A stretch of 64,000 nucleotides of DNA from a virus: IMG/VR virus record IMGVR_UViG_3300034685_000168, positions 1 to 64,000 of that record; one strand, 5' to 3'. The number at the start of each line of letters is the position of its first letter. Within the stretch, counting starts at the first letter, position 1. The translations under genes and the position numbers were made by a program. This document shows, one piece after another, positions 1 through 64,000 of the stretch. The notes beneath the pieces are model-generated. The model saw nothing but the letters and a program-made list of their open reading frames with translations. It was not told the origin of the DNA and ran no database searches.

Positions 1-13
1 TTATTGATTACTA

Positions 14-1201
14 TTATTTTTTATGTGATACTTCTTTTATCAATCGTTCATGATATTTTTTATTAATTATAAGTCGTGATGTATAAATATCAGTTACTTG
101 TCCAATTTGTTTTATTTTTAAGAATAAATCGTCTGGATATTCATTAGGACAAAACATATCAGTTATTGTGAGTTCTCCTGATAATATTTTTTCATATGTA
201 GAAATCATAAAATCTGATATATAATCTGTTAATCTTATATTTTCAGGTATTTCTTTACCTTGAAATAATTGCTTCAATACTTCAAAATCAGTTTTATTAA
301 CATATGAATAGTTTCCACTATCCATATCATACACCACTCCATATCGAAATGATGATGGGTTTCTTGGAAAGAAAAAAGTAGGAGCAGCTGATTGCTTTTC
401 ATATAAAAATTCAAAAAAGATCATATCGTTTGATAATTCTTCATCATCGATAGATATGATATTATCATAATCAATAATTTGTATAAATTCCGGCAATAGA
501 TCATTTTGCGGCAAGTTAATGATATATTCTTTTTTTTCCTTAGGAATCATACGATCTTCTATGATATTTAAATTTTCATCAATATCAATCGAAGGTATTG
601 TTATTCTACACAATTTAGATTTATCCATTATTTCTTTTACTTTAGGATCTTTGAATTTTATATCTCCAATACTCAAACTAAAATAATCAAAGGGATTTCT
701 ATCGTCGATTATCTCATATGTATTTTTTAGATTAATTATTTTATTCTGATATGTTAATAGGTCTGGAATATCAGAAATATTTTCTTCCAATATTTTCAAG
801 GTAATTAAAAGTCGTTTTTTTCCATCCAATAAATGATATTTATGAAATAATTCAAATACTTTATTATCAAAAATATTTAAAAATATAATATTAGACTTAT
901 CATCTAATTTATCATAATTAAAGATTTCATATTCTGTATAATCTAATATTACTTTATAATCATTATCGTCATATATAGATAAGCTACTATCATTTGTACC
1001 TGACAACATCGGCATTCGAATTGCTATATAATATTCACTATCTGACAATTTAGGAAATTTATCTGTTTTGAGTTTAATAATTTTAAAATATCTATTAATA
1101 ATATCATTTAATGATTCTGCACAATTTACACCATAGGGTACATTAAACTTATACTGGTTATTACTAACTCTTGGAACACGTGGATGATTAAAATTTCTCA
1201 T
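14..1201 (-). CDS. Hypothetical protein, 395 aa
   Basis: I do not recognise this protein. The open frame extends upstream to 1321, but those codons run into the tRNA-Asn gene. I therefore start at the ATG at 1201, which has a purine-rich AGAGAG stretch upstream. The product is soluble-looking, rich in Asp, Ile and Lys, with no membrane segment and no motif I can name. It lies downstream of the tRNA-Gln and tRNA-Asn genes and is probably co-transcribed with them from the promoter near 1480. Function unknown. Confidence 0.8.
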   Translation of the reverse strand: MRNFNHPRVPRVSNNQYKFNVPYGVNCAESLNDIINRYFKIIKLKTDKFPKLSDSEYYIAIRMPMLSGTNDSSLSIYDDNDYKVILDYTEYEIFNYDKLDDKSNIIFLNIFDNKVFELFHKYHLLDGKKRLLITLKILEENISDIPDLLTYQNKIINLKNTYEIIDDRNPFDYFSLSIGDIKFKDPKVKEIMDKSKLCRITIPSIDIDENLNIIEDRMIPKEKKEYIINLPQNDLLPEFIQIIDYDNIISIDDEELSNDMIFFEFLYEKQSAAPTFFFPRNPSSFRYGVVYDMDSGNYSYVNKTDFEVLKQLFQGKEIPENIRLTDYISDFMISTYEKILSGELTITDMFCPNEYPDDLFLKIKQIGQVTDIYTSRLIINKKYHERLIKEVSHKK

Positions 1202-1294
1202 AATAAAACTCTCTTTCTTTTTTTGGTTAATAATGATAATTACTATTGTGGATTTATTCCACAATAGTAATATTAAAAAATTAGATTTTAGTTT

Positions 1295-1370
1295 TGGCTC
1301 CCTAACGTGGACTTGAACCACGGACCGGACGGTTAACAGCCGTCTGCTCTGCCAACTGAGCTATTAGGGA
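1295..1370 (-). tRNA. tRNA-Asn (GUU)
   Basis: The minus strand gives a complete 76-nt cloverleaf. The seven-base acceptor arms TCCCTAA and TTAGGGA pair, the T-loop contains GGTTCAAGTCC, and the anticodon loop CTGTTAA reads GUU. The 3' CCA is encoded. It follows tRNA-Gln by eight bases, so the two are probably processed from one transcript. AAT is among the commonest codons in this AT-rich genome, which may explain carrying it. Confidence 0.95.
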
Positions 1371-1378
1371 GTATTTTA

Positions 1379-1453
1379 TGGCTGAGGTTATAGGATTCGA
1401 ACCTATGAATACTGGGATCAAAACCCAGTGCCTTACCGCTTGGCGAAACCTCA
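1379..1453 (-). tRNA. tRNA-Gln (UUG)
   Basis: The minus strand gives a 75-nt cloverleaf with acceptor arms TGAGGTT and AACCTCA, T-loop GGTTCGAATCC and anticodon stem CTGGG/CCCAG closing a loop that reads UUG. The CCA end is encoded. It is the first product downstream of the promoter motif at about 1480. CAA is almost the only Gln codon in most genes here, matching this anticodon. Confidence 0.95.
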
Positions 1454-1465
1454 GTATTGTTGGAA

Positions 1466-1500
1466 TTCTATAATAGATATATATAAATGAAAATTTAATG
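1466..1500 (-). promoter_or_regulatory. Conserved phage promoter motif (site 1)
   Basis: The minus strand reads TTTTCATTTATATATATC followed by TATTATAG, matching the motif found at ten other places. It lies just upstream of tRNA-Gln, tRNA-Asn and the 395-aa gene. It overlaps the last codons of the 41-aa reading frame upstream. Assignment as a promoter is inferred from recurrence and position. Confidence 0.65.
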
Positions 1501-1620
1501 ATTTTTATTTATAAATATTTTAATATTACAATAAAGTAATTGTTCATTAATAGACAACTTTCGTTGTTTACTTAATGTATATAATTCATTTAATTTTTCA
1601 TAACATTTTTCTATAGTCAT
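1495..1620 (-). CDS. Small hypothetical protein, 41 aa
   Basis: A short frame begins MTIEKCYEKLNELYTLSKQR and ends INKNH. It is preceded by TTAGGA about nine bases before the ATG, so translation is plausible. The product is basic, mostly helical, and unlike anything I know. It sits between tRNA-Leu and tRNA-Gln, and its 3' end overlaps the promoter motif for the tRNA-Gln unit. Confidence 0.5.
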   Translation of the reverse strand: MTIEKCYEKLNELYTLSKQRKLSINEQLLYCNIKIFINKNH

Positions 1621-1647
1621 TATAAAAATTCCTAATTAAATTAATGT

Positions 1648-1734
1648 TGGTGCCGGGAGTGGGATTCGAACCCACACGACTTTATAGTCGACGGATTTTA
1701 AGTCCGTTTTGTCTACCAGTTCCAACATCCCGGC
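1648..1734 (-). tRNA. tRNA-Leu (UAA)
   Basis: An 87-nt class II tRNA: acceptor arms GCCGGGA and TCCCGGC, a long variable arm (CGACTATAAAGTCG), T-loop GGTTCGAATCC, and an anticodon loop reading UAA. The CCA end is encoded after discriminator A. TTA is the dominant Leu codon in the window, so this tRNA suits the phage's codon use. It is separated from the other two tRNAs by the 41-aa frame. Confidence 0.95.
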
Positions 1735-1775
1735 ATAATACATTTTCGTATATAATTATAATCTACTGTATTTTT

Positions 1776-1883
1776 TTATGGTTGTAAACATTTTTCTATA
1801 TCTTCACTAATAGACTCTATATTTATTACTAAATTATAAAATTCTGTGAAATAAGTCCAAACAGCAATATTTAATAATTCTCC
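1776..1883 (-). pseudogene. ATG-less small reading frame or gene remnant
   Basis: After an AAGGAG at 1880-1885 the minus strand stays open for 35 codons in the frame that contains WTYFTEFYN and ends ISEDIEKCLQP before TAA. It has no ATG, GTG or TTG in frame at usable spacing; the best-placed codon is ATT at 1868. It could be a gene decayed at its start, a frame using a rare start, or chance. I favour a remnant. Confidence 0.3.
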
Positions 1884-1920
1884 TTAATTTTAAAAAAATA
1901 ATCTATATAAAATTATATAT

Positions 1921-1954
1921 ATACTTAGGTAGATATAATAGTCTACCTAAGTAT
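1921..1954. terminator. Hairpin downstream of the 149-aa gene
   Basis: Perfect 13-bp inverted repeat (ATACTTAGGTAGA and its complement) around an 8-base loop, 26 bases past the stop of the minus gene at 1980-2429. Termination is inferred; the following minus sequence is AT-rich rather than a pure T-run. Confidence 0.6.
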
Positions 1955-1979
1955 ATTTTATTTATATTAAAACACTATC

Positions 1980-2429
1980 TTATTTTGAACTTATTTTTGT
2001 TATTCCTTTTATCCAAATACAAGAAATGTTCTCATCAATATAGATATTTTTATCTATTTGATAAATATCGAAATCTCTAATAGAATAATTAGACCAATAA
2101 TTTTTGGGTAAAATATTTCTCATTTTACCAGGTATTTTTTCAGAGTTTGTTGTGTCCTGTTCTATCTTTAATTTCCATACTGTATCGACTTTAGTTAAAA
2201 TTAAGTTAACTTTTATATCCTCTATATAAAGTTCACAGAATAAACAATTATCTTTAGCTTGTATAAAGAAATTATCGTCACTATGAAGTAACATATCTTT
2301 ATTTTCTATTATCTCTAATTTAGGAAATAAATCTTTTAATATATCTTTATTTTCCCAATGATTTCTTATTTCGTTATATAGTTTTTTTCCGTTATCAGAA
2401 TCCATTAATTTAACAAATACAATTGACAT
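1980..2429 (-). CDS. Hypothetical protein, 149 aa
   Basis: Unrecognised. The start at 2429 has TTAAGGA at good spacing. The protein is acidic, with scattered aromatic and Cys residues (LFCELYI near residue 64, SCIWIKG near the end) but no metal-binding pattern and no membrane segment. It lies ten bases downstream of the PcfJ-like gene and ends before a strong hairpin, so the two form a short operon. Confidence 0.75.
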   Translation of the reverse strand: MSIVFVKLMDSDNGKKLYNEIRNHWENKDILKDLFPKLEIIENKDMLLHSDDNFFIQAKDNCLFCELYIEDIKVNLILTKVDTVWKLKIEQDTTNSEKIPGKMRNILPKNYWSNYSIRDFDIYQIDKNIYIDENISCIWIKGITKISSK

Positions 2430-2439
2430 ATTTTTTTCC

Positions 2440-3861
2440 TTAATTATTTAACAATTCAACTAATTTTTCTCCAAGGTCTTTTTCAGCATCAGAAGGATAC
2501 TTATCGTTTAAGCCCCAGATTTGTTGAAGATAGTATTTTCCATCTTTTTTACATATTTCAACAGTAGCACCACCAGGTGCTTTGTCACCAACATGAAAAA
2601 TATAAGATTTGTTACTTAAACATGCATTGACATATCCACCAACACAATGTTGCATCAACTCTCCTTCATTACGGAGATCATCCGTGTTAGTTATTTGTAT
2701 TATATTTTTCTTTTTTGGAATATTAAATTTTGTAAATTCTTTATATACTCCTAAGTTGGCTTCGATTTTATCAATGACTTTCTGTTCAATTAAATTCATA
2801 ATTTTCTTCCATCCTGTCTTTGGTCCTTTATCTAACATATCAGGAGTAATCCTATTAAGCAATTCATGGTAATGAAACGTTCTAGATTCACCTGCTGGAC
2901 CATAAATTTTTCTTGATTTCCGTAATTGTGGCAAATGTTCCATTGCCCAATCAACTATTTCTTTTTCATTACAATCGTAGAACCATTCTTTCGGAAATCC
3001 GATCATACATTTATATTCATATAATGCCAAATTATCAATTCCTGAACATACAAAAATTTCATGATGATTTTCTTTATTTAATTTTGAAATTATTTCATTA
3101 GCTATTTTTTTAGGATATTTATGATCGAGAATCTCAACCGGTTTAAGACCAGCTTTTATTGCAGTTTTGAGATCAAATTTTGAATCTTGTTCAATAAAAT
3201 TTGGATCAACTCTGTGTAAATATTTATTTAAAAAAGAAATATCTTCTAATGTCAAATACGATAGTTTGTTACATATTGTAACAAGCTTTGGTTTAAGGAC
3301 ACCAGTCTCTATTAATATTAAGACCTCATTTATTGGTCTATTTAACCAATTGCATCTTTTTAACATTTTTAAATTGTTCACATATTTTTCTTTTATTTCA
3401 GCTGTATATCTAGATATATCTAAATAATCGGATAATTCTTTTATTCTTTCTATATCCGACCTTGATGATGGTTTTATTATATCTATTAATATATAGTTAT
3501 CTAAATATTCAGGTAACGATGCAATTCTATATAAAGCTTTATACCAATACATAACCTTTTTCGGTGTATATAAATCACCATATGAATTAAAAGGTGTTAC
3601 GGAAGATATTATTTTATCTAATATTTTTTCTGGTAATTTCAGAATCCAATCTATATCTTCTTGTGGAGTAAGAAGAGCAACTTTTGCTTGTTTGTTAGAT
3701 AATCCTAAATTTTTCATTACCGTGTCTACCCAGCTATTGAAACCATTCCACGATTTATACTCTGGATAATACGTGGGTCTATCAGATGTAATTACTACAC
3801 TATCTTTACAATTCGATAAAAATACCAAATCACTACCAAATTTCTTATAAGACAAATCCAT
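2440..3861 (-). CDS. PcfJ-like protein, 473 aa
   Basis: The C-terminal part carries the hallmark of PcfJ proteins: a segment ending EGELMQHCVGGYV, then GGATVEI and LQQIWGLNDKYPS. PcfJ proteins are known from conjugative plasmids and phages, but their biochemical role is not established. The N-terminal 250 residues form a helical region without motifs I recognise. The start at 3861 follows AAAGGAG. The downstream 149-aa gene is probably in the same operon. The family call rests on the C-terminal motif; function is left open. Confidence 0.75.
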   Translation of the reverse strand: MDLSYKKFGSDLVFLSNCKDSVVITSDRPTYYPEYKSWNGFNSWVDTVMKNLGLSNKQAKVALLTPQEDIDWILKLPEKILDKIISSVTPFNSYGDLYTPKKVMYWYKALYRIASLPEYLDNYILIDIIKPSSRSDIERIKELSDYLDISRYTAEIKEKYVNNLKMLKRCNWLNRPINEVLILIETGVLKPKLVTICNKLSYLTLEDISFLNKYLHRVDPNFIEQDSKFDLKTAIKAGLKPVEILDHKYPKKIANEIISKLNKENHHEIFVCSGIDNLALYEYKCMIGFPKEWFYDCNEKEIVDWAMEHLPQLRKSRKIYGPAGESRTFHYHELLNRITPDMLDKGPKTGWKKIMNLIEQKVIDKIEANLGVYKEFTKFNIPKKKNIIQITNTDDLRNEGELMQHCVGGYVNACLSNKSYIFHVGDKAPGGATVEICKKDGKYYLQQIWGLNDKYPSDAEKDLGEKLVELLNN

Positions 3862-3883
3862 GATAAACTCCTTTGATAAATAA

Positions 3884-3917
3884 ATATATAGTGGTCTATT
3901 AATAGACCACTATATAT
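3884..3917. terminator. Perfect palindrome upstream of the PcfJ-like gene
   Basis: A 34-base uninterrupted palindrome centred on GGTCTATT|AATAGACC, between the 92-aa gene (upstream on the minus strand, ending at 3925) and its downstream neighbour at 3861... read on the minus strand it lies just after the stop at 3925. Probably the terminator of the 3925-5248 operon, and possibly part of the next leader. Confidence 0.55.
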
Positions 3918-3924
3918 AGTAACA

Positions 3925-4203
3925 TTAAAATTTTATACTTTTAAAATAATTTCTTTTTAAATTAATTATATTAAATACTCTTTCTGTTGAACTTATATAA
4001 AATCCCGATAGTTTTGTTATTATAGTACGATCACTAACATACTCTATATTAATTTCATAAAATGGTAATGAAATTAATAATCTTTGATTAGATATCAAAA
4101 TACCTAACTCTATTTTTTTATGAATAATTAAATCTATACAGAAATTTTTTGTACTTAATAAAAGTTTATGAGTATTTTTTGTGTGATATATTATTTTTTT
4201 CAT
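3925..4203 (-). CDS. Hypothetical protein, 92 aa
   Basis: Unrecognised basic protein of alternating hydrophobic strands. Its ATG overlaps the stop of the 196-aa gene by four bases (ATGA), with TTGGAG upstream, so translation is coupled. It is the last gene of the macro-domain operon and ends before a palindrome. Confidence 0.7.
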   Translation of the reverse strand: MKKIIYHTKNTHKLLLSTKNFCIDLIIHKKIELGILISNQRLLISLPFYEINIEYVSDRTIITKLSGFYISSTERVFNIINLKRNYFKSIKF

Positions 4204-4790
4204 ATTTGCTCCAATTTCTTTTTAAGTGAAAAATCTTTATCAGAAAGTATGATAGAATGATATAGCCTATCATTACCTGATGGAGACTTATATTCCAATT
4301 CTACAAAGTATTTCTGCTTGGTATAAATGAATTTTGGGACACAAGTTAAGCACTCTTTATATTTAGCTATAAAATTAATTTTATAGTCTTTACCTTTATA
4401 ATGAAAATGATTAGTATATAATTCATTATCATTCAATGATACTTTATAAGGTATCCATTTTTTATCTTTATTTAATTGATATTGATCTAATATATACAAT
4501 TTAAAAGGTAAACTAAATGAATATAATTTTTTATTAGTTCCTATATAAATTCCATTTTCATCAATATCTATTCCTCTCATATTAATTAATTCATTAATCG
4601 GTTTTTTTCCTATTCGGTGAGGAATCATTATTGAAAAACCTATAAATAGAAATGATATATATATTCTACTATATTTTTTAGAATTAAAATCCCATATTGA
4701 AAAAAACAATGTTGGAATTAAATTAATAGTTATTTGGAATTTTCTATTTATATTAAAAATAATCATATTATTTTCATAAGTAATATCCAT
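4200..4790 (-). CDS. Hypothetical protein, 196 aa
   Basis: Unrecognised. The start at 4790 follows AGGAG. A hydrophobic stretch near residues 28-58 (LFFSIWDF ... ISFLFIGFSIMI) might be one membrane-associated segment or a buried beta-sheet core. The rest is Lys- and Tyr-rich. It lies between the macro-domain gene (two-base gap) and the 92-aa gene (four-base overlap) in one operon. Confidence 0.7.
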   Translation of the reverse strand: MDITYENNMIIFNINRKFQITINLIPTLFFSIWDFNSKKYSRIYISFLFIGFSIMIPHRIGKKPINELINMRGIDIDENGIYIGTNKKLYSFSLPFKLYILDQYQLNKDKKWIPYKVSLNDNELYTNHFHYKGKDYKINFIAKYKECLTCVPKFIYTKQKYFVELEYKSPSGNDRLYHSIILSDKDFSLKKKLEQI

Positions 4791-4792
4791 AT

Positions 4793-5248
4793 TTATTTCT
4801 CCTTTTTATATATTACACATATATGTTTCATATTTATTAATTCTTCATCTATTATTTTAGAAATAATATTCCAATCTCCCCCCGCTAATCCGGCACCTAT
4901 CATGGGATAAATTATAATTCTGTTATTAAAATCTTTAGCTATTTTTTTAAATACCGATCTTATAGCGTTATAATCAGCATTACGGATTCTTCCACCATAG
5001 TGATATTGAGTATAAGCATTAACTATTGTAAAATTAATACTATTACGTTTAATATCTACTGAAGAATAATCTCCTAATTTAGATTTATCTCCTTTTATAG
5101 TTTTACAATCTACATTGTAGGCTTCAAAATAATTATCTTTTATTGTTCTTGCAATACCTGCTCCCATATTACAAAAACAATTACAACCATGAACTAAGAC
5201 ATAATCATTGTTAATATAATCAAAAATATCACCATAAACAATTTCCAT
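4793..5248 (-). CDS. Macro-domain protein, 151 aa (ADP-ribose binding)
   Basis: The whole protein is a single macro domain: the N-terminal GDIF, then VLVHGCNCFCNMGAGIAR near residues 17-34, and the late phosphate-binding loop YPMIGAGLAGGDW. It most resembles the small Poa1p/phage type that removes phosphate from ADP-ribose 1''-phosphate or hydrolyses ADP-ribose adducts; which reaction applies cannot be told from sequence. It is first in an operon with two unknown genes and sits directly behind a conserved promoter motif, consistent with early expression. A role against host ADP-ribosyl or NAD-based defence is inference. Confidence 0.85.
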   Translation of the reverse strand: MEIVYGDIFDYINNDYVLVHGCNCFCNMGAGIARTIKDNYFEAYNVDCKTIKGDKSKLGDYSSVDIKRNSINFTIVNAYTQYHYGGRIRNADYNAIRSVFKKIAKDFNNRIIIYPMIGAGLAGGDWNIISKIIDEELINMKHICVIYKKEK

Positions 5249-5275
5249 TTTAAGTATTCTCCTTTTAATTAAATG

Positions 5276-5320
5276 TTTATATCATAAAAGAAATATATAA
5301 ATAAAAATAGATTGAAAAAA
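5276..5320 (-). promoter_or_regulatory. Conserved phage promoter motif (site 2)
   Basis: The minus strand has TTTTTCAAT, then TTTATTTATATATTTC and TTTTATGATATAA, just upstream of the macro-domain gene. The core and its downstream flank are the same as at the site near 40800. The T-run at its upstream edge is also the tail of the UUCG hairpin at 5339-5354. Confidence 0.65.
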
Positions 5321-5338
5321 AAAATAAAATATATGTGG

Positions 5339-5354
5339 GGGGACCGAAGTCCCC
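5339..5354 (-). terminator. UUCG-loop terminator
   Basis: On the minus strand GGGGAC-TTCG-GTCCCC forms a six-pair GC stem with an extra-stable UUCG loop, followed by an AT-rich stretch ending in a T-run. It lies seven bases past the stop of the 132-aa gene. The same hairpin and flank recur at 36537 and 36981. Confidence 0.85.
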
Positions 5355-5360
5355 GTGATA

Positions 5361-5759
5361 TTATAAAGAGAAATATACTATTGACAATAGTCTCTTGTCC
5401 TCTATTGTTTCTCCCTCGAGAATCTTTTCCAGATTCTCCAACTCAAATTCAAACGCAGCACTTACCAGATAAGGGATGTTGTTATTACATCCCGCCGCAA
5501 CAACGTCTTCGTTTCCAACATAACGTTGGAATAATGTATTCCAGCTTTTTTCAATTCTTTCTTCTCCGGAATTACACACTTCTTTAACCGATAGAACCGG
5601 AAGTATATAAACAAATCTCCCGTGTATATCATACCCGTACGTATTAGGAGCATAAGAATCGAATTGGTCTGCGTATCCTGTAGGGCCAATAGAAATTGGC
5701 TCTTTTATTTCTGTTCCATATTTCTTAGCTATTTCTTTTAATTTTTCTAATCTAGTCAT
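5361..5759 (-). CDS. Hypothetical protein, 132 aa
   Basis: Unrecognised. The start at 5759 follows AAAGGAG. The protein begins with a charged helix (MTRLEKLKEIAKKYGTEI), then a Gly/Tyr/Asp-rich middle, and ends with an acidic helix. Base and codon use is less AT-extreme than its neighbours, like the two genes at 36565 and 37004 that share its UUCG terminator. It has its own promoter motif and terminator, so it is a monocistronic unit, probably early and well expressed. Confidence 0.75.
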   Translation of the reverse strand: MTRLEKLKEIAKKYGTEIKEPISIGPTGYADQFDSYAPNTYGYDIHGRFVYILPVLSVKEVCNSGEERIEKSWNTLFQRYVGNEDVVAAGCNNNIPYLVSAAFEFELENLEKILEGETIEDKRLLSIVYFSL

Positions 5760-5791
5760 TTTATTTCTCCTTTTAAATTAAATTAATATAG

Positions 5792-5823
5792 TTATTAGAG
5801 AGTAGATATCTACTCTCTAATAA
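5792..5823. promoter_or_regulatory. Perfect 32-bp palindrome in a promoter-proximal leader
   Basis: TTATTAGAGAGTAGAT and its exact complement abut the promoter motif at 5820-5857 on its downstream side. On the minus strand this would be at or near the 5' end of the mRNA for the 132-aa gene. It could be an operator, a 5'-end stabilising hairpin, or a second terminator. Confidence 0.5.
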
Positions 5824-5857
5824 TGGAATATATAAATAATTATGTAATGAAAAAAAA
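5820..5857 (-). promoter_or_regulatory. Conserved phage promoter motif (site 3)
   Basis: The minus strand reads TTTTTTTTCATTAC, then AATTATTTATATATTCC, upstream of the 132-aa gene. It directly follows the T-rich tail of the hairpin at 5870-5895. Confidence 0.6.
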
Positions 5858-5869
5858 TAAAAAAATAAA

Positions 5870-5895
5870 GTACTATGGAAATAAACCCATAGTAC
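5870..5895 (-). terminator. Rho-independent terminator
   Basis: Nine-pair stem GTACTATGG/CCATAGTAC with an eight-base loop. On the minus strand it is followed by T-runs, nine bases past the stop of the 65-aa gene. It ends the 5904-7016 operon. Confidence 0.8.
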
Positions 5896-5903
5896 TTATA
5901 TAT

Positions 5904-6101
5904 TTATTTAATTATTTCTATAACATTATCCCATTTAACAAATCTATCACCACACAAGGTTTTTATATTAATCCCTCTTCTACTAATAAGAGTTATAATT
6001 CCTTCGTGTATGGATGGTTGTCCTGTAGGATTAAAATTTACTTTAGCTTTTTGATATAAACGTATATGAGGTAGTTCTAGTTCTAATTCATCTTCGGTCA
6101 T
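5904..6101 (-). CDS. Small hypothetical protein, 65 aa
   Basis: Unrecognised. It starts with an acidic stretch (MTEDELELELPHI) followed by a probable small beta-barrel-like region (VNFNPTGQ, GIITLISRRGINI, VKWDNVIEI) that could be SH3/KOW-like, though this is weak. The AAGGAG ribosome site contains the stop codon of the upstream DUF488 gene, so translation is probably coupled. Confidence 0.65.
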   Translation of the reverse strand: MTEDELELELPHIRLYQKAKVNFNPTGQPSIHEGIITLISRRGINIKTLCGDRFVKWDNVIEIIK

Positions 6102-6111
6102 AATATTTTAT

Positions 6112-7049
<938 letters not shown>

Positions 7050-7074
7050 CTATCATTACTCAATGTTGTTAAAA

Positions 7075-8226
7075 TTAGACCAAATTTAGAGATAAACGTC
7101 CCCAGGACTCGATGTTTTTTGCATCTAATTCTTCTTTAGATAAAAATTCAATTTTTCCACCAAGTTCTTCTTCTATATCAAAATTACTATCTATCCATTT
7201 ATCAATATCTATTAGATACACCAATCCTAAATGATAACTACTAACTTCATTTTTTTCATCATTGATATAACCTATGAATTTCATATCTAATATATCTGGA
7301 ATAGTTCCTAATTCTTCTTTGATCTCTCTAAATATAGCATTATAAAAAGATTCTCCTTTAGAAACATGTCCACCTATACCAATAGAATATTCCCCATGTA
7401 ATCTTTGTTCTGTACCATTGCGTTTAAATGTCAAAAATTTATTATCTAATCTTATTAATACATATGGAATTAATTGTTTATATTCTTTATCATATTCACA
7501 TATAGATCTTTTAATAAAATATTTTTCTTTTTCTAATAAACAAAGATTTTTAGATTTTAAATAAGTCATTGTATCTTTTTCTATATATGTACAAGGAACA
7601 GAATTTCTTTTAATACACATAACTTCTTCAGACATTTTTTCTTCTAATAGTAATTCTGGTATTAAAGTTTTATCTATAGCTTTTTTTATTTTTTGTCTAA
7701 GAATAAATATATTTATTTTTTTATCTTTATCATTTTTATCAAAATCATTATAGAAAATATAATCTGCTATATCTTTTGTTAAAGGAACTAAATCATCTGC
7801 ATCATTACCAATATTTTCATATTTAACGCTTCTATTTTCTATATAAATAAATTTAAATATAAATCCTTCTTTTTTACAAAGTTCTTTTAGATTTAATATT
7901 TCTTCTTTTTCTCTAATCATAGTTGTAAATATATTACCATCTAATTTTTTAACTTTATTAATAAAATCTATATTAGGTAAATTACCATATTCTACTAATA
8001 ATTTTTTATGATTAGCTAAGAAATTTCTTTTTTCTTTAGTCTTATTAGTAAACGGATTAATATTTAATTTATCCATAAAGATTTCATTTGTTAAATCCAT
8101 AGAAGTAAATTTATAAGTAGTTAAATTATACTTAGCTTCTAAATATTCACATAAATGATTTCTAATTGTGTCTTTACCTGAAGCTGAATATCCATTAAAC
8201 ACTAATACTATTTTTTTATTTATCAT
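7075..8226 (-). CDS. P-loop kinase fused to Nudix hydrolase, 383 aa
   Basis: Two domains. Residues 1 to about 190 form a nucleotide-kinase-like P-loop domain with LVFNGYSASGKDT at the N-terminus. Residues about 240-383 form a Nudix domain with the full box GHVSKGESFYNAIFREIKEE continuing LGTI, which fits the GX5EX7REUXEEXGU pattern. The substrate cannot be read from sequence; nucleotide, NAD-related or RNA-cap-like molecules are all possible. The ATG overlaps the 135-aa gene's stop by four bases, so the two are translated together. No hairpin separates it from the exonuclease gene. Confidence 0.8.
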   Translation of the reverse strand: MINKKIVLVFNGYSASGKDTIRNHLCEYLEAKYNLTTYKFTSMDLTNEIFMDKLNINPFTNKTKEKRNFLANHKKLLVEYGNLPNIDFINKVKKLDGNIFTTMIREKEEILNLKELCKKEGFIFKFIYIENRSVKYENIGNDADDLVPLTKDIADYIFYNDFDKNDKDKKINIFILRQKIKKAIDKTLIPELLLEEKMSEEVMCIKRNSVPCTYIEKDTMTYLKSKNLCLLEKEKYFIKRSICEYDKEYKQLIPYVLIRLDNKFLTFKRNGTEQRLHGEYSIGIGGHVSKGESFYNAIFREIKEELGTIPDILDMKFIGYINDEKNEVSSYHLGLVYLIDIDKWIDSNFDIEEELGGKIEFLSKEELDAKNIESWGRLSLNLV

Positions 8227-8630
8227 TGTTTTTCCTTTAACCTTTTTAATGAATTATAAATAGTAAATAATATTTCTTTTATATATAAATTACAATCTAT
8301 ATCATCGTGGAGATATTGTGAAAGTATATGATTTTTAAATATTTCATTTTCTCTTAGAATATTTAAATCTTTATTATTTAAAATATTATTATTTAAATAG
8401 TTATTTATTAAATTAATTACTTCATTAAGTTCTTGTTCTAACGAAATATCTTTTATCATACCAAAATAAGTTCTTAAAAAATTAACCACAATATTGTATT
8501 TAGTAAATTCTTTTTCTTGATTTAATTGTTTAAAATTTTCATATGATTTATTAAAAATAAATAGTACATTTTGAAATTGTTTATTGTCAAAATTATAAGT
8601 ATATAATTCTGTTATTGAATTTGTTTTCAT
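8223..8630 (-). CDS. Hypothetical protein, 135 aa
   Basis: Unrecognised, predicted all-helical, very Asn/Leu/Ile-rich, with no membrane segment. The start at 8630 follows AGAGGAA. Its stop overlaps the start of the kinase-Nudix gene (ATGA), so its product may partner or regulate that enzyme; this is inference from position only. Confidence 0.7.
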   Translation of the reverse strand: MKTNSITELYTYNFDNKQFQNVLFIFNKSYENFKQLNQEKEFTKYNIVVNFLRTYFGMIKDISLEQELNEVINLINNYLNNNILNNKDLNILRENEIFKNHILSQYLHDDIDCNLYIKEILFTIYNSLKRLKEKQ

Positions 8631-8657
8631 AATTATTTTATTCCTCTTAATAAAAAA

Positions 8658-8685
8658 ATAAGAGAGAGAATATTCTCTCTCTTAT
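8658..8685. terminator. Rho-independent terminator
   Basis: A perfect 28-base palindrome (ATAAGAGAGAGAAT and complement) four bases past the stop of the 496-aa gene, followed on the minus strand by a T-run. Confidence 0.8.
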
Positions 8686-8688
8686 AAA

Positions 8689-10179
8689 TTATATAGATTC
8701 TTCTATTTTGTTAAATGCTATATATAATTGTTCAAAAAGTTTATTGTCAGGTATTTCTTCATGAACTTTTTCAATTATAATTTTGTATAATGAAACTGCT
8801 TTATCAAATTGATTTTTAAGATTATCTTTCATTATAGCTTTTTCGTTATCCGTTGGTACAATGTCCATAGCTTCTACTTCATTTAGCATAAGGAAAATTA
8901 TATCACACATTCTCCGAACAAGAGAATTAACATTCCGTTCTGGACCATAATTCTCTTTAAATACATGAGCATAGATTTGATTATTATCTATTAACTCTTT
9001 TACAATAGAATAAATTTCCATTTCATTATTACGAATTTCTTCTTCATAATTATCGAAAGAAAATCCATTAATAAGATTATTAGTTTCATCAACATTCCCT
9101 TCATGATTATCATTTTCCATTTGTTCTTGAACCACATCTTTTATAGATGAGTAGAAAATAGAAATGATTATTTCATTGAATTCATCAGTATAATCACTAA
9201 ACAAAGTATTTAATACATAGAGTAAATACTTTTTATTCTCTTTTGTCAAACTAATAATTTTAAATTTATTATAAACAATAGAAATTAATTTAGTGATTTC
9301 CATTTTAATTAATTGATTACAAGAAAGCGATATAACATCTATTACTTGATTTTCTAAAGAATCCTCAAGTATGATTTCTCCATTTTTAATTAGATGTAAA
9401 TCTATTTTATTTTCACTTAAAGCTTCTTTTATTAAAGAAATATTGTTTATTATTTTTGTTTCGATAGTTTCATTGATAACTTTTTTCATATGATTTATGT
9501 ATTTAATAAAATTATCAATATTATCATTATTTGTTGAAATAGTAATTTCATCAATTTTAGCATTTCGCTTTTCTTCTTCTTTAATATCCAGATATAAATT
9601 AGCAACTTCCGGTACTATTATTTCTGGAATATTTAATTCTATCGTGTCAATTACATTTTTAACAAAGAATTTACAATTATTAGATATTAATTCCAATATA
9701 TTTTCAGAATCAATTTCATAGATATCATAATCATTTAGAAGAATATTTAAAATATCATAAACTTCTTGAATTTCAGAATCATCTGATTCATCTTCTTCTG
9801 TATCTTCTATTGGTTCTGGTATAACTTCTTCTTCTGTTGATTCTTTTTCATCTTCTGAAGTTAGATTATCTTCTTCTAATGAAGCTCCTTCATATATTTC
9901 TTTAACATTTTTAACAACTTCATTTTCTGGTTCATCAGACTCTGGATCTGACAATTGGTATTGTAGATTTTTTGGTTCTTCTTCTGTTGGTTCTGATGTA
10001 CCGACAATATGAAGATCAACTTTAGTGCCAAGAATATTATTCTTTTTTTGTAGAGAATAAGATGACTCACATTTGTTGCAAAATAAAGCTATTGTATTAT
10101 TTTCGCTATCTTCATTAACAATATTTTCATCTGTTAAAATATTGTTACATGTACATACTATTAAAATATTTGTATTCAT
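8689..10179 (-). CDS. Zinc-ribbon and acidic-linker protein, 496 aa
   Basis: The N-terminus holds a probable zinc ribbon: C9-x-C11 and C34-x2-C37, the same CxC/CxxC spacing style as the beta-prime-like protein two genes upstream. Residues about 65-140 are a highly acidic, low-complexity linker (runs of E, D and S). The remaining 350 residues are helical and unrecognised. The start at 10179 follows AAAGGAG. Proximity to the RNA polymerase fragment suggests, but does not show, a role in transcription. Confidence 0.75.
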   Translation of the reverse strand: MNTNILIVCTCNNILTDENIVNEDSENNTIALFCNKCESSYSLQKKNNILGTKVDLHIVGTSEPTEEEPKNLQYQLSDPESDEPENEVVKNVKEIYEGASLEEDNLTSEDEKESTEEEVIPEPIEDTEEDESDDSEIQEVYDILNILLNDYDIYEIDSENILELISNNCKFFVKNVIDTIELNIPEIIVPEVANLYLDIKEEEKRNAKIDEITISTNNDNIDNFIKYINHMKKVINETIETKIINNISLIKEALSENKIDLHLIKNGEIILEDSLENQVIDVISLSCNQLIKMEITKLISIVYNKFKIISLTKENKKYLLYVLNTLFSDYTDEFNEIIISIFYSSIKDVVQEQMENDNHEGNVDETNNLINGFSFDNYEEEIRNNEMEIYSIVKELIDNNQIYAHVFKENYGPERNVNSLVRRMCDIIFLMLNEVEAMDIVPTDNEKAIMKDNLKNQFDKAVSLYKIIIEKVHEEIPDNKLFEQLYIAFNKIEESI

Positions 10180-10234
10180 GAAAAATTATCTCCTTTTTTT
10201 ATAATAATATTTAATATAAAAAGATAGTGAATTA

Positions 10235-10639
10235 TTATTTTTTATTCTTAAGATCTTCCATTTCATTTTCAAGTTTATTAAGTCTATTTATAATACATCC
10301 AATATATTGTTCTGAATCTGACTGTGTGACATGACAATTAAACCTCTGGCTATATGGATTACAACGACCATAAATATCAGATGTAAATTGTGGTGGTATC
10401 CTAAATGGAGATATTTGTTCAGGTTGAGGAAGAATATTATATGCTTTCAGAATATTTTCCAAAGATAATACATTAGTTAAGTTACCAGATATAGATATTC
10501 CATTAAATATAATACAATGGTTCTGGCAGTCCGGACAAACAATTCTTTTAATAGAATTATTATATGATACATTAAAATGGTTTGATAATTTATTTTTTTT
10601 ACCACAAGTAGTACAATAAAATACTTTTTCGTTTTCCAT
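10235..10639 (-). CDS. Zinc-ribbon protein, 134 aa
   Basis: Cysteines C9-x2-C12 and C35-x2-C38 (FYCTTCGKK and VCPDCQNH) form a canonical zinc ribbon at the N-terminus. A Pro-rich middle follows, and the last 25 residues are a charged coiled-coil-like helix (RLNKLENEMEDLKNKK). The start at 10639 follows AAAGGAG. It sits between the 496-aa zinc-ribbon gene and the beta-prime-like gene. A transcription-factor-like or adaptor role is plausible but unproven. Confidence 0.75.
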   Translation of the reverse strand: MENEKVFYCTTCGKKNKLSNHFNVSYNNSIKRIVCPDCQNHCIIFNGISISGNLTNVLSLENILKAYNILPQPEQISPFRIPPQFTSDIYGRCNPYSQRFNCHVTQSDSEQYIGCIINRLNKLENEMEDLKNKK

Positions 10640-10706
10640 TTTTAAGACTCCTTTTTTTTATTGTTTTTAAAAGTAATATATAACTCAATATAGATTGAGA
10701 TATTAA

Positions 10707-10740
10707 TATAACAGTAGACAATAATAAGTCTACTGTTATA
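10707..10740. terminator. Terminator after the beta-prime-like gene
   Basis: A 13-bp inverted repeat TATAACAGTAGAC with an 8-base loop, four bases past the stop at 10744. A second small hairpin (CTCAATATAGATTGAG, 10684-10699) follows in the leader of the 134-aa gene. Confidence 0.75.
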
Positions 10741-10743
10741 TAT

Positions 10744-12192
10744 TTATTTTATATTGTTTTCTATACACCATGCTTTGTCAACTGGATCATCCATTAACCA
10801 ACTTTCCAATTGAGCAATTTCTTCATTACATGGTTTAATTTGATTGGATATTTTTCCATATTTCATGTCAGAAAACCCATAACATGGATGAAGTACTTTA
10901 AACTTTTCTTGTTCATCTCTTTCTTTGATTAATAAACCAAATAACTCATCTCCATCAAAATCTATGTTTGCATATTTTAATATTCTAGGAGATATATTAA
11001 TAGATTTATCATGTATATCTGTTTTAATTTCTGTTATACCTAATCCCATAATACTCAAAAACTGTAACACAGGATTTCTACCGAATATAGAAAATATACA
11101 ATGTTTATTTGATGTTAATGTTCTATGAGGAGATTCTTTAATTAAGATATGAAATATTTCATCTATTAACTCATTATAAGTTAATATACTATTTCTATAT
11201 AATTTCATAGCTTCATTAGTTTTATAACCATACCTTTTTGTTAAGATATTAATTATTTCTAATTTAAAAGAAGCAACTCCGATTTGCCAAGGAATTAATA
11301 ACTCATCACCATCGTGTTGATCTATTATTGGTGTAACAACTCCACGATATGTGAAGTGTAATCTAGATCCTAATATATTTTTTCTATTTAATCCTTTCTT
11401 TCCGTGAACTTTATTATAGAATACTTGGTATGAATATTCATAATATTTCTGATATATATTATTTATTTGTCTATCTATTTGAGATTGTTTAACAACATTG
11501 GTATTAATTTTAAATACTGTAATTGCTAATTCATTTATTGTATTGACAATATATTTAGATGTTGGATCAACTAACTTTAATTTTCCAACTACTGTCATTA
11601 TGTGTAGATTTCTATTTAGTATTGGTAATCTTTTTACCCATAAATTATTACCAAACAATTTTAAGAAATCCGATATTGTTTTTCTCTTTCTTTTTGGTTT
11701 ATATATATTTTCAAAAAAGTTTATTATGTAATCAAAATTTTCATAAAAATATTTGTAACCTTGACTCAATACTTCTGCTAAATCTTCTGGTAGATCGGCG
11801 TCTACATCCAATATCATATCTAGAATAGATTTTTTATTTACTCTACCTAACCAATTTTTTAAGATAGAATAAGCTCTTGGATGTAATAGAGGATATCCTA
11901 ATGCATCTTCTACATTGATCCATGTAGAAAAAGATAAATCATCACAAAATGCGGAAGTTGGTTTAGTTCCACATTTAGGACAAATTATATAATCAGAATA
12001 ATAATTACCATGTAAATATCCACATTTACAATGATTAATAAAATCTAATTCAGATTTATAATCACCAAATAACTCTTCAATCACATCTGTTATTTTAGCA
12101 GTATTAGAGCCAAGATCTAAATATTTCACAATATCAATAGGATTATTTTCTTTTTCATATTGATCATTAAATGGAAATATTTCTTTTTTCAT
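10744..12192 (-). CDS. RNA polymerase beta-prime subunit, N-terminal half, 482 aa
   Basis: Several beta-prime landmarks occur in the right order. A zinc-binding region has C55-x-C57 and C71-x2-C74 (CKCGY ... CPKCG), followed by LGYPLLHPRAYSILKNWL in place of the GHIELAxPVxHIWF segment. KNILGSRLHFTYRGVVTPI resembles the rudder-to-double-psi-barrel strand LLGKRVDYSGRSVI. GRNPVLQFLSIMGLGI resembles NRAPTLHRLGIQAF. The metal-binding loop NIDFDGDEL (DFDGD at residues 411-415) replaces NADFDGDQM. The protein ends about 65 residues later, so the bridge helix, trigger loop and C-terminal part must be encoded elsewhere, as in phiKZ-like phages whose polymerase subunits are split. The start follows AAGGACC. 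Confidence 0.85.
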   Translation of the reverse strand: MKKEIFPFNDQYEKENNPIDIVKYLDLGSNTAKITDVIEELFGDYKSELDFINHCKCGYLHGNYYSDYIICPKCGTKPTSAFCDDLSFSTWINVEDALGYPLLHPRAYSILKNWLGRVNKKSILDMILDVDADLPEDLAEVLSQGYKYFYENFDYIINFFENIYKPKRKRKTISDFLKLFGNNLWVKRLPILNRNLHIMTVVGKLKLVDPTSKYIVNTINELAITVFKINTNVVKQSQIDRQINNIYQKYYEYSYQVFYNKVHGKKGLNRKNILGSRLHFTYRGVVTPIIDQHDGDELLIPWQIGVASFKLEIINILTKRYGYKTNEAMKLYRNSILTYNELIDEIFHILIKESPHRTLTSNKHCIFSIFGRNPVLQFLSIMGLGITEIKTDIHDKSINISPRILKYANIDFDGDELFGLLIKERDEQEKFKVLHPCYGFSDMKYGKISNQIKPCNEEIAQLESWLMDDPVDKAWCIENNIK

Positions 12193-12213
12193 ATTGGTCC
12201 TTGTTATAACAAA

Positions 12214-12247
12214 AAAATAGAGTGGAAAATTAATCCCACTCTATTTT
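12214..12247. terminator. Rho-independent terminator
   Basis: A 12-bp stem AAAATAGAGTGG/CCACTCTATTTT with a 10-base loop and T-run, eleven bases past the stop of the 516-aa gene. TTGTTATAACAA, a small palindrome, follows just before the beta-prime-like gene and might be part of its promoter or operator. Confidence 0.8.
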
Positions 12248-12257
12248 TAATTATTTA

Positions 12258-13808
12258 TTAATAGTTAAATCCATATGGGTTGAATCCATTACCACCATAT
12301 GTATTTGCGTTCGTTGGTCCACCATAATTAAATCCACCCATGCCAAAATATCCACCATTACCAAGCATATTGGCATTGATGGCTGAATTCATTTGGTCTT
12401 CAGGATTACAATCAACAACAATATAAGGTAGAACCCAGTCTACTAGTGTCATGATAAATTTTTCATCCAAAAAGAGTTGCATATCTTCATAACAAATATC
12501 AAACTGGTCTCTGTAACCTCTTTCATTAATACAATGAACACGGTCCATTGGATCATTCCATCTGGTTAGTAGACCATCTTCCAACCCAGCATCTTCTGGG
12601 AATCTGTTTTTAAAGAATAGGTAATCGAGTCTTTCTACTGGGAAAGGTTCTGCACCAGTAGTATGAACGTTACCTGTATAGTATTTTAATATCTTTAGTT
12701 TCGCTATATTCACCTTATCTGCTTGGGAAGAATCAACTCCCAAGAATTTATACATAAATTTTACAACTTTAGAGTGATCATAAACGAAATCAGATAGACC
12801 TGGAATAGTCTGTCTACCATTGGATACCATAAGAGCAATTTCAGGTGATGTGAAAAAGCTATTAATGATATGAAAAGCTTCATTTTGATCAGTAAGTTGT
12901 GGTTTATTAATGAATGCACCAAGATTGAAGCTATCTTCTGCTCCTCTTGTAAGATATGGACGCATCCACATTGTACTTTCGATAAATTCTTTTACTATCA
13001 TAGGGAGAACTATAGCAAGTAGTTCTCTATCGGGCATTACTGCACCAATATAAGAAATGTTAATAATTGGAACTATTACTTTTTCATGTGGTTGATAAAT
13101 ATGACTTTTCTTAAGAAAGTCAGTATAAGCACCAACTACAATAAGTTCTTCTTTATTTTCAAAACTGTTATTATCATTATTATTATCTGTAACAGACAAT
13201 ACGAAACCATAATCAATTCTTGGTTTTACAGCATGAACACATGTTTGATCAACCATAGACATTACATTGTAATAATTAGTGTCTATGTAGAATTTCTTCT
13301 CTGGGTTTGCGTTACCATGACCACCAACATCTGCAAGTGTAAGTTTATTGGTATCAGTTGCATATACAAAAGCATTAATAATGTGTCTGCATGCAACATC
13401 AACAAGATGATAATCTTCCTCATTAATAACAAGAAGATCAAACAAAGATGCTTTCGGGCTATACATACTACGCATCTTATGGGTAATTTCTTTCATTCTT
13501 GTAGTTGGTGGTGGATTGTTAATATTTCTACCTCTTTTCATAATAAGAGCAAAAACATTATCTTTAATACCTTTAAGAAATACAACTTCACCATATCCAT
13601 GAAGAAACATGGACTTAACATCATCTGGGTTGATAAGATTTTTATCAACCAGTGCATCGATGATGGTATTTCTGTATTCAAGTCCTGCAGGAGACAGACT
13701 TGATCCTTTTGTATAAGAATTAAGCTTTTTATCAAGATTACTCATTCTTATTGGAGATGTTTCAGAACCTTCATTAAACTTTTTTTTCTGTACATTGATT
13801 TCGACCAT
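12258..13808 (-). CDS. Large hypothetical protein with Gly/Asn/Tyr-rich tail, 516 aa
   Basis: Unrecognised, but probably abundant. Its codons are noticeably less AT-restricted than neighbours (use of AAC, GAC, TAC and CAG), a pattern shared here with the major capsid candidate. It has its own promoter motif and terminator. The body is a mixed alpha/beta globular protein. The last 35 residues are low-complexity (GNGGYFGMGGFNYGG, NTYGGNGFNPYGFNY) and probably flexible. It could be a structural, DNA-associated or compartment-forming protein; its place beside the RNA polymerase gene does not decide. Confidence 0.8.
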   Translation of the reverse strand: MVEINVQKKKFNEGSETSPIRMSNLDKKLNSYTKGSSLSPAGLEYRNTIIDALVDKNLINPDDVKSMFLHGYGEVVFLKGIKDNVFALIMKRGRNINNPPPTTRMKEITHKMRSMYSPKASLFDLLVINEEDYHLVDVACRHIINAFVYATDTNKLTLADVGGHGNANPEKKFYIDTNYYNVMSMVDQTCVHAVKPRIDYGFVLSVTDNNNDNNSFENKEELIVVGAYTDFLKKSHIYQPHEKVIVPIINISYIGAVMPDRELLAIVLPMIVKEFIESTMWMRPYLTRGAEDSFNLGAFINKPQLTDQNEAFHIINSFFTSPEIALMVSNGRQTIPGLSDFVYDHSKVVKFMYKFLGVDSSQADKVNIAKLKILKYYTGNVHTTGAEPFPVERLDYLFFKNRFPEDAGLEDGLLTRWNDPMDRVHCINERGYRDQFDICYEDMQLFLDEKFIMTLVDWVLPYIVVDCNPEDQMNSAINANMLGNGGYFGMGGFNYGGPTNANTYGGNGFNPYGFNY

Positions 13809-13880
13809 TTCTTAAAATCCTTTCTTAAATAAATAAATTAAACATTTTAATAATTATTAAAAAATTCAATCAATTGAATC

Positions 13881-13922
13881 TTTCATTATAGAAATATATA
13901 AATGAAAATTGATTGAAAAAAT
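13881..13922 (-). promoter_or_regulatory. Conserved phage promoter motif (site 4)
   Basis: The minus strand has TTTTTCAATCAA, then TTTTCATTTATATATTTC and TATAATGAAAG, about 75 bases upstream of the 516-aa gene. An ATTCAAT-TG-ATTGAAT hairpin follows just downstream (about 13864-13880) and may sit near the transcript's 5' end. Confidence 0.7.
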
Positions 13923-13923
13923 A

Positions 13924-13943
13924 GTAATCCAGATATCTGGATT
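13924..13943. promoter_or_regulatory. 20-bp palindrome between divergent genes
   Basis: TAATCCAGAT|ATCTGGATTA is a perfect palindrome between the minus promoter at 13881-13922 and the plus gene at 14041. A further inverted repeat, ATTATAGTA ... TACTATAAT (13960-13999), follows. Either could be an operator or upstream hairpin for the divergent genes. Confidence 0.4.
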
Positions 13944-14040
13944 AACTACTTATTAAATGATTATAGTATGTATTTTTTTATGATTATTTTTACTATAATC
14001 CTTATTTTATAACTAAAGTAAATTAACCAATAAAATATTT

Positions 14041-15159
14041 ATGGAGTTAAAATATATTACTATGATTAAATTACCTAATTACAATACTAATGTAAAAAAA
14101 ACTATAAGAACTTGGGATAGATTAATAAATAATGTTAATAATAAACTTAATATTTTTTTAGGTTCAAGATTTGAAAAAGATCATTTAAAAAGATCTACTG
14201 CTTTTCAAAAAATAAATTATTTATTATCACATGTTACTTATGAAAATATTTTAGAAGATAAATCTATAAGTTCTATTTATTTTGATTATATATTAAATAG
14301 ATATGATATATTTTGTGAAATACTTTCTTCACCTTACGATATACAACCTCAAGAAAATATTTTTCTTTATAATAAAGATGGAAAAGATACAATAGAATAT
14401 TTAATTCCAACATCAAGGAAAAATCCACTTAGAAATCTACCTATTAATAATCCAGATTACAATACTTGGAAAAAAATAGAATGTATAAAAATAATAACAC
14501 ATGATTCTAAAAAATTACCAGACCAATATAATTTTAATTTAACATTTAAAAATAATGGTCCCTCATATGGAATTGTAGTTGTTGATATAGTTGTATTAAT
14601 AATTAAATATATCACTAAATTAAAATCTATTAAAGAAGAAAATTATAATATTAATAAAGTTAGAGAAAACTTTATACATACCGAATTCTATAACTTAATA
14701 GATGATAGTTTAACTATATATTTAAAAAATATGATAATAGATGTTATAAATGATGAAATACCTGAATCATTACCAATGTTATATATTACCAACTATTCAG
14801 ATCTAGTGGATGAATTAGAGGATAAAATATTAGATGTAAAAATAGGTGCATTAAAACCAGAAGATTTCTTAAATATACCTTGGATAAATAATAAATCTAT
14901 TATTCATTTATTTAATGAATTGGAATATAATTGGTATATGGAAGATATAAGACAAAATATTGGAATAAAATTTCTTATGTATAGTGATTTATTTTACATT
15001 ATGAAATCTATATGTGAATTTTATCCTTCTTCAGGATTTACCGAATTATTTTTACAAAGATATGAAAGATTCACTAAGCAATGTTCAGAACAAAGAATAT
15101 GGAATAGATCTAATATAAGTGAATTTTCCGATATTATCCGTACTCTAATAAATAGTTAA
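14041..15159 (+). CDS. Hypothetical protein, 372 aa
   Basis: Unrecognised. The first ATG at 14041 has no clear ribosome site. The in-frame ATG at 14062 follows GGAG at long spacing, so the start is uncertain by seven codons. The protein is Asn/Ile/Tyr-rich, with one hydrophobic strand cluster (YGIVVVDIVVLIIKYI) that could be buried or membrane-associated, and a helical C-terminal half. It faces the minus-strand cluster and ends at a shared convergent terminator. Confidence 0.7.
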   Translation: MELKYITMIKLPNYNTNVKKTIRTWDRLINNVNNKLNIFLGSRFEKDHLKRSTAFQKINYLLSHVTYENILEDKSISSIYFDYILNRYDIFCEILSSPYDIQPQENIFLYNKDGKDTIEYLIPTSRKNPLRNLPINNPDYNTWKKIECIKIITHDSKKLPDQYNFNLTFKNNGPSYGIVVVDIVVLIIKYITKLKSIKEENYNINKVRENFIHTEFYNLIDDSLTIYLKNMIIDVINDEIPESLPMLYITNYSDLVDELEDKILDVKIGALKPEDFLNIPWINNKSIIHLFNELEYNWYMEDIRQNIGIKFLMYSDLFYIMKSICEFYPSSGFTELFLQRYERFTKQCSEQRIWNRSNISEFSDIIRTLINS

Positions 15160-15210
15160 TTAGTGTTACCTAATTAATATTTATATATAATGATAACCTT
15201 TTATAAAAAA

Positions 15211-15243
15211 ATATAAGAGAGGGTTTTATTCCCTCTCTTATAT
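15211..15243. terminator. Bidirectional terminator between convergent genes
   Basis: A 13-bp stem ATATAAGAGAGGG/CCCTCTCTTATAT with a 7-base loop between the plus gene ending at 15159 and the minus gene ending at 15250; AT-rich on both sides. Confidence 0.8.
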
Positions 15244-15249
15244 TAAAAC

Positions 15250-15654
15250 TTATTTTGTTTTTTCTTCATTGTTTTCAATTAAAATACCTAATTGATATTC
15301 TATTGGTCCTATTAAATTTATTGTTAATATTAGACCAAGCATAAACATATCCAATAATGATGAATAATATTTACCTAAATCAAAAAAGTTAATTATAGAT
15401 AATCCAAGTATATGTATATAAATACAACAGAATATGTTGTAAAATAATGATAATTTGCTTGATACTTCATTATTTATTTTATTAAACATGGTAATATCAG
15501 AAAAAATATTTTTTAATTGAAATGTCATTGTTATTATGATAGTACAATAAACAATATAACTAACATAGGGTATATTGATTAAATGTATATTACTAACTAT
15601 TACAAGATATATTACAAACAATATTAGTTTAATAAATAATTTTTTATTTTCCAT
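15250..15654 (-). CDS. Small multi-pass membrane protein, 134 aa
   Basis: Four hydrophobic segments are visible at about residues 7-25, 30-47, 70-88 and 100-118, separated by short charged loops; the C-terminus is charged (ENNEEKTK). No family is recognised. Size and topology would fit a holin or a membrane-remodelling early protein, but nothing specific supports either. It follows the 57-aa coiled-coil gene, whose last codons (AAGGAG, then TAA) provide its ribosome site. Confidence 0.75.
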   Translation of the reverse strand: MENKKLFIKLILFVIYLVIVSNIHLINIPYVSYIVYCTIIITMTFQLKNIFSDITMFNKINNEVSSKLSLFYNIFCCIYIHILGLSIINFFDLGKYYSSLLDMFMLGLILTINLIGPIEYQLGILIENNEEKTK

Positions 15655-15662
15655 TTTAATTA

Positions 15663-15836
15663 TTACTCCTTAACACTTAATTGGTTATTATAAAAAATAT
15701 ATGATTTCTCCTTTAATAATTTTATTCTTTCCTTTAAATCATATAGTTCTTTTTTTGATTCTTCGTGGTTTATACTTAATTCTGTTAATTGTTGTTTTAC
15801 TTTTTCAAACTGTTCATTAAAACCGGTTTCATTCAT
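15663..15836 (-). CDS. Small coiled-coil protein, 57 aa
   Basis: A short frame starting MNETGFNEQFEKVKQQLTEL, with heptad-like hydrophobics through residues 8-46 (ELYDLKERIKLLKEK), so a single coiled coil. The ATG at 15836 follows AAGGA. Its final codons form the ribosome site of the membrane-protein gene nine bases downstream, indicating coupled translation. The two products may act together. The unit has its own promoter motif near 15900. Confidence 0.65.
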   Translation of the reverse strand: MNETGFNEQFEKVKQQLTELSINHEESKKELYDLKERIKLLKEKSYIFYNNQLSVKE

Positions 15837-15882
15837 TTTTATTTATTCCTTATTAATAAAAAAGTTAATATTATTTTGTATT

Positions 15883-15920
15883 CGTATAATAGATATATAT
15901 AAATAAAAATAAATTGAATA
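15883..15920 (-). promoter_or_regulatory. Conserved phage promoter motif (site 5)
   Basis: The minus strand reads TTCAATTTATTTTTATTTATATATATC then TATTATACG (quoted in two parts: TTCAATTTATTTTT and ATTTATATATATC), upstream of the 57-aa gene and immediately after the hairpin at 15927-15962. Confidence 0.65.
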
Positions 15921-15926
15921 ATAGTA

Positions 15927-15962
15927 ATATATACTAGGAGTTTTTACACTCCTAGTATATAT
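15927..15962. terminator. Rho-independent terminator
   Basis: A 14-bp stem ATATATACTAGGAG with an 8-base loop directly after the stop of the 301-aa gene at 15964. Confidence 0.75.
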
Positions 15963-15963
15963 A

Positions 15964-16869
15964 TTAAAATATTTTATTTTTTACACCTAGTTCTTTTATC
16001 ACATAAATCATATTATGCTCAATAACGGTATGTGTCGTTACATTAACAGAATAAGATTCGAATAATCCTGCTATATTTTTTACATAATCACTTAGATTAG
16101 CTAATATAGTTTTATCTATATCTTTATCTTCCATAACTTCTAATTTATTAATTATATCATCACATTTATTTTCACACTTTTTCATATTATCAAATATAGT
16201 AGTTACATTAAGAATATTTTGTTCCATAGTTAATAAATCATTAGTAACTAATTTTAGATCATTATTATCTTTAAATAATTTCTTTAAAGGTTTAGTAAAT
16301 GTTCTTTTATCTTCAAAATTTTTAGATACTAATTTATCACATCTATTTATTTTATCATCTAATGCGTTTATTTGATTATTATCCACTATATTAGATAATT
16401 TATTTAACTTAACTAGATCAGTAAAAATATCAGTTAATATTCTTACAATATTATTAGAAGTATCTTTCATATTAAGAATATTGTAAGTTGAATTAATATT
16501 GTTTATGACAGTCAAATAATCAGTCTTCATACCTCTTGGAAAATCAACTTCTATATCCGAAATAGATTCCCATGGAAGAGATAATACTCTTTGTATCTTT
16601 TTAGTATTAGAACTATAAAATATTTTAAACTCAGATTTATTAACATTAAAAGAAAACATCTTGTTTTTTAAAATATTACTAAATACATTACGAAGAGCTT
16701 GAAACATAGTTGAAATTATATCGGTAATAATAAATCCATTGAGAACTATTTCATTATCAGAATTATTAAGTAATATTTTTTTAATATTATGTAATTCTGC
16801 TAAAGCAAGTTCCAAAGACTCTTGATCTAATATATATTCTGGTTTTTTATAATCATTTATATCAATCAT
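15964..16869 (-). CDS. Hypothetical helical protein, 301 aa
   Basis: Unrecognised, helix-rich, with abundant Asn, Asp, Lys and Leu and no membrane segment. AAGGA lies 14 bases before the ATG, inside the end of the 473-aa gene upstream; the gap is six bases, so the two form an operon. Placement among likely virion-associated genes suggests a structural or internal protein, unproven. Confidence 0.7.
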   Translation of the reverse strand: MIDINDYKKPEYILDQESLELALAELHNIKKILLNNSDNEIVLNGFIITDIISTMFQALRNVFSNILKNKMFSFNVNKSEFKIFYSSNTKKIQRVLSLPWESISDIEVDFPRGMKTDYLTVINNINSTYNILNMKDTSNNIVRILTDIFTDLVKLNKLSNIVDNNQINALDDKINRCDKLVSKNFEDKRTFTKPLKKLFKDNNDLKLVTNDLLTMEQNILNVTTIFDNMKKCENKCDDIINKLEVMEDKDIDKTILANLSDYVKNIAGLFESYSVNVTTHTVIEHNMIYVIKELGVKNKIF

Positions 16870-16875
16870 AATAGT

Positions 16876-18297
16876 TTAATTATTCCTTTTTTTAATTCTA
16901 TTGTTATGTTCATTTATTTTAAGATTATTAGAATTTATATAATCTAAATATTTATCTACCATAATAACTAATGCTTTTTTAGTGTAATTATTCATATCCA
17001 ATAATACATCAGAAACAGCTAAACAATAATTTAAAAGAGATGAATTAAAATTTAAATAATTATTAATTTCTAATAAATATGCATAAATTAATTCTATTTG
17101 TTCAGGTGATAACATTTGTTTTTGATATTCAACTTGATGAACTCTTTCCATAACTTTATATGCTTCTTCGAATACCCTAAATGTACTATTTAATTTAGCA
17201 CAAAGATTTATTATTTGAGTAATAGTTTGTTCATTTTTTTCAATATTGTTATTATTATCTCCAAATAGTTCTTCTAAGGAACAATTTTCAATATTTATAT
17301 TTCTGTATATAAATGTACTTGTCATAGGTATTGGTTTTTCTTCTACTTTTAAAACTTCATCGACATTATTCACAAATCTATTAGGAGAAACTTCTGGGTC
17401 TATTATTAGTATATCATTAATTAATTTATTATTAACAATAGATTCGTTAAATATTTTAAAGAAATTATATTTTTCTAATTCTAATAACATTACGTCTAAC
17501 ATAATATTATCTATATATTCTTTCTTTTTAAAATGATCAACAGATTTTAAAAGTTTATTAATACCTAGATTAGATATCATATCTATTAAATTATTAACTT
17601 CTAATACAAAAAATCCATTAATAAAATATTTATCATATACATTTAAATCCATTGATTTCAACTTAATTTGTCTTTTTATTAATGGTATAAAACTTTTATT
17701 AGAAGGTCTTAAATATGGAATAAAATAATCTGTGTTATAATTTATCTCTTTGAGATATTCAAAATCATCTATATAAAAATGTTCTGGATCTATATGTTTA
17801 TTAGTCGACATTTCTTTATTAATAGTACTAATAATATCATTAGACTTTTTAATCATATTATTTAATTCTTTATTAATCTTTTCTGATTCTTTTTGTTTGA
17901 TATTATTTTTTTTAGTAGAGTTAGTTATCCATCCTTTTATCTTATCAAAAAGATTTTTTATAAATCCTAATATTTTTTTTATTAATGACCATACAACATC
18001 AATAGATCTTTTAATAAAATTATTATTAAGAATTTCATTATCGGGATCTTCTACAAGTGAATTTAATAATAGTTTATCTTCATCATTATAAATTTCTATT
18101 AAACCAATATTAGTTATATAAGATTTTAATTCGGGAGTAAATTTATTATTTTTAATAGTTTTTTTAAAAGCCATTAAAATATCCAGAGAAATCAATAGAT
18201 TTTCTACTCTATTTTGTGCTAAAAGTACATCAGTGTATGATGATATTGGTATGTCTTTTTCTTTTAATTTTAGATTAGTATAATTACCTATATTCAT
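16876..18297 (-). CDS. Hypothetical protein with amphipathic helix, 473 aa
   Basis: Unrecognised. Around residues 97-135 there is a striking amphipathic helix (VVWSLIKKILGFIKNLFDKI followed by KGWITNS) that could bind membranes or pack in a coiled coil. A basic linker follows. The C-terminal third is helical (about residues 370-470). It starts before the 301-aa gene in the same operon and is bounded upstream by a hairpin. A role in the virion interior or at the membrane is speculation. Confidence 0.7.
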   Translation of the reverse strand: MNIGNYTNLKLKEKDIPISSYTDVLLAQNRVENLLISLDILMAFKKTIKNNKFTPELKSYITNIGLIEIYNDEDKLLLNSLVEDPDNEILNNNFIKRSIDVVWSLIKKILGFIKNLFDKIKGWITNSTKKNNIKQKESEKINKELNNMIKKSNDIISTINKEMSTNKHIDPEHFYIDDFEYLKEINYNTDYFIPYLRPSNKSFIPLIKRQIKLKSMDLNVYDKYFINGFFVLEVNNLIDMISNLGINKLLKSVDHFKKKEYIDNIMLDVMLLELEKYNFFKIFNESIVNNKLINDILIIDPEVSPNRFVNNVDEVLKVEEKPIPMTSTFIYRNINIENCSLEELFGDNNNNIEKNEQTITQIINLCAKLNSTFRVFEEAYKVMERVHQVEYQKQMLSPEQIELIYAYLLEINNYLNFNSSLLNYCLAVSDVLLDMNNYTKKALVIMVDKYLDYINSNNLKINEHNNRIKKRNN

Positions 18298-18345
18298 TTA
18301 TTTATCCTTTAAATTTAATTAAAATGGTTTAGTTATAAAATGTTA

Positions 18346-18383
18346 TATTACATAAGTGAGAATTAACTCACTTATGTAATATA
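18346..18383. terminator. Rho-independent terminator
   Basis: A 16-bp perfect stem ATATTACATAAGTGAG/CTCACTTATGTAATAT with a 6-base loop, three bases past the stop of the 424-aa gene. Confidence 0.8.
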
Positions 18384-18386
18384 TAA

Positions 18387-19661
18387 TTATTTATTTAAAA
18401 AAACAAATTCTTCATTTATTAATTGATCTAATCCCATTTTAGATATATTATTGAAAAAATTAGTAATAAATATATTTTCTATAGTATTTAACCAATTTTC
18501 TAATAATTCATTATTAATAAAATTAGGTAATACTAAAAATTCTTTTTCATTTATATTATCTATTTCGATACTCAATTCATTATCATCTAATTTAAATAAA
18601 ATAATATTGTAATCTTTATCAACTATGATTTCTGATATTGAATGTTTTTTATTGTTTATAGAAACTTTATTATAAGGTGGTATAATAGAAATATTGTCAC
18701 TATTAGGTATTTTATTTATTTTACCACAATATAACCCATAATTATTAAAAGTTACATTATAGACATCTGAATATTTTTTCTCATTTTCATTTTCTGAATA
18801 AGGAAAAGGATTTGCTGCTTTTTCCATTTCTTCTTTTTCTAATGAAATAAAATCATTAACTAATTTAGTTGCTACTTGTGGATTTATTCCCAACCCATAT
18901 AACCAATGTAATGTTCCATTACCTATTACACCTGAAGATATAATATCATAATAAGATTGGGTAAAACCTTTTCGTATTTTACCTTTAAGATCCAATTCCA
19001 TTAAATCAGTTTCTGACCAATTATCAGGTTCCCACCCAAGCTTTTCACAGATACTTATATATACTTCATTAAATGAAGCTATTTCTTTTAAACAACCTTC
19101 TATATAGACTATAGAACTATTAATAGAACTAACCAATTCAACCATTTTATTTTTTAAATAATCTATTCTTGCTTCTAATTCTATTATTTCTAATTCAGTA
19201 TTTATATTATCTAATTCATTATCTGTTTTATTATTTTTTAATATATTTATTTTTTTATCTAATAAAACTATTTCCTTTTTATATTTGGATAAATTTATTT
19301 TTTGTTCATAAATTTTATTTTTATTAGTTTCTAATGCTGATCTTTTAGATTCTATTTGAGCTACACATTGTTTAATAATCTCTGCTGGAGCACAACCCGC
19401 TTCCATTGTTAATGTCATTAATTTATTATCTATTTGATTATTAGATCTACCAAAATTATTTTGTATAATGTCTTGGTATTTTAAATCAGAAGATAATCTT
19501 TCTAATTTATCATTATCAAAAACTTTAAATTCTAAAAAATTATTTAAATCACTTAATCCTCTAGATGCTATTTTAGTTAATGAAGTATTAGACTTACTAA
19601 ATATACTATCAACTTTATCAATAACATCTAAATATTTTTCTTCTATAATAGTTAAATCCAT
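18387..19661 (-). CDS. Coiled-coil protein, 424 aa
   Basis: Residues about 85-200 form a long coiled coil (repeated KxxIxxL/ELEIIELEARIDYLKNKM pattern). A conserved-looking globular segment follows with GNGTLHWLYGLGINPQVATK, then a beta-rich C-terminal region. I do not recognise the family. It lies ten bases downstream of the recombinase gene and is probably co-transcribed. It could be a recombination or replication partner or a structural protein. Confidence 0.7.
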   Translation of the reverse strand: MDLTIIEEKYLDVIDKVDSIFSKSNTSLTKIASRGLSDLNNFLEFKVFDNDKLERLSSDLKYQDIIQNNFGRSNNQIDNKLMTLTMEAGCAPAEIIKQCVAQIESKRSALETNKNKIYEQKINLSKYKKEIVLLDKKINILKNNKTDNELDNINTELEIIELEARIDYLKNKMVELVSSINSSIVYIEGCLKEIASFNEVYISICEKLGWEPDNWSETDLMELDLKGKIRKGFTQSYYDIISSGVIGNGTLHWLYGLGINPQVATKLVNDFISLEKEEMEKAANPFPYSENENEKKYSDVYNVTFNNYGLYCGKINKIPNSDNISIIPPYNKVSINNKKHSISEIIVDKDYNIILFKLDDNELSIEIDNINEKEFLVLPNFINNELLENWLNTIENIFITNFFNNISKMGLDQLINEEFVFLNK

Positions 19662-19671
19662 AATTAAAATA

Positions 19672-21045
19672 TTATTTCCTTTCAGATTCTAATATTTCTA
19701 ATATATCCATTATTGACAAATAAGGATATTTTTCTTTTTTAGGATCAAATACCCAATAACTTCTACTATTAAGTATTTTATCTATAGTTAGTTTTTTACT
19801 TTTTTTAATTGCTTCTACAAATTCTTCTGGCTTATAATCTACTTTATAAGGAAAATTAGATGTATTCCAAAATGCTTGAATAAAATACAAATGGAATGTA
19901 ATCTGTAATGCTCTTTTAACTTTATAATCCCGTACAACAGTTCTTAAATTTTTAGCATTAATAGAAACATCAGGTAATAACAACAAATGATGAGGTGCTC
20001 TTTGTTTATTAAATCCAAATCCATTTCCCATTTTAGTATTAGTTAAAATATTATATTCAGTTACTTCTTCTAATAAACCTTCATATTGAGAAACTACTAT
20101 AGGAATAGATTTACCTGAAGTATTATTTTTACATCTCTGAAGTGTAATAATAATTTCATTGAGTTCAACTGGATTATTATCATAATCAACTGGGTATTTA
20201 CATTCTTTATTGGAATCTTGAAGAGGTTTGGGTGTTTGTACTTCAGCCGCAATTGTATTTAAAAAAGTATATTGTGAACCAACTTGTTTTATTTTTGTAT
20301 TGTGTTTTTGATATTGAAGTTGTTTGGTTGTTGTAGGAAAAGGTCCTATATCACTAATATCACCAACATGACCTGTAGACAATAGCATTATACCAGCTTC
20401 ACCACAAAATCCATTAGCAGCTCTTGTGAATTTAGTTTTAGTATTTGCATCTCTCATATAAAGCGTATTAGTATCTGTTTCTAAATTCTTCTTATCATAA
20501 TCATCTAATTCAACTTTACTCTGTAATGCAGAATAACTATCTATAATTATTGGTGTTGGTATTAAAGTTTTTAATCCCTTACCTGTTGATGTATTAAGAA
20601 ATGGAGTTTCTTTTTTATAATCATTAATATTTTCCATTTTCTTTTTAACAATACCTATAATTATTTTAAACAATTCTCCCATTTTTATTCCATGTGCTGG
20701 AGAAATAAGTTTTAGTCTTTTATATAATTCGGTTCCATTTTCTTTTCCAAATAAAGATATTAATCTCTGTTCTGCATTGATCAAAGTATTTTCGCTATCA
20801 TATTCTAATGCTTCTTTTATTTCTTTATAAATAACCATTACTCTACCAAACAAACTCATTAATAGAGTACTTTTATAACATTGTTCTTTTCCAACTATAC
20901 AACTTTGTAACGCCGGTAATCCACCATCTAATAACCATTCTCCTGATGTTCCTCTTACAAAAGTTCCTGTTAATAAATCCCATACAGTATCCGTGTTAAA
21001 ATGAACAAAATGAATTGGTTCATAATTAATATCTATTAGACTCAT
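19672..21045 (-). CDS. RecA/UvsX-like recombinase, 457 aa
   Basis: The Walker A motif is GKEQCYKST (residues 52-60) and Walker B is IPTPIIIDSYSAL; the Gly-X-Gly-Lys of standard P-loops is replaced by Tyr-Lys, comparable to the Phe-Lys of T4 UvsX. A core near GEAGIMLLSTGHVGD fits the RecA fold. It should form filaments on single-stranded DNA and drive strand exchange in phage recombination-dependent replication. I start at the second ATG (21045), ten bases after AAAGGA; the first ATG at 21054 is too close. It is divergent from the plus cluster at 21141. Confidence 0.75.
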   Translation of the reverse strand: MSLIDINYEPIHFVHFNTDTVWDLLTGTFVRGTSGEWLLDGGLPALQSCIVGKEQCYKSTLLMSLFGRVMVIYKEIKEALEYDSENTLINAEQRLISLFGKENGTELYKRLKLISPAHGIKMGELFKIIIGIVKKKMENINDYKKETPFLNTSTGKGLKTLIPTPIIIDSYSALQSKVELDDYDKKNLETDTNTLYMRDANTKTKFTRAANGFCGEAGIMLLSTGHVGDISDIGPFPTTTKQLQYQKHNTKIKQVGSQYTFLNTIAAEVQTPKPLQDSNKECKYPVDYDNNPVELNEIIITLQRCKNNTSGKSIPIVVSQYEGLLEEVTEYNILTNTKMGNGFGFNKQRAPHHLLLLPDVSINAKNLRTVVRDYKVKRALQITFHLYFIQAFWNTSNFPYKVDYKPEEFVEAIKKSKKLTIDKILNSRSYWVFDPKKEKYPYLSIMDILEILESERK

Positions 21046-21140
21046 ATTTAACATTTCCTTTTAATTTGTTTTTATTTTATATAAGATAATTATTACATAT
21101 ATTTTTTAATTCTTTATAAAAAAGAGGAGTACCTTGGATA

Positions 21141-22577
21141 ATGCAAATCTTTCATGATACATTTTCAGATTATGATAAAAATTTATTAAAACCATTAGCA
21201 CAACAAGCTTTAATGAAAATATTAGATAAATTAGGTTTTATTAATTTCTTTGATAATAATTTTTATTATTACCACAATTCTTCTAGTGGTTCGAAAACTA
21301 AAACTAAAAATAATAATATTAAATTAAATGATAATAGAATTAATTGTAGAGTTACTGAAATTTTTAATCCTTCTAATGTAGAAAATATAAAACCTAAAAG
21401 TCTAGGTTATCAAGGATTTACAAGTAATAAAATTAATAGGACAACGCCTATATTTAATGACGAAGAACATAATATTTCATTACATAGTATTAGAGCTCCT
21501 ATGAAAATGACTTTAGATATAAGAGCATTATTTTTAGATATAACCCATGCACGTAATTTTATGATAAGAATGTTTAACGTATATGGATCAAAATTTGCTA
21601 ATATACCATTGAATTTTGCTTATGATATGTCAGTACCTAGTAATATACTTTTAATACAATTTATACTTTATAAATTATTAGATTTAGATATTAATAATTT
21701 TTATAACTATTTAAAAGATAATAGTGGTAATTCTATTACATTTAATTCTAATAGTTTTGGTACAAGAAAAGAATTAGTAATTAGACATGCTAATATAGAT
21801 GTTCCTGTAGATATATTGATGGAACAAGATAATATAGAAACCATACAAGTAGAACAAGTAGCTAATCATTTTGCTATAGAGTTTCAAGTAAATTTTCTAA
21901 TAGATGTTCCAACTATATTATTTTTACAATATCCAGAATCTATTAATAATAAATTAATACCAGAAGACATATGGCCTAATGCAGATTTTGAATCTAAATT
22001 ACATATAGATGGACACTATGATGCTAAATCATTGGATAATTATTTCCAAACTTATTGTAATTTACGAGATAAGTATTATAATATTCCTATTAAAAAATAT
22101 GATAAATATGTAAATGAATCAACTGATAATAAACCTTATTTTGAATCAGTATTTGTTTATATTCCATGGTTTGATACATGGCAAATTCCTGTTGGATCGT
22201 ATTTAAATAATACAAAAGATTATTCTCCTTTTATGTCTATTCTTTTTACATTAGATGAAGGCGAATATACTACATTGGATTTATCAGGTCCATTAGATCA
22301 TTTGGCTTTAACTGAATATACTCTAGAATGCCTTAATGAAGATAATAATAATTGTCTTTATTATTATCAAAATCCCAAAATACTATTACAAGTATTCAAT
22401 AATGACGAACAAGTTGAGCCTGCACTTTTAAATTTTAATAATAATATTTTAACAATACCTAATGTAGATTTTAAAAGTTCTTATAGGGTTGTTTTAAGTA
22501 AAGGAGAATGTTATGGGTATAATAAATACATCAAGAGATGGAATGTCGACATCAACGTTAGCAGACGCAATACTTAA
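21141..22577 (+). CDS. Hypothetical, probably virion protein, 478 aa
   Basis: Unrecognised. Rich in aromatic and Asn residues with many short beta segments, as in tail or neck proteins. The start follows GAGGAG. The last 65 bases overlap the next gene in another frame; the C-terminus ends KRWNVDINVSRRNT, and a very similar ending (RWNVDINCSREG) occurs in the probable sheath C-terminal protein at 58385. This may reflect a shared tail-protein fold. First gene of a four-gene plus operon. Confidence 0.7.
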   Translation: MQIFHDTFSDYDKNLLKPLAQQALMKILDKLGFINFFDNNFYYYHNSSSGSKTKTKNNNIKLNDNRINCRVTEIFNPSNVENIKPKSLGYQGFTSNKINRTTPIFNDEEHNISLHSIRAPMKMTLDIRALFLDITHARNFMIRMFNVYGSKFANIPLNFAYDMSVPSNILLIQFILYKLLDLDINNFYNYLKDNSGNSITFNSNSFGTRKELVIRHANIDVPVDILMEQDNIETIQVEQVANHFAIEFQVNFLIDVPTILFLQYPESINNKLIPEDIWPNADFESKLHIDGHYDAKSLDNYFQTYCNLRDKYYNIPIKKYDKYVNESTDNKPYFESVFVYIPWFDTWQIPVGSYLNNTKDYSPFMSILFTLDEGEYTTLDLSGPLDHLALTEYTLECLNEDNNNCLYYYQNPKILLQVFNNDEQVEPALLNFNNNILTIPNVDFKSSYRVVLSKGECYGYNKYIKRWNVDINVSRRNT

Positions 22578-23886
22578 CCCAGATCAATCTATAGAAGAAA
22601 TACAAAATGAACCTATAGTAGACACGACGTATGATAATATAGAAGATTTAGCTACAATAAAAGATATAAGTACTATTAGATCTAGTTTAAATACTGATAG
22701 AGATGTTAATACTATTAGATCTATTATTGCTTCTTTGTCAGGTAGTAAAATAGAATGTTCTTATTATCAAAAATATGATCAATCGGTTTTATCTCAAACA
22801 AGTTATAATTATATTTCTACTAATGAATCGGCTATAAAAACTCCCATGTTATGTATTCATAATTTTATTTTTAAACTAATTAATTCATTTGAATATAGTT
22901 ATGATACTGAAGGGAATATAAGTTCTGTAACTGGGACTGGAATAACTTATCCTAAATTTGAACCTAATAAAGGTGACGTATTTTTATATCCATTAGAAAA
23001 TAATCAATTAGGTTTATTTGTTATAAGTGATACTGAACGATTATCACCATTTCAAAATACTGTATTTAAAATTAATTTTTATTTAAGAGGATTTTTAGAT
23101 CAAGCATCATTAGATGAAGTAAAAAAAGCTTGTATTAAAGAAGTTTATTTTAATGAAAATGGATTTCTATCTGGTGATGATTCTTTATATTTAGATACTG
23201 AAGAATATGTTGATTTCGAAACAGCTAAAGAATTAGTATCAGCTATGATACAATATTACTATAAATTATTTTATGATAATAGATATAAAACTATATTTAG
23301 AAATGATAATATTTATGATATATTTGTAATAGAATTTCTTAATAAAATTACTGATTTTAGTGAAACATTTACTTTACCTAGATCTTTTTTAATTAAAGAT
23401 TTTATGGAATACACCATATTCGATGTAATACATTCTGATTATGATATAGAATTAAATGATATAAACCCATTTCTTTATTTGAAAAAACATACATTTTCTA
23501 ATTCAGATATTAATATAAATAACTTAATAAATAGAACTTATATTACTACTAATAGAGATAATACTTGTTATGCATCAGAATTATATATTTTCTCTAAAGA
23601 ATTTTATGAATATCTAGGTAAACCTATAGGTATAGATCCATTTTGTACAGACGAAGACCAATCTAATTGTATCGGATATGGACCAATATTAGAAGACCCT
23701 TCTACTTATACTGGGTTTACTACTATGGAAAATATATTAATAAAAAAAATAAATAAAACTTTAACAATAGATGAAATTATATCTTATGCATTACAATATA
23801 AAACATTTTCAGATAAAGATAAATTTTATCATATACCTATTTTAATTTATTTATTAAAAGAATATATGTATAGATTAATTAAATAA
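22513..23886 (+). CDS. Hypothetical, probably virion protein, 457 aa
   Basis: Unrecognised. The ATG at 22513 has AAAGGAG at good spacing inside the upstream gene, so the 65-base overlap looks real; a second in-frame ATG lies at 22543. The first 45 residues are Ser/Thr/Asp-rich and probably flexible, followed by a mixed alpha/beta body. It is the second gene in a plus operon with three others of similar composition, all likely structural. Confidence 0.7.
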   Translation: MGIINTSRDGMSTSTLADAILNPDQSIEEIQNEPIVDTTYDNIEDLATIKDISTIRSSLNTDRDVNTIRSIIASLSGSKIECSYYQKYDQSVLSQTSYNYISTNESAIKTPMLCIHNFIFKLINSFEYSYDTEGNISSVTGTGITYPKFEPNKGDVFLYPLENNQLGLFVISDTERLSPFQNTVFKINFYLRGFLDQASLDEVKKACIKEVYFNENGFLSGDDSLYLDTEEYVDFETAKELVSAMIQYYYKLFYDNRYKTIFRNDNIYDIFVIEFLNKITDFSETFTLPRSFLIKDFMEYTIFDVIHSDYDIELNDINPFLYLKKHTFSNSDININNLINRTYITTNRDNTCYASELYIFSKEFYEYLGKPIGIDPFCTDEDQSNCIGYGPILEDPSTYTGFTTMENILIKKINKTLTIDEIISYALQYKTFSDKDKFYHIPILIYLLKEYMYRLIK

Positions 23887-23909
23887 AAATAAAAGGAAGA
23901 GTCTTTACT

Positions 23910-24374
23910 ATGTTTAAAACAAATATAATATTTTATTCGTTAGAAGAATTAATGGATGCACCGTTACATAGAATTAAAAAAAAAGGAAGAATTTTAGTTG
24001 GTAGACCCCACCCATTAAAAATTAAATATGGTATCCCACTATTAGCAGATATGGATAATCAAAATGATAGGGTTCACCAAGGTAAAGTATCTATATCACA
24101 ACTGATAGATTTTACTTTAACCGAAACAGAATACGCTTTGATAGATATTGACCACATACCGGATATTATAAAAGTATTAGAAGAATATTTAGATTATCAA
24201 GCAGAGAATTATGATTTAAACAATGGTGAAGTTAAATTAATTCGAGATGGTTGTATAAAACTACATAATCAATATAGTAAATTTGTTGAAGATAACATTC
24301 ATAGAGATAAAAGATTACAAAAATCATCTAATTACACATTACTTGATAAAAAATTAAAACAATATAAATATTAA
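23910..24374 (+). CDS. Hypothetical protein, 154 aa
   Basis: Unrecognised. A short basic N-terminal region (HRIKKKGRILVGRPHPLKI) precedes an acidic helical part. The start follows AAAGGAAGAG. It lies 23 bases after the 457-aa gene and 15 before the 446-aa gene, in the same operon. Likely a small structural or assembly protein. Confidence 0.65.
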   Translation: MFKTNIIFYSLEELMDAPLHRIKKKGRILVGRPHPLKIKYGIPLLADMDNQNDRVHQGKVSISQLIDFTLTETEYALIDIDHIPDIIKVLEEYLDYQAENYDLNNGEVKLIRDGCIKLHNQYSKFVEDNIHRDKRLQKSSNYTLLDKKLKQYKY

Positions 24375-24389
24375 AGGTTTTTAAATAAA

Positions 24390-25730
24390 ATGGCAAATAT
24401 TAAACTTCATAAATCTATAGAAAATATAGTAAAAAAAATATCTGAATCTGATGATTATAATTTCTTTGTAATTAGAATGAAATTAATTAATCCAGCAACT
24501 GGTTACGAAATATATATTGGATCACCATCGCGGATAGATATAATTAGAGATTTAGAATCAAATATAATGGATTATATTGAAGTAGATTTTAAAATGTATT
24601 TAAAAGATTATATCAATGCATGTAATGAATATGAGAATCTTTATTCTATCATAGAATTTAGAAAATGTGATAGTGATTTAAATGTAGATAATAAACCTTA
24701 TAAAACTTTAAAATCTAAAATAATATTTAAAGATAAAGTAGATTTATTAAAAGTTATATCTAAAGAAAGAATTTATGGGCGAAACGGTATTCAGGAAACA
24801 GATGAACAGATGGCTAATGAAATTAATATTTCAGCTCAATTAATAGATCCTAAAGAATATATTGTTAGGAAAATACAATTGAATGGTTTATATAGTTCTA
24901 ATATTGAAAATATAATTTTAATGGCCCATTCTATTTTTGGTATTTCTAAATATAAACTAGCATTACCTGATAATACTAGATTTTATAATAATTTATATAT
25001 TCCTTCTACCAGAGATATAACTAATTTATTTTTTTATTTACAATCAGTTTATGGTATTTATAGAAAAGATATAACTTATTATATTCTTAATGATTGTTTA
25101 TATATTTACCCTAGATATGAAATATCTATGAATAAAGTATGGGATATAAATTCAACAGTTCATATTTATAGCGTGGATGAACAATCGTATTTAGGTGGTA
25201 AAAATTATCATACTTTCATTGAAAATGATTTACATATAATAAATAATTCACCTGTTGTTAATAATGACCCTCAAGCTTCTAATGTTGAGAATATAGCTAA
25301 TACATTGTTAATTACTTCTAAAGAAGAAATACTAGATAAAAAATCTAGTCTCAATAATGATAAAAAAAATGTAGATATAAAAAATACTGTTAAATTAATG
25401 GAGTTAACTGATATCCAATCTTTAGATGGAGAAAATACATTATCAGTAAAATATGCTAATAGTTATGGTAACCCATATATTTATGAATCATTAATGTATA
25501 GTTTACAAAATATAGCTACTAGTTTAATGTGGTATAGTGCCGATCCTTTCATAGAGATAGAACCAGGTACTCAAGTTAAATATCATTATGAAGATAAAGA
25601 TAAATATAAAACTGTCGATGCAACATTTAGAAGAATAGATTATTCTATTATAAAAGTTAAAGTTAATGGTGATGGAATAAATGACATTTTTCAATGTGTT
25701 GCGACTTTACATATGTATACTGGAAGATAA
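24390..25730 (+). CDS. Hypothetical, probably virion protein, 446 aa
   Basis: Unrecognised. The start at 24390 follows AAAGGTTTTTAAATAAA. A beta-rich N-terminal domain, an Asn/Ser-rich middle (about residues 285-330) and a compact C-terminal beta domain (YHYEDKDKYKTVDATFRRID) resemble the layout of baseplate hub-type proteins, but I cannot assign it. A short stretch near 24765-24825 uses unusual codons. Last gene of the plus operon; a terminator follows immediately. Confidence 0.65.
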   Translation: MANIKLHKSIENIVKKISESDDYNFFVIRMKLINPATGYEIYIGSPSRIDIIRDLESNIMDYIEVDFKMYLKDYINACNEYENLYSIIEFRKCDSDLNVDNKPYKTLKSKIIFKDKVDLLKVISKERIYGRNGIQETDEQMANEINISAQLIDPKEYIVRKIQLNGLYSSNIENIILMAHSIFGISKYKLALPDNTRFYNNLYIPSTRDITNLFFYLQSVYGIYRKDITYYILNDCLYIYPRYEISMNKVWDINSTVHIYSVDEQSYLGGKNYHTFIENDLHIINNSPVVNNDPQASNVENIANTLLITSKEEILDKKSSLNNDKKNVDIKNTVKLMELTDIQSLDGENTLSVKYANSYGNPYIYESLMYSLQNIATSLMWYSADPFIEIEPGTQVKYHYEDKDKYKTVDATFRRIDYSIIKVKVNGDGINDIFQCVATLHMYTGR

Positions 25731-25731
25731 T

Positions 25732-25769
25732 ATATAGATAGATGAGGTTTTATCCTCATCTATCTATAT
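25732..25769. terminator. Bidirectional terminator between convergent genes
   Basis: A 16-bp stem ATATAGATAGATGAGG/CCTCATCTATCTATAT with a 6-base loop between the convergent 446-aa and helicase genes. Confidence 0.85.
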
Positions 25770-25775
25770 TAATAT

Positions 25776-27302
25776 TTATAAATTATTTAAAAATGTAACT
25801 ATATCAGTTTGTTCTTCTTCTTGTTTTAAATCTACTACATGAATATCTCTTACAAATGTTGGTTCTTTATCTATATCATCTTTAATACCATATATTGGAT
25901 CGAATGGTTGTGCAAAATATTTATATTCTTCTGGGGTATTATCAACATATCGATGTTTCTTTCGTCTAACGCATAAATAAGATCTTCCATCTGCACCTTT
26001 TTCTATATTTAAGAAAATAGATAAATCTACTTCTTCTTCTAATCTCTTACATTTACCTATACAGTTAGTATTAAATCTCATAATAAAATTAGGAATACCT
26101 GAGTTAACTATTTCTGTTGCTTTATCATTTAACTGAGCCGCACTTATTAATGCATAATTATTATAATTAGCATGGTTCTTTATACTAGAATATAAATCTC
26201 CTAAACTAAAAGCAGTTTTTTCACCTTCTGTTGCCATTAGAGTCACATAATCTATTATCATAGCCATTAACTGAAAACCTTCTTTTTTAAGTTTTTCAGT
26301 TAAAGCAGTGTATTCTCTAAAACCAAATGTATCACCTATTTTTCTATATATCTTAAAAGACCAACCATTTTTAACCAATTCTTTTTTAAGAAAAGCTAAT
26401 AATTCATGTTCTTCTATATTATCTTCTGGGAATACTCCAAATTTTTCTAAATAAACTTCTTTATATATTTTATTAAGGTTCTTAATAACATCATTTTCTA
26501 ATGAAATAAAACAACATAATGGTTTTAATCCAGGATCTACTTCTGGAATATTATAAGCCATTATCCATCTAGCAAATTTTAATAACATAGAAGATTTATA
26601 ATTATGAGATAGTGCATAAAATAAAACTGATTCACCTAATCTTATTCCATTATTCTCTCCAGTCATTAATTGAAGACCTTGTAAACCTAATTTTAAAACA
26701 TCACCTGTTGTTCTATTTTTAAAAGCTCTCATTGCTTTTAAAGTTTCTTCTTCATTATCAAAATCTATTTCATCTATAATAGCGTGTCTAGATTCTTCTA
26801 ATGATTCTAATGGTGTAAATTCTTTAGCTATATTCAAAATATTACTTAATAATTCATCTTGTTTTAAATTATTAATACTATATTTACATTTAGTAGCATT
26901 TTTCATCATTAATTGTATTTTATTATTATAATCATACCATAAAATAGTTTTATTTAATTTATTTCGTAATCCTCTTATCTTTTCTAAATCAGGATCATCT
27001 TCTATTATATACTGAATACTATGTATTATATCAGGATCGTCATCCATAATATTTTCTGATGATTTTATTTTTAAATATATTTTTTGTAAATCTGATTTAT
27101 CTATAGAGGAGTTATTATTAATTATATTCTGAATTATATTACATAATATATAATTAGTTTGGGAAGCTAAACCTTCTGATTTTTCACTTTCTTTATCAAA
27201 TAATACCAGTATTTTATCTATTAATTTTTTATCTAAATCTGTATTAGATTTAGCTAATAAATATATACAATCTATTAGAGTATCGGTTTCAATAGTTATC
27301 AT
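25776..27302 (-). CDS. DnaB-like replicative helicase, 508 aa
   Basis: The C-terminal half has the RecA-type ATPase core of DnaB/gp41 helicases: Walker A in the form ALSHNYKSSML (Tyr in place of the usual Gly before Lys-Ser), Walker B MAMIIDYVTLM, the sensor AAQLND, and a late RRKKHRYVDN arginine-rich segment. The N-terminal half is helical and unrecognised. It should unwind DNA at the replication fork. I start at the ATG at 27302 because GGAG lies ten bases upstream; an ATG at 27326 precedes it without a ribosome site. Confidence 0.8.
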   Translation of the reverse strand: MITIETDTLIDCIYLLAKSNTDLDKKLIDKILVLFDKESEKSEGLASQTNYILCNIIQNIINNNSSIDKSDLQKIYLKIKSSENIMDDDPDIIHSIQYIIEDDPDLEKIRGLRNKLNKTILWYDYNNKIQLMMKNATKCKYSINNLKQDELLSNILNIAKEFTPLESLEESRHAIIDEIDFDNEEETLKAMRAFKNRTTGDVLKLGLQGLQLMTGENNGIRLGESVLFYALSHNYKSSMLLKFARWIMAYNIPEVDPGLKPLCCFISLENDVIKNLNKIYKEVYLEKFGVFPEDNIEEHELLAFLKKELVKNGWSFKIYRKIGDTFGFREYTALTEKLKKEGFQLMAMIIDYVTLMATEGEKTAFSLGDLYSSIKNHANYNNYALISAAQLNDKATEIVNSGIPNFIMRFNTNCIGKCKRLEEEVDLSIFLNIEKGADGRSYLCVRRKKHRYVDNTPEEYKYFAQPFDPIYGIKDDIDKEPTFVRDIHVVDLKQEEEQTDIVTFLNNL

Positions 27303-27394
27303 TTTAGTAACGCTCCAATCTAGCATAAGTATTCATTTTATATAGAATTATAAAAAGGAATTAATTTTTAAAATTTAAGGAGAATAATAATACA

Positions 27395-28951
27395 ATGGGA
27401 GAAATATTTAATTTATATATTAGTACAAAATATACTAACAATTATGATCAATGGATTAATAATACTAATTCGATGTATAATAAATTATCATTTTATGATA
27501 AAATAAGATTTATCACAAGACAAAAATTTATTGATATTTATTCTAAGCTATTTTTACAGATTCAAGATAATGTATTCAATTCTATTTTCGATGATATAAA
27601 AAAAGATTTAGATTTTAAAATTAAATTATTAATAAAAGAAAGTCAATATAAAGAAAATAGACTTTATTATAATACATTAAATAAAGTTTTAATTGTATTA
27701 AACAATATGGAAGAACAAAATATTACTTTTTCTATTGAAGATCATTTACCTGTATTTTTATCTATGTTCTTAGAAGAAGATAATATATCTAATGTTATTC
27801 CATCAGTTGGTAATTATGATATTATAAAAGGATTAATTTTATTTTTATCTTTTTATAAACGAGGAAATTCACCACATATTAGAAACTATATTGATGAATA
27901 TAATAATTTTAAAAATACTGGTTTATTAAAATTAAATTATAAAAATAATAAAAGTGTAGTTATAGATGATATCATTATTAATAGTAATGGTGGATCATTA
28001 GATTTTAATAATGAAGGTTATGGTGTTGTACTTTTTTTTGAGTATATAAATAGTTTAGATTTAAGTGAATTTAATCATATTAAACTTTTTTCTCTAATTA
28101 CAAACTTATTAATAATAAGAGATAAATTTAATAGTAGTAGATTACAACAATTATTTTCATTTATAAATAAATCAATAATTAAATATTTTAATCCTAATGA
28201 TATGAATAGAGAAAAATGTAATGATATTATATATCAAGAATTAGTTAATTTTTTTCAAATAGCAAATAAAATTTATACTAAATATAGAGTTCCATTTAAT
28301 GAACAAATCGAACTTTATAAATATATTATAATTAATTATGATAAAAATATTGATCAACGATTATTAAGTTATATTACAATAAATGAACAAAATAAAGATA
28401 CTTTATTAAAATCGTTAACAAGTTCTGAAAATGTATTACAAAATAGTTATAATTTTATAACTAAGTTAAACGCAGCGGATGAAGAAGGATTAGAAGATGA
28501 AGAAATCGACGAAGACTTATCCGTTGAAGAAGATGAAGAAGATATTGGCGAAGAAGAAACAGATTCAGATTTGGAAGATGAAGATCTAGGAGATGAAGAT
28601 TTAGGTGACGATGATGAAGATCCTCTAGATGATGAAGTTGAAGGCGATGATGTATCCACTGAAGAAGGTGAAGAAGATACTGGTGGAGAACCTGAACCCA
28701 AAATAGAACATATTTCCGAATTTGACAAAAAAGGTATTGAGATGGAGCTTAATGATGGCGATCCAACACTTGCCGAATTAGCTCTAAGAGAAGAAATAAT
28801 TAAAAAACTTAATAAAGTATTGGCCAATCCAGGTAATTTACCTGCTTCGGAAATAGCTAAACTAAAATATTTTAAATCTCATTGGATTTATTTAATTAGT
28901 GTAAAAACACTTATGGCTATTTTTGAAGAAATTAAAGTTTTTAAAAAATAA
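27395..28951 (+). CDS. Acidic-tailed protein upstream of capsid gene, 518 aa
   Basis: Unrecognised. The first 360 residues are helical. Residues about 365-435 are an extremely acidic low-complexity tract (runs such as EEDEEDIGEEETDSDLEDED). The last 70 residues are helical again. Location directly before the capsid gene (16-base gap, AAGGAG) and acidic helical composition suit a prohead scaffold or core protein, but this is inference. The acidic region uses more G- and C-ending codons than the N-terminal part. Confidence 0.75.
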   Translation: MGEIFNLYISTKYTNNYDQWINNTNSMYNKLSFYDKIRFITRQKFIDIYSKLFLQIQDNVFNSIFDDIKKDLDFKIKLLIKESQYKENRLYYNTLNKVLIVLNNMEEQNITFSIEDHLPVFLSMFLEEDNISNVIPSVGNYDIIKGLILFLSFYKRGNSPHIRNYIDEYNNFKNTGLLKLNYKNNKSVVIDDIIINSNGGSLDFNNEGYGVVLFFEYINSLDLSEFNHIKLFSLITNLLIIRDKFNSSRLQQLFSFINKSIIKYFNPNDMNREKCNDIIYQELVNFFQIANKIYTKYRVPFNEQIELYKYIIINYDKNIDQRLLSYITINEQNKDTLLKSLTSSENVLQNSYNFITKLNAADEEGLEDEEIDEDLSVEEDEEDIGEEETDSDLEDEDLGDEDLGDDDEDPLDDEVEGDDVSTEEGEEDTGGEPEPKIEHISEFDKKGIEMELNDGDPTLAELALREEIIKKLNKVLANPGNLPASEIAKLKYFKSHWIYLISVKTLMAIFEEIKVFKK

Positions 28952-28967
28952 TAAGGAGAATTTATAA

Positions 28968-31115
28968 ATGAGTGACACTCTAAATCTTAACGCAGCCCTA
29001 GCTAGACTAGATAAAGATGATTATTTCAAAGAACCTGATAAAATTAGCACACCTATTACTAAAAGAGCAAAGGTTATTCTTGATCAGTTCGATAGACTAA
29101 ATGACGAAATTGGTCTTGCTAACACATCAACAGATACTGGTGCTTATGTCCTTAACCCAACACTTAATCAAGCTGGTATGGGTTTTGATGCTATTAATAT
29201 TGATCCTGTTTTTGATTTTGTTAAAAATTCAATTAGTGAATCTGTGAGACCTAATGCTAGATCTATCGCAGAACAGACACTTTATACTCTAAATAAAGTT
29301 ACTACTCATGGTGGTAAGTCAGCAGCATTTGCTCTTAACCTAAGTGATAACCCAATGAAAGTTAGTGGGTATAAATCTATTACACCTATTAATAACTCTT
29401 TCAATTTCCTTAAGCCAAATAACCAGTCTTTTGGTGTTGAAATTGATAAAGTTACTTCTGATATTAGAATGACTACTTCTGTGGATATTCTAAGATATCA
29501 TGCAAGTCTAACTCATAAACTTGTTCCTGTTATTCCTACTAAAGATGCTATTATTAGATTTATTAAATCTGATCCAGTTTTCTTTGACGATACTATTCAA
29601 AACAGCAATGAAGATAGTGATTACACTAAACTTGTTTATCTTTATGAAGATGATTCTTTAGTTAAACCTAATCTTCCTAGAGTTGAAGTTCTTGCTATTA
29701 ATGGAGAACCAGTTATTGAAGATGGTATTCTTGCTCCTGGTAAATTCGATCTTCTTAAACTAAGTCTTAATGAAAATAGACCTGGTTATGAATCATTCAA
29801 TAAAACTGATACTATTGCTGATTCTGTGTATGTAGAACATGTTGTAGTTCGTGTTTATGATGGTACAACTGAAGAATTTTTTAAAGTTGCCATTGGTAAA
29901 AATCGTGGTAGACTTTCTATGATGACTAATGCCGATGGCTCTAAAAGAATTTGTAACTACAATACTCAAGTAGCATTTACAGCTGAATCCAAAAAAGTCG
30001 ATGGAACCGTTTCGTCTATCTTTAGTACTGCTCTTGCTGCTGGTGAAGAAATTGTATTCGACCTGGCATTTAGTGTTGACATTCTTCTACGTAATGGACA
30101 GGGTAATTTCCTTCCGTCATTTACACCAATTAAAGCTGTTGGTATTGGTGGTGCTGCTCCACAGGCTCCTGCGGATGCTCTACTAGCACTTCTTCAAACT
30201 AATGCTAATGGTAATAAACTTACAGAATGGAAACCATTCGCAGAATTCTCTGAAGAAAACCTTTCCAAGTCTTCGTTGGAAGTTACTAACCTTATCAGTG
30301 AACCAACATATAATCTTCCTACTGGTACTAACTACTTCTATAGTGAAACCATTATGGACAATGTTGAATCTGATGCTTCAAGAGCAATGAGTGTTATCAA
30401 TGCTATTATTGATATTGGTCAGGGTGGTAAACTTATGGACGATATCTACACCACTCTTATGGAAACAGAAGCTAATGTTAAGATCGATGTTAATGGTAGA
30501 TATCAAGCTAATGGTTGGGATGATCTATTCGTCGCAGGTTCTAAAGTTCTACCTTTTGTTGCTACAGATGGTCTTGATGTTGCTGTACATAAAACTCTAC
30601 AACCTATCGATCTACCTGGTAACGTTAAGCAGGAAGCAGTTCAGAAACTTCTTGAACTAGTAACTAATATTCATCAGGTTACTAAATTCCAGCAGCAACT
30701 TGGTGGTTCCATGGCAAGATATAGAGTGTTCACTTCTGGTGATGTTCTTGGTCTTGTACTTGGAAGAAAATTTACCTATACTCATTTTGAAAATGGTTCT
30801 GAATTCATTGATGGTGGTGCTGGTTACAGACTTGTTCTTGATAACGACACAATACTAGAAATCTTTACAACTACTCAAGCTGATTACTCTGGTAAAATAA
30901 TTGGATTCCCTGTTGTAAGTGATAAAGAATCTGAACTTAACATGGGTGCATTTTATACATTTGGAACAACTGTTGGTCATTATACTCAGACAAGAAGAGA
31001 AGTTATCAACAGAATGGTTGCTAATACAAGAGAATCATTTATTCCTAAGAACCCTATGGGATTCGTTTGTTCTATTTCTAATGTATACCAGATTCTTGAT
31101 GCATACAGACCTTAA
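28968..31115 (+). CDS. Probable major capsid protein, 715 aa
   Basis: The call rests on context and expression signs. It follows a scaffold-like gene, is 715 aa (near the size of jumbo-phage capsid proteins such as phiKZ's), has a strong AAGGAG site, and has by far the most relaxed codon use in the window (CTT, GTT, GGT, AAC, CAG), typical of the most abundant virion protein. The C-terminal region (GHYTQTRREVINRMVANTRE) and a beta-rich middle are compatible with an HK97-type fold, but I cannot confirm the fold by reading. A strong terminator follows. Confidence 0.7.
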   Translation: MSDTLNLNAALARLDKDDYFKEPDKISTPITKRAKVILDQFDRLNDEIGLANTSTDTGAYVLNPTLNQAGMGFDAINIDPVFDFVKNSISESVRPNARSIAEQTLYTLNKVTTHGGKSAAFALNLSDNPMKVSGYKSITPINNSFNFLKPNNQSFGVEIDKVTSDIRMTTSVDILRYHASLTHKLVPVIPTKDAIIRFIKSDPVFFDDTIQNSNEDSDYTKLVYLYEDDSLVKPNLPRVEVLAINGEPVIEDGILAPGKFDLLKLSLNENRPGYESFNKTDTIADSVYVEHVVVRVYDGTTEEFFKVAIGKNRGRLSMMTNADGSKRICNYNTQVAFTAESKKVDGTVSSIFSTALAAGEEIVFDLAFSVDILLRNGQGNFLPSFTPIKAVGIGGAAPQAPADALLALLQTNANGNKLTEWKPFAEFSEENLSKSSLEVTNLISEPTYNLPTGTNYFYSETIMDNVESDASRAMSVINAIIDIGQGGKLMDDIYTTLMETEANVKIDVNGRYQANGWDDLFVAGSKVLPFVATDGLDVAVHKTLQPIDLPGNVKQEAVQKLLELVTNIHQVTKFQQQLGGSMARYRVFTSGDVLGLVLGRKFTYTHFENGSEFIDGGAGYRLVLDNDTILEIFTTTQADYSGKIIGFPVVSDKESELNMGAFYTFGTTVGHYTQTRREVINRMVANTRESFIPKNPMGFVCSISNVYQILDAYRP

Positions 31116-31164
31116 TTTATAAGTCCTCTTACCTTAGAATAAAGGTGATCGTTATAATACCTTA

Positions 31165-31200
31165 GTTATAGGATACGGTGTAAAAGCCGTATCCTATAAC
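31165..31200 (+). terminator. Terminator after capsid gene
   Basis: A 14-bp stem GTTATAGGATACGG/CCGTATCCTATAAC with an 8-base loop, about 50 bases past the capsid stop. It separates the capsid gene from the polymerase-like gene. Confidence 0.8.
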
Positions 31201-31265
31201 TTAAAATTATATATATTTATCATATTATATTTAAAAGAGATTTTTAATGAAAGAGGAGTTTAATT

Positions 31266-32966
31266 ATGTCTAATCAAGGAGAATGGGTAGTTGTTCATAC
31301 TTGTAGTTTTTTAACTAATAAACAAAATATAACTAAACCTATACCTAACTTTTACAACAATGATGTTAAGACATTGACTGAAGTTGTAAAATTAACTTTA
31401 CAAAATAATGTAACAGGAGAAGTTAAATCTAAATATATAGAAAATCCCATGAGAAGTTTCTATATAGCTAAACCACAATTTAGAGATCCTAATTCTCCAT
31501 ATTATTATAATTATAAAAAAGAAAATGAATCATTAGATAATTTAGATGAATATAAATGTATTAATAAAGATTTACCTATAGAAATTATGAAAGCATTAGG
31601 AGAATCAACATTCGGTTATAGAGGTCTTAGTTTAAAACAAGCATGTAATAGTCCTTATGTATATGGAGCCGATATACCACAAGAAGTTATATTTAAACAT
31701 GCTATTAATAGTAAAGTGGAACATGGGTTAAGTAAAATTAACACAGGTTTTCTCGACTTAGAAACTTCTGTATTACCTACCTCTAAAAATAAAGTAATTA
31801 TTAGTTCTTTCATAGATAATAATTATAATTTATATATAACAGTTTTAAAAGATTTTCTTCCTAAAGACTGGACAGAAGAAGATATTACTAATCATGTAAA
31901 AGAAAGACTTAAAAATGTTATATTGGATTATGGTTTAAAAATTACTATAGATTATTTTAAAACCGAAACTGAAGTAATCTTACATTCATTAAAACAAATA
32001 CATGAAAGTAATATTTGTATGTGTGGTATCTGGAATATAGATTTCGATATTCCACGTATTATAGAGCGATTACAGTTTTTAGGTGTAGATGTTAATATGG
32101 CATTTAACTCTCCTAAAACTCCTAAAAAATATAGATTTTTTCAATATTTAAAAGATCATGCTCAAGTCGCACATATTACAGATAAATGGCATGTTGCTGT
32201 CACTGGTTCTAATGTATTTTTTTATGATAGTATGTGTCTCTATAGTAGAGAAAGAAAGATTAAAGGAAGAGAGAAAAATTATCAACTTGGTTACATAAGT
32301 AGTATAGAAACAGATTTAACTAAATTAAGTTTTGGTAAAGAAAAAGGTCATTATGAAATGCAAAGTGATCCTAATAATTTCCCTGACTATATTGCTTATG
32401 GTGGACTAGATCCTTCATTATTACGTATAATGGAATCTAAGAATAATGATACTGTTGCATTAATAAGTGGATTAAATGATAGTAGAGTTCAAGATTATGC
32501 AAGAGCAACTGTATGTTTACGAGATGACTTATTCGCTTATTATAAAAAAATAAATAGGATAAATGGTTCTGTTGGTACTGCTGATGCTATGATGACTAAA
32601 TGGGATAAGTATATACCAGCAGTTGGTGGTAATGTATTAGATCCATCTTTATGTTTTGGTACTGGATTAAAATGTCTTAGAGAAGCACCATCTATAGTAA
32701 CCAATATAAGTAGAGCTGTATGTGATATAGATGTTAGTTCTATGTATCCTAACTTAAATATTACTTTTAATATTAGTAAGAAAACTAAATTATCTACTTG
32801 TATTTATATAGTAGATGAAAATAAAAAGAATTATGATTTAGTCCAATTTTTTAGTCATATAGTAAGTCCCCATGAAAATGCAGTTAGAATATGTAATGAA
32901 TATTTTAATTTACCTGATTATATACAAATGGAAAATATAGTAGATTCTATGTTAGAAAAAAAATAG
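31266..32966 (+). CDS. Family-B DNA polymerase, N-terminal part only, 566 aa
   Basis: Exonuclease motif I FLDLETS (D164, E166) and motif II IWNIDFDIPRI (N257, D261) are present. Polymerase motif A appears as DVSSMYPNLN (D489), followed by NISKKT, which matches the NISPET region of T4 gp43. The protein stops at residue 566 before motifs B (KxxxNxxYG) and C (YxDTD). At the expected exonuclease III position, Y-x3-D reads Y411ARAT415, so the Asp is lost. A terminator follows at once, so this is not a local frameshift. It is either one half of a split polymerase or a degenerate paralogue. The start follows AGAGGAG. Confidence 0.75.
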   Translation: MSNQGEWVVVHTCSFLTNKQNITKPIPNFYNNDVKTLTEVVKLTLQNNVTGEVKSKYIENPMRSFYIAKPQFRDPNSPYYYNYKKENESLDNLDEYKCINKDLPIEIMKALGESTFGYRGLSLKQACNSPYVYGADIPQEVIFKHAINSKVEHGLSKINTGFLDLETSVLPTSKNKVIISSFIDNNYNLYITVLKDFLPKDWTEEDITNHVKERLKNVILDYGLKITIDYFKTETEVILHSLKQIHESNICMCGIWNIDFDIPRIIERLQFLGVDVNMAFNSPKTPKKYRFFQYLKDHAQVAHITDKWHVAVTGSNVFFYDSMCLYSRERKIKGREKNYQLGYISSIETDLTKLSFGKEKGHYEMQSDPNNFPDYIAYGGLDPSLLRIMESKNNDTVALISGLNDSRVQDYARATVCLRDDLFAYYKKINRINGSVGTADAMMTKWDKYIPAVGGNVLDPSLCFGTGLKCLREAPSIVTNISRAVCDIDVSSMYPNLNITFNISKKTKLSTCIYIVDENKKNYDLVQFFSHIVSPHENAVRICNEYFNLPDYIQMENIVDSMLEKK

Positions 32967-32979
32967 ATTAATATTATTA

Positions 32980-33016
32980 ACTTATATAAGAGGGAATAAA
33001 ACCCTCTTATATAAGT
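32980..33016. terminator. Bidirectional terminator
   Basis: A 15-bp stem ACTTATATAAGAGGG/CCCTCTTATATAAGT with a 7-base loop and T-run, between the convergent polymerase-like gene and the 129-aa gene. Confidence 0.85.
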
Positions 33017-33018
33017 TT

Positions 33019-33408
33019 TTATAATGTATTATAGACTTCATTATTAATAGGTTTTTTAATAGGAATAGTTCCTATTATTTTACACTGGTAATTTTCTTTT
33101 ACTTCTTCTTCTTTTTTGAAGTTATATACCCATGTCCTTAGATATGGATATTTAGAATAAATTGATTCCAATAATTTTCTTGTTGTCATACTTTGCATAT
33201 TGTCAGAATGATTAGCAAGTAATATTACTGGTTTTGCATTTTCATATGGTAAGAAAGATCTTAAAATATAAAAATCTTTATTAAGATCAACTTTTTGTTT
33301 CGTTTTTTCTTTATTTACAAATTCAGCAAGTTCTAAACCATATTTGTAAATATAGACTTCTTTTCTTGTATTATCCATTGTAATACAATCTTTAACAATA
33401 ATCTTCAT
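33019..33408 (-). CDS. Hypothetical protein, 129 aa
   Basis: Unrecognised. Beta-rich N-terminus (MKIIVKDCITMDN) and a central DFYILRSFLPYENAKPVILL that could be a Rossmann-like strand, then basic and acidic helices. The start follows AAAGGAG. It has an unusually long leader (33409-33580) with two hairpins, so post-transcriptional control is possible. Confidence 0.7.
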   Translation of the reverse strand: MKIIVKDCITMDNTRKEVYIYKYGLELAEFVNKEKTKQKVDLNKDFYILRSFLPYENAKPVILLANHSDNMQSMTTRKLLESIYSKYPYLRTWVYNFKKEEEVKENYQCKIIGTIPIKKPINNEVYNTL

Positions 33409-33580
33409 TTTAGTTAAACTCCTTTAGTTAAGTTTTTTACATAAAACTCCCATAGTTTAAATTACATTAAAAACTTGTTGATTTTCAATACGAAAAAGTC
33501 TCTAGAATTTTAAAAATCAACTAGGGTGTATGATGATACAACCCCTATCTAAATCTTATGAAATCTTTAATTAATAAATA
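33409..33580 (-). promoter_or_regulatory. Structured leader upstream of the 129-aa gene
   Basis: About 170 bases without a credible gene. Read on the minus strand there are two inverted repeats: GGGG(T)TGTAT-CATC-ATACACCC at about 33515-33538, and GTTGATTTT ... AAAATCAAC enclosing about 27 bases at about 33477-33520. A nine-codon frame (MGVLCKKLN) lies just before the gene's ribosome site. It may be a regulatory leader, a small RNA, or simply a promoter region. No known riboswitch is recognised. Confidence 0.4.
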
Positions 33581-33612
33581 ATAAGTGTAGGTCAATATTG
33601 ACCTACACTTAT
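33581..33612. terminator. Perfect 32-bp palindrome, probable terminator
   Basis: ATAAGTGTAGGTCAAT and its exact complement, eight bases past the stop of the 150-aa minus gene at 33621. Confidence 0.7.
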
Positions 33613-33620
33613 CTAATATT

Positions 33621-34073
33621 TTAAAAATATTTAAATTCCAATTTCATTGGTTCATATTTTCTAAACTCTTGTCTATCATTTTGATTTTTATATATTATTT
33701 TCTTTAAAACAATTGAAGAAAAATTAATATTTAATAACATATTGTATGGTTCAGTTTCATTTATGTTATTATATATATTTTCAAAATTATTATTTAATTC
33801 TAAAACAACATTTTCATTTAATTTAAAAGTTTTATTTGTTTCATTTATTATAAGGTTACTATCATCTTTCATTATTTTACATTTAAACAAATGATCTTTT
33901 AAATCCAAATCTTTAATTGTTACAAGAAAATTATGTGTAGATTGTGTTGAATCTATATATGAAAATAAAATAGATTTATTGTTATTAAGTAAAAGAAGTA
34001 GTTGTTCTTTATAATCTTCTTTTACTTCGAAATAACCTGTGAGTTTTCCAGTATATTTACCTAAATAATTCAT
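33621..34073 (-). CDS. Hypothetical protein, 150 aa
   Basis: Unrecognised small protein, Asn/Leu/Lys-rich, with alternating beta strands (FLVTIKDLDL, NVVLELNN, FSSIVLKKIIY). The start at 34073 follows AGAGG. It lies 13 bases after the Pro/Gly/Tyr-rich 126-aa gene and is probably co-transcribed with it from the promoter motif at 34515. Confidence 0.7.
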   Translation of the reverse strand: MNYLGKYTGKLTGYFEVKEDYKEQLLLLLNNNKSILFSYIDSTQSTHNFLVTIKDLDLKDHLFKCKIMKDDSNLIINETNKTFKLNENVVLELNNNFENIYNNINETEPYNMLLNINFSSIVLKKIIYKNQNDRQEFRKYEPMKLEFKYF

Positions 34074-34086
34074 TATGCACTACCTC

Positions 34087-34467
34087 TTAAATTGCTGGTT
34101 GTTTCATATTATACCCATAACCATTAGGTCTGTTATAACTAGGTATACCTGTTCCATATCCTGTATTCATAGGATAACCATGGTGCGGTGGTGGATACCC
34201 ATATCCAGGTACTGGAGAACCTTGTTGAGGATAACCATGATGGGGCTGTGGATATATTGGTGGTGGTGTATATGATTGTGTTGGTGGATATCCACCAGGA
34301 TTGTATTGTGGTGCTTGAGGATTAATACGATTAGCACCAATACATTCCCTCAATTTTTCCATCCGTTCTTCCATAAATTGAACTTGTTTTACATACGTAT
34401 TAAATGTATGTTTCATTTCTGTAAGAGTTTGTTCAATCAAACTCAATTCTTCTGATGCGGTTGTCAT
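34087..34467 (-). CDS. Coiled-coil protein with Pro/Gly/Tyr-rich tail, 126 aa
   Basis: Residues 1-45 form a helix with coiled-coil character (LSLIEQTLTEMKHTFNTYVK). Residues about 50-126 are a disordered low-complexity tail of Pro, Gly, Tyr and His repeats (NPGGYPPTQSYTPPPIYP, PQPHHGYPQQ, YGYPPPHHGYP). Such tails mediate multivalent or surface interactions. No family is recognised. It has its own promoter motif, back to back with the RuvC-like gene on the other strand. Confidence 0.75.
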   Translation of the reverse strand: MTTASEELSLIEQTLTEMKHTFNTYVKQVQFMEERMEKLRECIGANRINPQAPQYNPGGYPPTQSYTPPPIYPQPHHGYPQQGSPVPGYGYPPPHHGYPMNTGYGTGIPSYNRPNGYGYNMKQPAI

Positions 34468-34514
34468 AATTAAATTTCCTTTTTAATTTAGTTTAAAAAT
34501 ATATTTTTAGACTC

Positions 34515-34556
34515 TATATCATAACTGTAATATATAAATAAAAATGATGTGAAATA
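34515..34556 (-). promoter_or_regulatory. Conserved phage promoter motif (site 6)
   Basis: The minus strand reads TTTCACATCATTTTT, then ATTTATATATTACAG and TTATGATATAGA, upstream of the 126-aa gene. The plus gene for the RuvC-like protein starts 59 bases to the right, so the region is divergent. Confidence 0.6.
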
Positions 34557-34614
34557 TAAAAAGTTTATTATGTTATAATTAAACTGTAAAAAATAACATA
34601 AGGATTTGAGTATT

Positions 34615-35190
34615 ATGAGAAAACCAAAAAATATAATTAGAGTTATGGGAATAGATCCAGGATACACATGTTTAGGTTGGAGTATAATAGATTATAATCC
34701 AGATGATAATACTAAAACAGTAATTAAAACTGGAGATATAAAAAGCAATTATGTTGCTAAAAAGAGAAAAGATGAGATATTAAAATTTAATTCTAAAATG
34801 GTAAGTTCATCTGTATTAAAAGAATCTATAAATCCAGTATTAGAAACTTATAAACCTGATTATATAGCATCTGAAGATGCATTCTTTTATAGAGCAGCAT
34901 TTTCAGCATATTTATCAATTGCTTTATGTATTAATGTTATAGAAACAATATTATACGAACAATATCAAAAACCTCTTTATAAATATAAACCTAAATATAT
35001 TAAATTAATATTTACTGGTAATGGTAATGCTTCTAAAACATTAATGAAAGAAACTGTATTGAATAATGATTCTATTATATTTAAACAAAAATCATTAGTT
35101 ATACATGATAAGTTAAGTGAGCATATATATGATTCAATAGCTGTAGCAACTGTATTTTTAACACAAGAAATAATACCTAATTTAAAATAA
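34615..35190 (+). CDS. RuvC-like Holliday junction resolvase, 191 aa
   Basis: RNase H-fold landmarks: VMGIDPGYTCLGW at the N-terminus (first catalytic Asp), DYIASEDAFF in the middle (catalytic Glu), and HIYDSIAVA near the C-terminus (final Asp). This matches RuvC/poxvirus A22-type resolvases found in phages. It probably trims branched DNA before packaging. I start at ATG 34615, ten bases after AAGGA, rather than the TTG at 34606, which touches the ribosome site. A monocistronic plus unit ending at a strong terminator. Confidence 0.85.
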   Translation: MRKPKNIIRVMGIDPGYTCLGWSIIDYNPDDNTKTVIKTGDIKSNYVAKKRKDEILKFNSKMVSSSVLKESINPVLETYKPDYIASEDAFFYRAAFSAYLSIALCINVIETILYEQYQKPLYKYKPKYIKLIFTGNGNASKTLMKETVLNNDSIIFKQKSLVIHDKLSEHIYDSIAVATVFLTQEIIPNLK

Positions 35191-35200
35191 AAAAAATAAT

Positions 35201-35232
35201 ACTACTAGAGAGGACAAAACCTCTCTAGTAGT
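35201..35232. terminator. Bidirectional terminator
   Basis: A 13-bp stem ACTACTAGAGAGG/CCTCTCTAGTAGT with a 6-base loop, flanked by A- and T-runs, between convergent genes ending at 35190 and 35256. Confidence 0.85.
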
Positions 35233-35255
35233 TAATTAGGTATAAATAATATTAT

Positions 35256-35666
35256 TTACTTTCTTGCTTTAGAAACTCTTTCTCTAATATCTTTATAAAC
35301 AGTTTCCATTTCTTTATTTCTTCTTTTAAAAAGTTTTACAGAAACATTACCATGTACTTTATCAGTTGTTCCTGTCTGAAGATTTCTTATTTCTTTTTCT
35401 TCTTCATATTTAAATGTAACACCGGAGCCTGAACCAGTGAAAACATTGATTTTACAGTTCTCACCTTTTTCCTCTCCAATTTTTCCAATATATTCCATAC
35501 CTGAAAGAATCATTTTATTATCAGCATCTTCTTTCTTCTTAAGAAGATCTTTAGAAAAACCTTCTTCTTTCATGTAATCTACATATGTAGACTTTTCAAC
35601 TTTGGCTTCGTGGTAATCACCCTTCTTTGTAAATTCAACGTTGTCGAACATTTTTACTTCTGTCAT
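35256..35666 (-). CDS. Hypothetical protein, 136 aa, probably well expressed
   Basis: Unrecognised, charged (Lys and Glu rich), with a Gly/Ser turn VFTGSGSGVTFKYEEEKE in the middle. Codon use is more relaxed than its neighbours and the ribosome site (TTAAGGAG) is strong, so expression is probably high. Size and charge would fit a small DNA- or protein-binding phage factor, without specific support. Confidence 0.7.
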   Translation of the reverse strand: MTEVKMFDNVEFTKKGDYHEAKVEKSTYVDYMKEEGFSKDLLKKKEDADNKMILSGMEYIGKIGEEKGENCKINVFTGSGSGVTFKYEEEKEIRNLQTGTTDKVHGNVSVKLFKRRNKEMETVYKDIRERVSKARK

Positions 35667-35765
35667 TTTAAACTCCTTAATTGATTATAAGATTAAATTA
35701 TTAATTAATAAATTAATCAACACATACTTTTTTTATATTAAGTAGTATTAATTAACTATAGTGTT

Positions 35766-35808
35766 ATAACATATTAATGCACTGTAAAAAAGTACACTAA
35801 TATGTTAT
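35766..35808 (-). terminator. Probable terminator
   Basis: An 11-bp stem ATAACATATTA/TAATATGTTAT around a 21-base loop with an inner TGTA/TACA pair, 13 bases past the stop of the 204-aa gene. Weaker than most because it is AT-only. Confidence 0.5.
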
Positions 35809-35821
35809 GGGTTGATGAGTT

Positions 35822-36436
35822 TTAAGTAGACAAATAGTCTACTATGTTTTTCAATATAATTAATTTATCTTTTTCTTCCTTTAAATCATTATACATTTTA
35901 ATATAATTTTTTATTAGAGGATACTCTGAATAAAAATCAGAAGTTTTATTTTTATCAACTTCATTATCCAAAGTGTCCAAAAGAGATTCTGGCATTAATA
36001 TATTTGATGTTTTCTCCGGTATTTCATTAATAATTATTTGAGTATTATCAAATTCTTTAGGGAATGCATATATTGTATTGTCATCGGGATCTTCTTCTAT
36101 TTCAAGTAATCCAACGAAAAAAGACATGATATTTACTCTCATACAATATGCGAGTTTAATAAGTTCTTCCCATGATGGTTTTACATAACCAACATTTTTA
36201 CAAAAGGAATAGAATTTTGGTTTTTCTAATTCCTCTGAAAAATTCTTTTCATAGGTTAAATCTTTTTCTTGTTTAATACTAACAATATTTTCTCTTATTG
36301 TATTATAAACACCTGTTCCATATTTTTGAGTAAAAGATCTGCGAATAATCCTTTCATAGAATTCTTTTATCTCATCAATGTCATATTCAATGTCGTCCCA
36401 GTTCAGTTGTTTTTTGTCAAGTGTACATAAATTCAT
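35822..36436 (-). CDS. Hypothetical protein, 204 aa
   Basis: Unrecognised. Mostly helical; the stretch WEELIKLAYCMRVNIMSFFVG (quoted in part) around residues 85-105 vaguely resembles a helix-turn-helix, but the match is weak. The start follows GGGAGACGAG. It has its own promoter motif and a weak terminator, so it is a monocistronic unit in the small-gene region. Confidence 0.7.
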   Translation of the reverse strand: MNLCTLDKKQLNWDDIEYDIDEIKEFYERIIRRSFTQKYGTGVYNTIRENIVSIKQEKDLTYEKNFSEELEKPKFYSFCKNVGYVKPSWEELIKLAYCMRVNIMSFFVGLLEIEEDPDDNTIYAFPKEFDNTQIIINEIPEKTSNILMPESLLDTLDNEVDKNKTSDFYSEYPLIKNYIKMYNDLKEEKDKLIILKNIVDYLST

Positions 36437-36480
36437 ATCTCGTCTCCCATGTGTAAATTAAATTAATATTATTAACTCTA

Positions 36481-36520
36481 TATTATTAATGAAATATATA
36501 AATGAAAATTAATTGAAAAA
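36481..36520 (-). promoter_or_regulatory. Conserved phage promoter motif (site 7)
   Basis: The minus strand has TTTTTCAATTAA, then TTTTCATTTATATATTTC, about 45 bases upstream of the 204-aa gene. It directly follows the T-rich tail of the UUCG hairpin at 36537. Confidence 0.65.
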
Positions 36521-36536
36521 AAAATAAAATATATGT

Positions 36537-36552
36537 GGGGACCGAAGTCCCC
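36537..36552 (-). terminator. UUCG-loop terminator
   Basis: Minus-strand GGGGAC-TTCG-GTCCCC, same hairpin as at 5339 and 36981, 12 bases past the stop of the 76-aa gene, with the shared downstream sequence CACATATATTTTATTTTTT. Confidence 0.85.
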
Positions 36553-36564
36553 TCATGATATTGT

Positions 36565-36795
36565 TTATTCTTTTAGTATCTCTTCTGGTCTTAAGAAAGA
36601 CCAGATACCTCCCGAATGGAGGTAATTTAAATAGTCAACAGTGCTCATTTCATACAACTTGTCGGGGATTACTTCCCCATTTTGTTCATATCCCCTTGGA
36701 GAAAACACAAGGTCCTTGTCCTCTCCTAAAGAAGATTTTATTATTTCTACCCAATCTTTTGGCATTTCATCTTTTTCTAAAATTATTGAATTCAT
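36565..36795 (-). CDS. Small hypothetical protein, 76 aa
   Basis: Unrecognised acidic protein (MNSIILEKDEMPKDWVEII; ends FLRPEEILKE). The start follows TAGGAG. Its 161-base promoter and leader is nearly identical to that of the 98-aa gene 500 bases away, and both end in the same UUCG hairpin, yet the two proteins share no visible similarity. This suggests cassette-like replacement of the coding part. Base composition is less AT-rich than neighbours. Confidence 0.75.
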   Translation of the reverse strand: MNSIILEKDEMPKDWVEIIKSSLGEDKDLVFSPRGYEQNGEVIPDKLYEMSTVDYLNYLHSGGIWSFLRPEEILKE

Positions 36796-36828
36796 TTTAA
36801 ACTCCTATAATTTAATTAAATTAATAAT

Positions 36829-36956
36829 AGAATAAAACAACTTATTTTGCTTTATTCTATTATAGATATATATAACTGAAATTCACTGATTAACACTTTT
36901 TTATATTATCTGAATATTCTATAATGATAATGAATTAAATAGAAAGTATATTAATT
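36829..36956. repeat. 128-bp direct repeat, copy 1 (promoter and leader)
   Basis: Identical to 37331-37458 except for one base (TATAACTG here, TATAAATG there). The similarity continues with two small compensating indels to the start codons of the genes at 36795 and 37297, giving 161 bases of equal length. It contains a conserved minus promoter motif (site 8, about 36853-36895, GTTATATATATC) and a 12-bp inverted repeat TAATAGAATAAA/TTTATTCTATTA in the leader. Confidence 0.95.
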
Positions 36957-36980
36957 GAAAAAAAAAAATAAAATATATAT

Positions 36981-36996
36981 GGGGACCGAAGTCCCC
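36981..36996 (-). terminator. UUCG-loop terminator
   Basis: Minus-strand GGGGAC-TTCG-GTCCCC followed by an AT-rich stretch and a long T-run, seven bases past the stop of the 98-aa gene. Third copy of this hairpin. Confidence 0.85.
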
Positions 36997-37003
36997 TTTT
37001 ATT

Positions 37004-37297
37004 TTATTCTTCCTCTTCAGTTTTTTCTTCAGTTTTATAAAATTCTGGACGACGAGCTTTTAACTCATCGATATTTGATTCGGTTCTTGTCTTAATCCTT
37101 TCATATGCGATAAAACATCTGGTCGCAATCGTTGCGATCGCGTCCTGCACATGAGGGTCCTCAAGAACTTCAAGTGCCTCTTCGGCACCAACTACCATGT
37201 TTTTGTACATCGTAGTTACGATGTCACCACCGATTACCATGTTGTTTATGAAAAGTTCGATTTTTTCTTCTGTGGTTTTGTTGTTTTCTGTAGTCAT
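37004..37297 (-). CDS. Small hypothetical protein, 97 aa
   Basis: Unrecognised, helical, acidic at both ends (MTTENNKTTEEKIEL; ends KTEEKTEEEE), with a central helix-rich EEALEVLEDPHVQDAIATIA. I start at 37297 because TTAAGGAG precedes it; the frame also opens at 37342 inside the leader without a ribosome site. The coding part uses GC-richer codons than its surroundings (GCGATCGCGTCC on the other strand near 37135). Monocistronic, from the duplicated promoter, ending in a UUCG hairpin. Confidence 0.75.
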   Translation of the reverse strand: MTTENNKTTEEKIELFINNMVIGGDIVTTMYKNMVVGAEEALEVLEDPHVQDAIATIATRCFIAYERIKTRTESNIDELKARRPEFYKTEEKTEEEE

Positions 37298-37330
37298 TTT
37301 AAAACTCCTTAATTTAATTAAATTAATATA

Positions 37331-37458
37331 AGAATAAAACAACTTATTTTGCTTTATTCTATTATAGATATATATAAATGAAATTCACTGATTAACACTT
37401 TTTTATATTATCTGAATATTCTATAATGATAATGAATTAAATAGAAAGTATATTAATT
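37331..37458. repeat. 128-bp direct repeat, copy 2 (divergent promoter region)
   Basis: Second copy of 36829-36956. It carries the minus promoter motif (site 9, about 37355-37397, CATTTATATATATC) for the 97-aa gene, and it abuts the ATG of the SbcC-like gene on the plus strand at 37459, so it probably also contains that gene's promoter and leader. There is no good AAGGAG before 37459; AGAAAG lies about ten bases upstream. Confidence 0.95.
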
Positions 37459-39981
37459 ATGTTTATTAAGAAACTAATATTAAAAAAATATATTCCTCAT
37501 ATGTCAGGTGGAATACAAGAATTATCAGTAGATATAAAAAGTCCTGTTACTATAATAATAGGACAAAATAATAGTGGTAAATCAACAACATTTAATCAAC
37601 TACATCCTTATGCTAAAAGTACTAATATATTCTCTAAAGGATTAAATTATTTAGAAATAGAACATAAGAATAATATATTTATTTTAGAATCTAATTTTAC
37701 TAGATCTAATAATAATCATTCTTTTTTATTAAATAATGAAGAATTAAATAAATCTAATATAAGTACAATACAAAATACTTTAGTGGAAGAACATCTAGGT
37801 TATACTGCTTTAATACATAGTCTTTCTCATGGTAAAATATTAATATCTAATCTAGGAAAAGCTGAACGTAAAAAATTATTTATGGAAGCTAATCCTGTTA
37901 ATATAGGGTTTATTTTACAATATCATAAAAAAATATCTAAAGATATAAGAACTTTTAATAATCAATTATCTCTATTAAAAACTAGAGAAATAGATTTAAA
38001 ACAAAAGTTAATGGATAAGAATATATTAGATAATATCAATAAACATACTGAAGAATTAAAGAATAAAGAAATAGAACTTTCTAAAGTAATATATTTATTA
38101 GAACAACAATTATCTGAACTTATAAATAATCCATTAGATGATTATGATTTAGAAGATGAAAAAGTAGCTAAAAATCTATCTTCTATTCTAAACAATTTTA
38201 AGCCTCAGATTGTCTTAAAAAACGAACAGCCTATCATCACTCACCTTAGTGGTCAGAAGCAGTATTACGACTATATAAAGTCATCTATACAAGACAATTT
38301 AAGCACCTTAAAAGAAGAGGTTGATAATTATGAAAAAAATGAAAATCTAAATATTAATAAAGAATTAGAAGATTATACTTTTAAGTTAAATAGTCTTAAT
38401 AAAGTTATTGAAAAAATTAACTATAATGATAAAATTCCATATATAGATTTAGATAATAGAATTAATATAGAAAATAGATTAGATGAATTAACTAATCTAT
38501 TACATATTATTAGAAATGTTGATAAAGTTATTAATCTAGAACAACTAAAAGATTTAGAAGATGAATATACTTTAATTAATAATAGATTATCTATTATATC
38601 AAGAGAAATTAATCATCTTAATGATTTACTTAATAATTATAAAACTGAATATACCAAAATAGGAGATAATCCTTATCCTGAAGATTGTAATAGAAAATGT
38701 AATATTAGAATTAATATAAAAGAAAAAGTAGATGAACTAACTAAATTAACAACTTCTTTAAAAAATAAATTAAAAGATTTAGAAAAAGATAAAATAGAAT
38801 TAGAAGAAAAAAAAGAACAATTTAAAGATAACTTAAGTAAATATGATAATACTTATAAAAATGCTTTTACTAAAATAAATTCTTTTATAGATAGATATTA
38901 TTTATTATCTGAATATATCCTTAATAAAGACTCATTGTTAAAAACTTTAAATAAAGATCCTTTTTCTATAAAGAATAAATTAATAGAAGTAATAGAAAAC
39001 TCTAAAGAAAGAGATAAATTATATGAAGTTAATAAAGAAAAAGAATCAATTGAATTTAAAATAAAAACATTAAGAGAAACTAATTTAAAAGAATTAGAAA
39101 ATATAACTAAAATATATTTAGATAAAAAAGAGCAACTAATTAAATATAATAAAAAATTAGATAATCTTAATGATAAGATTAAAATTAAAAATGATCAAAT
39201 TAATTTAGTTAATGAATCATTAGAACGAAAAGAATCTTTTAATAAACTTCAATTACAACTAAAAAGATATTATGAATATCTTATTTATGAAAAAACAATA
39301 GAATTTTATAAAACTACTATAAAGAAATTTAATGAATATAAATTAGAAATATTAGAAGAAATAACTGAAAAAAATAAAACTATTAAAACACAAAATGAAT
39401 ATATAACAAGATTAGATCAAGAAATACTTCCTAATATAAAAGACTTAGAAGATAAATTAGAGAAGTGGGAACTTATTAATAAAGTGATTAGTCCCGATGG
39501 TATTCCTAAAAGACACAATAGAGTATTTATTAATAAGATTATAGATATAGTTAATAACCATTTAGAATGCGTATGGACTAATACATTAAAAATAAAAAAA
39601 ATAAGAAAAAATCAAGATATAGATTTTAATTTTAAAGTAATAGTTAAAAATGATATTGTGTCTGATATTAGTTTATGTTCTAGTAGTCAAAAGGATATGA
39701 TTAATTTAGCTTTTCAATTAGCTATAATGGAAGTTACAGGTTGGAATAAAGAATATCCTTTTTTCATAGACGAGTGTGATGCATATATGAGTGAGTATCA
39801 TAAATCTAAAGTATTAGAATTAATAATCAAATTGATAAGAGAAAAAAGAATAATGCAATTATTTTTTATTAGTCATAGTGCTGCATTAATGGGAATACCG
39901 AATGCAGAAGTAGTTTGTTTAGATGATACAGAAATGGTTGTACCAGAAAGCTATAATAATTATACTACTATAATTAGATAA
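37459..39981 (+). CDS. SbcC/Rad50/gp46-like recombination ATPase, 840 aa
   Basis: An SMC-type ATPase: Walker A IIIGQNNSGKSTTF (residues 33-45), long coiled coils from about residue 165 to 690, a hook region with C409-x3-C413 (EDCNRKCNI) in place of the usual CxxC, the ABC signature LCSSSQKDMINLAFQL, Walker B YPFFIDECDAYM and the late FFISHS. With an SbcD/gp47 nuclease partner it would process DNA ends in recombination-dependent replication; that partner is not in this window. Residues about 246-290 are encoded by a patch of unusual codons (see findings). Confidence 0.85.
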   Translation: MFIKKLILKKYIPHMSGGIQELSVDIKSPVTIIIGQNNSGKSTTFNQLHPYAKSTNIFSKGLNYLEIEHKNNIFILESNFTRSNNNHSFLLNNEELNKSNISTIQNTLVEEHLGYTALIHSLSHGKILISNLGKAERKKLFMEANPVNIGFILQYHKKISKDIRTFNNQLSLLKTREIDLKQKLMDKNILDNINKHTEELKNKEIELSKVIYLLEQQLSELINNPLDDYDLEDEKVAKNLSSILNNFKPQIVLKNEQPIITHLSGQKQYYDYIKSSIQDNLSTLKEEVDNYEKNENLNINKELEDYTFKLNSLNKVIEKINYNDKIPYIDLDNRINIENRLDELTNLLHIIRNVDKVINLEQLKDLEDEYTLINNRLSIISREINHLNDLLNNYKTEYTKIGDNPYPEDCNRKCNIRINIKEKVDELTKLTTSLKNKLKDLEKDKIELEEKKEQFKDNLSKYDNTYKNAFTKINSFIDRYYLLSEYILNKDSLLKTLNKDPFSIKNKLIEVIENSKERDKLYEVNKEKESIEFKIKTLRETNLKELENITKIYLDKKEQLIKYNKKLDNLNDKIKIKNDQINLVNESLERKESFNKLQLQLKRYYEYLIYEKTIEFYKTTIKKFNEYKLEILEEITEKNKTIKTQNEYITRLDQEILPNIKDLEDKLEKWELINKVISPDGIPKRHNRVFINKIIDIVNNHLECVWTNTLKIKKIRKNQDIDFNFKVIVKNDIVSDISLCSSSQKDMINLAFQLAIMEVTGWNKEYPFFIDECDAYMSEYHKSKVLELIIKLIREKRIMQLFFISHSAALMGIPNAEVVCLDDTEMVVPESYNNYTTIIR

Positions 39982-39990
39982 AAAAATATT

Positions 39991-40023
39991 ATTATAAGAG
40001 GACTTTTATAGTCCTCTTATAAT
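39991..40023. terminator. Bidirectional terminator
   Basis: A 13-bp stem ATTATAAGAGGAC/GTCCTCTTATAAT with a 7-base loop between convergent genes ending at 39981 and 40029. Confidence 0.85.
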
Positions 40024-40028
40024 AGGTT

Positions 40029-40481
40029 TTAATAATTATTAATAAATTTTGTTACCATATTTTCATATCTTTGTATTACAGGATTGTAATTACTCAATTG
40101 TCTTTGCAAAACAATATCAGTAACACCATGATTATTATTTTTCAAACATTTATCCATACTTGTATGGACTTCTATAATCTTTACTTTATAATCCATAGAT
40201 AATGCCACTTGTATATAAGGAGCATATTCTTCTGGTTTCAAATTAGTATTATCAACAACTATTTTTTCTTCATCATTGATAAGTAAATGTAAATATTTTT
40301 TCATACAACTTATGTGTGCTTCGGTTAATTTATTAACATCAAATATATACTCATTATTATCATTAATAAAATAATGATCAGCAGAACAAATTTTATGATC
40401 ATTTAAATTATTTTTAATATAAGTACTTTTACCTGAACCAGATATACCTCTCATTAATATTACTTCTTTTTTATTGTCCAT
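40029..40481 (-). CDS. P-loop kinase, polynucleotide-kinase-like, 150 aa
   Basis: Walker A MRGISGSGKSTYIK near residues 9-22, a following CSADHYF, and IVVDNTNL (Walker B-like, typical of AAA_33/PNK-type kinases such as the T4 Pnk kinase domain). The length covers a single kinase domain with no phosphatase part. It may phosphorylate nucleic-acid 5' ends or a small molecule. It is the last gene of a three-gene unit with an AbrB-like regulator and a 22-aa frame; its ribosome site AAGGAAAAAC lies inside that frame. Confidence 0.8.
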   Translation of the reverse strand: MDNKKEVILMRGISGSGKSTYIKNNLNDHKICSADHYFINDNNEYIFDVNKLTEAHISCMKKYLHLLINDEEKIVVDNTNLKPEEYAPYIQVALSMDYKVKIIEVHTSMDKCLKNNNHGVTDIVLQRQLSNYNPVIQRYENMVTKFINNY

Positions 40482-40539
40482 TTTGTTTTTCCTTTAGTTT
40501 TCTATTAAATGATTTATTTTCTTGGCTTTCTGATATCAT
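40471..40539 (-). CDS. Micro-ORF, 22 aa, linking AbrB-like and kinase genes
   Basis: A frame MISESQENKSFNRKLKEKQNGQ. Its ATG overlaps the AbrB-like gene's stop (ATGA), AAGGAT lies upstream, and its end overlaps the kinase start by 11 bases. It may only serve to carry ribosomes across to the kinase ribosome site, or encode a peptide. Confidence 0.4.
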   Translation of the reverse strand: MISESQENKSFNRKLKEKQNGQ

Positions 40540-40739
40540 TTTAATTTATCCTTTTTGTTGAAAAATGGTCTTTCTCTCAATCTAATTGCTTTTTTAAATT
40601 CAATACCTTTCCTTGATATAGTTAATTTAATTTTGTCTTTACCTTCTTCTAAATTCATTTCTTCTCTTATTCGTTTCGGTATTGTTATTTGACCATTTTT
40701 AGATACTGGTATAATGTAAGTGTTACCTAAAAAAATCAT
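40536..40739 (-). CDS. AbrB/MazE-like DNA-binding regulator, 67 aa
   Basis: The N-terminal 50 residues match the SpoVT/AbrB swapped-hairpin domain: IPVSKNGQITIPKRIREEM, LEEGKDKIKLTISRKGIEF. A basic C-terminal tail follows (RLRERPFFNKKDKLK). Such proteins bind DNA as dimers, as transition-state regulators or antitoxins. No toxin-like gene is adjacent unless the kinase acts as one. The gene has a conserved promoter motif about 45 bases upstream and may regulate this or other early units. Confidence 0.8.
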   Translation of the reverse strand: MIFLGNTYIIPVSKNGQITIPKRIREEMNLEEGKDKIKLTISRKGIEFKKAIRLRERPFFNKKDKLK

Positions 40740-40781
40740 AATGAAACAATATCTCCTTTCTTTAATTAATTAAATTATTAT

Positions 40782-40822
40782 ATCATAAAAGAAATATATA
40801 AATGATTTTTATATGAAAAAAA
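40782..40822 (-). promoter_or_regulatory. Conserved phage promoter motif (site 10)
   Basis: The minus strand has TTTTTTTTCATATAAAAATC, then ATTTATATATTTC and TTTTATGATATAA, upstream of the AbrB-like gene; core and downstream flank are the same as site 2. It directly follows the terminator at 40822-40850. Confidence 0.65.
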
Positions 40823-40850
40823 AATAAGAGGATTTAAGTTCCTCTTATTT
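40822..40850 (-). terminator. Rho-independent terminator
   Basis: An 11-bp stem AAATAAGAGGA/TCCTCTTATTT with a 7-base loop, then a T-run on the minus strand; four bases past the stop of the 57-aa gene. Confidence 0.8.
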
Positions 40851-40853
40851 ATA

Positions 40854-41027
40854 TTAGTGAGGAAGAGATAAATCAACTTCCTCAACCAATGTTTTATTTA
40901 TTGGGATGTAAACTTCTTCACATCCCAATTCATCACAGAGTTTGATATTAATTTCAAGTCCAGGTTCGTATGATGAGATATAGATCGCTTCGCCATTTAT
41001 TTCTATTTTAATTTTTCTTGCATTCAT
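40854..41027 (-). CDS. Small hypothetical protein, 57 aa
   Basis: The frame begins MNARKIKIEINGEAIYISSY and ends VDLSLPH; AAAGGA precedes the ATG at good spacing. It is probably a small beta-rich domain with an acidic C-terminus (CDELGCEEVYIPINKTLVEE). Codons are noticeably less AT-biased than average. It lies between two terminators. It might be co-transcribed with the 14-aa unit through leaky termination. Function unknown. Confidence 0.65.
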   Translation of the reverse strand: MNARKIKIEINGEAIYISSYEPGLEINIKLCDELGCEEVYIPINKTLVEEVDLSLPH

Positions 41028-41087
41028 AATTTTTTCCTTTCTTTTTTGTTATGGAGAAATATTATATGTTTTATATAGGTAAGTATA

Positions 41088-41123
41088 ATAAGTAACAAGG
41101 GAACTTAATCCCTTGTTACTTAT
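41088..41123. terminator. Rho-independent terminator
   Basis: A 14-bp stem AATAAGTAACAAGG and complement around AACTTAAT-type loop, five bases past the stop of the 14-aa frame, followed by AT-rich DNA. Confidence 0.8.
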
Positions 41124-41127
41124 TTTC

Positions 41128-41172
41128 TTATTTTTCCTCGATCACATCGAGGATGTCTCCTATGTCCAACAT
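41128..41172 (-). CDS. Micro-ORF, 14 aa (or small RNA)
   Basis: The frame MLDIGDILDVIEEK has a strong AAAGGAG eight bases upstream, its own promoter motif (41206-41246) and its own terminator. Codons are GC-richer than average (GAC, ATC, CTC, GTG, GAG), and the DNA contains a perfect hairpin CCTCGAT-GTG-ATCGAGG. A whole transcription unit for one 14-residue acidic peptide is unusual; the product could instead be a short structured RNA. Confidence 0.45.
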   Translation of the reverse strand: MLDIGDILDVIEEK

Positions 41173-41205
41173 CTTTTTTTCTCCTTTTATAATAATTAAT
41201 ATTTC

Positions 41206-41246
41206 TATCTTCTTATAAAAGGAATATATAACTAATTATTTTTCAT
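41206..41246 (-). promoter_or_regulatory. Conserved phage promoter motif (site 11)
   Basis: The minus strand reads AAAAATAATTA, then GTTATATATTCC and TTTTATAAG, upstream of the 14-aa frame. It overlaps the last codons of the transglutaminase-like gene. CTTTTATAA is complementary to TTATAAAAG just before the ribosome site, so the leader could fold. Confidence 0.55.
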
Positions 41247-41823
41247 TAACAGTATATTTCTTATATAATACAAAATCATATCTACCTTTATGCCAATCCC
41301 AGTTTAAAATAATTCTTTTAAAAAATTCAGGCATTATATGTAGATCTAATGAACTTATTTCATTATTACTTATTACATAACATTTTTCATCAGATATTAT
41401 ATCTACATTTTTACTTACTGTTCTTCTGAGATATAATAACTTTTTTTCTATAAAGAAAATTGCATTATGACCTCTTTTTAAATCATTAGAAAATAAATAA
41501 CAATCTATAATTGTTCCTTTAGTTTTACTATTTTTTAAATATTTTTTTAATATTAATTTATTTATACTAACTAGATCTTCACAATCACCTTGTTTATTAC
41601 GTAATATAGTCGTAATAGGCCAAGCTTGCCAATCTATATAATCTCGTTTATATTTAAAAGTATTAATTAATGATAAATCTTCTATAGTATTAACTTTTTT
41701 ATAAAATTCTATCACATTTTTTATTCTATAACAATATCTTAGAATATATAATAGATTAAAAAAAATACTATAAAACTTTTTAAAATAAAAGCTATAAAAA
41801 TAAAGTAATTTGTATTTTAACAT
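41236..41823 (-). CDS. Transglutaminase-like cysteine protein, 195 aa
   Basis: A hydrophobic, aromatic N-terminal segment (residues about 5-35, possible membrane anchor) is followed by a transglutaminase-like core: NKQGDCEDLVSINK (catalytic-type Cys in GDCED), then RGHNAIFF (His) and an Asp-containing YVISNNEISSLDLH. Such folds act as peptidases or amidases in phages and bacteria. The substrate is not predictable; a role at the cell envelope is possible given the anchor. The start at 41823 follows AGGAG at long spacing. Confidence 0.7.
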   Translation of the reverse strand: MLKYKLLYFYSFYFKKFYSIFFNLLYILRYCYRIKNVIEFYKKVNTIEDLSLINTFKYKRDYIDWQAWPITTILRNKQGDCEDLVSINKLILKKYLKNSKTKGTIIDCYLFSNDLKRGHNAIFFIEKKLLYLRRTVSKNVDIISDEKCYVISNNEISSLDLHIMPEFFKRIILNWDWHKGRYDFVLYKKYTVNEK

Positions 41824-41910
41824 TTTCTTATTTTTCTCCTACATTTTAAATTATTAATATTTTATATATAATAAACAATTAACTTATAAAATAAAAAGGA
41901 TATTTAAAAT

Positions 41911-42738
41911 ATGTCTGGTATATATAATCCAATAGAATTATTTTTTAGAGAATTACAATTTATAGATATCCCATCTGATATACTACAAATAACATTTAAT
42001 CCTGATAGAAACCCTTCTGTTAGTATTCATAATTTAATTTATCAAAAAATAATAATTAATAAAGTACTACATGATTTAAACTTAGCAGGTGGAAGAACTA
42101 AAAATATTATATTAAGACGAGAATGGAGAATCCAATCGGTTCTTAATAGAAATGATAGACAATATAATAATAGTTCTTTTGTATTATATGAAATACCTAA
42201 TGAATATTTAGAAAATGGAATTATAACTAATGTAATAGCTATTAATATTCCTTCTTTATATAATACATTAGGTGGAGAATATATTAATAGATCTTATAAT
42301 ACTATGAACACTTATGGAAGTGCCACATCTGCTGTATTAGATAGTAATTTAAATAGAGGTGGTGGGTTTAGACCTAAAGGTATTCCAGAAGCTCCCAATA
42401 TAATTAGAATAGAACCTGGATTTAGAAGCCATATGGATTTAGAGGTAGTATTAAAAATATCTATAGATCCTAATTTAAACACATTACCTGAAAATTTAAT
42501 TAGACCTTTTATTGAATTATCTACATTAGCATTACAAGCATATATTTATAATGAACTTATAGTTAAAATAGAAAGAGGATATATAGAAGGTGGTTATGAA
42601 ATAGGTGTTATAAAAGAATTAGTGGAAAGATATAGTGATAAGTACATTGAATATAAAGAAAAATTAAGTACTCTTCCAGGCAAATCAGCCTATTCAGATC
42701 CCAGATCTAGACAGAGGATGTACTACTATATGATATAG
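41911..42738 (+). CDS. Hypothetical, probably virion protein, 275 aa
   Basis: Unrecognised. A beta-rich N-terminal part, a Gly/Asn/Arg-rich middle (VLDSNLNRGGGFRPKGIPEA) and a helical C-terminal part. The start follows AAAAGGA. Size and position beside the terminase region would suit a neck or tail-completion protein. The last 25 codons (SAYSDPRSRQRMYYYMI) use GC-richer codons than the rest. A strong convergent terminator follows the TAG stop. Confidence 0.65.
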   Translation: MSGIYNPIELFFRELQFIDIPSDILQITFNPDRNPSVSIHNLIYQKIIINKVLHDLNLAGGRTKNIILRREWRIQSVLNRNDRQYNNSSFVLYEIPNEYLENGIITNVIAINIPSLYNTLGGEYINRSYNTMNTYGSATSAVLDSNLNRGGGFRPKGIPEAPNIIRIEPGFRSHMDLEVVLKISIDPNLNTLPENLIRPFIELSTLALQAYIYNELIVKIERGYIEGGYEIGVIKELVERYSDKYIEYKEKLSTLPGKSAYSDPRSRQRMYYYMI

Positions 42739-42748
42739 CTTAAATAGA

Positions 42749-42782
42749 CTTATATAGAAGGACAAAAGTCCTTCTATATAAG
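42749..42782. terminator. Bidirectional terminator
   Basis: A 15-bp stem CTTATATAGAAGGAC/GTCCTTCTATATAAG with a 4-base A loop between convergent genes. Confidence 0.85.
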
Positions 42783-42784
42783 CA

Positions 42785-44032
42785 TTATTTAGTGATAAAA
42801 TTAAAACTTCTAAATAATAGATAAATTATTAATGCTAATCGTAAAGCTACAATTGATTGTGGTCTAATTGTAATTTTAGTATTAATAACAAAATGATCAA
42901 AAGATCTCTTAACCTTTAATATTTCTGGATCTTTAATTTGTGATGAAGAATAAGTATTAAAAGCTTTTTCTAAAATACGAAGTGGTTTAGAAATATCAAC
43001 TTTATCTACAATACAAATATTATAAATTTGTTTTAACATTGTAGAAGTTAATGTTTTTAAATGTATTATAAAATCTTCACCTTGTATTGTTTTTTCATAA
43101 TTATATTTATCCATATTAACTTGTTGTACAGCTAAATCAGAAAAATAATTTAATATTCTTAATACATTTTCTTCTCTAACTTTTTTAACAAATAATGTTG
43201 TTTTTTTAATATCATCATGATTTATAAATGTTGTTGTATTAGTAATTTGATTAGTTACATTTAGAACTAAGTTTTCTAATCCTTTAACATCTTTTAATAT
43301 TTTTTTACCTTCTATTTCTCCTATTAATGTATAACTATCTATAGCTTTATTTTCTTGATTGTATTTATAAAATAAATTAGCTATAACTTTTATTCTTGAA
43401 TTTAAATTAGCATAACTATTAGCTATTACATATTGAACTAAATAATCAGAAGAAAAAAATAAAATAGATGTATGGTGTTTGTTATTTTTATCATAAACTA
43501 ATCTTGTAACTAAATCTTCTATTACAGCTTTCCATGATTGTAGTTTAACTAATATAAAACTATTATCTAATTGACTAATTGTATATTCCATTACTGATTC
43601 CATTGGTGGAAATTCAAAATATTTTCTTATAAGCCCAGAAAATAATTTATAATGTAACATCTTAATAACATTAAAACACCCAGATAATATATCTTTCTTA
43701 GGTAAATTAGAATTCAATATTAAATGTGATAACCATAAACAAAATAAATTATAAGGATCAGTAATTGTATTATTGGATAAATCTATTCCATCAACTTGTT
43801 TAATTGCATTATAAAAAGATTTAATATCCGTATCAAATATTTCAAATAAATAATCTTTATCTTTATCAGTAAAACTAATAGTTTTTACTGCTAATAACAT
43901 ACCATTAAGAGCTTCTGGGTGATTTCTATAAACTTCCCAAGCTCTTGTATATTTTTCTATAGCTATTATATGGCTTTTTGTTATTTCAAAATTAAAAGAT
44001 TTTTTAAAACTATTTTTTAATGAAGTTTCCAT
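42785..44032 (-). CDS. Hypothetical helical protein, 415 aa
   Basis: Unrecognised, almost entirely helical. I start at METSLKN (44032), which has AAGGA at good spacing; the frame also opens at 44059 inside the neighbouring gene. The C-terminal segment SIVALRLALIIYLLFRSF is hydrophobic and may be a membrane or packing helix. It follows the 232-aa gene in an operon upstream of the terminase terminator, so a head or tail assembly role is possible. Confidence 0.7.
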   Translation of the reverse strand: METSLKNSFKKSFNFEITKSHIIAIEKYTRAWEVYRNHPEALNGMLLAVKTISFTDKDKDYLFEIFDTDIKSFYNAIKQVDGIDLSNNTITDPYNLFCLWLSHLILNSNLPKKDILSGCFNVIKMLHYKLFSGLIRKYFEFPPMESVMEYTISQLDNSFILVKLQSWKAVIEDLVTRLVYDKNNKHHTSILFFSSDYLVQYVIANSYANLNSRIKVIANLFYKYNQENKAIDSYTLIGEIEGKKILKDVKGLENLVLNVTNQITNTTTFINHDDIKKTTLFVKKVREENVLRILNYFSDLAVQQVNMDKYNYEKTIQGEDFIIHLKTLTSTMLKQIYNICIVDKVDISKPLRILEKAFNTYSSSQIKDPEILKVKRSFDHFVINTKITIRPQSIVALRLALIIYLLFRSFNFITK

Positions 44033-44046
44033 AATAATCCTTATTT

Positions 44047-44745
44047 TTAATATATACAAAATAATGAAGTAGCAATTATTGTTTTATTTCTCGTAGAATA
44101 CACTGTTCTCTTTACATAAGGAAATATTAAATCTATTCTTGTATGAAAATATTCAGCTATTTCTTTAGTTACTAAATAATAATTATTACCTTCATTTATT
44201 TTTAAATTACCTGAGAAGAAATTATTTACTTTTTTAACATTTATTAAATTATTTAATTTTATTATTTCTTTAAATTCATAATTTATTTTAACAACTTCAT
44301 CTATATGTTCTTTTAAAAATAATATATATTTATTTTCATCATATAAATATACATCAGCAGTTATTTTATTAAATATATTAATATAAGTTTCTTCTATATT
44401 TTCTTCAGTATAATCTAATTCATAAATCATACCTTCTTGAGTTAATAATACATCTAGACCATCTTTATAAGTTTTTTGGAATAAAAATACTATATCTTTA
44501 CGCAATTCATATATATTGGTTAATACTGATAAATTATAATTTTCAGGTGTTAAGATATATAAATTATTAATATCTTCTTTTTCAGGTAAAGTTTGATTAG
44601 ATGGTAATAATTTTATTGTATTTTTACCATTATTAATTGTAATAGCTTTATCTGTACAATTAATTATATTACGTATATCTTTTTTAATTACATTATTCTT
44701 TACAATATGTTGTATATATCCACAATTTTTAATTAAACATCTCAT
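44047..44745 (-). CDS. Hypothetical protein, 232 aa
   Basis: Unrecognised mixed alpha/beta protein, beginning MRCLIKNCGYIQHIVKNN. I start at 44745 (AAAGGA, ten-base spacing) rather than the upstream ATG at 44775, which lacks a ribosome site. It precedes the 415-aa gene with about 15 bases between. Probably a structural accessory protein, on context only. Confidence 0.7.
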   Translation of the reverse strand: MRCLIKNCGYIQHIVKNNVIKKDIRNIINCTDKAITINNGKNTIKLLPSNQTLPEKEDINNLYILTPENYNLSVLTNIYELRKDIVFLFQKTYKDGLDVLLTQEGMIYELDYTEENIEETYINIFNKITADVYLYDENKYILFLKEHIDEVVKINYEFKEIIKLNNLINVKKVNNFFSGNLKINEGNNYYLVTKEIAEYFHTRIDLIFPYVKRTVYSTRNKTIIATSLFCIY

Positions 44746-44797
44746 AAATATATAATCCTTTAAAAATACTAACATTACAGTTATATAATTATAGATA

Positions 44798-44833
44798 ATA
44801 GATAGGTATAGGAATATTCCTATACCTATCTAT
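44798..44833. terminator. Perfect 36-bp palindrome, terminator of terL
   Basis: ATAGATAGGTATAGGAAT and its exact complement, ten bases past the terminase stop. Confidence 0.8.
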
Positions 44834-44842
44834 AATATGTTT

Positions 44843-46960
44843 TTATTTATTAAGTAATCTTCTTAATGTATTAGATAAATTTAATCTTTTATCTTTTTTA
44901 TTTTCTATGGTTTCAGTATCTAAACTAGATTGAGATTGGATAGCTTGTTTGATTTCATGATTAATAGAACTTTCGACTAACAACAATTCTCTTTTATAAA
45001 TCTCTTTTAAACTATTAGAAGAAGTAATTTCTATTAATTCTTTTAATCCATCTCTACGTTTACGTAATTCCATTTGATTTTCTATTTCAGTTTTACTATA
45101 AGTATTATTAGGGTCTATATGTTTAATCATAAACTTATTTGCATCTATGTTATATATATAAGTATTTTTAGCATATTTAATAAACCATTGACCTATCATC
45201 CATGCCATTAATAAGTCATCGTGTTTACCATCTGGGTGATCTATTCTACCATTTTTATTTTTAATACTTTGTATTTCAAGTATTAATCTTTCATCATATA
45301 ATTTAGTTTTACATTCAGGTATTACGTCTTTATAAATAGAAGAATATAAAATATGTCTTGAAGCAGTAGTTGTTCTAAATCCAAAACACTTTTTATCAGG
45401 ACCAACTATACTTCCAACATGATAGAAATCTCTTTTTTCCGGATGTATTGCGGTATCTACTTTTGTATTAAATATTCTTAAATACGGATTTATATTTGCA
45501 TTTTCACAAAATGCTAAAACGTTATCTAATATAGATGCACCTACATGATTACGTTCAGGTATATAAAGTAATTTATCATAATTAACTATAAAATCAAATG
45601 CTAATTCACTTATATGGAATAAATTACTTATATTACATTTACAACTTGCAACTAATGATAAATCTTCTGGATCTAATACAACAAATGTTGTAAAGTCTTC
45701 CCCAATATCTTCAGAACTATCATTAGCTAATATTAAACTTTTATTTTTTCTAAATTCATTAGATTCTATTTCACTTTTCTCTCTAAACCAATAAATTAAT
45801 ATATTATTAAAATTTTGTACATAACAAGCATCTTTTTTATAATTACTTAATTCAGATAATAAAATTGGATTTAATATACTTGATGACCCTGAACCAACTG
45901 ACCATTTCCCTAAGAAATCTCGTTCTACTTCTTCTCTTGTTAAGTTACCATTACGAATACGTTCTTCTAACCATGCTTTATCTTTACCTAATTGTAAATA
46001 TGATTTAGTTATATAAACCATATTATTTTTAGAATTCTTAGTTACCAATGCAATTAATTCGTCATGATCTTTACAATCATAGATACCTTCATACCAAGGC
46101 ATACATTTTTTAACAATAGAATATGCAAAATCTCCAGAAGCAGTTGTTAAATCACCAGCGGTTGTAAATATCATATTAGCTGTAGGCATATCATTTTTTT
46201 TAGCTTGTTCTGATGCAGCTGACATGGCACTTATAGCTGCTTTATACATAACTTCATTATTATTAATATATGGAAATTCATCCCATGCTAATAGTGGAAC
46301 AGACATACCTCTAACTTTTCTATCAGCAGCTCGTCTATCACTTTGACCAACGAATGTTAAAACTTTATTAAATAATTTATGATAATATAAACCTTCTTTA
46401 TTATCTGTGTCTTTTATACTAGTATTAATTAACCATTGTGGTAAATCATCTCTCATAGATTTTAATCTACTAATGTTTTCTTGTCTAAGATCATTGGTAC
46501 TCATTATTAATCCAATAGTATATCTAAATCCTAATAAATACATCATTAAAATAACAATGGATAATAATGTAATAGTTTTACCTATCTGTCGTGCTATGAC
46601 TAAAAATAAATTTATATCATTAAAAAATAACCACAATACTGCTAAGTTAGCTTGATTAAATTCAAACATTACTGAATCACCAGATGATTGTGGTACTCTT
46701 AATATTTCTCTAAAAAAATATATAGGATTTATTTTTATTTCAACTGCTATTTTTAACATAGTAGAATAAGATAAATTAGGATCTAAAGGATCTATATATC
46801 TAAGATCTTCTTGACATAAAGTTAAAAACCAATAATAATTTTCTATACCTTTTTCTTTTAGTTTTTTAGCTTCTTTTATAGCTGATAAATTTTTAGTTTC
46901 CCAATGGATACCAATATTATTATTTTGTATCCCGTTTATGTATAATAAATTTTTTTCCAT
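44843..46960 (-). CDS. terL: Terminase large subunit, 705 aa
   Basis: The packaging ATPase and nuclease. Walker A VIARQIGKT (ends residue 129) is the classical terminase R/QxGKT form, Walker B is VPLLAWDEF (D227, E228), and the coupling motif is MIFTTAG. The C-terminal nuclease domain has acidic residues in FVVLDPEDL and in the late HPDGKHDDLLMAWMIGQW (metal-binding Asp pair). It cuts and pumps DNA into proheads through the portal. No small-subunit gene is recognisable nearby. The start follows GTAAGGA; palindromic terminators flank the gene on both sides. Confidence 0.92.
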   Translation of the reverse strand: MEKNLLYINGIQNNNIGIHWETKNLSAIKEAKKLKEKGIENYYWFLTLCQEDLRYIDPLDPNLSYSTMLKIAVEIKINPIYFFREILRVPQSSGDSVMFEFNQANLAVLWLFFNDINLFLVIARQIGKTITLLSIVILMMYLLGFRYTIGLIMSTNDLRQENISRLKSMRDDLPQWLINTSIKDTDNKEGLYYHKLFNKVLTFVGQSDRRAADRKVRGMSVPLLAWDEFPYINNNEVMYKAAISAMSAASEQAKKNDMPTANMIFTTAGDLTTASGDFAYSIVKKCMPWYEGIYDCKDHDELIALVTKNSKNNMVYITKSYLQLGKDKAWLEERIRNGNLTREEVERDFLGKWSVGSGSSSILNPILLSELSNYKKDACYVQNFNNILIYWFREKSEIESNEFRKNKSLILANDSSEDIGEDFTTFVVLDPEDLSLVASCKCNISNLFHISELAFDFIVNYDKLLYIPERNHVGASILDNVLAFCENANINPYLRIFNTKVDTAIHPEKRDFYHVGSIVGPDKKCFGFRTTTASRHILYSSIYKDVIPECKTKLYDERLILEIQSIKNKNGRIDHPDGKHDDLLMAWMIGQWFIKYAKNTYIYNIDANKFMIKHIDPNNTYSKTEIENQMELRKRRDGLKELIEITSSNSLKEIYKRELLLVESSINHEIKQAIQSQSSLDTETIENKKDKRLNLSNTLRRLLNK

Positions 46961-46976
46961 ATCAAATCCTTACAAA

Positions 46977-47007
46977 AGTTATAGGTTGGAAATACCAACC
47001 TATAACT
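46977..47007. terminator. Rho-independent terminator
   Basis: A 13-bp stem AGTTATAGGTTGG/CCAACCTATAACT with a 5-base loop, eight bases past the stop of the ClpP-like pseudoenzyme gene and before terL. Confidence 0.8.
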
Positions 47008-47014
47008 ACATATT

Positions 47015-47635
47015 TTATTTATTAGCTATTAATTTATTAATTCTATTTTGTAAATCATTACCATAAAATAATTTAAAATAATCATGTTGTTGATTAATAA
47101 TTTCCATATCTTCATTATTTAAAAAACCTCTTTTATAAAGAGTATTATATAAATCATTAATTATATATTGTTCTATATTAAGTAAATTAATTGTTTTATT
47201 ATATGATCCATAAGAAAAAACATTAACTGGTTTTGCTTCTATAGATGAAATAGGATTCAAAATAATTTCATCCGCTATTTTAATAAAAAATAAAGAATAA
47301 GTATTAGTTCTTCTAATATCAACTTTAATTTTACATGGAAGATTTTCTAATAAATTAACTAGACCATTAATACAAAATATCTCTGAATTAATTATATCTA
47401 AATGAAAATAAATAGTATCTTCATTGGTTAATTGTAATGCAATGTTAATAAGTTCATATACAAACTTATTATGGTAATGAAAATCTACTAAATATACATC
47501 TACTATTTTATTACCATTTTCATCTAATCTAATATTAGATAAACTAGCTTCTTTTTTATTTTCATCATTAGCTGGTTGAGGTGGTTCGATTTTGTCATTT
47601 TTCATATTCATAAGATAAATATCAAGATCTTCCAT
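47015..47635 (-). CDS. ClpP-like protein lacking catalytic residues, 206 aa
   Basis: The central part follows the crotonase/ClpP strand pattern of its upstream neighbour (IYFHLDIINS ... LVNLLENLPCKIKVDIRR ... ADEIILNPISSIEA). Where the neighbour has ASMGS and MFHMSS, this protein has TNTYS and a His-less stretch, so the Ser and His of ClpP are gone. It is probably an inactive subunit that assembles with or regulates the active protein. Its ATG overlaps the neighbour's TAA (TAATG), so synthesis is coupled. Confidence 0.6.
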   Translation of the reverse strand: MEDLDIYLMNMKNDKIEPPQPANDENKKEASLSNIRLDENGNKIVDVYLVDFHYHNKFVYELINIALQLTNEDTIYFHLDIINSEIFCINGLVNLLENLPCKIKVDIRRTNTYSLFFIKIADEIILNPISSIEAKPVNVFSYGSYNKTINLLNIEQYIINDLYNTLYKRGFLNNEDMEIINQQHDYFKLFYGNDLQNRINKLIANK

Positions 47636-48408
47636 TATTCATCTCCTTCATTTTCAGTATTTCCACCCATTCTTCTAGAAAACTCTTCATAAGTTATAAA
47701 TATATCTTTTTTATTTTTAACAATATCTACAACTTCTTCTGGAGTTAAGATACCATCTTGTTGAGCTTTATTCATAAAAACTTCTGTCATATAATCTTGT
47801 AAACTAGATTCTGATTCAATATTTACAGTCGTATTACCTGCAACCCCACCAGAACTCATATGAAACATTATAACAGTACCAGGGAGTATTATTCTATTAT
47901 GACCAAATAACCATATTCCAGAACCCATAGATGCAATTATACCAAATCCAACTGTGGTTATTTCTGCTTTACACCTAGTTATTGCTGAAATCAAACTACT
48001 ACCACCATTAACATAACCACCGGTACTATTAATAAGGAAAAATACTTCATCATTTTCTGTTAATCTATCTAATACCATTTCAATACATCTATAAAAATAA
48101 AATAATTCTATACCACCAACAATTACTATAAATACTGTTAAATTACCCGATTCATTAGGTAATATTTTAACAGTAAAAGAAGGAAATTGAACATCATCTG
48201 GCCAAGCATCTATTGTATTTTTATCTAAAAAATCTTTTAATGGTATTTCTTGATCTAATAATTTATTGTTAATAAAATTATTTTGAATTATTTCATTGAA
48301 ATCAATATTAGATTTATTATTTATATTACCAAAAGATGGAGAAAAATTATTATTAATTGGATTAATACTATTAATATCTGTTTTATTTTTATTTATAACA
48401 AATGACAT
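47635..48408 (-). CDS. ClpP-like serine protease, 257 aa
   Basis: Residues 75-245 form a ClpP/crotonase-type domain: FFLINSTGGYVNGGSSL (oxyanion GG region), GFGIIASMGSGIW with nucleophile S160, and MFHMSSGG with H183, the same order as Ser and His in ClpP. The N-terminal 65 residues are an Asn-rich, probably flexible extension. I start at MSFVIN (48408), preceded by AAGGAG inside the prohead protease's 3' end. ClpP-like proteases sometimes mature phage heads, but here a typical prohead protease is the next gene, so its substrate is open. Confidence 0.8.
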   Translation of the reverse strand: MSFVINKNKTDINSINPINNNFSPSFGNINNKSNIDFNEIIQNNFINNKLLDQEIPLKDFLDKNTIDAWPDDVQFPSFTVKILPNESGNLTVFIVIVGGIELFYFYRCIEMVLDRLTENDEVFFLINSTGGYVNGGSSLISAITRCKAEITTVGFGIIASMGSGIWLFGHNRIILPGTVIMFHMSSGGVAGNTTVNIESESSLQDYMTEVFMNKAQQDGILTPEEVVDIVKNKKDIFITYEEFSRRMGGNTENEGDE

Positions 48409-48409
48409 T

Positions 48410-49288
48410 TTAATTATTTTCTCCTTTATATAGAATATCAAACAATGATAATCTTTTGCCTTTGGAAGATACTATTTGTTTTTTTCTTTTATCTATAAAA
48501 GATATTGCATCACTATAACTAAAAGACTCATCTAATAATATTTTTTTAATATCATCTATTATATTAGAATGCATTCTAATATTTCTATTATTATCATAAA
48601 TCATTTCAGCTAATGTGAGTGTTATATCATATTCTTCTTTTAAAGGATCAACTTCAGGAAACATATTGTTCATAATAGTTGTAGCATCATTTTCTATCAT
48701 TTGAAATCTTTTAGATGCTACTTCAAATCCAGGTATATCACAATGGTCTATTGTTTTTGCCGCTCTCACAGGAAGATATCCTGTTTTAGGATCTTGTTTT
48801 CCAACAAATGTTCTGATACTAAAAGCCGTGTTCATATAAGGATCTTCTAATGATTGTCTTAAATAATCACCATATGGACCAAATGGTTTAAAATTTAAAT
48901 ATAAAGTTTTTTTATTATTAATTTCTTTTCCTGGATTTATTTCTCTAATATAATGTGATACTAATGTTGAGTCTATAAAGAAACATCTTTCTACCCATTC
49001 ATTCATTGGTCTATTGTTTCTTTTTGGATGTCTATATTCTCCATAACAACCACCTTCTAATATAGATTTAGCCAACATTCCAACACTTGGGTCTAATAAA
49101 TGTTGAGATAAAGTGATTGGGTCATATAACCCTTCTCCTTGTCCTCTAAATTTAGTATCAAGTTGGATAAATGGAACATTATAGTATCCTTCTTGAGAAG
49201 GTTTAGCTTGTTTTAAAACATACCCATTAAGTTCTTTTGCTACTTTAATTGACTTGTAAAATAATTTATTTAATCTTGTATCACTCAT
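48410..49288 (-). CDS. Prohead maturation protease (T4 gp21/phiKZ gp175-like), 292 aa
   Basis: Shows the herpesvirus/phage prohead protease pattern: GGCYGEYRHP with the catalytic His at residue 87, and TAFSIRTF with the catalytic Ser at 157, separated by the usual beta-rich stretch. After the protease domain there is a helical tail with KRKKQIVSSKGKRL, which may be removed by self-cleavage. It cleaves scaffold and capsid proteins during head maturation. AAGGA precedes the ATG. It is in one operon with the 225-aa gene upstream and the two ClpP-like genes downstream. Confidence 0.8.
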   Translation of the reverse strand: MSDTRLNKLFYKSIKVAKELNGYVLKQAKPSQEGYYNVPFIQLDTKFRGQGEGLYDPITLSQHLLDPSVGMLAKSILEGGCYGEYRHPKRNNRPMNEWVERCFFIDSTLVSHYIREINPGKEINNKKTLYLNFKPFGPYGDYLRQSLEDPYMNTAFSIRTFVGKQDPKTGYLPVRAAKTIDHCDIPGFEVASKRFQMIENDATTIMNNMFPEVDPLKEEYDITLTLAEMIYDNNRNIRMHSNIIDDIKKILLDESFSYSDAISFIDKRKKQIVSSKGKRLSLFDILYKGENN

Positions 49289-49313
49289 AATTATTTTATC
49301 CTTTTTTATTTAT

Positions 49314-49991
49314 TTAATCTCGTAATAAACTTTCTAGCTCAGAAGTATTACTTGTTGGATTAGCTAATGAAGCATCTTCACCTAAACTTGCATAGTTACC
49401 ACCTATTCTACTAAGTGATGTCATAGCGGCATGGTAAGGTCTTCCAACAGGTACAAATACTGGTTCTGATTTTTGTTCAGTGTCCTTATATAATAACATT
49501 GGATTATCTTTATCTCTGTAACAATACATTAACATCATTTCAAAAGATAACCTATCGGAGTTAAAATTAATATTAAGTAATTCTTCTGTATTTTCGAATA
49601 ATTTAATAGCATTATTAAATGATAACCACTTAGGAACATTCCCTACTTTAATAAATTCATTAAATAAATTACCAACATTAGATGACTTAGGGATATATTC
49701 TTCGGATACTAAAAATACATCATTTTTTTTATATATTAAATATACCATATTATTACCATCTATATTTTTAGTTATTATATCTGATGGTATTGTTTCTATA
49801 GTAGCTTGGAAATTATAACCAACTTTAATAGAATCATTAATAGTCATTGTAAAAATACCTATACATTTTACAACTTCTTCTAATTCTAACCAACCTATAT
49901 TTTCAAATCTTTCGGGTATTTCTATTTCTAGTTTATCACCTATAAATAAAACACTACCATCTTTTTGTCTTTTAAAATAATCTTTATACAT
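49314..49991 (-). CDS. Hypothetical, probably virion assembly protein, 225 aa
   Basis: Unrecognised. A beta-rich protein with a Ser/Ala/Asn-rich C-terminus (MTSLSRIGGNYASLGEDASL). It overlaps the 429-aa gene by eight bases and precedes the prohead protease by 25, so it belongs to the morphogenesis operon. Layout would fit a small head-tail connector or a baseplate wedge protein, but nothing decides. Confidence 0.65.
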   Translation of the reverse strand: MYKDYFKRQKDGSVLFIGDKLEIEIPERFENIGWLELEEVVKCIGIFTMTINDSIKVGYNFQATIETIPSDIITKNIDGNNMVYLIYKKNDVFLVSEEYIPKSSNVGNLFNEFIKVGNVPKWLSFNNAIKLFENTEELLNINFNSDRLSFEMMLMYCYRDKDNPMLLYKDTEQKSEPVFVPVGRPYHAAMTSLSRIGGNYASLGEDASLANPTSNTSELESLLRD

Positions 49992-51273
49992 AATTTAATC
50001 CTTTTATTTTTATTAGATTAAAAGAACCTTCATTAAGATTTATACCTATTTCTTCTGGTTCATTACAATAACTAGTATATAATCTTTCATTATTGACTCT
50101 ATCTACGAGGTATTGATCTTTATGTGGTTTTATAAAATAAAAATAATCTTTTAATTGTCCTTTATGTCTAACATAATTTACCATATCTAAATTACTATTG
50201 CGTTGTAACAATGATTGATTAGTAAAAATTTTAGATTGGAATAAATTCTTTAATCCTATTCTTGGAATATTATTAATTTCTACAAATACTTTACTATCTA
50301 CCAAAATAACAAAAGAGTCAAAACTATATTCTTCATTCCAAAATTTAGTAATCATATCTTTTACTGAATAAGGAATAACGGCATTTAATTTAGCTGGTCT
50401 AAATTTATTTTTTCCATAATCAGATATCATCATAGCTTCTATAGGAATATCATTTAAATTTAACTCAATATTGCTTGTATTATAATGATATTTATTAGGT
50501 AATATTAATCTACCATTAATTACTAATAAAGGAGTTTTATTAACTAATTCATTTTCATTGAACTTTATTTTTAATTTACCATTAAATCCATTATCTAAAT
50601 CAATAGAACTATAATCTATATTTAATTCATTAAATTGTTTAATAGTAAAATTATTAAAATTACTAAAGTCTAATAAAAAAGTTCCACCATTATCTTCTTG
50701 TAACTCTTTAGTTGCATTTAAAATATAATATTCATTATTAATAATTTTAAAAGGTAAAAACTTTCCATTAATATTAAAAATACAATTGTTTAAATTAATA
50801 ATATCTGAATAAAATAATTCAGGTATTTTAACTCTTAAATCTTTAGGTTTTTTGATTAAATATTCTCGTTTAACTAAGTGTGGTTTTTTATAATTAGCTT
50901 CTTGTATAATAATATCTTTTATATATTCTATTGGTATTATTTTTAATAAACTATTATAGTTATCTTTATTAACTTCTATATATTTATTAATTCTATTACC
51001 ATCTTTAAAATAAATTATTTCTCCTCTAGGAATGTTAGATTTATAATTATTTAGATCAGTAATTGTTATCTTAGATAAAAAGTCTTCCCATGTAAAAGCT
51101 CTTATTTTTTTAGCATTAATTAATTTATTATAATTTATATTAATATTATTTATTGTTAATATAATAGTTTTATTATTAGATAAAGAATTAAGTATTTCTT
51201 GATAAGTAAAAAAACTATATTCATAAGTTTTTATTATATGGTTTTCTAAAAAAGTAATATATGTTAGTTCCAT
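49984..51273 (-). CDS. Hypothetical, probably virion protein, 429 aa
   Basis: Unrecognised. Many Asn-rich short beta segments and long stretches resembling repeated strand-turn units (LLVINGRLILPNKYHYNTSN), typical of tail or fibre-associated proteins. A similar turn, IVFFNGYYLTEG, occurs in the 869-aa protein downstream at 52944. The start follows ATGGAGA. A perfect-palindrome terminator separates it from the preceding operon. Confidence 0.65.
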   Translation of the reverse strand: MELTYITFLENHIIKTYEYSFFTYQEILNSLSNNKTIILTINNININYNKLINAKKIRAFTWEDFLSKITITDLNNYKSNIPRGEIIYFKDGNRINKYIEVNKDNYNSLLKIIPIEYIKDIIIQEANYKKPHLVKREYLIKKPKDLRVKIPELFYSDIINLNNCIFNINGKFLPFKIINNEYYILNATKELQEDNGGTFLLDFSNFNNFTIKQFNELNIDYSSIDLDNGFNGKLKIKFNENELVNKTPLLVINGRLILPNKYHYNTSNIELNLNDIPIEAMMISDYGKNKFRPAKLNAVIPYSVKDMITKFWNEEYSFDSFVILVDSKVFVEINNIPRIGLKNLFQSKIFTNQSLLQRNSNLDMVNYVRHKGQLKDYFYFIKPHKDQYLVDRVNNERLYTSYCNEPEEIGINLNEGSFNLIKIKGLNYV

Positions 51274-51319
51274 AATTAAGTAATCTCCATATTAATTAAA
51301 TTTAATTATATATAATGTC

Positions 51320-51349
51320 TATAGGTAGGAAGATATCTTCCTACCTATA
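51320..51349. terminator. Perfect 30-bp palindrome, terminator
   Basis: TATAGGTAGGAAGAT and its exact complement, five bases past the stop of the 527-aa gene. Confidence 0.8.
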
Positions 51350-51354
51350 ACATA

Positions 51355-52938
51355 TTATTTAATTTCTACAGGTACTCCATAAATAGGATAATAAACATCA
51401 TTAATCTTTTCTAAAAATTCCATTATTACTATTTTATTTTTATATTCACCTGGAATATTTTCAGTAATAAAAATATCAGTATTATAATCTATTATAGCTT
51501 TTGGTATACTCAATATAGCTTGGCCAGTTACAGCATCTAATATATTAAAATGAGTTGGTTCTATGGCTGTTGATTCCCCATTATCTGGATTATAAGGTGG
51601 ATTAGCATTATAATAAAATGAATCTAAAAATATAGTAGAATTATGAAATTCTGTTTCTGGAATATTATACAATTGTGTTGTTTGATTATATATTAATCTA
51701 GGTCTTGGAGTATTTTGTCCTATTCCACCATAACTATCTATAACAAATGGTGTATTATTAGAGAATGTTGTAAGATTAATAAATCCTGTTTGATTAGTAA
51801 ATACTAAAGCATTATCTGTAATGTTAAATTCAAATGGTTGTATAGAATTTATTAATGTTAAATTAATATTTTTAATCCAATTTATTTTATTAGTAACATC
51901 TCTTATTGCTTTGGTTCTATCTTTCATATATGCTCTAAGTATTAAAGACCATTTGCTTGTATTATGATCCCATTGTGGAATAATAGATACTTTACCAACA
52001 GTACTAATTTCTATAGGACTTACAACTACCCATTTTTCTGCAGTAATATGATTACTATTAAGATCTAATAAATTAGTATTTAATTCTGATGTATCGGGTG
52101 GAAAATATTTAGCTATTATTTTAAATCTTGTTTGAAAATATGGTGGTATTAATTCATCTATACCATAAACAAAACAATCTAAATTATTTACATCCACAGC
52201 TAATTCTGCACCATCTGCATAAATTAATGTTGGATAAATACCTATTTCATAAGGATCTTGATTTTCATATAAAATTATTTCTTCTCCAACATCTTGAGAA
52301 GATCTAATAATAAAATCTACTATAGGATTTTCTACTACAGGAAGTTGATTAATTACAGTAGATGAAGTACTAACTACCATAATACGCATAACATATTCAT
52401 CAGAGTTATTATAAATTTCTATTTTAAATACATCATTATCTTGTATATCATAATTAGTATAACATGGACTGCAAGTATATATATTATCTACATTAGATTC
52501 TACTAAAGGAATTTTATAAGTAATAGATTGATCACTAGGATCTATATGATATCCAACATCAACCCAATTTTCATTTATATACTTTTTTAATTTATAATAA
52601 TAAGAGTTTAATCCAAATATAGGAATTTTATTATCTACTATTAATTTAGTTGGTATTACTTCTTTATTGTAATATAAAAAGAAAATATCATTTCCATAAT
52701 CAATTAAATATTCAGATTCCACAGTTTCAAAAAAAGCAGTAGCATAAGTAACTTTATATCTTTCATCTATAGATTTAACACGTCTATAATATCCATTTTG
52801 ATCAAAAACAAAAGCTCCTATTTCAGGAACTATCTTACCCACAGCTAAAGAATTAGTTGTATGTATATCCGGATCATAAATATTTACAATATTATGTATT
52901 TCAGGTTTTTCTCTATGATTTAATCTTAACTGAACCAT
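51355..52938 (-). CDS. Hypothetical, probably tail or fibre protein, 527 aa
   Basis: Unrecognised. Beta-rich throughout, with few helices and many Tyr/Asn/Pro turns, no Cys clusters except TCSPCY near residue 155. This composition is typical of extended tail or fibre proteins. AAGGAA precedes the ATG. It lies five bases after the 869-aa gene in an operon of three large genes (336, 869 and 527 aa) upstream of the divergent sheath operon. Confidence 0.65.
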   Translation of the reverse strand: MVQLRLNHREKPEIHNIVNIYDPDIHTTNSLAVGKIVPEIGAFVFDQNGYYRRVKSIDERYKVTYATAFFETVESEYLIDYGNDIFFLYYNKEVIPTKLIVDNKIPIFGLNSYYYKLKKYINENWVDVGYHIDPSDQSITYKIPLVESNVDNIYTCSPCYTNYDIQDNDVFKIEIYNNSDEYVMRIMVVSTSSTVINQLPVVENPIVDFIIRSSQDVGEEIILYENQDPYEIGIYPTLIYADGAELAVDVNNLDCFVYGIDELIPPYFQTRFKIIAKYFPPDTSELNTNLLDLNSNHITAEKWVVVSPIEISTVGKVSIIPQWDHNTSKWSLILRAYMKDRTKAIRDVTNKINWIKNINLTLINSIQPFEFNITDNALVFTNQTGFINLTTFSNNTPFVIDSYGGIGQNTPRPRLIYNQTTQLYNIPETEFHNSTIFLDSFYYNANPPYNPDNGESTAIEPTHFNILDAVTGQAILSIPKAIIDYNTDIFITENIPGEYKNKIVIMEFLEKINDVYYPIYGVPVEIK

Positions 52939-52943
52939 AAGTT

Positions 52944-55553
52944 TTATTCCTTATCTTCTACTTTATCTATAGGTAGAATTTCTTTTATTTGTTGTATTTG
53001 TTTATAAATTTTAGCAGTTACATTAACTGGTGTATGAACAACTTCCATATCAATAAAATCTAGATTTACTGATTTATTAAATATAATATCTCTGTTTTTG
53101 ATATGTTCATAAAAATAAAAATGTATTTTAGTAGTTTCATTAGAAAATGTTTTTGGTATTTCTATTTCACCATTTATTAAATCCTCTATTAAATTTTGTG
53201 TATAGATAGAATACAAATGATATTCTTCAGGTATAAGAAGTATTTCTTTTTGAGTAAGTCCTATATGTCCATTAAGAAATCTCATAACATCAAGCATTAT
53301 TTGTATATGTTCTAATAATTGAAATTGTGGTATTTGATCTAATATATATTTATTAAATCTTGTGAATAAACTATATAAAGTTCCTGGTTTAGATTTATCT
53401 GATTCATTATTACTTATGTAATTAGTATATACATTAAAATTATTAATTGATTTTCCTCTTATATATAAATCAGACAATCCTTTAAAAAATGATTCAGCAA
53501 AAGGTAATATATCTTTATTTTCATATATGAGAAAATCTTTATGTTTAAATAAACTTTTACCAGATAAAGTGTATACTTCTATATCGTTTTTTGTTATATC
53601 ATCATAATTAATATATTCTATTGTATATATACATAATTGATTAAAACACAATTTACCATTTAAATATAATGGTTCAATTTTATAATCAATTCCTTCTGTT
53701 AAATAATACCCATTAAAAAATACTATATTTTCATTAATATTTATAACTGGTATATTTTCATTAAATATTAAATTTATAACTAATGCTTGGTTATTAATTA
53801 ATTTATTTTCTAAATTATATTTATTATAAGTTATGTTCCCATTATCTATTTCATATTTGGGATATATAACAAATTCATTATCTACTTCTGTGTTTTTAAA
53901 TGTTAATCTTTTATTTTCTTCATCTATATTTTCAACAAATAAAATATCAGATATATTATTTATTTTATCCCAATAAAAATTATAAATTTTATGATCCATT
54001 CCATTAGATTTAAATATAGGGAAATTAATTCTTTTATATATAACAAAATCAGTATAATTTATATCTATTGACATATCATCTATAATAGGTTTTTTATATA
54101 ATCCATTATTGGGAATATGTTCTAATAATTTTATTTCATGTATTAAATTATCTCCGTTATAATCTTCATTAAAATTTATACTAACCATACCAGTTTCTGT
54201 ATTATCTTCATATGTAAAATTATCATTATTTATTTTAACACCATCTTTAAATATAAGAGGAATTGTTTTAATATCTTGCCATAACAAATCTTTACGTAAC
54301 CATATTTCAGTAAAAGTTGTATTTATTTTTAAATTATATTTATTTATAGCAATTAACGATAGTGTTTTAAACAACCCTAATATATTAACATAAGTATTAA
54401 AATTATGATCTTTTGAAGAAAAATCATATAAAGTTTTTAAATAATTTGTATTCTCTAAAAAAGAAGCTTTCCAGAAATTAGGTTTATTAATTCCTATATC
54501 ATTAAAAAAACTATCCTCACACAAGATTTCTATTATATTAGAATCAGATAAAGAATATAATTTATTTATATAGTATTTATCTTGTTCCATGTAATTATCG
54601 TTATCTTCAGGAAAACGAATATGAATCTCTATGTATACATCAGTTGTATTTAATATAGATTTACCAAATGTAATTAAATATTCAGGTATACTAAAATCAT
54701 TATGAGTAACTTGTTTAGGTGGTTTGTTATATATAGCATCATTAACTATTATACCTTTATGATTATCTTTTCTTCTTACATAAATCATTAATGAGTTAAG
54801 AGTTATTATTTTATTATCTTTATTTAATTCTTTTGGTATATGTATTAAAAATCTATTTTCTAATAAATCATCTTCATAATATCTACCTTGATTAATATCT
54901 GTTATATCTATTTTACATTTATTTTTTATATCTTCATCTATAAGAATTTCTATAAAGTCACCATTTTTTATTTCTGATGTAGTCATACTATCAACTAAAT
55001 AACCATTATGAAAACATATATTATTTTTTATTTTGTTAATAATATTATTTTTATTAGAAGAACTTGTAATAAAATAGTTTTCTACAAATAAATTAGTATT
55101 TTTAACTATATCTTTCCATGTTTTTAAATATATATCTAAGCTTTTTATATTAAGTTTTTTATAAGCTTTTTTATTTATTATTATGACAAAATATTCATCA
55201 AGTAAATTAAAATTTAAATAAAAATTATCTTTTGGAATCGATTTGCCTTCTCTACTTATTAATTCACAATATCGTCTTTTATCATTAATAAGTTCATTAC
55301 CAGAATACCATTTATCTTCATAATTAAAAGATAAATCGAATAATAAATTTTTATCAAAATAAAATACATAATAAGGACCGTTATCTGGTAATTTATGGTT
55401 TTTACCAAATAGATAAAAATAATTAGTTTGTGATCTTGTATGTAAATATGATAATTTTATATTATTCCTATAATCTTGATGTTCTTCATTCCATATATTC
55501 TGTGTAACATATGATTGTAAATACCTAAGAACTCGTTGGTTATTGAAATCCAT
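52944..55553 (-). CDS. Large hypothetical, probably baseplate or fibre protein, 869 aa
   Basis: Unrecognised. Multi-domain beta-rich N-terminal 650 residues with recurring units of the type VFFNGYYLTEGIDY, which resemble the short strand-turn-strand repeats of phage fibre proteins, followed by a helical C-terminal 200 residues (LLEHIQIMLDVMRFLNGHIG). The start follows AGAAGGA. It sits in the middle of a structural operon. Specific role unknown. Confidence 0.65.
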   Translation of the reverse strand: MDFNNQRVLRYLQSYVTQNIWNEEHQDYRNNIKLSYLHTRSQTNYFYLFGKNHKLPDNGPYYVFYFDKNLLFDLSFNYEDKWYSGNELINDKRRYCELISREGKSIPKDNFYLNFNLLDEYFVIIINKKAYKKLNIKSLDIYLKTWKDIVKNTNLFVENYFITSSSNKNNIINKIKNNICFHNGYLVDSMTTSEIKNGDFIEILIDEDIKNKCKIDITDINQGRYYEDDLLENRFLIHIPKELNKDNKIITLNSLMIYVRRKDNHKGIIVNDAIYNKPPKQVTHNDFSIPEYLITFGKSILNTTDVYIEIHIRFPEDNDNYMEQDKYYINKLYSLSDSNIIEILCEDSFFNDIGINKPNFWKASFLENTNYLKTLYDFSSKDHNFNTYVNILGLFKTLSLIAINKYNLKINTTFTEIWLRKDLLWQDIKTIPLIFKDGVKINNDNFTYEDNTETGMVSINFNEDYNGDNLIHEIKLLEHIPNNGLYKKPIIDDMSIDINYTDFVIYKRINFPIFKSNGMDHKIYNFYWDKINNISDILFVENIDEENKRLTFKNTEVDNEFVIYPKYEIDNGNITYNKYNLENKLINNQALVINLIFNENIPVININENIVFFNGYYLTEGIDYKIEPLYLNGKLCFNQLCIYTIEYINYDDITKNDIEVYTLSGKSLFKHKDFLIYENKDILPFAESFFKGLSDLYIRGKSINNFNVYTNYISNNESDKSKPGTLYSLFTRFNKYILDQIPQFQLLEHIQIMLDVMRFLNGHIGLTQKEILLIPEEYHLYSIYTQNLIEDLINGEIEIPKTFSNETTKIHFYFYEHIKNRDIIFNKSVNLDFIDMEVVHTPVNVTAKIYKQIQQIKEILPIDKVEDKE

Positions 55554-55557
55554 ATTT

Positions 55558-56568
55558 TTATATTCCTTCTAAAGTAGAAAGAAACAATCTTGATTTTAAT
55601 AATGAAGATATTAATTCTTCTACATCTGACATTAATTTAAAAGTATTAAGTGGCTTTCTATGCCAATCTTTATTACCACCAACTATCTTTAATAAATGAC
55701 TAACCCAATATGGTGGATATTCTATGGCTATCATTAATTCTGTACTGTTATTGTGGGATATACTAAAACTTCTCATTAGATAATATTCATTAAATCTATC
55801 TTTTAGTATAGGAATTAATTTAATTAATCTTTTACAAAACTCGACAATGGTCATTGGTTCTGTAATTTTATAATCTAATAGAAATTCATTTAATATATTT
55901 TCCATTTCTATTTTAGATAAATTAATTTTTAATTGTGTTAAAACGAAAGGAGAAAAAAAATCATCTTGATCAAATTTATACAATCTAGTAAAGTAAAACC
56001 AAGCAAATAACATCCGAACCATTTCAATATCTCTAACATTATTAAGTAAACGTATAGTTGATGTAATAATCATATTATAGGATTGAACTATTGTTTTTAA
56101 AATACTTTTTTCTAACCACATAGGAATATTTTTATTATTTAAAAAAGTTTCATATGATAGAAAAAGTGTATATTTCATAATTAGTTCATGAAAAGCATCG
56201 AGATTATTTATCTCAACATCATCGTCACTAAATTTTTTCTTTTTAATAAAAGGTGTAATATTAACAATAACTTTATTATTATGTATTATAGGAATATCAG
56301 AGATATTAAAAACATCAGGAATACTATCAGAGTTTATATTAGATAAATCAATTAATTCAAATAAACCAGTTAAATCATTTTGTACTACATAATTAGTTAT
56401 GACTTTAGCTGGATTTTCAACTAGTGTTTTTTTCTTAAAGAAAATATTTTTATTTCTTGTGTTTAAAACACATTCATTATGCTTTTTTAAGAATATAATT
56501 GCTTTATTAGTTTGTTCTTTAACGTTATGGATTTTAGTAAATGATGTATTTTCAAATTTATTTTTCAT
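55558..56568 (-). CDS. Hypothetical, probably virion assembly protein, 336 aa
   Basis: Unrecognised. Basic N-terminus (residues 1-50), then a helical body containing FAWFYFTRLYKFDQDDFFSPF and a C-terminus PPYWVSHLLKIVGGNKDWH. The start follows AGGAGCTTAC. It is the first gene of the three-gene minus operon and is divergent from the tail sheath gene, with a short shared intergenic region (91 bases). Confidence 0.65.
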   Translation of the reverse strand: MKNKFENTSFTKIHNVKEQTNKAIIFLKKHNECVLNTRNKNIFFKKKTLVENPAKVITNYVVQNDLTGLFELIDLSNINSDSIPDVFNISDIPIIHNNKVIVNITPFIKKKKFSDDDVEINNLDAFHELIMKYTLFLSYETFLNNKNIPMWLEKSILKTIVQSYNMIITSTIRLLNNVRDIEMVRMLFAWFYFTRLYKFDQDDFFSPFVLTQLKINLSKIEMENILNEFLLDYKITEPMTIVEFCKRLIKLIPILKDRFNEYYLMRSFSISHNNSTELMIAIEYPPYWVSHLLKIVGGNKDWHRKPLNTFKLMSDVEELISSLLKSRLFLSTLEGI

Positions 56569-56659
56569 TTGTAAGCTCCTATGCTTAATTAAAATATGTT
56601 TAAATATATTATTTATTAATTTACTTATAAAATTATAAAAATATATAAGGAGAATAATA

Positions 56660-58354
56660 ATGCCTACTTATTACCACCCAGGTTATCTTATCAATACCAT
56701 TGATACTGGATTATATGTACCTGTTGAAGAAATCGTAAGATCTCTTCATAGACCATGTGTTTTTATGTTTACTCAATCTGGACCTTATAACAAACCAGTT
56801 TGGGTTAATAACATCACCGAAGCTAAACGTATATTTGGTGAAGAAACTTTCAATAAGTTTAATTCTGAATATTTTAGTAAAGAATCTAGATTAGCTGAAA
56901 CCTTTTTCCCTCATCATGGTTGTTATATAGTACGACTATTACCAACAGATGATTTTCAGGTTAGTGGAGAACAACCAGAAAGTGCTAGAGTAATTCTTGC
57001 ACTAGATATAACTGAATCAAAATTAACTAATTACCAACGTAATTTAGATGGATCATTTGTTCTAGATGGTGCTGGTAATAAAGTCGTTGATCCTGATACA
57101 CCTTCTGTAGAAGGATTCAAATTCTTTTTTCATTATAAATATGTGTCTGATGCAGATTGGACTACCAAAACTACACAAGAACTATTAACTAAATCTACAC
57201 CTACTCCTGGTACTACATCATATAACATTATGTTAATTAATGATATTTACCCAGGTAAAGATGGTAATAGATTTGGATTTAATTTCTATAGAGATATTGA
57301 AGCTTATGACTCTAATTTCATAGATGAAATAAAAGCTATGATGTACACATTTAAACCTAAGAAAAAGGTTTATAATAATGTACAAGTTACTCCTATGTTA
57401 GATAAATATAATAGTGTTTTTAATAATTTCAGTTTAAAAGAAAATACTATTGATCCCAATACTAATATAGAACTAAGTATTGATAAAGTACTTGATAATA
57501 AATATGATAATTTTAATTATGAGTTTGTAGTTAATACTGAATTAATAAAAGAAATAGGTAATCTATATTTAGCTAAAAGACAAGTTATAGATGGAACAGA
57601 AACACCTGGGTATATCGATGGTGGAATACTTGTAGATGAGCCGTTTATGATAGATTTTATTAATTTCAAAGATTTTAATGGTAATCCACTTATTGGTACT
57701 GAAAAAGAAGCTATAGAAGATCAACCTGGACTTAACCCCATTACTAAAGATACTATCATTTATCTTGATGGTGGTAAAGATGGTAATAAAACAGATACTA
57801 CTAAAGAATTTCTTATTAGTGAATTCTGCAAAGCTACATTATTCCCTGATATACTAAATAAAGCTAAATACCCTATTACTCATATTTATGATATGGGTTA
57901 TACAATAGATACTAAAAAGAAAATGCTTGATTTTATGGCAGTGCGTGATGACGTAAGTGTTACAACAGTAACTCAGGTATTTAGTATTGTTGCCAAAATG
58001 GCAATGCCAGTTATTGTTGATGTTGATAGTGCTGCTAATATTACTGATGTTAAATTAGGAATCGCCGCACCCGAATTTATTAATGGCGATGGAACTGTTA
58101 CAAGTATTTACTTAGAATTAGAAAATACAGATACATCTACATTATTATACGATGGTCCAATAGAGTTTAGTACATTAATACCAACTAAAGAACTAGAACA
58201 AGCATCTGGTGATTATTGGATTCCTATGATAGATCTTACATTAAACCCTGGTATTGGTACTGGAAATTTCCGTGCTAGAATTAAATTTACTGATAACAAC
58301 GGTGTTGAATCTGATTTCTCTCTATGGAAATCTTTTAGTGTTGTTGGTGTTTAG
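56660..58354 (+). CDS. Tail sheath protein, N-terminal part with Ig-like end, 564 aa
   Basis: The N-terminus YYHPGYLINTIDTG and a hallmark DMGYTIDTKKKMLDFMAVRDD near residues 412-432 match the core of contractile tail sheath proteins. Instead of continuing into the conserved C-terminal sheath domain, the last 120 residues look like an immunoglobulin-like domain (GNFRARIKFTDNNGVESDFS). The missing part appears in the next gene. Sheath subunits polymerise round the tail tube and contract on infection. AAGGAG precedes the ATG; codons are relaxed, in line with high expression. Confidence 0.8.
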   Translation: MPTYYHPGYLINTIDTGLYVPVEEIVRSLHRPCVFMFTQSGPYNKPVWVNNITEAKRIFGEETFNKFNSEYFSKESRLAETFFPHHGCYIVRLLPTDDFQVSGEQPESARVILALDITESKLTNYQRNLDGSFVLDGAGNKVVDPDTPSVEGFKFFFHYKYVSDADWTTKTTQELLTKSTPTPGTTSYNIMLINDIYPGKDGNRFGFNFYRDIEAYDSNFIDEIKAMMYTFKPKKKVYNNVQVTPMLDKYNSVFNNFSLKENTIDPNTNIELSIDKVLDNKYDNFNYEFVVNTELIKEIGNLYLAKRQVIDGTETPGYIDGGILVDEPFMIDFINFKDFNGNPLIGTEKEAIEDQPGLNPITKDTIIYLDGGKDGNKTDTTKEFLISEFCKATLFPDILNKAKYPITHIYDMGYTIDTKKKMLDFMAVRDDVSVTTVTQVFSIVAKMAMPVIVDVDSAANITDVKLGIAAPEFINGDGTVTSIYLELENTDTSTLLYDGPIEFSTLIPTKELEQASGDYWIPMIDLTLNPGIGTGNFRARIKFTDNNGVESDFSLWKSFSVVGV

Positions 58355-58384
58355 TAAAAATAACAATTAAGGAGATAGTTTAAA

Positions 58385-59095
58385 ATGACTGTTAAAATAA
58401 ATAACGCATATGAAGATGAGTCTGTTGCAATATCTCTAGCTGCTTATGGCAGACTCATTCCTGAATCAGTAGAAAAAGGAACTGAATCTTGTAGATTTAG
58501 TATTTTTGTTCAATGTGGAAAAACCCATGATAATATTATGATGCCAGCTGGACTTCGGATAGCACAAATGCGTGCAGAAAAGATGGGAACCCAATCTCTT
58601 AGAGGAGATTTTGGTGGAAGACCTGATAGTGAATGTCATCTGTTTAAAGAACTTAGTTATATTCCAGCAGGTGATGAAAGCAAAGCAAGATTGTGGGCCG
58701 CAGGTGCTAATTATCTTAGTTCTTGTAATGAAAAAGATGTTTATTATGAAGGACTTAAATCAGGGTATGCACACCAAAGTTCTGCATTAAGTGATTTATA
58801 TTTTTGTGATACATTATGTTATGTTAAACAAGCGGTTGGAGTATCATACTCTATGTTTGCTGGTGTTAGATGGCCTTTTAATATACTTAAAGATAAAATA
58901 ACTAAAGACCTTACTACTAGATTAAATACTCTATTCAATGGTAAATATGTATTTTCTGTTGATGTTTATCAGACTGTAGAAGAACAGAAAAAAGGTTATG
59001 AAACACACGTAGCTATTAATATAGAATCTCCTAATCAAAATCTTAGGTGGAATGTTGATATAAACTGCTCAAGAGAAGGTTATGTTGCAGAATAA
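58385..59095 (+). CDS. Probable tail sheath C-terminal domain as separate protein, 236 aa
   Basis: The order of motifs resembles what follows the RxD motif in single-chain sheaths: an SLAAYGRLIPESVEKGTESC helix-turn, a central WAAGANYLSSCNEKDVYY, and a C-terminal domain (TTRLNTLFNGKYVFSVDVYQ ... THVAINIESPN ... RWNVDIN) with the usual strand-helix-strand of the inner sheath domain. It lies 30 bases after the sheath gene with its own AAGGAG, and before the tube gene. I infer the sheath is assembled from two polypeptides. An alternative is an unrelated tail protein. Confidence 0.6.
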   Translation: MTVKINNAYEDESVAISLAAYGRLIPESVEKGTESCRFSIFVQCGKTHDNIMMPAGLRIAQMRAEKMGTQSLRGDFGGRPDSECHLFKELSYIPAGDESKARLWAAGANYLSSCNEKDVYYEGLKSGYAHQSSALSDLYFCDTLCYVKQAVGVSYSMFAGVRWPFNILKDKITKDLTTRLNTLFNGKYVFSVDVYQTVEEQKKGYETHVAINIESPNQNLRWNVDINCSREGYVAE

Positions 59096-59123
59096 TCTTT
59101 AACAATAAAAGGATAAAATAATT

Positions 59124-59951
59124 ATGAGTGATGCTATTTTAAACGAAGTAGAAAGTATCTACTACGGACGAAATAAAAAAATATCCAATATAAACAATGG
59201 TGGTTTGGCTGGTATTGCAGCCCAAGTTAAAAATCTAGATGCAGCAGCTTCTTTGATTTTACCCCCAGCGGTACCAATTGTTATACATGTACCAACTATG
59301 TATGATCCTTGGCCAGACCTTCAACAATTCATTACAGATCTTGTAGAAACTCATGCGACTTCTATTACTGGAGTTGATGTTGGATATACAACAGAAACTG
59401 ATGATAGACCTGGTGGAGCAGATGGACAAACTATAGCCACACCAACACAGACCAAACGAAAAGCTGTTAGTCCGAGTATGACATTTCCTGAACTTAATGG
59501 GTCACCTATTTGGACAATATTAACTCAATGGCAACATGATATACAACACCCTGATACTAATATCTTCTGTGCTAGAATGACTAATCCCCCACCATTTATT
59601 CCATCGAGTTATTCTATGTCATTATTAATGATACAATTTGGTGTATCTCACAGACCAGATGATATTCTTATAGCTAATTATATCACTAATATATTTCCAA
59701 CTGATGTTGGAGATTATGGTTTAGAGATGAATATTGGTGCAAGTAAAAGAATGGAAAGAACTGTTCAATTTACTGGTTATGGTATACAAAATAATATGGT
59801 TACAGAATTGGCTTATGAAATAGCTTCTAAACTACAAATCCATAAAGGAGATTTTAACAGATTATCTCCTGAATATAATAAAGTTATGGATTCTATATCT
59901 AAATCAGGTATAGTCAGACAGTTAGATAGTATTCCTAAAATACAAGAGTAA
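59124..59951 (+). CDS. Tail tube protein, 275 aa
   Basis: Lies directly after the sheath genes. The C-terminal half has the pattern of myovirus tube proteins: MIQFGVSHRPDDILIANYIT, then NIFPTDVGDYGLEMNIGA and RTVQFTGYGIQ, beta strands that build the inner tube barrel. The N-terminal part is Ala/Pro-rich. It polymerises into the rigid tube inside the sheath. AAAGGA precedes the ATG. A strong convergent terminator follows. Confidence 0.8.
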   Translation: MSDAILNEVESIYYGRNKKISNINNGGLAGIAAQVKNLDAAASLILPPAVPIVIHVPTMYDPWPDLQQFITDLVETHATSITGVDVGYTTETDDRPGGADGQTIATPTQTKRKAVSPSMTFPELNGSPIWTILTQWQHDIQHPDTNIFCARMTNPPPFIPSSYSMSLLMIQFGVSHRPDDILIANYITNIFPTDVGDYGLEMNIGASKRMERTVQFTGYGIQNNMVTELAYEIASKLQIHKGDFNRLSPEYNKVMDSISKSGIVRQLDSIPKIQE

Positions 59952-59967
59952 TATAAGTTAAATGTTA

Positions 59968-60001
59968 TTATCTATGGTCCTGTAAAAAGGACCATAGATA
60001 A
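59968..60001. terminator. Bidirectional terminator
   Basis: A 13-bp stem TTATCTATGGTCC/GGACCATAGATAA with an 8-base loop between the convergent tube and portal genes. Confidence 0.85.
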
Positions 60002-60014
60002 AACACTTTTTATA

Positions 60015-62681
60015 TTACCATCTACTTCCACCAGAATCACTAGATGTATCAGCTGTTGCATCATCTAGTTTCTTTTTCCAATCACTTATACCTTGAGTTA
60101 TATTACGTAACCGTTTATATAGATCTATAGACTCATCTTGATCAAATGCATCTATATCAGATTCCATAATATTAGCCATTCCATTAGTAGCTACAAAATT
60201 CTTAATTAATCGTCGTATAGCAGTTGCTTTCATAGCAGGTAAACTATTACGTAATTTATCATCTTCTATCGGTAATAGTTCTTGACTAATAACTTTATCC
60301 ATATATTTTTCACATAGATCAATAAATGAATCTAATTCATCTATTCTATTTTTATCTATTACTAAATTGGGTTTAGGTAAAAATGCAGTTACATTTTCAA
60401 TAATTTCATAAAGAATATCAACAAGTTCTTTTTTCTCACCTGTTATTATTCCATCTTCTATATTAATAACTCCACCAACAAATAAATTATTAGATTTTTT
60501 ATCATCAGGTTCTTCAGTTTTATACTTATCTTTTACACTATCTGGATCATCCTTTTTTTTACTAAAAAACTGCTTAGTGATGTATGCATCACCCTTTAAG
60601 ATTTCGAGGATTCTACGCTGAATTACTTCCGAGTATATAAGCTCATTTTGAGCTAATTTAGAACATAACGAAATTATCTTATTTTGTATTATTTTTACAA
60701 TATTAGCTAAAAAGAGATTATTAGACAATATAGATGTTGCTAGTTCATTTTCTCCAACAGCATTCAATGAACTATAAGGGACATTTAAATAAGCCAATAC
60801 TTGTTTATCTAATTCTTCTATTAAATTATCTACATCCCCTCTACTTCTTGTAGAACTTGATTCCATTCTAGTTTCAGATAAACCTTCTAATCCTTGAATA
60901 TTTTTAGGTATTATTTTAATGTGTCTATCTATTATATCTTTACCTATATCAGAATAATGAATATTAGGTTTAAAATTACGTTTATCATTAACAACTCTTC
61001 TAATATCTTCCATTATTTCTTCTATATTAGTTGTTCCTTCAGGAATATCAACTTCTATAGTTCTACTATCCATAGCATTTTCCATAGTCTCTAATACTTT
61101 AGAAACTAATAATGTATTTTTCATTGCTATTAAAAGTTTAGCACCATCTTCTAACTTAGATTTACCAGTACCATCTTCTCTATAATCAAAAGCAAAATAA
61201 GTTATTAAATTTTCAGGAACAAATATTAATCTAACTTTTCTTTCGTGTAAAAAATTTTGAAATATAGTAGAAGCTATATTATTATAAATATTGATATTAA
61301 TATTGTTTAAGCCCATATCAGATAGTTTAGTTTCTATCATATATTTCAATGCGATATTAAATATAGTAGAAGCATATTTTTGTTTTTGTTTATTATTTAA
61401 TTTATTTAACTCTGTCATATTAGGAGAAAATACTTCTTTTAAAATATGGGTTGTATTACTAAAATCTGAAGTATTATTTGCACCATTTGTAATATCATTA
61501 AATAGTGGATTTATATTTTCATCTGTTACAACAAAATACCCTGCTTTTTCATTAGAACCAGGGATAGTTATAGGAATAACATTTTTAGATTTCAATATAA
61601 TAAGAAATGGATGATCTCCTTTAACAAGATTTGTATTGTTATCAACTTTATAAATAGAATTATCTACTCCTATAAATTGATCATTAAATGTTTTATTAAT
61701 TCTATCCATTGCTTTCTTGACATTTTTCTTAGACTTTTCTAATACTCTAAAATTATCTGATATAATTACATTGTTATCTTCACTCATTTTGTTCAATATA
61801 GGTTTTGCTATTTTTTTTATATTTTCTATATTAAACATTTTTTTATTTTCTTTTAATTCTTTATTCGTAAATTCATTAGTAAATTCATTAGTAATTGATT
61901 GATTTAAAACTTTTAAAAACTTAGAATCGTTTTTATCTTCTTGTATTATATTTTTAAAATTATTTAATATCAAACTATTAGAATTATTATTAACTGAAAA
62001 TATATTTTTTTTAAGTAGAGAATCTATATCTTCATTATCTAAATTACTATTATATATATCGTCTCTAATAAATACTTCTTTATTATTTTGATTCTTAACC
62101 ACTAATTTAATATCTTCAGTTAATTGATACAATATTCTATTATTAGAATTCGGTATTGTTAATATAGGTACTGCACCAGAACTCATAATTGCTTCATAAA
62201 TCCAATCTGGAAGTAATGTATTTAGTTTTCTATATTTACACATATGTTCTGTTAATAAATCAGATAATGCTTTATTAGTATCATCTGTTATATTGGGATG
62301 ATTGATTATAAATCGTAACGAATCAGTTTGTAAATCATCTGGTGATAATATAGTAGAAACTAATAATTTACCAGCTTGTTGTAAATTAGGTGATAATTCT
62401 AATAAAGATTTAGTATCTTCTATTTTATCAGAATTATCTTTTGTTAATGTTTCTAAATAAGATTTAATATCATTTAAACGAACATCTTGTTTAATATCTT
62501 TATCAGGAGATAACATATATCTAACATGTTCTTTTTTATACATATCAGAAAAATAATTATCTTTTTTAAATTTATTTTTCTTATCTTGTTCATGATATGG
62601 TGCTTCTGCTTGAGAAAATAAAGAAGTAAATGCTCGTTTTATTTCTATTAAAATCTTATTTTTATTTTTTTCTTCTTCCAT
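60015..62681 (-). CDS. Portal protein, 888 aa
   Basis: Size and layout fit large myovirus portals: a basic N-terminus, a wing region with IYEAIMSSGAVPILTIP (about residues 164-180), a conserved-looking stem region with ETRMESSSTRSRGDVDNLIE, then LDKQVLAYLNVPYSSLNAVG followed by long helices, and a Ser/Gly-rich C-terminal tail. It forms the dodecameric DNA gate to which the terminase docks. The start follows AAGGAG. A patch near 60560-60650 uses unusual codons. It is alone on the minus strand beside the tail genes. Confidence 0.75.
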   Translation of the reverse strand: MEEEKNKNKILIEIKRAFTSLFSQAEAPYHEQDKKNKFKKDNYFSDMYKKEHVRYMLSPDKDIKQDVRLNDIKSYLETLTKDNSDKIEDTKSLLELSPNLQQAGKLLVSTILSPDDLQTDSLRFIINHPNITDDTNKALSDLLTEHMCKYRKLNTLLPDWIYEAIMSSGAVPILTIPNSNNRILYQLTEDIKLVVKNQNNKEVFIRDDIYNSNLDNEDIDSLLKKNIFSVNNNSNSLILNNFKNIIQEDKNDSKFLKVLNQSITNEFTNEFTNKELKENKKMFNIENIKKIAKPILNKMSEDNNVIISDNFRVLEKSKKNVKKAMDRINKTFNDQFIGVDNSIYKVDNNTNLVKGDHPFLIILKSKNVIPITIPGSNEKAGYFVVTDENINPLFNDITNGANNTSDFSNTTHILKEVFSPNMTELNKLNNKQKQKYASTIFNIALKYMIETKLSDMGLNNININIYNNIASTIFQNFLHERKVRLIFVPENLITYFAFDYREDGTGKSKLEDGAKLLIAMKNTLLVSKVLETMENAMDSRTIEVDIPEGTTNIEEIMEDIRRVVNDKRNFKPNIHYSDIGKDIIDRHIKIIPKNIQGLEGLSETRMESSSTRSRGDVDNLIEELDKQVLAYLNVPYSSLNAVGENELATSILSNNLFLANIVKIIQNKIISLCSKLAQNELIYSEVIQRRILEILKGDAYITKQFFSKKKDDPDSVKDKYKTEEPDDKKSNNLFVGGVINIEDGIITGEKKELVDILYEIIENVTAFLPKPNLVIDKNRIDELDSFIDLCEKYMDKVISQELLPIEDDKLRNSLPAMKATAIRRLIKNFVATNGMANIMESDIDAFDQDESIDLYKRLRNITQGISDWKKKLDDATADTSSDSGGSRW

Positions 62682-62715
62682 ATTTAAAACTCCTTAAAGT
62701 AAGGTAAAAATAATT

Positions 62716-64000
62716 ATGTTACAAAATAATATTTATAAATTAGAAATATTGAATTTTTTAAAATCTATTACTATAAAAAATTCAGCTAAAGCTAATTTGA
62801 TTAAAGAACAAACTATAATAGATTATGGATTAGATGAATTATCAGAATATGATAATCCTTATTACAAAAATCTATTCGGTGAATATAGTATTTATGATGA
62901 AATGATGTATATAAAATCTTTAGATACATATGAAATAATTGAATATACAAAAGAAAATTTAAATAACCACCCCAAAACTAAAATGAGTTATGTTATAGGT
63001 AGTGATTTCTATAAAAAATTATGTGATAAATATCCTTTACAAAAAGATCTTATTAAAAATATTAGATATCCTGTTAATTCTAAAAAAGAAGCAATAGAAT
63101 CAAGTAATTTTTCATTACTTGTTTATGATGGGTCTTTATTACAAGAAAATGAAAAAGATTATATTATTATTAATATAAAAAAATATCTACAATATCTTAA
63201 AGAAAGATGGTACGTAAAAGAATTTGAATATGATAAATACTATATTGTAGTATTTGAATATTTAATTTATGGTATATTATTTAATTATATTGAATCATTG
63301 AGATTAGATAATTTACAAACTCCTTATGTTCATATTTTTCATGTAAAAGAATATTTGAAAAGTAAAGGATTAGGTGAATATCTTCCTTATTTAAATTATA
63401 ATCAGTTAATGTTTTTATATAAAAATATAGATTATATTTATAACAATGAAGGAAAAAAAGAAATATTAGAACTAATAACAGATCAGTTATTATCACAAGT
63501 TGGAGCTGGTATTACTTATAAAGAAATTTATTTAAATACTAAAAATAGTGAAAATACTTTAACATTAATACCCGAAGTAATTACTAAAAAATTAAATGAT
63601 AAGTCTGACTCTATTAATATAAATAATATAGAGTCTTTAGAAAATTTTATTTATCTTTTAAATGAAAATGAAAATGTAGAACCAGATATTTCTACTAATA
63701 ATATTAATAATTTATCTAAACAATTACAATTACAAAAATATACCAAAATACCAACGAAGTATTTACAACTTAATAATAATTTTAAAATAAGAAATTTCGA
63801 TGAATTTGTATTGAACCATATAAATAGTATGTTTGTTTATGGTTTAGTAGAAAAAAATTTAAATTATAATTTATCACTTTCTACTTCATATACAGATATT
63901 TTAATATTAGATACGATTGATGCATATCTGTTATATAATTATTGTTACTTAAAAAGTAATAATATAGAACCTACTATGATACCAACAACATTCAGTATGT
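62716..64000 (+). CDS. Hypothetical protein, partial (at least 428 aa, runs off the window)
   Basis: The frame opens with ATG at 62716 (AAGGT nine bases upstream), reads MLQNNIYKLEILNFLKSITI and stays open to the window end, giving at least 428 codons without a stop. The composition (Asn, Ile, Tyr, Leu, Lys) matches the phage's other genes. Mostly helical, with no motif I recognise. It starts 34 bases from the divergent portal gene, so a virion assembly role is likely on position alone. Confidence 0.75.
   Translation, partial: MLQNNIYKLEILNFLKSITIKNSAKANLIKEQTIIDYGLDELSEYDNPYYKNLFGEYSIYDEMMYIKSLDTYEIIEYTKENLNNHPKTKMSYVIGSDFYKKLCDKYPLQKDLIKNIRYPVNSKKEAIESSNFSLLVYDGSLLQENEKDYIIINIKKYLQYLKERWYVKEFEYDKYYIVVFEYLIYGILFNYIESLRLDNLQTPYVHIFHVKEYLKSKGLGEYLPYLNYNQLMFLYKNIDYIYNNEGKKEILELITDQLLSQVGAGITYKEIYLNTKNSENTLTLIPEVITKKLNDKSDSININNIESLENFIYLLNENENVEPDISTNNINNLSKQLQLQKYTKIPTKYLQLNNNFKIRNFDEFVLNHINSMFVYGLVEKNLNYNLSLSTSYTDILILDTIDAYLLYNYCYLKSNNIEPTMIPTTFSM

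Follow-up and report, generated by a model that had tools for sequence, protein, structure and literature searches.

A gene beside the major capsid gene of a phiKZ-like phage record probably encodes the exonuclease subunit of a two-gene family-B DNA polymerase

The window analysed here is a 64,000-base stretch of DNA, bases 1–64000 of a 107,638-base virus record, of which the remainder was also read. On the plus strand, positions 31266–32966 hold a genuine ATG-to-stop open reading frame of 566 amino acids, with a product made up of an N-terminal domain, a 3'-5' exonuclease domain and the first part of a palm domain. The major capsid gene (28968–31115) lies just upstream (the initial annotation had pointed out a neighbouring capsid gene), and the 31266–32966 gene is followed by a hairpin with a 3' T-run (-22.2 kcal/mol, z = -6.4), the stability of which was equalled by none of 200 shuffled sequences. 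The features of the locus are listed below.

31250..31258, plus strand: Shine-Dalgarno-like AAAGAGGAG, read in the sequence, with the ATG 7 bases further on
31266..32966, plus strand: putative N-subunit of a two-gene family-B DNA polymerase; open reading frame with matches to phrog_3011, PHIKZ082 and RB69 gp43
31749..31766, plus strand: exonuclease motif I, FLDLET (D164, E166), invariant in 12 homologues
32031..32048, plus strand: exonuclease motif II, WNIDFD (N257, D261), invariant in 12 homologues
32397..32411, plus strand: exonuclease motif III, YGGLD (Y378, D382), invariant in both homologue sets (12 and 20 sequences), aligned with YNIID of RB69
32496..32510, plus strand: YARAT, residues 411–415, not motif III; not conserved, 33 residues past YGGLD
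32724..32750, plus strand: polymerase motif A, DIDVSSMYP (D487, D489, Y494, P495), invariant, aligned with DLTSLYPSI of RB69
32979..33017, plus strand: transcription terminator-like hairpin of 16 bp, starting 13 bases past the stop codon, between convergent genes

A 516-residue stretch of the product matched PHROG 3011 ('DNA polymerase'; E = 2.4e-86), covering profile positions 35–562 of 576. Because this match runs nearly to the end of the profile, the protein is not truncated relative to its homologues and is a complete member of the family. The homologue in phiKZ is PHIKZ082 and that in SPN3US is gp44; the corresponding protein of phage JM-2012 is itself annotated as similar to SPN3US ORF44. 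A tblastn search with the protein matched 297 phage records, the majority from phiKZ-like jumbo phages. Searches of the phage collection, IMG/VR and GTDB genomes found no close relatives, the best identity to any relative being 33%, and the family is without any conserved stretch of 7–10 residues. No Pfam match was obtained for the gene, and PF00136 matched nowhere in the 107,638-bp record; these models are silent because the split polymerase family is too divergent for them, and the identification was made from PHROG families, a profile-to-PDB search and a fold search. In the profile-to-PDB search, the family profile matched RB69 gp43 at E = 4e-22. An AlphaFold2 model of the protein alone, built from a 20-row alignment, was confident over the exonuclease domain, and its best PDB match in the fold search was again RB69 gp43 (E = 5.5e-14, probability 1.00). 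The palm part of the model (residues 479–549) had pLDDT values below 50; a bad model would be expected of a half-palm modelled alone, and is not proof.

We examined the catalytic motifs in a 12-row alignment of the window's protein with 11 proteins from named phages, and in another set, of 20 sequences mostly from IMG/VR, in which the same residues of exonuclease motifs I–III and motif A are invariant. The initial annotation had recognised exonuclease motifs I and II and motif A, all of which were located, and had reported that motifs B and C are missing; both are indeed absent from the 31266–32966 frame. It had also read YARAT as a motif III without its aspartate, and here the motif had been misassigned: the family profile aligns Y378-GGL-D382, not YARAT, with YNIID of RB69 gp43. 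Judged from these alignments, the set of proofreading residues in the N-subunit is complete and exonuclease motif III is intact.

A frame carrying motifs B and C, which the initial annotation had proposed to look for in the full genome, was found at 88597–90825 on the minus strand of the full record, outside the window. This C-half gene lies 56 kb from the N-half gene on the opposite strand and encodes 742 amino acids, although the true start is probably Met19, which follows GAAAGGG and gives a product of about 724 amino acids. A hairpin, read by eye, follows the gene. Residues 48–729 matched PHROG 2927 ('DNA polymerase') at E = 4.4e-100, the gene was also recovered by genome search, and the protein is homologous to PHIKZ050 and SPN3US gp18. 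Motif C is present as SDTDS (D418-T-D420) and motif B reads KIRVNTLPG. Across 12 aligned C-halves, the residues R125, K129, Q151, K155, N159 and G163 of the fingers and motif B are invariant, as are D418-T-D420 of motif C, K498 and Y500. We take the conserved residues to correspond to the dNTP-binding R482, K486, K560 and N564 of RB69 gp43, and the motif C aspartates presumably correspond to its D621 and D623. The C-half profile aligned with RB69 gp43 (E = 9e-9) over the fingers and motif B region (435–592 of RB69 gp43) and over residues 705–759. Modelling of a related C-half gave a poor result (mean pLDDT 60.6).

The relationship between the two genes was defined using phrog_262, the profile of the full-length, one-piece T4-type polymerase (856 positions). 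In the 107,638-bp record it matched four stretches, which lie only in these two genes: profile positions 109–325 and 392–427 in the N-half, and 442–610 and 564–817 in the C-half. These stretches are complementary, so the two genes fit together; between them, the two proteins keep the conserved residues of exonuclease motifs I–III and motif A, the Lys and Asn of motif B and the DTD of motif C. The junction, between profile positions 427 and 442, is within the palm and precedes the fingers, which bears out the initial annotation's suggestion of a polymerase divided in the palm between two genes. Searches with PF00136, PolA, PolIII alpha and phrog_262 found no other polymerase in the open-ended record, and thus no second, complete enzyme, for which a check had also been proposed.

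The alternative offered alongside it was a captured, non-catalytic polymerase paralogue next to the capsid gene; a paralogue of this kind might, for instance, serve in structure or regulation. Such a reading would account for a frame without motifs B and C and for its position adjoining the major capsid gene. It is not supported: neither motif A nor any of the four exonuclease carboxylates has been lost, none of them varies within the family, and the record contains no complete polymerase; the presence of the complementary half in the same record also speaks against it. Furthermore, neither of the homologous SPN3US proteins, gp18 and gp44, was detected in virions (PMC5694885). We consider a captured paralogue highly improbable.

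The division into two genes is a property of the whole group. Both halves are separate genes in phiKZ, PBS1, JM-2012, pEa_SNUABM_54, RisingSun, MarsHill, phiR1-37, SPFM17, EL, AerS_266, PhiEaH1 and Goslar, and in the metagenomic relative G001; together with the window's record, these 12 named phages and G001 make up the 14 phiKZ-like records in which both halves were sought, and all 14 carry them separately. This count leaves out Vibrio phage henriette 12B8, a T4-type phage with a weak match and the sole non-phiKZ member of the searched set. An N-half match was found in 15/15 records searched and a C-half match in 13/13 named phage records searched, as well as in the window's record. Across the 13 records for which it was computed, the distance between the halves ranges from 1.8 kb to some 100 kb, and the two genes may or may not share a strand. 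Fusion to a C-half was seen in none of the roughly 45 N-halves inspected, motif C is absent from all 33 further IMG/VR N-halves (one of which has an interrupted frame that does not reach motif A), and 20 complete IMG/VR C-halves are separate frames too. In a tree of N-halves, the window gene sits on a long branch near the metagenomic contig G001, outside both the cluster of phiKZ, SPN3US-type and EL sequences and that of PBS1, MarsHill and phiR1-37, with exact placement weakly supported.

A one-piece polymerase truncated by a recent frameshift, a deletion or an assembly error would also leave a frame that stops shortly past motif A. Where the break lies throughout the family refutes this explanation: homologous proteins stop at the same point (the profile is matched to position 562 of 576), and in the IMG/VR N-halves about 60–100 amino acids follow motif A. 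The terminator after the stop codon, which the initial annotation had placed within 15 bases and had taken as a sign against a recent frameshift, is also at odds with truncation, as is a C-half encoded on the opposite strand at a distance of 56 kb, with its own start, ribosome-binding-like sequence and terminator. We regard truncation as effectively excluded.

Further interruptions were observed within individual halves. The C-half of Yersinia phage phiR1-37 (AJ972879.2, 109849–112172) is annotated as two genes, g167 and g164, separated by short frames, and this polymerase may be in three pieces or intron-bearing; in MarsHill, the gap corresponding to that in the phiR1-37 C-half is annotated as an exon junction. 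In Escherichia phage Goslar (NC_048170.1, 79690–83182), the N-half is interrupted near its end, with the last 80 profile positions 1.7 kb downstream, past a NUMOD1/HNH gene, and this interruption is probably an intron.

The surrounding record is phiKZ-like, with 24% G+C over its 107,638 bases. Matches were found to PhiKZ_MCP (E = 7e-9) and divDNAB (E = 1e-66), and phiKZ-type multisubunit RNA polymerase pieces are present that are likewise split over separate genes:

10744–12192 of the window, minus strand: RNA polymerase piece
67571–69112 and 79760–80992 of the full record, minus strand: RNA polymerase pieces

The phiKZ-type capsid, the multisubunit RNA polymerase pieces and the divergent DnaB are hallmarks that the window's phage shares with phiKZ-like phages. 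The record has no terminal repeat and an open reading frame runs off its right end, so that it is probably a fragment. No match to the phiKZ gp054 nuclear shell protein was found here or in a further four records, but none of these was a positive control, so the negative result carries no information. Three tRNA genes (Asn, Gln and Leu) lie at 1295–1734 of the window on the minus strand, and a GroEL-like chaperonin gene (phrog_5725, E = 3e-28) lies at 94426–96174 of the full record on the plus strand. The N-half directly follows the major capsid gene in the window (28968–32966); in several phiKZ-like phages, it stands beside a divergently oriented gene of ~430 amino acids that is often annotated as a virion protein.

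The pair was compared with known polymerases. The phiKZ-like split polymerases (082 and 050 of phiKZ, gp44 and gp18 of SPN3US, and that of OBP) have the same subunits, break point and catalytic residues. The window's pair is only about 20–29% identical to the proteins of the named phiKZ-like phages, and it differs from most of the group in motif B (KIRVNTLPG here, K-x3-N-x-x-S-G there) and in exonuclease motif III (YGGLD here, YNI-x-D there). RB69/T4 gp43 has the same fold and motif order and is the nearest solved structure by profile and by fold, but is one chain of about 900 amino acids rather than two. The 43A and 43B proteins of Aeromonas phages 25 and 44RR also form a two-chain family-B enzyme, for which co-purification and polymerisation have been demonstrated (PMC2988022), although they belong to a different lineage from the window's pair.

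The initial annotation had pointed to the split gene 43 of T4-like phages as a relative. As a T4-type split, the gene would be one of a 43A/43B pair, broken by a homing endonuclease or an untranslated insert, and the polymerase family and the idea of a two-chain enzyme are indeed the same (PMC2988022). The assignment was nevertheless wrong. The N-half matches the phiKZ-type phrog_3011 at E = 2e-86, compared with 4e-12 for the 502-position family phrog_2062. Taking henriette 12B8 as the one example of a T4-type split, the break there is inside the fingers, with the first fingers helix in the first chain, and the two genes are near neighbours, whereas here the break falls before the fingers and 56 kb separates the two oppositely oriented genes. 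A T4-type split is therefore extremely improbable for this pair.

We propose, with a probability of about 0.96, that the window gene encodes the exonuclease/N-palm subunit of a phiKZ-type heterodimeric replicative DNA polymerase, an activity predicted from sequence. The N-subunit would supply the N-terminal domain, the full 3'-5' proofreading site (D164, E166, D261 and D382) and the metal-binding aspartate of motif A, D489. From the C-subunit would come the thumb and fingers, together with motif C (D418-T-D420) and the residues of motif B that bind dNTP. Translated separately, the two proteins would then fold together, placing the proofreading site wholly in the first chain and building the polymerase site from residues of both, with D489 from the first and D418, D420 and the dNTP-binding residues from the second. 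We infer that the two chains are expressed, assemble and act jointly in this lineage.

Published work on related phages is consistent with this proposal. A DNA polymerase with split subunits, originally recognised in OBP, has been described for SPN3US gp18 and gp44 (PMC5694885; PMC5105663), and in phiKZ the genes 050 and 082 each carry the label DNA polymerase and each gave phenotypes on silencing (PMC12571901). For the two-chain family-B enzyme of phage 25, 43A and 43B co-purify with polymerase activity (PMC2988022). The divergence of the phiKZ-type split polymerase from other family-B enzymes has also been described (PMC7544198; PMC7824862). An additional role for the N-subunit by itself, such as free exonuclease activity or a control function, with the permanent two-gene state serving regulation, seems unlikely.

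The two-gene arrangement is already published for OBP, SPN3US and phiKZ and is ordinary for this phage group, and the picture of phiKZ-like phage replication is unchanged. The novelty is confined to a deeply diverged member of the phiKZ-type split polymerase. It adds to the evidence for an old and stable split, the one-gene version being unseen in any member examined, and it extends the published phiKZ-like split polymerase to a deeply diverged, very AT-rich lineage.
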